A stretch of DNA of 32,553 bases from Chrysophaeum taylorii (taxonomy: Eukaryota > Sar > Pelagophyceae > Pelagomonadales > Pelagomonadaceae), in assembly GCA_029834535.1 (NCBI GenBank), contig JAQMWT010000408.1, forward strand, positions 102,501 through 135,053, given 5' to 3'. Shown here piece by piece: positions 1-32,553 of the stretch (the first letter of the stretch is position 1; each line of letters begins with the position of its first letter). The position numbers were made by a program, and so were the translations under genes. Below the pieces are notes generated by a model. The model was given only the letters and a program-made list of their open reading frames with translations. It did not search any database and was not told the DNA's origin.

Positions 1-1
1 C

Positions 2-418
2 CAAGCGACGCCGCACCTTTTCGATGCCGGCGTTCGTCCCGACCACCTCGACGAGAGATCCCTCGAAGTCGACGCGCAAAAACTTGATGCCCTCGGATTG
101 CTGCAACTCCCTAATATTCCTTCTTTTTCTTCCTACGAACAATCCGGCCGCACCCTCGGGGATCTTCACAACCGCTTTCCGCATGTCCTCTCGATGATAA
201 CAAGTATCGGAGACATATGTAGAGCGCCGTGGACCGTCGCGACAATCGCCCGAGCGTCGTGCCTCGTCCCAGCAGACGCCGCGCTCGACGCGATCATCGT
301 CGTACTTTTCGCCTTTCCGAGCGTCGTACCGATCGCAGTGCCAACTCGTCTTCTGACTCCACATCATGTCCAAGATTCTCTCCGTATATTGAGAGTTTTG
401 GTTCTACAAATAATCTGA
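2..418 (+). other. Open frame entering from the left edge, unassigned
   Basis: A frame is open from base 2 to a stop at 416-418. Its first half (to about base 210) reads like ordinary protein, with a stretch similar in texture to an endonuclease or reverse-transcriptase linker (SGRTLGDLHNRFPHVLS). The second half is hydrophobic and unconvincing. I do not recognise a family. Because the next 4.5 kb is decayed mobile DNA, a transposon remnant is the most likely explanation. No start codon can be placed because the frame runs off the edge. Confidence 0.15.
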
Positions 419-481
419 ATTCTCCGAACTCCCCGTCGCGTGTCAAACACGACGCTGGATTTCCTTACTACTAATCGACAG

Positions 482-972
482 ATGTTTGTCTGTCTTTAAA
501 TGTCGACTGCTAAGAGGGGGGTGTGTGTGGGGAGCATGTTTGTCTGTCTTTAAATGTCGACTGCTAAGAGGGGGGTGTGTGTGGGGAGCATGAAGGATGT
601 GGGTGGGTTTGTGGGGTATGAGGGATGTGCCTGACGGGCGGAGATAAGTACGCGGGACCTAGTCGGGGTCATCGCCGAGGCGTGGGGCAGGCGAAGAGAG
701 GACGGGCCCCGCCCGTGGGTCGTACGCATGCTGCCGCCGGACGTATGTGCGACGAAGGGTGACGTCCTGCTGGGATCGGGCGGCCTGGGTGGGGTTCCCC
801 GAGGCGGCGACATGGGTGAGGGCGGTGAGGGCACAGCGAGCCCGGCCTAATGCGTTGGCTATCCCCCACTCACGGTAGATGCGGCGAGTTTGTCTTTAAA
901 TGTCGACTGCTAAGAGGGTGGTGTGTGTGGGGAGCATGAAGGATGTGGGTGGGTTTGTGCGGCGAGTTTGTC
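482..972. repeat. Tandem and dispersed GT-rich repeat, three copies
   Basis: A 54-bp unit occurs back to back at 482-535 and 536-589. It carries TTTAAATGTCGACTGCTAAG followed by a G-run and GTGTGTGTGGGGAGC. A third copy, with one changed base in the G-run and a shorter start, lies at 889-939, and both the second and third copies continue into the same GCATGAAGGATGTGGGTGGG tail. A smaller direct repeat GCGGCGAGTTTGTC is at 881-894 and 959-972, so the last copy sits inside a 78-bp duplication. No coding frame is convincing in this interval. Confidence 0.8.
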
Positions 973-1015
973 CCTCGATGTAGGGTAAGGATCATGTAGG
1001 CCCTCGAGCCAGGCA

Positions 1016-1575
1016 TTGATCCTCCAAGCCGTCTACGGCGACCTCGCAGACTGTTTCCACGACCCGCGGCGGCTCTTTCAGCGCGCCATTCTCACGCCCC
1101 GTCGAAACGATGTTGTCGATGCTGACAACGCGCGCATGACCGCGGCCTTTTTTTTCCGAAGACGAGGCGTCGGAGTTCTTTTCGGCCGACTAGGTTGGGT
1201 CGGAAGCCGACGCCTCGCTCTCAAGAGTCGAGTTTTGAACTCCCTGACAACCAACGGCATGCTGACTTTGATCGCGACCTTAAAGTCTTCGCAACCTCGA
1301 CCCGTCGCACGGCCACTGCAACGGTACCTGATACATGATCGATCGTGTCGTTGTCACCGAGGCTCCTCCAACCTGTATCCCGTAAGGCCCGCCGACGCCA
1401 AACGATCACCAAGAGCCAGGGCCAGACGCCCCGCGAGGTCGGCGTCCTCTTGGCGAAGCCCGTCTTCTGCCACGTCCAGCTCTACGTGGCTCTCTGTCGA
1501 TCGGCAACCCCGAGGATATCCTCTTCTGGGTCGACGACTCCACCCTACCCCACACGTGCTGCGCAATACCGATAA
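1016..1575 (+). pseudogene. PIF1/Helitron-type helicase C-terminal remnant
   Basis: Three pieces of the C-terminal half of a PIF1-like helicase follow in order but in different frames. First, RAILTPRRNDVVDADN (about 1081-1130) matches the conserved RAILTPrN..V..iN segment. Next is a broken SADxVGSEA segment with an in-frame stop, then LNSLTTNGM (about 1235-1262). Last, ITKSQGQTPREVGVLLAKPV and FCHVQLYVALCR (1405-1500) match helicase motifs V/VI (KSQGQTl..VgvyL..PvFsHGQLYVALSR). Frameshifts and stops show it is dead. PIF1 domains of this type are carried by Helitron rolling-circle transposons but also occur as host genes. The repeat-rich, gene-poor surroundings favour a Helitron. No Rep domain or Helitron end was seen, and the ATPase motifs I-III would have to lie to the left. 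Confidence 0.7.
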
Positions 1576-1611
1576 GCCCCCTCCTGGCGTCTACACGCGC
1601 ACTATAGGTTA

Positions 1612-1962
1612 ACTTACTGGGACCAGGTGAATTTACTGGAACCAGGTGGACTTACTGGGGTTAGAGATTGGGACTAGGTGAACTTAGTGACCAGGTGAAC
1701 TTACCGAGACCAAGTGTGAACTTACGGGGGCTTTTAGAGCAAACTCAAAGCTTAGCGGCGTGTGCGGATCAAAGCAGCTTAGATTGGCGGGGGTGAGAGC
1801 GACGAGCTCAAAGGAGAGTGGGTGTGGGTTTACACCGAATTTACTGGGGTTAGAGATTGTGTTTAAACCGAATTTGCTGGGGTTAGAGATTGGGACTAGG
1901 CGAACTTAACAGAAACAGGTGAACTTGCTGGGGTTAGAGATTGGGACTAGGTGAACTTACTG
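1612..1962. repeat. Degenerate tandem repeat array
   Basis: About ten diverged copies of a unit built around GGTGAACTTACTGGGGTTAG followed by AGATTGGGACTA. Full-length examples lie at about 1647-1690, 1845-1870, 1876-1905 and 1927-1960. Shorter variants such as GACCAGGTGAATTTACTGGA fill the rest. Unit length varies between roughly 20 and 45 bp, so the array is internally rearranged. No protein frame is credible across it. The 460 bp to its right (to 2420) holds no feature I can support. Confidence 0.7.
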
Positions 1963-2420
1963 GCCTGCACTTGTGATGATCCTAAACCAAACAAGGTCCC
2001 TACGTCTCCCGGCCGCCGGGTCTGGGGGCTCCCGGACGGTCAGGCTCGCGATTGGCCCTCCCCTAAAAAGCGGCTTGCATCAGCGTCCTTCCTTCCACTC
2101 ACCCCAGCTCGCCTTTCCGCTCGACGCTCCGACCCCCGCCAATCTGAGCTGCTTTTATCAGCGCCCGCTCTGCCCTTAGCCTTTGAGTTTACTCCCAAAC
2201 CAAGCAAGGTGGGGGACCCACCGAACGTCGCGATCAAATAGCACATTATCAGCTTATTAGGACCGTATCGGGCCCAATGGCCCGGGGTGAAGATCATCGA
2301 GTCTCGCGAGCTTTTTTCTTGCCTCGTCCTCGACGTGGCTACCGACCTGCGCTGTTGGGCGCGATATGACGATATCGTACTCAAGCGCGAGGTAGGGAGA
2401 AAGGTTCTTCGCTGGCCATC

Positions 2421-2960
2421 GTGGGCGACGACGCCATGGTGTTGGGGAACAACGCCGAACGCCAGTGGTTGGAGATACAAACCCGCGCCTCGGGCTCCGC
2501 GTGTCGTACTTGGACGATGTGTGATGCCCTTCAAACCAACCTCGAGAAGACGACTGTGCACATTGAAATTCTGTGTACGCCTGCGCTGGTTGCGGGCGAC
2601 TGGAACGTCACCTGGGGCACGCCTTACCCACCTCCCTGTGGAGACCCCAAGCGACATCACCTCGACTACATGCGCCGGTTCGATGAGGTTGCCGTTGGCC
2701 CTTGGATGCACTCGTATTACACCCGCGAACACAAGCCAACTCCCTTTCTCCGTCCCCGTACCGCTTCTAACTACACGAATTTTTTTTTCGAGTCTTGCCG
2801 CAGCATTGTTGCATCCACTCTCTATCGCGCGGGTGTTCTTGCCGGCCACTCTATTGGAGACCGGCCGCCGTGCAACTCGGAAGACTGGCCAATAGCTTAT
2901 CTAAAAATCGCCCCTGGGGTCGTTGAAGCTGCGGCACCCCTAACAAGGCTCTCAATCCTA
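2421..2960 (+). pseudogene. Non-LTR retrotransposon endonuclease (EEP fold) remnant
   Basis: The frame from 2421 to 3011 carries hallmarks of the exonuclease-endonuclease-phosphatase domain that opens LINE open reading frames. LVAGDWNVTW (about 2583-2615) corresponds to the GDfN motif. HHLDYMRRF and WMHSYYTREHKPTPFLR match the region before the R..siDyilvS motif, seen here as RTASNYTNFFFESCRSIVAS (about 2757-2816). AGVLAGHSIGD then leads into NSEDWPIAYLKI (about 2877-2912), aligning with the catalytic SDHxPI but with the Asp-His pair changed to Glu-Asp. Both the catalytic change and the lack of a reverse transcriptase downstream in frame show that it is inactive. The family call is moderately secure; the exact clade is not. 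Confidence 0.5.
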
Positions 2961-3177
2961 CCGTCTTCGCCTCAAAACGAAGATGGTGCCGTGGGTCCCT
3001 ATAAGGATTAAGTATCTCGGCGCTGGCTGGCGGCGAACCTACCGGCGCGCCTGCGCTCTCTTCCCGGTTTCTGCCGAGACTACCGTTCTCCATATGCCGA
3101 TAACGTGGATCTTGCGGGTTCGATAACTGGCGCTGCGGCTTAAGTTGGTACTGCTTGGTGTTCGTTGAACTCGGCAG

Positions 3178-3604
3178 ATGGACTTAAATTTCATGGAGGC
3201 CTCGTCGATCGCTATCCACGAGGCGGATACCATTGCCCATGAACATCGGGCGGAAGCACGTGCTCTTCGGCTCGATCAGCACCGCGCGCATTGGGAGCTG
3301 CAGCTCAATCACGTGGACTCCCATCACGACTCCACGCTGCGGAATGGAAACTTACAGCTGAGAGCGCCGAAAAAGCGCGATGAGGCCGAAGGGGCAGCAA
3401 GTATGCTTCGATCGCGCAATATGCGAGGCCGACGAACTTCCGTTCCATAACACCGGCGGATATGGCCCGTGTTTTGGTCCGCCGTTTACACAGCTGGATA
3501 GGGGGGGTCAATTGCGGCACCCTCCCGAGTTTGGTTCTGCCTGTGTCTCCGCTTTTGCCATGCATGAACACAATTCGCCGCACGGTTGGCTTTTGCCTCG
3601 TTAA
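3178..3604 (+). other. Possible remnant of the LINE linker between endonuclease and RT
   Basis: Two adjacent open frames (3178-3447 and 3380-3604) follow the endonuclease remnant on the same strand. The first is rich in Arg, His and Glu and resembles the charged linker that separates endonuclease and reverse transcriptase in LINEs; it ends with LRSRNMRGRRTSV. The second starts with a Cys/His-containing segment (CEADELPFHNTGGYGPCFG). No reverse-transcriptase motif follows. The assignment rests mainly on position. Confidence 0.2.
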
Positions 3605-5090
3605 CAATGCTTTCTGTTAGTTGATTACGCGCCGCGGCTTGCAGCTGCGGGTCTGCGTTTGCACCCGCTTCTTCGAGTTCATCGCGATACAATTTAATGT
3701 TACGAAAACCAAGGCGCTGGGCCTCGAGTGGTTCAAGGAATTTCTCGATCTTGCGGCACAGAACTGACGGCCTTTGTTATGCGATGCCATTGTGTTATTT
3801 CGCCTCTGGCGCTTGCAGCTCGTTGGTGACCCGCTCAAATCGTGCTGCTGTCTACCAAACGTGCCGCGCTTTCCAATGTTCCTTTTGACCACCGTGTGCG
3901 GCCAGTTCCGGTGTCTCTGGATAGCACACGTTCCTTTTCGACCAAGTGCTGTGGAGCAAGCTTGCCTATCGCTCTCGTTTGAACGTTTCGAACTGCGCTT
4001 TTTGGATTCACTGCAACGTGGCTCGCTGTGTGACCAGCGACGGGTTCGTGCCCAGGGGCGAGGATGGAGCTGTTGTTGCCATCTTCGCAGCCCACGCCTC
4101 TGCACTTTCACTTTGTTTGTTATTACTCCTCGCCCTGGGACTTCGTGCCAATGTCACATGTGCCTCTGTGCCGCACAAGCCGCACTTTGATCCCTTCGCG
4201 ATCTTCTCTTGCGGTTGCCCGTGGACGCTCTCCTCAAAAAAAAGGGCGCTGTCTTCTCGCGCGTTCTGGCATCTTCCAGCGCGTGCCAGTTACATCAGGT
4301 GATAGTTAAGATGAGATTGCGCACTTCACGCCGCGCCTTGCCACGCGTTTTGCCACGGTTTTTGGCTCGTTTGACATCATCGCGTGGGTGCGTAGCAACA
4401 GCGAAATTGTGCCGTAAATCCTTTGACCAGTTCGCATCGTTGAGTCCCTCCAGCATCTTGCTGATGGCCTTGCGGCGCGTGGTCGGTGTGGAACGAGTAT
4501 GGACGATGCTGCTTGCACGCATTTCTGTCATTTCCGTCGCTGGTTTGCCACCTTCCACCGGCGATGTCTTTGATATGGCTTGTTCGACTTTGGTCACGCA
4601 GCTTGGAGTTGCGCGTCTTCGTGCACATGAGCCTGCGGATGTCGATACTCTATCTTCGCTCGTCGTCCGGACATTTTTGGTTGGCCCGTGAGCTGTCGTG
4701 GCATGCCCTTATGCATACTAAGTTCCTCGTGGCGCAATTAGCCACTGGACAGCATTCTGCTGCCCTTGGAGTCGTCGTCCTGGTCACACGCGTCGCTGTT
4801 TCTTCCGAGTTGCTTAGCCGTCTTTGGAGACATGCCCACATCCCACTTTAACGACGGCGCGACAGAGTTCTAGGACTAATTTGCTGCTTCATCGTCTCGT
4901 TCTTGCGACGAGCACAACTTTGCGGGCCTGGTAGACTTTCAGTCTCTTTTCTCACCAGACTCCCTTTCTTTTTCTTGATACATGTTTGTATTATTGCGGA
5001 CGCGACGACGTTCAAAGGACGGCAATCACATCCTTCTGCCTTTTTTCGAGTATTTAGGTAGGAAGACTCTGACAAAAAACTAAAATCATA
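3605..5090. other. Gene-poor stretch without recognisable features
   Basis: Both strands carry only short, overlapping open frames. The most protein-like is on the minus strand at 4295-4597 (100 residues, rich in Lys, Arg and Thr, beginning MTKVEQAISKTSPVEGGKPA) and another lies at 3835-4095. Neither has a motif I recognise, an intron signal or a clear continuation. By position this could be further decayed transposon sequence. I see no RNA gene here. Confidence 0.3.
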
Positions 5091-5387
5091 CAAATTAAAT
5101 CAAAATGACTTTGGAATGAAATAAAGAATTTTCTGCAATTGATAACCGTTGAACCGTACCACAAATAAAATGAAGGATTAATCACATTCAAGAAAGCATT
5201 GGGCACTTTCCAGAGGAGACACCGGGCTGACGCGCACACTTTGCCTAGGACTTTTGTCGCCAAGGCCACATACATTTTCATTCGTAGTGACCATTCAGAA
5301 ACGTATATATTGGAAACCCCAAAGAACAGTGTACCAGAAAGTGCGAATTGGGTCTCGCAAGCAAAGCAAGAAGAACTGCGGGAGCAA
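5091..5387 (+). promoter_or_regulatory. AT-rich upstream region of the receptor gene
   Basis: Base composition changes to AT-rich (for example AACTAAAATCATACAAATTA, then several A/T runs to about 5190) just before the receptor gene, after the mixed-composition decayed DNA to the left. In a GC-rich genome this is a plausible core promoter and 5' leader. No defined box is clear enough to name. The frame is open upstream to 5199, but the first ATG followed by a signal peptide is at 5388. Confidence 0.3.
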
Positions 5388-7297
5388 ATGATAGGCGTGT
5401 GGTGGTGGTGCTTGGTGTGGGGTGTTGGCGCCGATGTGCTGCACGTGGGAACCTTCGTTCCATTCTCAGAGAGCCCCTCGAGTGACCAACCTTACAAGTC
5501 GGGGGTGACTCGACAGGTGGGCGTCGCGTCAATCCTGGCGGCGCAGCACTTTAACGACCGCGATGGTTCGATCGTCGACGTGTTGGGTGAGATGTCTGCG
5601 ACAACCGGCTGCGACTACGTCATCAACATTTCGATGTACAACACGCGAGTGCCGTGTCCGTGTGCCTCGCATGACCTGCGCTCGTGCAGATTCGCGTCGC
5701 CCTTCGAGACGATCCAGGCCTATCGTCAATCATACATGCACTTTGACGCGATTATCGGCGCTGGGCGGTCCGATTGCTCTGCGCCTCTGGCGATCAACGC
5801 GGGCATTGATTTACTTCCGCAGATTTCGTATCTTTCAACCTCGCCCTCTTTGGACGCCAAGGGCACATACCCTTTTTTCACGCGAACGATCCCGTCGGAC
5901 AACGCCGCCGCCGTCGCCGTCGCCGACTTTCTGGTTTATTACGGGTGGACGCGTGCGGCGATCATCCATGTCGTCGACACGTGCGTTACCGCCCCGAACA
6001 TTCGATCGCACACATCATGTAGGTATGGCAACGGCTACGCGAGTGCTATGGCGAGCGCGTGTCAGTCGCGAGGGATCAATTGCGAGAGCGTCGGCTACGA
6101 GACCCAAAACGCCAAGAGTATGGAGACGGCAGTCGACTTCGTGATGGAGACCGGCTCGCGCGTGCGTTTTTTCTTCCTTTGTGTGATTGCGTCGTGAGGG
6201 AAATCAGGTCTTCGTCGGGATCATGTACGACTGGGACCTCGAATCGGCGATTGGCCTCGCGCGCTCCCGAAATTTGACCGGAACGGATTCGATGTTTATC
6301 TTCTCGGATTCGATCAGCTCGCAGAAGATCACGGAGCTCGAGGGGGATAATGCCGAGGCAGTGAGGGGCGGGGCTCGCATCTACGCCACCGGGGCCGGCA
6401 TCGGCGATCCCGGAGACGCAGCCTTCGCGACGGCCTATCGAACGACGTACAACGCGAGCTTCTACAACAAATTTCTCGAGCCCGCCGAGCCCCACGCCAC
6501 CGTCACCGATGCCGAGCTCGCGGCCGGCAAGACGTACGACGTTGCGAATTATGCGTACGACGCTGTTGTCGCCCTCGGCCTCGCGGCGTGCGGCTTGCAG
6601 GCGAACGGCACGATAGCCGCGGGCAGGCGCCTCCTCGACGAGGTATACGTCACAACCTTTCACGGCGCATCCGGCAAGGTTGCTTTCGATTCATCCACCG
6701 GCTCGCGCAACGCGACGTCTGCGAACTATGTCGTCGAAAATTTCAAAGAGGTTGTTGAAAGCGGTACGCTCGAGTCCGTCGTGGTCGGCGTGTGGGCGCC
6801 CGATGGCTGGTCGCTCTTTGAATCGTTCGAGTTCAACGACGGCACGCAGACCCCGCCGCTGGACTACATCGACCTCGAGTGCGGCAACGGCATGCAGGAG
6901 GAGTCTGGAAAATGCGTGCGTGGCGTCTCTTTTGTACGCCAGAATGATGACAAAGGCCTCTCAGACGCCGTGCCCCAAAGGAATGTACCGCAAAGCGGGG
7001 ACCAAGCTCAAGTCGTGCATCCCTTGCCCCAAGGACTGGTTTGCCGCGAACGAGGGCTCGACGGAGTGCACGAGTTGTGGCCCAAACGCGATGACCAAGA
7101 TCGAGATCGACGAAGGGGCAGATTCTCCTACGGACTGCGTGTGCGAAGAAAACGCGTACTCGAGGGCCTGGCCGATCGAGCCGGATCGCGGCTGCGAGAG
7201 TTGTAGCGACTTAGATGCCTATTGTCCCGGTGGAACTTGTTGCAACCGGTGTCGTCAATCACCTGCCGCCTGCGTTCATCTCGAGGACAAACCATTC

Positions 7298-7344
<47 letters not shown>

Positions 7345-9917
7345 CAGGTCTTCCATACCCCAAGCAAGGATTCTGGATGGAAGCGTCACCAGAGCTTCGG
7401 GCTCATACGTACCGGTGTAGGTATCGTTTTTTCTGCAAGGCCGAAGGACGCAGCGGGGGTCGCGGTCCCGTGTTCGCCAGTGGAAACTACTCGGCGCTCC
7501 ACAACAACACGTGCATGACCATGACTGGCAAGAACATCGACCTGAGCGAATCCAAGGTTGAAAACTGGTGCATCAGGGGTCGGAGCTACGAGGCTCCACT
7601 CTGCGAGGATCCCATCGTCGAACCCGACAACCGCTACTACCAAATAGTCAACCTCGTCTTCGAGTGCCCAAGACGGGGGCTACGTTGGGTCCACACGCTC
7701 GTCAGCACCATCGTGCTTGTCTCACTTTTTTTCTTCATCAATGACGTTGTTCGCGACAAGTACCAGCTCCTCGACCTGGTCTTAGACGTCTACCAAGACT
7801 GTGGCATTATCGCGAGTTTTCGCTTCCAGTGGCCGCGACAGCTCGAGTATGTTTTCATTGCCTTCGTCGTCGCGCTCTTCGACGTCGACGCCTACGCACG
7901 GAGACCAGTGTCTCGTCGAACGTCCATTGACGAGACTTTATTTTGGCTGCGGCGGCGTAGGAACCGAATTGCACTTTCCCTCAGTGGTCCCATTATGATG
8001 CTTTCTGGGTGATGCTCGCGAGACCTCGGCGTCCTTCGTCCCTCGTTGTTGTTCTTCCTTCTGACGCGTTATCATCATCGTACAGGCCATGCCTTTTTTT
8101 CACGCTGCCTTGCGGGCGGCGTGGGCGCTCGCGACCACGAACTGGACCGCGGACGACTTCCGCCGCGTTGCCGGTTCTAGCCTCTCGTTCTTGATCACTG
8201 CCTTTCCTTCTCTGGTTGCGACGTGCCAATCAGCTTTTACATGTCGGAAGTTCCAAGGTCACGGCCGCATGCTAGTCGAGTCGCCCCCCGATGCCTGCGG
8301 CACCCGCGAGCACACGATAGTTCGAGTCGTAGCGGTACTCTACTTCGCCGTCTTCATCGTTGGTGCACCGTTCGCCATCATCACCCACCTCAGCATTCTC
8401 TGGCGCCGGAACGCACTCTGTCGAAAAGAAACGCTCTTGGTCTACGGTTTCCTGTACAAGGCGTTTCATAGCGATGCGTCAGTTTCTGTTGTGTGCCGGG
8501 GACTTCGCTCGCGACTTTCTTTTGTCTCCGCAGGTTGTGGTGGGGTGGTGTCCGATTGGCCAAACATTTCGTGCTCGTCTCGGTCTCCATACTTGCTTGG
8601 TCGAGCCCTAGGAGTCAGGGCCTCACTGCCATCTGCTTGCTCATCATGATCGCAGCGCAGCATTCGCGAGTACAGCCGTGCTTGTCCAGGACGCTCAATC
8701 GTTTCGAACTCGGGGGTCTCCTGCTGGCAATCCTCTTTACTGTTTTGGGTCTTCTCTTCGCCAGCGGCAGGACGCACCTCCAAGTGACCAAGGAGCAAAT
8801 CAAGTTCGAGCGCCGGGCCTTTGTCTACATTTTCTTCTTCAGTCAGGCGGTATATCTGGCCTGCGCCGTGGTCCTTACGAGCCGCGAGAGCGTGCAAGTC
8901 GCCGACAGGCAGTTGTCCGAACGGAAATTAGGGCAGTCGCGCCTGCAGCGCGCATACGCACAAGCACAGCTCCTCATCGGTGAGACCAGCCCCGAGGCTG
9001 CAGCTGAAACAACGGTGATGAGGAACGCCGTGCCAATGCCGTTGCCTCGTCGTCCCGAAACGGTCCCGCCGCGCCGGTTGTTGACGAATTCGGGACGATA
9101 CTCGGAGCCTGTTCCACAACTCGAGCTCCTCAATAGCTTCAAGGGTCGCGCCATCAAGGCCTTTGTCTTGAGCAAAAACTTTGAGAGGAGCGCCGCTCGC
9201 GAGGTAAGCCACGTCGAAGAACTCGACCGTGCTATAGCACCCTACGTGTCCGACGACTCGCTCACCAACAACTACTCCAATTCCATGGAAGCTAGCTTTT
9301 TTCGGCGTCTCGACAGTACCTTTCCGGCTTTCCTGGACTTGCTTGTCGACTGCTCCGAGGATGTGCGCATTGTTCTGCGCAAAGGCTTAGCCGCGCTCGC
9401 CGAGGCGACCTATTGCTACAAGACGTGCGGCAGGTTTTCAATCACGCAGCATCTCATCCAACGAATCGACCGATCGAGCGTTTGTTTCTTTTTGCTCTAT
9501 GCTCCACCAGCCAAACGCGCCGCTTTTCGCGAGTTTCTGAATAAGGTCGTTGAAGAGAATCCGTATCTACGAGTCCGCAGAGACGCGATCCACGCTGCCA
9601 AACTCGCGCTCCTCATCCAGCGTGCTTGGAGGAAGCGGCGCGCCTGGCGCATCATCTTACCTTCGTTGCGCAGGTCCACTGCCGCGAGATCCGCTGGTAA
9701 GGCCTCGCCCGTCTGTAATAGGGTGACCGTTGCGCCTTCGTTTGCGCCTCCCCACACTTCTGACTGCCAACCCAAGCAAATTTCGACTTACGGCGACGAT
9801 CAGATAGCGTTTAGCGACGACGGTGCTTCAGCCGCTCATTCCACGTCGACGGTGCCGGGTCCGGCGGCGGAGAGTGGTTACGACAGCGGCGACTCCAGAA
9901 ACATGACGTACCCTTAA
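5388..9917 (+). CDS. Receptor-like membrane protein: Venus-flytrap ligand domain, Cys-rich region, about nine membrane spans, IQ motif
   Basis: I infer eight exons: 5388-5980, 6023-6161, 6208-6915, 6956-7229, 7348-7907, 7961-8008, 8086-8492 and 8534-9917, giving about 1370 residues in one frame. The third-intron donor could instead be at 7239, and a further 39-bp in-frame intron at 7415-7453 is possible. The protein starts with a signal peptide (MIGVWWWCLVWGVGA). A ligand-binding region of the ANF-receptor/periplasmic-binding type follows to about residue 460 (VGTFVPFS; FDAIIGAGRSDCSAPLA; IIHVVDTYGNGYASA across the first splice). Next comes a GCC2/GCC3-like Cys-rich stretch (CIPCPKDWFAANEGSTECTS; LPYPKQGFW). 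Roughly nine hydrophobic spans lie between residues 690 and 960, and an IQ-type calmodulin-binding segment (LLIQRAWRKRRAWR) is near residue 1270. The architecture suggests a cell-surface sensor; the ligand and signalling output are unknown. It is not a standard seven-helix GABA-B receptor. Confidence 0.75.
7298..7344 (+). repeat. AATC tetranucleotide microsatellite inside intron 4
   Basis: Nearly twelve uninterrupted copies of the tetranucleotide AATC fill the 3' half of the 118-bp intron at 7230-7347 and end three bases before the CAG acceptor. This intron is the longest in the gene, and the array accounts for most of the excess. Reading through it gives a spurious Ser-Ile-Asn-Gln repeat. 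Confidence 0.85.
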
Positions 9918-10471
9918 TTAAACTTTTCCCCATCTTCTTGCGCGTCCGCAAGCAGCCCCAATGTCCAAGGCGCCTCGATCTCCTTCAAGACGCGCCTGAA
10001 GCCCACGAAAACCCCAGTAAGTAAGCAAGCAAGCAAGCACCCAGCGTGCGCTATCCCCAATAATCCGCCACACTAGTAGAAGTACTAAATACGGAAAGGC
10101 ACGACATCGTCCATCCTGCGGTCTTATTACTAGGAAACCTTTGTTGGGAACAAGAGAGCGTTCGATTACGCAGCCAAAGTATTTTTTATGACATGGTGGT
10201 CTATCGGAGCTTATGTATACGGGATGACTGCACCAGGCCCGCGACGTAAAATACAAACCAATCTCCCACCCCTCTTCGCAATCGACCGACCGACCTTTAA
10301 AAGCTCATTTTTTCCCAGGGGGTACGCCGCATCATCCGAGCACGAGTTCGCCGCGTGGTCGCTCCGAAAATTTTGACCACGATTTAATAGGGATCCCAGG
10401 CAAGCTCGCATTCGTTCTCTTCGTCGATTCCAAATCCCTTCGTCTTCTGTTTGACGCGTTCGGAATTCGAA
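9918..10471. other. Intergenic spacer, converging 3' ends
   Basis: This separates the stop of the receptor gene (+) from the inferred stop of the small minus-strand gene at 10472. It contains a short AAGC microsatellite (about 10018-10038). Open frames at 10188-10376 (+) and 9918-10256 (-) show no protein-like character and no splice continuity. Nothing else is supportable. Confidence 0.5.
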
Positions 10472-11023
10472 TCATCGATCGAAAGGGCGATTCGGGCTAT
10501 ACGAGGACGGAACTTTCGCACACTCGGACTGTTGGCGGTTGTCGATGGAATCCGAGCCGTTAGGTTTCAAAGGCGCGGAGGATTTTTTAAGTGCAGCAAC
10601 AGCCATGTCTAGATTGCCTTTGTGCAGCAACATCCATCCCTTCCAGATCGTCTCGTGCGTCGCCTGCGAAGTCTCGGCCCTGAAGTTCTCGGCCATCTGG
10701 GCGACGTACATCAATGGCATCGATCTCGGGCGATGATTAGCTTGCGATGATCACGTCGAGGAGCGACGGCGGCCCGAGTAACCTCCTCTTTCGGGTCAAA
10801 CTCTTGCGCGGCGTCCCCCGTCGGTGCCTTGCGTCTAAGTCTTGCTTCGCCCGGCGCTATCGTCGTGCTTTCTGACCACCTTTTTCTTCACCTTTTTGGT
10901 GGGACCCTTTTTTGGCGCTGTTCTTGTCTCTACGGAGGAGGAGAAAAGTTGAACTTTTGAGTCTCGTTTGCATCCGCCTCGGTTTTTTTTCTGTTCGAGA
11001 TAGGGTCGTAGTGGCTGGCGCAT
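10472..11023 (-). CDS. Small lysine-rich protein of unknown function, three exons
   Basis: Three minus-strand frames join through GT..AG introns with matching phase: exon 1 11023-10880, intron 10879-10828 (52 bp), exon 2 10827-10768, intron 10767-10697 (71 bp), exon 3 10696-10472, giving 142 residues. Exon 1 is strongly basic and ends KKGPTKKVKKK, like a nuclear-localisation or nucleic-acid-binding tail. Exons 2-3 form a mostly helical, acidic-amphipathic region (EFDPKEEVTRAA, then MAENFRAETSQATHETIWKG and LDMAVAALKK). I recognise no family. The frame also extends upstream of the chosen ATG without another good start. It is divergent from the coiled-coil gene, 141 bp away. The second intron has an alternative phase-0 donor 15 bp further upstream. 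Confidence 0.45.
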
Positions 11024-11164
11024 GGTATTAAGAAGAAATAAAATACCCGTTGAGAGAGAGAAATTGGTGTGTACAGTGCAGTACATCAAGAAAGAACATA
11101 GGCTCCCTACGTTGAAGTGCGCCCACAACAGCAGCGCCATCAGAGTAGGAGTTGAGACAAAAAA
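11024..11164. promoter_or_regulatory. Putative bidirectional promoter
   Basis: These 141 bp lie between the ATG of the small lysine-rich gene (-) and the ATG of the coiled-coil gene (+). The start of the plus-strand gene is preceded by GACAAAAA directly before ATG, a favourable A-rich start context. An AT-richer patch (AAGAAGAAATAAAATACC) lies at about 11030-11048. A shared promoter is inferred from spacing only. Confidence 0.35.
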
Positions 11165-13857
11165 ATGTCTGCGCGCGGCTCCAAGACGCCGCCGAAGAAG
11201 AGTGGGTGGACTGACGCTGCTGAGTCGGCGGAGGTGATGCCCGAACTCTTCTTCGAGGGCGAAGCGTTGGACGACATGACCACGTTCAAGCTCGAGGCAT
11301 TGACGGCGCTCCACGAACGCAAGGTCGGAGGGTTAATGAAGTCGATCGGAACGCTGCGCGACGAGGTTGCGCGGTTGAAGGCCGAGTCCAAGGAACACCG
11401 GCGCTCGCAGCTCATCCAGTCACTGCGCGAGAAACTCCGGGAGCAGGAACTCGCGGTCGACGTGCTTAAGGAAGCGCTCGTCGAGGGACAGCGGGGCGCG
11501 CTGACAGAGGAGCAGGTCAACGAGCTCGTGATATTGCGGACGCTCGGCGGACCGAAGCGGTTCCGGCCAAAGAGTCGCGAGGAGTTGCAAAACGAGCTGG
11601 CGGCTGCGACGAGGCGCAACGAGGTACTGGCAAAACGGGCTCGCGCGCTCGGGGAGACCGACGAAGACAAGACGACGTTTTACGCGGCGCCAAAAAAAAA
11701 AATCGAGGAGCAGGAGAGCACACCAAAACTTCTCCGCGACGACGGCGATGGGTTGCCATCGGCTTCGCACCTGAGGGAGGTTTCTGAGCTCCTGAAAAAG
11801 CTCGAGGAGGCGCAGGTCAGCATATCGAGGTACGAGCTCCAGCTCGCGGACGGCGAGCGCGCCGCGGACCGCCTGAGGGACGAAAAGCAGGCGGCCGAAC
11901 GGGAGCTGGGTCGATACGACGAGAAGAAGGCCGAGGCGGCCGAGGTGCGGGATTTGCTCGAGCAATGCCGCCAGGAGCGCGACCGTGCCGAGGTGGCACT
12001 GGCGCGCAAAGACGGCGAGATCGAAACGCTTCGCCTGCAACTCGATCATCTGCGCGCGACCAACGCCGCCGAAGCCGAGGCTCTGAAGCACGACCTCGGA
12101 GTCGCGCGGGACGAGCTGTCTCGGGCGCTCGCGAACGAAGACGAGATGCGCACAGCCGTGGTGCTCGAGCGAGAGCGAGCCGGGCTCGCTATCAAGGGCG
12201 AGGTCGCCGCCAAAGCCTCGGCCGACGGTCGCGTCGCGACGGCCGAGCGCGCGCTCCGCGACGCGGTGAAAGAGCGGGAGCGTCTCCAGGAGCGCTACGA
12301 CGAGCGCGAGGCGGTGCTGCGAGAGGAGCGCGCGTTGGCTTTCAAGGCCTCGAGGCGCGACTCTAAGAGATTCGAGGCGGACTCGAAGCGTCGTCTTCAG
12401 GAAGAGCGCCGGCTCGTCCAAATCGAACGCGACCGCATCGCCGCAGCCGAGAACGAGGCGCGAGTCGCCGACGCTCGAGCCGAAGCGCTCCGCGAACAAG
12501 TCGACGCTCTTCAGGCCGAGCTGCGCGCCGTCGGCGACGCGAGGGCCGACGATCAATCCGAATTTGACACGGAGCGCCTGCGGCTGACCGAGCGTATCGG
12601 AGCCCTCGAAGCGACCGTCGAGCAGGAACGCGCCTGTCGCGACGTCGATGCCGACGGCACCGAGGCCCGGGTCGACCGCATTGCAGCACAGACTTCGCGC
12701 GAGCGCGCTCGCGCCGACCGCTTCGAAGAGCTTCACGCGCGCGAACACGCGCGGCGCGAGCGCGCGGAAGCGGGAGAGGCCGACTACGCGGCCACGACGG
12801 CTCTCTCGCGCAAGCGCCAGTCTGATCTTCGCGATGCCAACGCCACCCTGCAGCGCCGAGTCACACAGCTCCGTGTCGAACTGGACGCTAGCGTCGAGCG
12901 AGCGCGACTCGCCGACGACGCCAAGCGCCGCGCCGAGAAGGTGCTCGAGAACGATCGCCGCGTCCCTCGAGGAGACGACGAGGAGAACTCAGAGATAGAG
13001 GCGACTCGCGAAGCCCTCGTAGCTCACATGCGCCTCGCTGCCATCTATGCCCGAGTCCAGGAAGCCGGCGGCGCTCTCAACAAAGTCGATGCCCAAAAGG
13101 CCCACCAGGACCTAAAGAAAGCACGCGCGCAACTCGGGTGCGACGTCCTCTTTTTCCACCACGACGTCTCTCTCGCAGGCACGCGCTCGCCTCGAGCGCC
13201 AAGGTCGAGAAATTCTACGTCGAGATGTTGGGACGAATCGAGGGTCGCCGTCCACCTTCCGCGAGCAGCCAAGATCATCATCATCATCGAGTCGTATCGC
13301 GCGAGACTCGAGCGCGCGACGCGCCCGAACCTTTGGCAGACGAGACGACTGATGATTTGGCAAGGGGTGACGATCATCAGGCCCGCAGGCGGCGCCCAGA
13401 GTCGCTCGACTTGCCGATCGAGGTTCCCTTCGGTTTCGAACCTCCGAGTTTTGGTGCGCGTCGACCGTGCGACATGACGCTCGCGCGCAGAGACCACGAC
13501 GACGATCGATGATCGTTACGCGGGCGACGACGACGGGCTGGCGTTCTCCCCCGCCGCCGTGGAGAACAACAACGACAACAACGTTCTTCTTTGCAGACAA
13601 GCTTCGTCGGAGTCTGCCAACGTTCCTCCGGTGCGAGAGTCATCATCATCGCGTCTGAATGAATAAATCATAACCCCCCGCAGTCGTATCGCGAACCGGA
13701 CGCCGAATCCACGCCAAAGAACGAATCGACTCACAGCAGCAGCAGCAGCAGCAGCAGCAAAGGAGGCGCTTCTATCTCCATGAGCACCATGGCGTCATCC
13801 TCCTCAAGGACCAGACGAACTTCGTCGGGCGGCACGACGAGCAAAATAAAGCGGTAG
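11165..13857 (+). CDS. Long coiled-coil protein, four exons
   Basis: Exons 11165-13137, 13179-13453, 13491-13630 and 13684-13857 join in phase (introns 41, 37 and 53 bp, all starting GTGCG and ending CAG) and encode about 853 residues. The first 40 residues are a short Ser/Lys-rich head. From about residue 45 to 650 the protein is almost continuous Glu/Arg/Ala/Leu heptad-like sequence, with one non-helical break (LGGPKRFRPKSREELQNEL, about residues 125-145) and a second near residue 180. The tail is low-complexity, with a His run, an Asn-rich patch and an eight-Ser run encoded by AGC repeats at 13735-13758. Such proteins are usually structural, often in centrosome, cilium or Golgi scaffolds, but nothing here fixes the site. 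Without the last two introns the frame would end at 13512 with a much less protein-like tail. Confidence 0.65.
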
Positions 13858-14003
13858 TAGACGTCTCCGTCCGCTGAGTCCCTTCCCACTCGATGATCTA
13901 TCTATCTCTCTCTTAGAGGGGTTGACTAAAACTTGACAAAAGGGCAGGGAGACAAACACACGATCAAAAAAAAAAATCTGCCAAAACCGCGGGCGGGCGG
14001 GTG

Positions 14004-14772
14004 TCAGCACCTAACGATGTCCCAGTCGGAGTGAAACTTGAGTTTGGAATCGCCGGAGCGGACGCTCCCCTTGATGCGCAGGACGGCTTCGTCGTATAGA
14101 GCGCAGTGATTCCTCAATTCCTGTGCTTCGTCGATATCGCTCGCGCGCGAGTACGAGACCTCGAGGTCGCGATCGCCGTAGCTCGCCGTGGAAAATGATT
14201 TGCTGCGCTCGAACTCTGCGACATTGTTCCTCCGATCTCTATCGCCATTTTCGTTCTGGAGCCAATCCAATTCAAATTCGAGCTTGCGCCAGTCCATGTC
14301 GACGAGGGACCGCGAGTTGAAGTCGATTTTTGCTTCGAACTTTTCGACGGTGTTGCCGGCGATTTCGATGTCGAGAGAACGGAGCCTCACGCTCGGGCTT
14401 CTCGGAATGAAGAGGAAGACCAACAGAAACGCGATCAACAGGCAGCAACAGACGGCCGAGGAGATGACGGCGCGCGGGCGCTCCTTGACCTGCGAATAAT
14501 TTTTCGTCGGTCGGTGGGTCGGTCGGTCAAGAGCTTCCTTTCCCAGAGACCACGACAAGCAACATGTGGACTCTGTGGTTAACGGTTTCGACGACGATGG
14601 CCTGGTAGGTGATCTGCGCTTCGGGCACGTCTGATTGGCTGGCGACTGGGACAGCCTCTGCTGCGGCGGCGCCTTGCTGGTTCAAGCCTTGCTCCTCGTC
14701 GCCGATCACCACGGCTTCGGGGGCCTGTTGGACGACGGCTGGCTTAATCTCCACCTCAGCAGCGCGAGACAT
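14004..14772 (-). CDS. LEA2/TMEM106-like single-pass membrane protein
   Basis: Two exons: 14772 to about 14554 and 14489-14004, about 234 residues. The acceptor at 14490 is clear (TTCGCAG). Four phase-0 GT donors are possible (14571, 14556, 14553, 14550); 14553 is chosen because it begins GTGG, like other introns here. The N-terminal 60 residues are acidic and Ala/Gln-rich, followed by a basic stop-transfer segment (VKERPRAVISS), a membrane span (CCCLLIAFLLVFLFI), and PRSPSVRLRSLDIEI starting the beta-rich luminal or extracellular part. A membrane anchor followed by PRSv.v....i....v is typical of LEA2-fold proteins such as TMEM106, but similarity beyond this is weak. Divergent from the phosphoesterase gene. 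Confidence 0.5.
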
Positions 14773-14937
14773 ATATTTTGTGTTCCTTTCACACAAGTTT
14801 CACCTTCGACGGAAAGAAATGGCACACTTCTGGGATCCGGGAACAGCGAACGAATTTTTGGACCACCCACCGTAAAACAAACAAACTAACTAACTAACCC
14901 TCCCTCGAAAAAACAGCAGGGATGATTCAACGGACAA
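14773..14937. promoter_or_regulatory. Putative bidirectional promoter
   Basis: These 165 bp separate the start codons of two divergent genes, the LEA2/TMEM106-like gene (-) and the ADPRM-like gene (+). The segment includes a TATATTTTG stretch next to the minus-strand start and short AACT/AAAC tetranucleotide repeats at 14873-14898. No factor site can be named. Confidence 0.35.
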
Positions 14938-15885
14938 ATGAACCAGTCTTCTGGGTCGGGATTCGCCGTGGCCGACGTGACGCCTCCGGCGCCGAAAGTA
15001 CGACTTGGCCTCGTCGCGGATGTGCAACACGCCGACAAAGAGAACGGTGGATGCGATGGGCGCTCGCAGTTTTACCGGTCCGCGCCGGAGAAGCTCGCGC
15101 GTGCCATTGACGCGTTTCTCGAAAATAAGGTCTCCGGCGTGCTTAATTTGGGGGACTCAATAGACGGGAACGTCGACGAGATCTCAACGGCCCAAGACCT
15201 CGAGCGCGTCGCCACGCAGTTCGACCGCCTAGGGGCGCAGGGCCTGCCCGCGCACCACGTCCTCGGGAACCACTGCTTGAGCTTGCGAAGGGACGAATTT
15301 CAAAATCGCGTCGGCATGCCCGCGTCGTACTATAGCGTGCAGCTCGCGGAGGACTGGAAACTCGTTGTGTGCGACACCAACGACCTGGCGGTGCACGGCT
15401 GGGACGAGGGCACGCCGGAGCGTCGGCGCGCCGAGTCTTACCTCGAAGCTCACCCGGCGACCGAGCGAGACCCTCACATGACCGGTTGGAACGGCGGCAT
15501 CGGCGACGACCAGCTGGCCTGGCTGGAGGCACAGCTCGCCGAAGCCCAGTCGGTCGTCCTCGCAACGCACCATCCGATCCACGGGGCGCGCTCGACTCAT
15601 CTCGCGTGGAATTACCGGTCAATCCGCGCTCTAGTGGCAAAATATCGAGGCGTTGTCAAGCTCGCGCTCGCCGGACACGACCACGTCGGAGGCTATGGCG
15701 TATTCGACGGTGTTCACTTCGTCACGCTCGAGGCCATCCTCGAGACGCCGACGGACGCCTACGCATTCCTCGACATTTACGATGATCGCATCGACATTCG
15801 AGGCGTCGGCACGGCCACCTCCAGGACGATCCCGCTCGTGACGGTGACCACCGCAGCCCTCGAGGCGGCGGCGGCGGCGGCGTGA
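14938..15885 (+). CDS. ADPRM: Manganese-dependent ADP-ribose/CDP-alcohol diphosphatase-like metallophosphoesterase
   Basis: A single uninterrupted exon of 315 residues with the full motif series of calcineurin-like phosphoesterases in the ADPRM arrangement. ADVQ with D28 and Q30 replaces the usual DxH, as in ADPRM. LGDSIDG gives D73 and D76; LGNH gives N111 and H112. LATHHPIHG is near residue 223 and AGHDHVGGY near residue 250. NGGIGDDQLAWL and LAWNYRS also match conserved ADPRM segments. Known members hydrolyse ADP-ribose, CDP-choline and related compounds to nucleoside monophosphates using two metal ions, in the cytosol. Length matches the family (about 300-340). The C-terminus ends in a short Ala run encoded by GCG repeats. 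All metal ligands seem present, so activity is expected. Confidence 0.88.
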   Translation: MNQSSGSGFAVADVTPPAPKVRLGLVADVQHADKENGGCDGRSQFYRSAPEKLARAIDAFLENKVSGVLNLGDSIDGNVDEISTAQDLERVATQFDRLGAQGLPAHHVLGNHCLSLRRDEFQNRVGMPASYYSVQLAEDWKLVVCDTNDLAVHGWDEGTPERRRAESYLEAHPATERDPHMTGWNGGIGDDQLAWLEAQLAEAQSVVLATHHPIHGARSTHLAWNYRSIRALVAKYRGVVKLALAGHDHVGGYGVFDGVHFVTLEAILETPTDAYAFLDIYDDRIDIRGVGTATSRTIPLVTVTTAALEAAAAAA

Positions 15886-15996
15886 AAGGAAAGGAAAGGA
15901 ATGGAAAGAAAAGAAAAGAAAAGGAAAGAAAAGAAAAGAGTAGAAAAGAAAAGAAAAGAAAAGAAAAGAAAGGAAAGGAAAAGAAAAGAAAAGAAA
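15886..15996. repeat. Purine-strand GGAAA/GAAAA repeat tract
   Basis: About 110 bp directly after the ADPRM stop codon are almost pure purine on the plus strand, made of AAAGG and AAAAG pentamers, with only two T interruptions (15902 and 15941). Such mirror-like homopurine tracts can form triplex DNA and often vary in length. It lies within the likely 3' untranslated region of the ADPRM gene. Confidence 0.85.
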
Positions 15997-16342
15997 CCCC
16001 TTCTATTGTGTTCTCGTCGCCACACACGCAACGCGCGACGAACTTTCGGAACTTCCGTCTTGGTCGGCGTCGGGTGCTAATCTTTAAGGCACTTTGGACG
16101 GGCTGACTAATTGACTGACTTCGGGGCGACGTCCGAGACTCTACTCGCGACAAGCAGGCAGCGGGTTTGTCGTGCGCGCTAGCGCGCGCGCGCTGTCGCA
16201 TCACTTAGGGCGCTGGGCAATGGCGGCACAAGAAGAAGAAGAAGAAGAAGGAGAATGCAAAGCGAGAGGGAGAGGTTGCCCCTTGGGCTGCCGCGCGCGC
16301 CGTAGCACGAGAAGACACAAGTTACGACGCAGAGGTTGTGGG
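15997..16342. other. Spacer between converging ADPRM and UBA1 3' ends
   Basis: No gene is supported. The spacer has a GAA trinucleotide run at about 16230-16251 and a GCGC-rich patch (AGCGCGCGCGCGCT) at about 16181-16194. The open frame through 16172-16507 on the plus strand is antisense to the UBA1 C-terminus in part and shows no protein character. Confidence 0.5.
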
Positions 16343-17598
16343 TTAGAAGAGTTTGAGGCGCACATACGGGAGTTCAACCTCTTCGAAGTCCTCGTCTTGA
16401 AGCATGGTTTCGAGGGAGATGAACTTTTTGTTGGGGAGAACAGGCTTCTTGGTGACCGTCTCGACGAGTTGCTTGATGGTCATGGGCATACGTTCCTTGG
16501 CCTTTGAGGCCGCGAAGGAGGAAAATAGGATCGAGACACCGTGGCTGAGCATGGTGAGTTCGAGGCCGTAGGTGTCCTGAAAGAAATCGACGAGCTGCTT
16601 GAGGGTCATGTCGGGCCGGTCGATGTCGATGCGGTCCCAGGGCGTCCAGGTCCACTCTTTGCCGGTGAGGGGTATTTTTGCGACGGTCTTAGCGGGCGGG
16701 CGGGACTCGCTAAAGGTGAGGAGAGGCAAGGCGAGGTTGACGAAGCCGCACTTGTAGGCCTCGAGCGGCTTGGACTGCTGGACGACCTTGCAGAGCTCGA
16801 GGCAGACGAGGCCGGCGACGACGGCCGTGGTGGTCGCGATGGCCGGGATGATTTTTCCCGCGATCAAGCGGGACTGGTGGAGGTCGGTCTCGGGTATGCT
16901 GTAATTGCGCGCGCGGAGGTTGCTGCAGGCCGCGACGAACCTGGGGAAGGAAATAAGAAACGAACGCGGCACAACAAAACGTCGAGCCGCACCTCATGTG
17001 GTCGTCGTCGTCCTTGTCGAAGTCGCACGGAGCGAGCTCCATCCCGGCGAGGGAAGAGGGTGTCGGGAGCGCGGCGAGAAGTTCTTGGCAGCGAAGGTCG
17101 ACGTCGTCGTCGCCGCCCGGGAGGGCGGCGGCGTTTTGGCGTTCCTTTTCTTCGGCGTCGGTGACGGAGATGCGGACGCCGTCCCTCGGTACGAATTCGG
17201 GAACGCGGACGGTCGCGAGGACCGCCTCGAGGGCCTCGTCGTCCTCGCACGAGGTGGGGAAGATGCCGTAGTTGGAGGCGCGCAGGCTCGCGGTCGTCTT
17301 GATGTACTCGAGGTGGAGGGGATCCGAGGGATCGAAGACGACGGGGGTCGGGGCGCGTTTGGCGCCGCTCCAGAAGGGCGCGCCCGAGTCCTTCGCCTTG
17401 AGGTCGGCTGGAAAGTTGTGGAGGAGCTGAGCGATCGAGTCGTGGAAGCACTCCTGGAACTGGAACCGCGCCCAACGAATGCAGTCCTCGAATTTGACAG
17501 GTCGCAGGTCGACGAGAGCCGTCTTGACGCGCCGGAGCGCGTCGAGCTTGGCGCCGGGTTGCGTCTTGTCGAGCTGCTGCTCCCAGGACTGGGCTCCC

Positions 17599-17631
<33 letters not shown>

Positions 17632-19598
17632 TGCTTTCTGGTGGCCCCGAGGTAGCTGTTGACGTCGTCGACCGATTGCTTGAATGCGCCCTCGAACCAG
17701 TCGCGCGCCCACTGGAGCGTGTGCTCGATGCGGTTGGGAAAGTTCTTGAGCGTGCAGACGGGCACGGATTTTTCGGGCGGGTCGCGCGTCGCCGAGTACG
17801 GCTCGGTGAGGCCCGGGATCACGACCTGCGTGTTGCCCTTGGTGCCGAGGGTGCCGGATTCGAGCATGGGGAGCCCGTAGAACAGGCACCGCGAGTCCAC
17901 GTAGAGGCGGGCGTCGACGTTGTCGAGCGCCGTGCAGACGCCGTCCAAACCGGCGTAGAACGCGTCGTCGAACGTGCCCTCCGTGTCCGTCCCGACGCGG
18001 AGTTCGAGGGGCTTGATGCGCATCGCGGGGTTGATTTCTGTCGCCGCTCTCGCCGCGCACTGGGACTTGGCGGTGCCGATGTCGTTCGCCCGAAACAGGA
18101 GCTGGCGCGAGAGGTTTGACTTCTCGACGCGATCCATGTCGGTCACGACGACGCCGCCGCCCGCGGCGCCGACGCCCATCAGAGCCCACGTCTTGAGCAT
18201 CTCGCACCCGATCGCCCCCGCGCCAACCAAAAAGTAGCTCAGCGTGCGGAGCCGCGCCGCCACCTCGTCGCCCAACGCGCACCGATACGAGTCGTACCGG
18301 TCGCCCGTCGGCTCGAAGCTCGGCAGCGTCTCGAAGTCGTCGGGGAGCGCCTCGGTCGCGTCGAAGTAGAGCCACTGGGAGACGGGGGAAAACTTGGCCG
18401 TGCAGGCTTTCAGGACCTCCTGACCCAGCACGCCCCCCAGAAAAGACGAGACGGGCGAGATCTCGGACCACGCCGATCGCGCGACGAGGCGAGCGATTTT
18501 TGCCGCGTCGGAATTTTCGTCGTTCGAGTCGGCGTCGGAGACGCCGACGACAAATTGGCCGGCGGCGGCGTCGACAACCGCCGCCGCGTCCGTTGCCGTC
18601 GCGGGGAAGCTCCCGCCGTGCGCGGCGCGCCAGGCCCGGAGCGCCCGGAAAGCCGCGTGGAGCGCGCGCGGCCTCGCCATCTTGGCGAAGTCCGAAAGCA
18701 AGAAGTCGGACCCGGGGTCGGGGATCGCAGCGCGCGGCGCGCGGTGCCGAATCGTCTTGGGCACCTTCGAGCGCGTCACGTAGCCGCTGCTCACGTACGG
18801 CGCCTGCTGGGTCGCGTCGAAATCAATCTCGAAGGCGTAGGGGCTCGAGATCGAGACGACCTTAACCCGGACCTCGTTGAGCGCCTCCATGCCGCGACAG
18901 CTCGCGAACGAAACTTCGTCGCCAACCTCGAGCCCGTGCCGCCGCTCGTCGACGACCGTCACGAGGGCCGGCGAGGCCTGGGTCACCGACGACACCAGGC
19001 AGCTCGATGTCGGCTCTCCGTCGGGGTCCTGGACGATCCACTCGTCGCCAAAGTCGCAAAACGCGTACCCGAAGACGCCGCGAGACTCGCCCGCGACCAA
19101 CGCCGCGCCCTCGGCGCGGCACGCGTCTCCGCACGCGACCACCTCCTCGTCGGACACGGGGTCGCACAGGACCACCACGCTGTAACCCCGCACGCGCGAT
19201 CCCCAATCGCCGCTCGACGTCGAGTGCGCCGCCGCGTCGTCCTCGACCTGAGACACGCTCACGTACGGATTCAGCTCCGCGAGCCGCGGGGCCGCAACCG
19301 CCGCCCGGGGACGCCCCACGTCCGCCTCGCGCACGTACGGCGTCGCACCGAGGTCCCGCGAGCTCACGGGTTCGGGGTCGAACAGCCGCACGGCGCGAAC
19401 GCCCGCGAGAATAACGTTCTTCGCCACTTCGCTCCCGAGCCCGTTCGCACCGCAGATCAGCACGCTCGACCCCTGCATGCGACGCTGACCCTCGCGACCC
19501 ACCACGTACAGCTGCCGCGAGTACAGCCCCTCGTCAATGTCCTTCTCCACCTCCATCTCGCCCATCACCAACTCTGACCCTTCGAGGACCGTTCGCAT
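16343..19598 (-). CDS. UBA1: Ubiquitin-activating enzyme E1
   Basis: Two exons, 19598-16993 and 16940-16343, joined through a 52-bp intron (GTGCGG..CCCCAG) encode about 1067 residues, close to the roughly 1050 usual for UBA1. The protein adenylates the ubiquitin C-terminus with ATP and passes it to its active-site cysteine, then to E2 enzymes. The inactive adenylation half starts with EGLYSRQLYVVGREGQRRM. The active half has the nucleotide loop LVGAGAIGCEMLKTW near residue 460 and NLSRQLLFR. The catalytic cysteine, residue 615, is in VPVCTLKNFPNRIEHTLQWA. The second half carries a metal/ATP site and GTLGTKGNTQVVIPGLTEPY. The ubiquitin-fold domain (IPLTGKEWTWTPWDRIDID) ends in VELPYVRLKLF. Odd features are an Ala run after residue 650 and a Gly-rich insertion (GVGAAGGGVVV) before the VTDMD strand. 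All key residues look intact. Confidence 0.95.
17601..17631. repeat. GGC trinucleotide repeat encoding an alanine run in UBA1
   Basis: Ten uninterrupted GGC units on the plus strand read as a poly-Ala stretch in the UBA1 protein, in the helical linker of the catalytic-cysteine half-domain, shortly after the active-site cysteine. E1 enzymes do not normally carry this insertion, so it is a local expansion that the fold tolerates. Confidence 0.85.
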
Positions 19599-19707
19599 AC
19601 GCAACAAACGGACTCTTCTTTCTTCTCCCAGCGTTCTTTTCTTCTAGGCGTAGTTTCTCGGCGACGCCGCCCGTGGTGTGTCCAAAGCAGCGTGCCGCAC
19701 CGCTTTA
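19599..19707. promoter_or_regulatory. UBA1 upstream region
   Basis: Only 109 bp lie between the UBA1 start (19598) and the stop codon of the next minus-strand gene (19708). The UBA1 promoter must lie here or overlap the upstream gene's 3' end. On the plus strand the sequence is pyrimidine-rich next to the start (ACTCTTCTTTCTTCTCCC). No specific element is recognisable. Confidence 0.3.
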
Positions 19708-21370
19708 TTACTCGGGCCACATCATCTCATTGTTCAGCGTGCCGATCATGTCCGCCTTAGCTTCAACGTCGCCTGCCTCGACGCCCTCGACGCGCGCGAG
19801 GTCCAGCAGCACGACGGAGATCGCGCCGTCTCGCTCCTCGGCGCGATACGCGCCGACGTGCGACCACTTGAGGAGGAGAGGAGTCCTCGTGCTTGCATCA
19901 CTTCTCTAGCATCTGCTCGATGGCTCCCACCACCGCCTCGCGCGAAACGCCGCACCTAATCGCGTCCTCCCCCCCGCGCAGCGCGCGCGCGTACGGAACG
20001 ACGATGGCCGAGCGACCGTTGAACTTCTCAACCCTGGCGTCGAGATTCCAGATGTCGCAAAGACGCTGCTTCTCCTCCCCCGCCTCCTGCTCCTCGATAC
20101 GAAACTTAAGGACGCAGCACGCCCCGACGTCGTTCTCCTCGGCCTCGGCGGCCGCCGGACGCGCCGCGCCGTCGCCACCGCCTTGGTCGAAGATGCGCAG
20201 CACGTACACCTCCTTCGTGCTGCGCGCAAACTTTCCGAGGGTGACTGACCTGAACGGTCGCGCGCACCACGCGCGGTCCTCCGCCGTCAGGCGCGAGTAC
20301 GCCCCGCTGTTGCTCCATTCTATCGACTTCGTGCCTTTGCAGCGACGGTCGTCGGCAAAAAAATTTCGGGCGTGATGATTTCCTCGGACGACCTGAAGGT
20401 CGGCCCGCCACCGTTTCCGTGCCGAGGGATCTGCGCCAGCTCGGCCGGGTCCTTAGGCGACATCGACGGCGTCTCGTGGCGTCCTCTAGCGTCGTCACCA
20501 CCGCCGCGGCGTTGGTCTCTTCATCGTCGACCCACAGGACGCGCCACCATTGGTGCGTCGAAAAGATTCCGAACGCGCGGCGCAGTACCGTCGTGTAGTC
20601 GTACAGCTGCCCGACGCACTTCTCGTCATCGACCGCGCCGTAACCCAGGCGGTCCCACCTCGGTAGCATGATCTCCAGCGCGCCGCACGCGACTCCCCGC
20701 GTTGGGCCGACCTCGCCGAACGCGCGCCGCCGGAGAACGTGCGAGTTCGGACGCATCTTTATCGTCTCGAACTGAAGCGCCAATTCCGTGCCGATGCCGA
20801 GATCTTTATCGAGTTCGAGCCCGTAGATCACGTCGACGAGGACCGCCACCACAGGTTCGGCCACGCTCCGCACGCTGCAGACCCCATTTCCATCCGGGTA
20901 GCTGCGAGCGTGCGAGGCAAACCGCTTCTTCGTCACGATGTTCTCTAACAGTTCGAGTTCACCAACGTTCACCACACACCTCGGCCAATCGCTCGTCGCT
21001 TCCGACGTTGGATAGTTGTCGTTCGGCCCGAGCTTTAGGAGCCCGCGAGTGAAGAAAGTCCGCGTCACCTGCTCCACCTCTTGCTCCGCCTACCGCTCCG
21101 CCTGCTCCGCCTTCCGCTCCGCCTACTACGCCTCACCCAATTTCTCCTGCAACATCGCAAGTACCGCTCGTCGTCCACACTGTCCCCCAGGATCCGACAC
21201 ACTTTACTTATAGCGTCTTCCGACTGTGTATCATCATCACGCGCCCTCCGCCCGGCGCCTGCAGCTTTTTCTACTGTCTCGGAGTTGTCAAGATCCATCG
21301 CAGCAGACGTCCAGTGTTCGCACGCTCCCATCCCAGACAGCCTGCGAAACGCCATCTCAGGAGTACTCAT
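19708..21370 (-). CDS. Divergent protein with a C-terminal kinase-like region, several short introns
   Basis: Minus-strand frames join as exon 1 21370-21137, a 47-bp intron 21136-21090 (GTGAGG..GTAG), exon 2 21089-20499, and a second 47-bp intron 20498-20452 (GTGACG..TAAG). Coding continues through DPAELAQIPRHGNGGG. The next step is either a 77-bp intron (20411-20335) or a one-base deletion in the seven-T run at 20357-20363. The frame then runs to IEQMLEK near 19908. The last segment (LKWSHVGAY ... ISVVLLDLARVEG ... MIGTLNNEM) is in another frame, reached by an intron or a single-base shift. The last 200 residues resemble a degenerate kinase lobe: CCVLKFRIEEQ, a hinge-like AIVVPYARAL, then LLDLA in place of DFG and no HRD. 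Exon 2 (LPRWDRLGYGAV; HQWWRVLWVDDEE) matches nothing I know. Possibly a pseudokinase. Confidence 0.4.
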
Positions 21371-21615
21371 TATTCATTTATGGACGCGAGTGCTGTTTTA
21401 GGTTTATCGGTTCGAGCGCACATCTTCTCCACTGCCTCTGCGGCGTCTCGGCGGCGCCTCGCGACAGAAGTCTGGGGTGCCCACAGGGACACCACCTCGA
21501 GGCCGTCGGCAACGAGAGGAATGCCGGCGACCGTGCGACGCCGCTGACCACCAACGATGACTTCACCTAGCTAGGTGCTGTAGGGCCGGCAAGTCGGCCA
21601 GTCCCAAGGCCGTGC
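21371..21615. other. Spacer with a perfect 14-bp palindrome
   Basis: No gene is supported between the kinase-like gene start and the RT remnant. A perfect palindrome CACCTAGCTAGGTG lies at 21564-21577, about 40 bp beyond the end of the RT open frame. It may mark an element end or be chance. Confidence 0.35.
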
Positions 21616-22215
21616 TCAAAAGCACAGCTCTTTTTCGAGCACCAGGCGACCATTGCGATTGCGCGCAATGGCCCGACCGTAGTCGTGAACGGCGTCAAAG
21701 AGCTGCGGCTCAGGCGGCCCGAACACGAGCGTGTCGTCGAAGTAGCCCCGAGCGAGCTCAACGCCCGGCGCAGCGTTGAGCTCGTAAGTTCGGGAAGGGA
21801 GGCGACGACGGCGTACGCCGACGGAAAGGTCGGCATGCCTTCACGGCCGCCATTCTCGGACTAGAAGGGCGCGACCGAGCACAAGGTCGCTGACGGGTCC
21901 AAGGGACGCCGCCATCAGGTTCCCGAGCGAAGCAACCAAGCCACCGGCCTCGAAGCAGCGCTCGATGACGGTCGCGCGCTCGATGCGGTTGACAGCGTTC
22001 TCGCTCGAGCTTGATGAGGACCCACCCCGGGCGTGCTTCAAGCAGCGTCCGAAAGCTGCGCACGAGGATCGCGGCACCGCTGGAGACTCCGACGCCGGCC
22101 TGGCAGGGAGCACAGCGGCTCGCGACCGCGAACTTGATGGTCTTGGCAAAGCTCGACTCGGCGCTGCGGCACCGTGTGGAGCACACACCAATAGGCCGGA
22201 CCGTAGGCGCGGAAT
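21616..22215 (-). pseudogene. Non-LTR-type reverse transcriptase remnant
   Basis: Reading leftward on the minus strand: RPIGVCSTR (about 22200) starts the fingers region. Then come GVGVSSGAAILVRSFRTLLE and ARPGWVLIKL, running into motif A, where the expected LDxxNAFN appears as LE.. in one frame and NAVNRIERATVIERCFEAGG in the next (break near 22010). Further on, ELARGYFDDTLVFGPPEPQL (about 21716-21760) carries the catalytic YxDD as YFDD at 21733-21744. The frame ends with LEKELCF and a stop at 21616-21618. This is an RT of the kind common in algal genomes, in LINE-like elements. The motif A aspartate is lost, the frame is broken at least twice, and the segment between motifs A and C is shortened, so it is dead. 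The direction is opposite to the copia and gypsy fragments to the right. Confidence 0.6.
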
Positions 22216-22421
22216 CGAGCGAAGAGGGCGGGGTCTTGACAAGCGTTGGCGTGCGCTGGCTCTGTTGGGGTAGAACCAGCGGGGCAAGCCTTAAGCGACA
22301 AGAACTTGTGCCCTTGGCACTTGCCACACCGCACTTGGAGATTGAAGCCGATAGTGTCGGCGCCGGAAACACCCATGTGTCGGCTCAACGCACCAGCGCA
22401 AGGCACGCTCGACGTTCCCAT
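22216..22421 (-). other. Cys/His-rich open segment upstream of the RT remnant
   Basis: On the minus strand directly ahead of the RT remnant, a frame reads VRCGKCQGHKFLSLKACP followed by PAHANAC. The CxxC plus HxxxC spacing resembles a zinc-binding ribbon. Its position suggests that it belongs to the same dead element's N-terminal part, although it is in another frame from the first RT motif. I cannot name the domain. Confidence 0.25.
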
Positions 22422-22481
22422 TTAACACTTCTACCAGCGCAGACGATGATGGTGCACCGGCTGCCTGGCGGCAGACGAATG

Positions 22482-22581
22482 GCGATTTCATCCCTCAGTC
22501 GCCACTCGTGCGGCAAAAGTCAGTCGCCATGGCGACCGCCACTCAGAGCCGCTTCGCGGCTCAAACTAGTGGCGAAATCGC
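22482..22581. repeat. Nested inverted repeat of about 100 bp
   Basis: The outer arms are GCGATTTC (22482-22489) and GAAATCGC (22574-22581), the next pair CGCCACT (22500-22506) and AGTGGCG (22568-22574). Inside lie a perfect 14-bp palindrome GTCGCCATGGCGAC (22523-22536) and a hairpin GAGCCGC-TTC-GCGGCTC (22546-22562). The arms are properly nested apart from one shared base. The whole could fold into a branched hairpin, as in a MITE remnant or a structured element end. Confidence 0.5.
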
Positions 22582-22963
22582 ACCCCCCGCTGCTTTGCAT
22601 CCTGCCCAGCGTGCCCCGCCTTCTTCTTCGTCGGATCTTTGAGTTGGCGACGCGAACGAGCGCGGCCAGGTTCGTATTCACGAACGTTTGCCGCGCTTGA
22701 GGACTTTTTTTGTTGGGTCTTCTCGGTAAGAGTGAAGTCACGAGCGTGTTCGTGGATCATCCTGTCCATCGCACAAGAGGCACCGACACACGCAAGCGCC
22801 GTGGGTACTTGAAGTCGTCCTTCTCGCCGAGCTCGAGAACAACACTTCCAGAGAAAGAAGTCGCTCTTGAAGTTGGAGGTAGTGGGACGTCCGCGAGCTT
22901 CTTCGATGCTTCCGGCTGAAACTCCTTTGGACGCAACTTCGACGTGCACCTCAGCCGAGTCAC
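22582..22963 (-). other. Protein-like minus-strand frames, unassigned
   Basis: Two overlapping minus-strand frames switch near 22770. The upstream one (to 22963) reads LRPKEFQPEASKKLADVP and FKYPRRLRVSVPLVRW. The downstream one reads RMIHEHARDFTLTEKTQQKK and continues Lys/Arg-rich. Composition is protein-like and both sit upstream of, and on the same strand as, the RT remnant. They may be the first part of that element or a remnant of a host gene. I recognise no family. Confidence 0.25.
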
Positions 22964-23164
22964 GAAGTCGCACTTTCGGAGCTTGGTGCCTACGAGGGTA
23001 GGGTCCGTTCAAGCTAACCCCCCCCCAAAATTAGCCATTTGCGGCAAGATGTACGCAACGGCGCACTTCCAGCCCACGGACGAGCCCCTGAGCGCCCAGG
23101 ACTTTTCATCCGTGACCCCAGGCGTCGGCCGACACAACTCGTCAGACTTCATTTTTTTTTACCC

Positions 23165-24420
23165 CTTGCATAAGGAGTCAATTTTGGACCCTACTGGCAC
23201 ACCAGTGACTGATCACCCCTCGGTTACAGTAGAGGTGCCTACTGAACAAAGTCATAGACCCACTTCCGCTGAGAAAGTGTATGGTCTTGCTGCAGATCTG
23301 CAGATTGCTGAGAGCCCGGAAGCAGGCCTCGAAAAGGCTGCGGCTCGGAGTCGGTATAGACACCAGACTCTACATGCGCAAAAAGAGAATGAGGATGATG
23401 AGAACAAGTGTGCACACATGCCCAAGTCCATGCATGCACCCATGGAACTTGTAGGCAGCAGGGAAGAGGAGTTCACAGAAGAATCACCTGCCAGAATGAT
23501 GCCCAAAGAAGAGACAAGCAGTGAGGCAAGTGAAGAGGCCCCTGCAAATAGCCATGAGAAGGCTGAAAGAGCTATTGGTACTATGTATCCCCTGTAGAGA
23601 CTGTTCTGTTGTCCTCGCATGAAACTGTGAGTAAGAGTATGTGCAAGATAAGCATGACTCACAGCTTATTTGGCATGCACAGTGCTACTAAAGCACTGGT
23701 GAATCAGCATCTGAATCAACCATTGATATTTGCGACAACAGAGCCTCTAGCTCTTCCACCACACGATAAGCCTTCACTTGTGGAATTGGACCCACAGAGT
23801 GAGGCTTTGCTGGTCCAGAAGCAGCCAGATGTGGAAAAAGCAATTGAGGAAGAATAACAGCAACTTCACGACCTCGAGTGTTGGGAAGCAGTTTACCTAC
23901 CGTTAGACTACCCAGCTAACGTGGTTGACACGAAATGGATTCTAAAGGAAAAGTTTAGAAATGGTGTCTATGACAAGTACAAAGCCCGGTTGGTTGTACG
24001 TGGCTACAGTCAAGTCCACGGTTTAGACTACCACGAAACATATGCCGCGGTAGCTACGGCAGTTCCCTTGAGAATCTTCATGGTACTTTGTGCCCTTTAC
24101 GTATTACTTATTTAGCAATTAGATGTTCGAGGAGCTTTCCTGCAAGCAGATGTTGAGGAAGATCTCTATGCATGGCCTCCAGAAGGCTTTTGCCCGAGAC
24201 AGCCTCTAGACAAGAAACTTGTTTACAAACAACGTCAAGCTTGGTATGGACTATGCCACGCTCCACGTCAGTGGAACAAGAAACGTCATGAGTTTCTCAT
24301 CTCCCAATGCTTAGTTCAAGGACAAGCAGACAAGTGTCTCTATTTCAATTATGGCACTGCCCCTCTGATTTGTATGATGGTACTAGGTGTTGTCGATGAT
24401 CTTTACGGCTGCGACCGAAA
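23165..24420 (+). pseudogene. Truncated Ty1/copia retrotransposon pol (linker and reverse transcriptase)
   Basis: Base composition drops from GC-rich to AT-richer near 23160. Up to 23597 there is an acidic, Glu/Ser/Pro-rich frame typical of the linker after copia integrase. From about 23830 the RVT_2 domain begins: KAIEEE, LHDLECWEAVYLP, VVDTKWILKEKFRNG, YKARLVVRGYSQVHGLDYHE, QLDVRGAFLQADVEEDLY, YGLCHAPRQWN, and the catalytic GVVDDLY near 24385-24405. In-frame stops at 23855-23857 (TAA) and 24113-24115 (TAG), plus a stop at 23595, show that it is dead. The domain ends right after the VDD motif; the thumb, RNase H and 3' LTR are missing. Since a gypsy-type element begins in the next bases, the truncation may be its insertion point or an older deletion. 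Confidence 0.85.
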
Positions 24421-25303
24421 AGCCAGTAAACTACCCGCCAGTGGCACCTACTGCCCCGGCACCAACACAACCTAGTACTACTACCTCTCCAGATCTTGCG
24501 GCATTATCCTTGTGGCGACAACTCCCGCCTCCTAAGGCTTACCCCTCTTCTAGGGCCCCCCTTATCAGGGGCACCCTACTCCGTTCTGATGATGTCAGTG
24601 TTCTCTATGACATCATCTTCCTTTTCCGTGACATGCGTCACCCTGATTTCTGTGTTTCGATATACCTTGATCATAAAGCAACAGCCGATCCTCAAGTTGT
24701 GAGGACCAGGCACGGAAGTTGTTTGTGGTCGTGTGGCGGGAGAACGGCCATCCTCGTCCAGTGACTCCACCAAGGGCACGGACGCGAGCGGCGAGCCAGG
24801 ATTCGAAGGCACGCCAGGTAGCCCCTAAAATTCTCCTTACGCCACAGGTGGTAGAGGATATGAGATGCGAGCGACTATATCGGTCGCAACGATCTAGTGC
24901 ATCTTGCATTCTCTACACGGTCCGGACAAGCGCCCTTATCAAGCGCGCCGACAAGGAATTCCAGAAGGAACACTGCCGTGGGAAAGTTCCCCGGCCGGAT
25001 ACGTTAGTCGTCGGAAGTGACGACGCGCGATTCGGTGCTAGCCGACGCGCAACCCGGGTACCGCTGCCGCAGGCGAGCGGAGTGAGATCGCAACTCACGG
25101 ATAAGGCATTGATTGCCGGGCAGAGACGAGTTCTGCCGCCCACCGGACTGATAGAATTGTCGGTGGAAGACGCACGCAACGACGATATTACGCGTGTCGT
25201 GGACGATTAGAAGTTCCAGAGTCGAAGGAGCTCGAGAACGACGACGATTCAACCATTTTGGACCCGCTCTGATCTCGGCCGACTAGAACGAGCCAGAGCC
25301 GAT
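24421..25303 (+). other. 5' LTR/leader candidate of the gypsy-type element
   Basis: This stretch lies between the end of copia similarity and the gag-like ATG at 25304. The left part is Pro/Thr-coding-looking, then pyrimidine-rich with inverted repeats (24588-24640). A frame open from 24719 ends with TAG at 25208-25210 and is in the same phase as the gag frame, so one stop codon separates them; gag might start upstream or the frame may be chance. TGGACCCGCTC at about 25259 has the TGG start expected of a tRNA primer-binding site, but no tRNA match can be confirmed here. LTR ends were not identified. Confidence 0.35.
24588..24640. promoter_or_regulatory. CRE/bZIP-like inverted repeat cluster
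   Basis: GATGATGTCA (24588-24597) and its exact reverse complement TGACATCATC (24608-24617) are separated by 10 bp, and 11 bp later TGACATGCGTCA (24629-24640) gives another TGAC..GTCA palindrome. TGACATCA and TGATGTCA are one base from the CRE consensus bound by bZIP factors. Inside a candidate 5' LTR this would be a natural enhancer or promoter element. Binding is inferred. Confidence 0.35.
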
Positions 25304-28235
25304 ATGGAAGACGATGATGCTGCCGTCGAGCAGCTACGATGTGAAGAACCGCCAAGCCGTCAGGATGAGACGAACGAGCGGAATGACGATGACGATAATG
25401 ACGACGATGAAGAAGAGCACGACACATTAGTTGACGACGAGGAAGAAGAGCTAGACTACAACGACGGCAAGCCCACGGAGAGACCGACGGGAGGACGATC
25501 GACAGCTCCGTCAACGCGTGCAGAACCCCCGGATGCAACGAAAATAAATGAGTTCTACGAGGCTCACTTGCGGTCATTGCGCGAAGAGGACGAACGCGCG
25601 CAAGAACGACTTTTAAAACAAACGGGGGAAGAGAACGAACGAAAAGAGCGGCTACAACGGAAGGAGATAAAAATAATGCAAGAGCAAACGCGGCACGTAC
25701 ACGCTCGATTAGATAAAATACACGAGCAATTACGATGGTTGACCCGCGAGAGGGATGAATTGCGTACGCCGAGTCGCCCGAGGCGAGCGAGCAGTCTCGA
25801 GGAAGAATTCCGACCCTCGGAGGTACCGCCGCCCACGCGAACGCGAGCGAAAGTTAGGAAGCCGCGCGACGACGACGACGAGTCGTCCGAGATGACCGAA
25901 GCGTCGTTAAACTACGAGCAAGAGCAATCCAAGTCGAAGGAGCTCACCCAAACCAAAATCCCCACAGAATCGGAGAATCTGACCGAAACGTCGTTTAACT
26001 ACGGGTCGAAGCCGACAACCGCTTCTAACCCGGTGTCACCGTTGGTGGCACGATATGATTTGTCGTCAGCTGACACAACCCTCGGTTTTGATGACGCGCC
26101 GGCGTTATGTGTGAATCCGATTTACGAGCCCCGTGCAGCCGATGACGCCCAAAGTAAGGGACCCGCCGCTGCTACGCTCGATGCTATGAGTTTACCTCCG
26201 GACATTCAAGTAGATGGCACTTCGTCTCCACGATCGATCAACGATGCGTCGCGGAGGATTACGTCGAATGATAAGCGCGCACCTGAGTACACACCCATCG
26301 AACGTCACGTGCCCTTTGGTGGCCAGTTTTTGACAGATATGACGTCGGGGACGACGCCTTCTTCTTTTGCAGGGCCCCCCGACGAACCGACTGCAGACGT
26401 TTTTGCAGATGTTTTATTCCCTTTGACGATGGCAGACAGTTCGTGTGCCGAAATTTCTTCTTTTGCAGGGCCCCCCGACGAACCGACTGCAGACGTTTTT
26501 GCAGATGTTTTATTCCCTTTGACGATGGCAGACAGTTCGTGTGCCGACATTTTTAGTGACGAGGCGATTGCCGATATTCGAAGCGATGGAGTGGATGATA
26601 GGCCGAGTGAAACGGCCGAGAAAATGAATACGAAAGCGGAAGAGATGAGGAATCTTATAACGCATGAACTGCCTTTGGAGCTCAGTGAAAGCCCTGGCGT
26701 ATTACTCACGAACGAAGAGTTCAAAGATTTTCAGCCTGCATATGATGATGGCTACGCGATAATAAAAGATCCCGAACATACTATGAGGGATGAGTATAGC
26801 TGCCGCCCGGAATCGAATTTGGATGGGACGATCAGCATGGATAATAGGAAGATGAGCGTACCGACGATACGGATACGAGCTCACTGTTTCCTGAGGAAGA
26901 AACCGCCAGAGCGGAAAGAAGTGCAATTCCGACCCGAGGCACGGATTTATTGGCCAACAGAGATTCAATTTACGTTTGGTCGAAGTTTTGGCAAGATGAC
27001 GACGCATGTGTCGATGTTTCGATAGACGAGACGATTGAGACAGTTTGGATAGGCTTGGGAGCACCAGTCGCCTACAGGGACGATCCAGAGGTACTAGGAC
27101 CTGCCGAACTGACGCCAGAGAGAGACAAAGATAACAAGAGCCCCAGTCGAAGTTCCCGCCGGCACAGACGACGCCGATCGCGCGACGACGAATACGACGG
27201 AGGCCGACACCAATATAATTTGGGTTTTTTGCGCGCAACGCTCACGTTTACGACCCCTTGCGGTCAACAGTTACCATTAGGAGTGATGGTGTACCCGAAC
27301 ACGGACACCCGCACCGACGACGCAGCAGACGCCCTTGCCGCGGCCGCATTCGAAGATCTTGCTCGCCCACCGATGGACGAGCCACCCAACGACGTACTGA
27401 CCAATCGTCGGTCCTTGGCACAGATTTATGAGCAGATGTCGAGCGATGAGCTCGAAGACTCGAGCGAGGAACTCGAAGACTCGAGCGAGGAACTCGAAGC
27501 TCCACGATACTGGGAAAGCGATTCAGATTCGGAAGATGAAGAAGCTACACCTTGTGAACCAGTGTCCGCGATAACGTTATTTGACGAGTCGTCCACGGAC
27601 GACCCACCGTTTATTTTTGACGAGGAAGCCCTCGATGCCATCGGCTTATCTTTGGACCCTCCAGAGACGACCGTTGGCGACCGAACTGGCTGTGAGCCAG
27701 ACATGGATTTCTGCAGTGATAGCTGGTGCGCTCATTCGACTGACGAGACGATGACCAGCGCGAGTAATGCAGACGACGATCTTACGATAGAGCTGACGTC
27801 GGGGACGACGCCATCTTTTCCTGCGGACCCCCCCGAAATGGTTTCGTTACTACGGATCGAGCCACGGATACGCCGCCGGAAGAAAAGGAGAGATTTAAGA
27901 ACAAGATTAGCAGCGTTCTCAAGTGGGACGAAGACGAGCCGACGTGGAACCTGCAGGATTGGTGGACGAGAACTCGGAATTTCTTGCTAAAGAAGCCACC
28001 AGAACAACCGCTCAGCTACGGACTCGATGCCGCAGCCGACACGGAACCGATCGCCGATGATGGTGAGAATCAACCGGCGACGAATGAATTCACAGATGCA
28101 TTCTGGAACGACGAAATGAATGATTTATGGGAGGGGTCGTTTGCTTCCAAGAACTACGAAGACCAGGATCAACTACCAGCGTTGATTCCCTCCGAGATTG
28201 TCTTGGAGGAAGAGCGGAAGCCGCCAGATAAATAG
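25304..28235 (+). CDS. Gag-like polyprotein region of the retroelement, three frames
   Basis: The first frame (25304-27025, 573 residues) has a very acidic N-terminus (Asp/Glu runs), a coiled coil at about residues 85-150 (Glu/Arg-rich, with HARLDKIHEQLRWLTRERDE) and a long acidic linker with a 32-residue tandem duplication. Coding continues at about 26990 in the frame open to 27990, which holds an Arg/Ser patch (SRSSRRHRRRRSRDDEYD), FLRATLTFTTPCGQQLPLGV and an LEDSSEE repeat. It then shifts at a seven-C run (27828-27834) to TDTPPEEKERFKNK and WNLQDWWTRTRNFLLKKPPE, ending at a TAG (28233-28235). Both shifts have the sign of a one-base deletion. No CCHC zinc knuckle is seen. Gag is inferred from position, charge and coiled coil, not from a recognised capsid fold. 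Confidence 0.5.
26360..26551 (+). repeat. 96-bp in-frame tandem duplication in gag-like region
   Basis: Units 26360-26455 and 26456-26551 are identical except for one base near the end (GAA versus GAC). Each encodes 32 residues starting SSFAGPPDEPTADV. The phrase before the first unit, TGACGTCGGGGACGACGCC (26340-26358), recurs exactly at 27794-27812 ahead of a diverged SF.A.PP segment, so a third, older copy exists 1.4 kb downstream. Confidence 0.9.
27451..27499 (+). repeat. 21-bp tandem repeat encoding LEDSSEE
   Basis: Two exact copies of CTCGAAGACTCGAGCGAGGA plus A (27451-27471, 27472-27492) followed by the start of a third. They encode LEDSSEE twice within the acidic second part of the gag-like region and are preceded by a related DELED segment. 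Confidence 0.85.
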
Positions 28236-28250
28236 GCTGCCGCGAGCGTT

Positions 28251-29440
28251 ATGGCGATGACGCCAACAACAGATGATACGAAAGCTCAAGCCGCGGTATC
28301 GATGCCCAACCCCGGAGATGAGCGAGTCAGAGCCCGATGTGCTCACACTTCGTTGACGCCGCGAGACGGCAAGACGATCGAAGATGATTTGGTTACCCTC
28401 AGTTGTTTAGATGCGGGTACTCTTACGTTTATAGCCTGTCACATCTACAGGAATCGTGACGGACCGAAATTCTCGACGACCATCGGTGTCGATGGAATGG
28501 CAGATGTTTCTTGTATTTGCCGAGAAATGGTCACAAAGTTGGCCAAAGATCAGTTGATTTTCGATGAAGGCGAACTTCCGATTAAGCGCAAGCTGTACGG
28601 ATCAGGGTTGAATACGACGACGATCTATCGTTGGATCGCCATTCAGGTCGCCCTCGCCGACGACTTTCTGCCCCCATTGTCGCTATTGTAGCCGATACGA
28701 ACTATCTGTTCCTGTCGGGAGGGCGCGATATACGAGTTTTAGGAGCCATCGTGGACTATCCCCACGATCGGATCGGTTTTTATCGAACCCAAGTCGTCTA
28801 CGGGCGCAAGAAGATTAAAGTTAAGGATGAACGAGTCGATGCACACATCGTGACCTTTCGATCTATTTACGATCGAAATCCGATAACGGTACCGATTTAC
28901 AATCATCAACACGATGCTTTCCGGCAGAGTCTCGACCTGGTCAAGACTCGAGTTTACGCTCGTTTGAGCACGATCAAAGATCTCCGAAGCCCGCCGCCGG
29001 AACGTACGGTAGCCTTGGCTACGCGGGGACATGCTACGACCAAATTCTCCCCAGCTCCGGGAGAAGCCGCGCAGGAAGTAGTTGCTTATGCTGCGCGCAC
29101 GCTTCAAATCGAGCCCGGTCGAACTTACAATCTACCGGTTATTTTGTCGAAACCTATGGAAATGGGACAGGTTTTCGTCGCTACGTTTGCTGAGAACGAG
29201 CAGTTGGGAGTTGTCGAAGGAATGTGTTCTTCTTGCGAAGAGCACGACCGGTCCGCTGCTCGGGTGGCGGTTACTGCCACGGAAGAAGTGCCGACGGTCG
29301 TCACTCGAGGCAAAGTCCTTGCGATTGGCGGTATCGTTAGGTACGAAGATGAGTTGAACGTCTCTACGATCAACGAACTTACGAAAGAATGTAAAGAAGG
29401 ATACTACGGGGGACCTTTCTTTCACCGTTTCTGTCGCTAG
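28251..29440 (+). CDS. Retropepsin-like protease region of the retroelement with altered active site
   Basis: The first frame (28251-28691) and the second (28631-29440) join at the five-C run near 28675 by a one-base shift. FSTTIGVDGMADVSCICREM (about 28470-28530) aligns with the catalytic loop of LTR-element aspartic proteases (iDSGAxxsfIs), but reads DGMA where D-S/T-G-A is expected. Downstream LYGSGLNTTTIYRWIAIQV and the turn FLSGGRDIRVLGAIVDYPHD match the second half of the fold (liLGmd.l...gaviDy...i.f). The remaining 200 residues (PPPERTVALATRGH; YNLPVILSKPMEMGQVFVAT) are a linker I cannot assign. Expected role is processing of the Gag-Pol precursor. The missing Ser/Thr-Gly raises doubt about activity in this copy. 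A TAG separates it from the gag frame and another TAG ends it. Confidence 0.5.
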
Positions 29441-29474
29441 TCACTTGACGCGATGCGACGAATCGTCCCCGCCG

Positions 29475-30890
29475 ATGCTGCTGAGCACGGTGCAGAAGGA
29501 CACTACGACCGCTATGGCGGACAAGTCCACCCTCAAACGACCTGAAGGCAGCGACGATTTCGCTCGAAGGTCAGAAGAAGATGAAAAGAAATGCCGCGAG
29601 ATCACCGAAGCGGAGATCCGCCGCCGATACGAAAAGGTTCAATGGCTTCCAATCACTTATCGCAAGGTGGTGATGCTGTTCATTGGAGCCGGAGGCAGTA
29701 CTTTAGGTCTCCAACGAGCCAACGAAACATGTGGGACGTCGTTTCGAGTCGTGTTAGCACTCGATGCGTCGGATACCGGCAACCAGATACACCACAAGAA
29801 TTTTCCGAACATTCCTGTGGTGCAGCACACACTGTGTGGTCGCTATGTTACAACCTTACGGTTGATCGAATCTTATTTACCCTACGCGGAATGGTCGTCG
29901 TCGATGTGTATCGCGTCGCCCCCCTGCGTACACTCCGCTCTGTGCAACTTGACCTCCAGAGATGTTGGGACAGGAGTCACCGCTACCCACTGGACGATGA
30001 AATTATGCAAAATGGCTGGTTTCTTCATGTGGTTGATAGAGCAGGAGGCTTCGATTATTTCTTACGTTGCACGTTTGCACCCTTACGTGCGCGTCGTCAA
30101 TTTTTACGACATAACTCCCAGTTTGATGAGCTGTCGCGTGCGATTGTCGGTTTCCAGCCATCCGCTCCATTTGCGCGCAGTTCCAAAGACTTGCAAGAAT
30201 ATGCAGCAAGAGTTCGCCGCAGCACTTGGCTACGCCGACGAACGACATTTACTTCAGATGAACAATTTAGGATCATCACGAGCCGCGACAGACGTAGCTT
30301 ACACCGTTGCGCGTGTCCCGCTTCGCGTAGGACCGCACCGTTCCGATTACAGATCTCTGAATCTGAAAATGACTTCGGAGTTGCTGACTATGCCCCTTGA
30401 TTTTGATTGGGCCGGCTTCTCCAGGACGACCTCGTTGAAACACTTGGCGTCCGTCGTGCCACCAGACGCGATGACTTTATTAGTACTCGATCTGCACAAC
30501 TCTGTGACCAAGGAATTTCACCTGAGCGGCGAGGCTTTGCCGTCAGCGTTGAGTCCTGCAGACCGACCGTTTGATTATTATTTGCAAGTTGATGAAACCA
30601 CCCTTCGTCACGTACAAGTTCCGCTGTTAAACACGCGCACACGTGTCGTAAGATGGGTGTCGACTGATGATCTCCAAGATCGCACTAAATGGAAACCTCC
30701 AGAGGTACCGTTGATTCCGCCTGTAACAGATGAGCCGGGGACGTCTCATGCTTCTTCTGCTGTCCCCCCCCCCGACAACCAAATTTGGACGTTCCGCCAG
30801 ATCCTGAGCGAGATCGGGAACCGAAGATTAAGAGCGAGCCGAGTGTTGGTGTCAAAGGCGAGAGGATCAACAAAAGCCACCCGGAAGTGA
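29475..30890 (+). CDS. DNA (cytosine-5) methyltransferase domain inside the retroelement
   Basis: The frame is uninterrupted from 29445 to 30890; 29475 is the first ATG, but the domain is probably made as part of a polyprotein. Numbering from 29445, motif I (SAM binding) is MLFIGAGGSTLGLQ at residues 77-90. The motif II region is VLALDASDTGNQIHHKNFP (103-121). Motif IV with the catalytic cysteine C161 is CIASPPCVHSALCNL (155-169), followed by SRDVGTGV. A motif VI-like WLIEQ with E199 replaces the usual ENV. The motif VIII RxR is TPSLMSCRVRLSVSSHPL (224-241). A weak motif X (GSSRAATDVAYTVAR) sits at 276-290. The enzyme would transfer methyl from S-adenosylmethionine to C5 of cytosine in DNA. 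Residues 320-440 are unassigned. Frame breaks flank it on both sides but none interrupts the catalytic core. It lies between protease and RT. Confidence 0.8.
   Translation: MLLSTVQKDTTTAMADKSTLKRPEGSDDFARRSEEDEKKCREITEAEIRRRYEKVQWLPITYRKVVMLFIGAGGSTLGLQRANETCGTSFRVVLALDASDTGNQIHHKNFPNIPVVQHTLCGRYVTTLRLIESYLPYAEWSSSMCIASPPCVHSALCNLTSRDVGTGVTATHWTMKLCKMAGFFMWLIEQEASIISYVARLHPYVRVVNFYDITPSLMSCRVRLSVSSHPLHLRAVPKTCKNMQQEFAAALGYADERHLLQMNNLGSSRAATDVAYTVARVPLRVGPHRSDYRSLNLKMTSELLTMPLDFDWAGFSRTTSLKHLASVVPPDAMTLLVLDLHNSVTKEFHLSGEALPSALSPADRPFDYYLQVDETTLRHVQVPLLNTRTRVVRWVSTDDLQDRTKWKPPEVPLIPPVTDEPGTSHASSAVPPPDNQIWTFRQILSEIGNRRLRASRVLVSKARGSTKATRK
30764..30773 (+). other. C10 run at the junction of methyltransferase and RT frames
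   Basis: Ten C residues occur in the methyltransferase frame as GTC CCC CCC CCC GAC. A shift of -1 here moves reading exactly into the frame that starts LDVPPDPERDREPKIKSEP and continues through the RT. It could be a slippery site for programmed -1 frameshifting, transcriptional slippage, or an under-called homopolymer in the assembly. Confidence 0.45.
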
Positions 30891-32474
30891 AACTAAAATG
30901 TGAGAAAAAGTTCGATGTGCCATGGAAAGATGCGCCGCGCGATGCTGAGGGTGCACCGCTGCCGCAAACTCCCGAGCATGTCAAGGATAACGAAGCAATG
31001 AAAGTTAAAATTCCTACGAAGGAAGAAGCTGACAAGGTTGTGCAGGAGCTGGGAATTTCTGACAATCCGCACTTAGATGACGAGGCGAAACTGATGCTCC
31101 GTCACTGTGTGCAATATTCTTGGGCCTTTTTCGACCCGATTATGAGACCTGTGGACTCACCTCCTGTGTCTCTACGATTCAAAGACGCGAATCCGCGACC
31201 GATTAAGATGACACCCTACCGATTGACGCCTGCGAAGCTCGATTGCCTCCGCAAGCAGATCAGCGAGTGGTGCCGGGATGGAGTCATTCGTCCGGCCAAC
31301 ACACCTTGGGGCTTTCCTGTGTTGATGCTTCCGAAGAAGGAGCTGAGATTGGAACGTCAAACGCGTTCCGTGCTGCAGTTGACTTACGTCAGCTCAACGA
31401 TCAATTGGTCAATGACAGTTGGCCGAACATTCGACAAGATGATGCTTTAGCTTTTCTCGCATGAGACGATGGCGGACATGCATAAATATTAGATGGATAC
31501 CACAACATACGTTGGATCCGGCAGCGCAGGGCGCTGTCACGATGGTTAGCCCTTAGCGCTCATGGTTTCTTGCGATTACGCAGGTGTGAAGACGGCCGGA
31601 GCTGCTGCTGGAAGCAAATGGCGAGCGACGCTGAAATGGATGTATCAAGACGGTTGCGTTTGTTGACGATATTATGATGGGATCCGACGATCTTCATCGA
31701 CATTTCAAGTTTGATCGAAGTGATTTGTCATTTGGCACAGAGAGGGTACAGCGGTCGAACCGCGAAGTTCCACAACTAAGGATGATATAAATTTCTGGGA
31801 CATTTCGCCCAGAAGCGAAGCCGAATCCGAAGACGCGGAAGCACTGCAGAGATGCGATTCCGGTTACTTTACCAGACCTTCCCCAGACCCAGATACGCTC
31901 TTTCATCAGCATGAGCGATTACTGCCGGCGATGGCGAAGGGCGCTCGAAGATCGTAGAACCGCTGAAGACGACCATGCCTCGAAGGTGTTGAAGTTCAGT
32001 GGACGCCCAGTGTCAGAAAGGGATACGTTGTGAAGCTTTGGTTGATTCCCGTAGGTCTACCACCCCGATTATGATCTGCCTTTTCAGATCCGATCCGTGA
32101 CTTCCAAGATGGACTTGGAGCGTATCTCTTCCAGATTGTCGAAGTCAAGGACAATGCCGGAAGAGTGACTCGAGAAGAACAGGTGATTGACTAGCTGGAG
32201 CCGAGCTGTGCCGAAGGAGATGCGCAATTACGAGCCCCGTCGGCTAGAGCTGCTGGCAGTTATACTTTCATCTAAGCACCGAGCCTACATCGAAGGGCAC
32301 CGGACTGTTTTGGGGACCGATCACCGAAATTTGACGTTTTACGTAAGGCGACGCACTCGCTCTGGGCAGCTTGCTCGTTGGGCGATGCGCCTCGCCAATT
32401 TGACCCTGAACGGTTACAAGCCGGGAAAGTCACCGGGAATGAGTATCCCTGACTGTGTATCCCGCAATCGATAG
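30790..32474 (+). pseudogene. Ty3/gypsy-type reverse transcriptase and RNase H of the retroelement
   Basis: After a charged linker, the RT begins with PYRLTPAKLDCLRKQISEWC and DGVIRPANTPWGFPVLMLPK (about 31220-31335). A one-base shift leads to FRAAVDLRQLNDQLVNDSWP (about 31365-31425), equivalent to gypsy RmcvDYRaLN. Further broken frames give LDGYHNI (about 31491), PAAQGAVTMVSP and the catalytic FVDDIMMGSDDLHRHF (31659-31706). IRSFISMSDYCRRW (about 31897) matches the thumb/connection rsFlGl..YYR.fI. RNase H follows: YEPRRLELLAVILSSKHRAY, LGTDHRNLTFY and LARWAMRLANLTLNGYKPGK, ending SIPDCVSRNR and a stop at 32472-32474. At least four indels and stops (TGA near 31459, TAA near 31477) interrupt it. 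Order and motifs are Ty3/gypsy, not copia or LINE. Integrase would lie past the right edge. Confidence 0.85.
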
Positions 32475-32553
32475 ATCGTATCATGAGACTGACGGGTTGG
32501 AGAACATTGAACCACGGTGTTCCAGAAGCCCGACTTCCGGCTGATGACAAAGG

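What the first reader, a model, noticed from the sequence alone, without database searches (positions are those of the whole stretch)
29475..30890. A cytosine-5 DNA methyltransferase captured by a gypsy-type retrotransposon
Seen in sequence: the signature motifs (FIGAGG, SPPC, I-E-Q, CRVRL followed by SSHP) appear in the right order and spacing in one frame, directly between a retropepsin-like region and a gypsy-type RT, all on one strand. Established knowledge: autonomous LTR elements normally encode only gag, protease, RT, RNase H and integrase; I recall reports of retrotransposon-borne cytosine methyltransferases in a dinoflagellate and a charophyte alga. Inference: the element could methylate its own copies or host DNA, perhaps softening the mutational or regulatory cost of new insertions. 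Host lineage, position before RT and the IEQ form of motif VI may be new.
Basis: partly seen in the sequence, partly recalled or inferred. Interest (0 to 1): 0.95.

Follow-up and report, generated by a model that had tools for sequence, protein, structure and literature searches.

The report
Algal retrotransposon carrying a DNA methyltransferase
A high-copy jumping element in a marine alga carries inside its own polyprotein a divergent enzyme domain of the kind that adds methyl marks to cytosine, and a second, unrelated element family in the same genome carries another one.

Summary
Window 29610-30638 (+) encodes a divergent C5-cytosine methyltransferase (MTase) domain. It lies inside the LTR-bounded unit of a Ty3/gypsy element of Chrysophaeum taylorii (Pelagophyceae): another copy has two 98%-identical LTRs around one intact 3,063-codon frame with MTase, RT, RNase H and integrase in that order. 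At least 118 MTase copies match in this genome, in two subfamilies. Between subfamilies dN/dS is 0.07 at near-saturated dS, like the element's RNase H, so the domain is maintained. All 42 copies read outscore 2,100 shuffles against a C5-MTase profile, but only motifs I-IV align and no fold was obtained. A second, copia-type family carries another MTase, mostly about 3.5 kb upstream of its RT. The kind is known (LINE/DIRS in Symbiodinium, gypsy in Klebsormidium; PMC5890265). New here: a stramenopile host, an MTase without detected relatives, plain LTRs, and gypsy plus copia carriers in one genome. Proposed, untested mechanism: Pol-borne MTase methylates element cDNA and host DNMT5 maintains the mark. 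No CpG depletion was seen, which gives this no support. The window copy itself is broken after the MTase.

The parts
24511..32553 (+). Gypsy element copy, 5' LTR to the end of window and contig; its 3' part is cut off by the contig end
   Evidence: blastn to the C5 copy: 24511-26456 at 93.3% and 26455-32516 at 94.2%; contig ends at 135053
24511..24846 (+). 5' LTR, 336 bp, TGTGGCG...CGCCACA
   Evidence: matches both LTRs of the C5 copy; ends read; 41 listed matches in the genome, a lower bound
25211..28235 (+). gag-side coding region in several frames (604, 380 and 155 codons), not recognised by Pfam
28488..28511 (+). candidate protease motif VDGMADVS (unconfirmed)
   Evidence: sequence; same motif at residue 1051 of the C5 frame
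28586..29440 (+). region between protease candidate and MTase, 284-codon frame; no Pfam match
   Evidence: dN/dS 0.10 in the C5/sister comparison
29358..30890 (+). open frame of 510 codons holding the MTase
29610..30638 (+). C5-cytosine MTase domain, 343 residues
   Evidence: PF00145; hhalign 90%; above 2,100 shuffles; dN/dS 0.07
29679..29696 (+). motif I FIGAGG (SAM binding)
29916..29927 (+). motif IV SPPC (catalytic Cys)
   Evidence: Cys in 42 of 42 copies
30036..30044 (+). motif VI IEQ (usual form ENV)
   Evidence: Glu and Gln in 42 of 42 copies
30132..30146 (+). motif VIII CRVRL
   Evidence: both Arg in 42 of 42 copies
30351..30410 (+). motif IX-like stretch
   Evidence: sequence; assignment by eye
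30447..30464 (+). motif X-like ASVVPP
   Evidence: sequence; last Pro in 42 of 42 copies; assignment by eye
30764..30773 (+). run of ten C at the MTase/RT junction; the RT frame differs from the MTase frame after it
   Evidence: sequence; run of 5-12 C in other copies
31253..31943 (+). RT remnant in three frames
   Evidence: tblastn of the C5 RT (row L009); RVT_1 in the C5 copy

Best explanation
SHOWN: a high-copy Ty3/gypsy LTR retrotransposon family of the pelagophyte Chrysophaeum taylorii encodes a divergent, selectively maintained C5-MTase-like domain in its polyprotein, upstream of RT and inside the LTRs; both subfamilies have it, so it was there before they diverged. INFERRED: the domain is an active MTase made and packaged with RT and integrase, and it methylates the element's own cDNA de novo during or just after reverse transcription. 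The host has a DNMT5-like gene (DNMT5 is a maintenance enzyme in Cryptococcus; recalled), which would keep the mark after integration. New copies would then enter the genome already looking like silent 'self' DNA, which protects incoming cDNA and lowers the cost of each insertion to the host. About 0.93 for anatomy and identity, about 0.45 for the cDNA-methylation mechanism; the score is for the whole statement.
For: LTRs round one frame with MTase-RT-RNaseH-IN; at least 118 copies in two subfamilies; dN/dS 0.07 between subfamilies, as low as RNase H; catalytic Cys, motif VI Glu and motif VIII Arg pair in 42 of 42 copies; PF00145 16 of 16, 42 of 42 copies above shuffles, hhalign 90%. A second LTR family with its own MTase argues that the enzyme pays off for elements. 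Host DNMT5-like gene. Precedent: SymbioDIRS MTase domains methylate CG de novo in yeast (PMC5890265).
Against: No activity, expression or methylation data. No CpG depletion of the element (1.31-1.33 against 1.29 for the host part); fourfold CpG C/T differences are lower than elsewhere in the main family (0.042 against 0.083; only the sister family shows a modest excess, 0.087 against 0.048). Only motifs I-IV align to known MTases; motifs VI and X are non-canonical. KnitGypsy-Dnmt3 and SymbioLINE domains gave no methylation in yeast, which the authors call inconclusive.
Confidence: 0.5

Rival explanations
1. The domain is an RNA m5C methyltransferase. It modifies the element's genomic RNA or its tRNA primer, as DNMT2 does for tRNA, and so stabilises RNA or tunes priming or packaging.
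For: The only MTase chains that the family profile touches in the PDB are DNMT2; no CpG footprint; a Pol-borne enzyme would be packaged with RNA (inference).
Against: The DNMT2 match is not significant: E 0.25-0.26 over residues 20-77 only, while the host's own DNMT2 gives 3.9e-39.
Confidence: 0.2
2. The domain acts in trans on the host genome, not on its own cDNA: it methylates target chromatin or neighbouring copies, restraining transposition or opening insertion sites.
For: Very high copy number could make such activity matter; PMC5890265 discusses it for Symbiodinium.
Against: No data here; a benefit to the single copy that makes the enzyme is harder to see, although selection on each lineage is strong.
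Confidence: 0.15
3. The domain has lost catalysis and serves as a structural or nucleic-acid-binding part of Pol.
For: Motifs VI and X are non-canonical; the match to PF00145 is short.
Against: Catalytic Cys, motif VI Glu and motif VIII Arg pair are kept in 42 of 42 copies at dS near 1.7.
Confidence: 0.09
4. It is not a C5-MTase at all; the motifs are chance in an unrelated Pol spacer.
For: The window copy alone is under the Pfam cut-off; no homologue among 4,480 and 5,773 candidates; a narrow family profile does not recover reference MTases above shuffles; no confident fold.
Against: PF00145 down to 4.7e-6, 16 of 16 copies; hhalign probability 90%, E 1.7e-6; 42 of 42 copies above 2,100 shuffles; 0 of 200,000 shuffles meet the motif order.
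Confidence: 0.04

Closest known systems
KnitGypsy-Dnmt3 of Klebsormidium nitens (PMC5890265, parts 1-4 of 7 read)
   Same: C5-MTase in the Pol frame of a gypsy-type element; purifying selection on it
   Different: There the MTase is Dnmt3-related and the repeats are laid out as in DIRS; here plain LTRs at both ends, an MTase with no significant tie to a DNMT family in the tests made, a stramenopile host and at least 118 copies; the paper says K. nitens has fewer copies than Symbiodinium
SymbioLINE-Dnmt and SymbioDIRS-Dnmt3 of Symbiodinium (PMC5890265)
   Same: High-copy retrotransposons with a C5-MTase under purifying selection; SymbioLINE MTases are also an orphan lineage
   Different: LINE and DIRS elements, dinoflagellate host; SymbioLINE is CpG-depleted, this element is not
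DNMT3 in LTR Copia and DIRS elements, as stated in one sentence of PMC12344493 (passages)
   Same: Copia-type carrier of a C5-MTase, like the second family found here
   Different: That sentence cites the 2018 streptophyte and dinoflagellate elements; the copia family here is in a pelagophyte and its MTase was not tied to DNMT3 (no test made)
Transposons with Dam-like or ParB-N4C/N6A methylases (DIRS, PMC5890265; Sola1 of Ectocarpus, PMC12477816 passages)
   Same: Mobile elements carrying a DNA methylase
   Different: Different enzyme class (N6-adenine or N4-cytosine) and other element types
Host DNMT5-like (L002) and DNMT2 (L001) genes
   Same: C5-MTase domain in the same genome
   Different: Not detectably close to the element domain: DNMT2 scores 5.9 bits, among shuffles, and DNMT5 is not in the 25 best rows shown

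Membership tests
C5-cytosine MTase (PF00145) | profile score over the curated cut-off (22 bits) | tested here: inconclusive
   window copy 17-18.3 bits, not met; C5 copy 25.3 bits, met; aligned part is motifs I-II only
C5-cytosine MTase (PF00145) | motif I and motif IV Pro-Cys (motifs recalled) | tested here: met
   first two Gly of motif I and Cys in 42 of 42 copies; last Gly 41 of 42; second Pro 41 of 42; aligned by hhalign and by the A3 profile
C5-cytosine MTase (PF00145) | motif VI ENV | tested here: inconclusive
   IEQ: Glu kept 42 of 42, Asn replaced by Gln; not reached by profile alignments
C5-cytosine MTase (PF00145) | motif VIII RxR | tested here: met
   both Arg in 42 of 42 copies; located by eye
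C5-cytosine MTase (PF00145) | motif X GNxV | tested here: not met
   ASVV at the expected place; identification of the place is by eye
C5-cytosine MTase (PF00145) | class I MTase fold | tested here: inconclusive
   single-sequence prediction failed, pLDDT 31.9
C5-cytosine MTase (PF00145) | methylation activity | not testable with these tools
   needs bench work
DNMT2 | significant match over the whole DNMT2 sequence | tested here: not met
   profile against PDB DNMT2: E 0.25-0.26, residues 20-77 only
DNMT3 (as in KnitGypsy-Dnmt3) | groups with DNMT3 in a tree | not tested
   no DNMT3 sequences fetched; no PDB DNMT3 chain among 3 matches at E <= 1
Ty3/gypsy LTR retrotransposon | RT, RNase H, then integrase in one Pol | tested here: met
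   C5 copy: RVT_1, RT_RNaseH, Integrase_H2C2, rve in order
Ty3/gypsy LTR retrotransposon | direct LTRs at both ends | tested here: met
   C5 copy, 98.24% over 341 bp; window shows the 5' LTR only
Ty3/gypsy LTR retrotransposon | target-site duplication | tested here: inconclusive
   none seen by eye at the C5 copy
Ty3/gypsy LTR retrotransposon | gag and aspartic protease | tested here: inconclusive
   no Pfam match at E <= 0.5; DGMA motif only
Copia LTR retrotransposon (second family) | copia-type RT (RVT_2) in one frame with the MTase | tested here: met
   RVT_2 4.8e-40; on C96 and C314 MTase and RT report frames of equal length and lie in phase
Copia LTR retrotransposon (second family) | LTRs and integrase before RT | tested here: inconclusive
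   LTRs not looked for; no integrase match in the stretch read

The most novel reading that the evidence does not exclude
In this alga two LTR superfamilies, gypsy and copia, independently captured two different C5-MTases, and these element-borne enzymes are the genome's main de novo cytosine methylators, with the host supplying only maintenance by DNMT5. Element and host would then share one methylation system, and new insertions would be born methylated.
Probability: 0.17. Interest if true: 0.92.

Novelty: new variant of a known kind. Interest (0 to 1): 0.72.

Why it matters
Retrotransposons carrying the very enzyme class used to silence them are known from two lineages (dinoflagellates, charophytes) in the papers I saw. 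A third, distant lineage (stramenopiles), with gypsy and copia carriers side by side in a 71 Mb genome and a DNMT5-like host enzyme, would show that the acquisition is recurrent and selected, and would give a tractable setting to test whether self-methylation helps an element. One long-read methylome of this alga would go far to answer it.

Tried and rejected
Protein searches: the 343-aa domain scored nothing at E <= 0.001 among 4,480 candidates; the domain scored inside a 1,767-aa piece, nothing among 5,773. Word-based searching and length limits make both blind to distant relatives. Viral contigs: 28 stretches matched a pattern, none a relative. Genome contigs with the host DNMT2: 44 stretches matched a pattern, none a relative.

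Structure: one single-sequence AlphaFold job failed (pLDDT 31.9), so no fold search was run.

Family profile A1 against 17 reference MTases and 3,400 shuffles: of the 25 best rows shown, three references exceed 4 bits (8.7, 5.9, 4.8) and they mix with shuffles (8.1, 4.9). This narrow profile has no power; the reverse direction works.

Rejected: MTase outside the element; bacterial contamination (the contig carries a UBA1 matching a named C. taylorii protein); a detectable direct relation of the gypsy and copia MTases (hhalign probability 0.5%; deep homology as C5-MTases is not excluded). Self-methylation read from CpG decay: no clear footprint.

A first count of motif residues assumed a fixed offset and misread one copy (L035); it is replaced by the aligned count.

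Full report
WHERE. The window is the last 32,553 bases of contig C408 of a 70.8 Mb genome. Its UBA1 frame matches a protein annotated for Chrysophaeum taylorii at 100% identity over 89% of the query, on a 135,053-base contig, the length of C408. The species is a pelagophyte, Ochrophyta, Stramenopiles. In its genome paper (PMC10366177, passages only) the words beginning 'transpos' and 'repeat' do not occur in the main text.

THE DOMAIN. The frame 29358-30890 is open for 510 codons. PF00145 matches the window copy weakly (E 0.0041 on the frame, 0.0017 on the domain), the C5 copy above the cut-off (1.3e-5, 25.3 bits), and 16 of 16 aligned copies at E <= 0.01. Against a profile of 14 C5-MTases (E. 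coli Dcm, 12 phage enzymes, the host DNMT2), 42 of 42 copies (the window's own included) score 7.7-17.4 bits, while the best of 2,100 shuffles scores 3.6. Of nine pieces of the C5 polyprotein eight were reported, and only the one with the MTase start is positive (16.5 bits; the next -0.7). hhalign gives 90% probability over columns 17-109, motifs I-IV. Beyond motif IV the case rests on motifs in order (0 of 200,000 shuffles) and on conservation: motif IV Cys, motif VI Glu and both motif VIII Arg are kept in 42 of 42 copies; one copy has Ala for the last Gly of motif I (L021) and one has Leu for the second Pro of motif IV (L049). Two of the 42 have a stop in the domain. Motifs VI (IEQ) and X (ASVV) are non-canonical. 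Against the PDB the family profile gives nothing significant; the best is DNMT2 at E 0.25. A structure prediction from one sequence failed.

THE ELEMENT. On contig C5 a copy has LTRs matching over 341 bp at 98.24%, around one frame of 3,063 codons. Searched in seven pieces, that frame gives PF00145, RVT_1 (6.4e-13), RT_RNaseH (6.6e-22), Integrase_H2C2 (4.6e-16) and rve (1.7e-12), in that order: a Ty3/gypsy order with the MTase before RT. Gag and protease were not recognised; a DGMA motif at residue 1051 is the only protease candidate. The window copy aligns from its 5' LTR at 24511 to 32516 at 93-94%. Its RT is split over three frames, and the contig end cuts off the rest. A genome search with the domain listed 118 matches (118 scored of 1,048 candidates, so a lower bound): 101 at 85-100% identity including the window's own, and 17 at 77-81%, a sister subfamily. 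I compared 40 of the 41 listed LTR places (40 scored of 481 candidates) with 43 of the 118 MTase places: 15 LTR places lie within 8 kb of an MTase on the same strand, and 6 of these start 3,922-3,936 bp after it, as in the C5 copy (3,931); the other nine vary. The other 25 LTR places have no listed MTase near, which capped lists, solo LTRs or contig ends may explain.

SELECTION. Median dN/dS of the MTase is 0.157 within the main family (378 pairs, 28 copies without stops) and 0.119 within the sister family (66 pairs, 12 copies). Between them it is 0.070 (336 pairs), with median dS 1.72, close to saturation. Between the C5 copy and one sister copy: RT 0.017, MTase 0.074, RNase H 0.076, C-terminal part 0.088, post-MTase 0.095, pre-MTase 0.10; residues 501-1000 0.31 over only 145 codons; residues 1-500 no match; integrase dS saturated. 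The domain is kept like the element's RNase H, less strictly than its RT. These are Nei-Gojobori values.

METHYLATION FOOTPRINT. CpG observed/expected is 1.31 (C5 element), 1.33 (window copy), 1.21 (sister) and 0.79 (one LTR), against 1.29 for the window's host part and 0.98 for the C5 flanks. At fourfold sites C/T differences per site are 0.042 in CpG and 0.083 elsewhere in the main family (24 copies), and 0.087 against 0.048 in the sister family (8 copies). So there is no sign of CpG decay in the main family and a modest one in the small sister set. This neither shows nor excludes methylation.

A SECOND FAMILY. Of 57 listed PF00145 matches in the genome (123 of 474 candidates scored), two are host-type genes: a DNMT2 (PDB DNMT2 E 3.9e-39) and a DNMT5-like protein (PDB 7r76, named Rad8 in the table and recalled as Cryptococcus Dnmt5, E 3e-143, with SNF2 and helicase-C pieces). 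52 overlap rows of another MTase family; of the remaining three, two sit upstream of that family's RT rows and one is unassigned. This family's MTase has PCQ and ENV, PF00145 at 5.1e-12, hhalign 96% against C5-MTases, and a DGGAS protease-like motif upstream in the same frame in L006. Downstream lies a copia-type RT (RVT_2, 4.8e-40). On C96 and on C314 MTase and RT report frames of equal length (1,952 and 1,868 codons) and lie in phase at the same spacing. Of the first 60 of 153 RT matches, checked against 121 of 130 MTase matches, 35 have an MTase upstream on the same strand at 2.8-4.4 kb, mostly about 3.5 kb. Median dN/dS of six copies is 0.139 (15 pairs). The two MTases are not detectably related to each other, so two captures are likely, but no tree was made. 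LTRs of this family were not looked for, and no integrase domain was recognised.

MECHANISM. Best guess: the MTase acts within or is released from Pol, methylates the new cDNA, and DNMT5 maintains the mark. Shown: the domain, its place and its maintenance. Inferred: activity, packaging, substrate, benefit. Rivals are listed with their weights. Whether the host has other de novo DNMTs is open: PF00145 was sought exon by exon on a capped list, and PMC9998398 (passages) reports DNMT5a and DNMT6 in pelagophytes.

WHAT IS KNOWN. PMC5890265 (parts 1-4 of 7 read; passages) describes LINE and DIRS carriers in Symbiodinium and a gypsy carrier, KnitGypsy-Dnmt3, with DIRS-like repeats, in Klebsormidium, and shows CG methylation in yeast by SymbioDIRS domains. 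PMC12344493 (passages) mentions DNMT3 in LTR Copia and DIRS elements in one sentence. PMC6338049 (passages) discusses methylase domains in retrotransposon polyproteins. Seven searches of the open-access library, of which I saw the top listings (20 of 77, 3 of 3, 6 of 6, 15 of 218, 15 of 1,106, 10 of 13 and 3 of 3), showed no report of C5-MTase retrotransposons in a pelagophyte or another stramenopile; subscription papers and preprints were not covered, nor Repbase-type reports. Hence a new variant of a known kind.

Noticed in passing
L003-L008, L070 (contigs C4, C120, C64, C326, C683, C564); not in the window: A second, copia-type LTR family with a different C5-MTase upstream of its RT, at least 130 MTase matches in the genome.
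   Followed up: partly
window 30764-30773 and the same place in other copies: Run of 5-12 C between MTase and RT. RT linker in the MTase frame in 17 of 30 main and 2 of 12 sister copies, otherwise shifted. Hypermutable run, assembly error or slippage site.
   Followed up: partly
L002, L057 (contig C621): Host DNMT5-like gene: C5-MTase plus SNF2 and helicase-C pieces.
   Followed up: yes
L001 (contig C634): Host DNMT2-like gene in one exon.
   Followed up: yes
window 1618-1965: Short repeats (TTACTGGGGTTAGAGATTGGGACTAGG) that also flank the C5 element and the C235 sister element; perhaps a preferred landing site.
   Followed up: no
window 26359-26550: 96-bp tandem duplication (99%) in the gag-side coding region of the element.
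   Followed up: no
window 5169-7206: ANF_receptor ligand-binding domain (E 3.1e-18 and 5.3e-8) over two frames, an animal-receptor-like gene in a pelagophyte.
   Followed up: no
window 15867-16004: AG-rich run of AGAAA/AGGAA units next to a GGC run.
   Followed up: no
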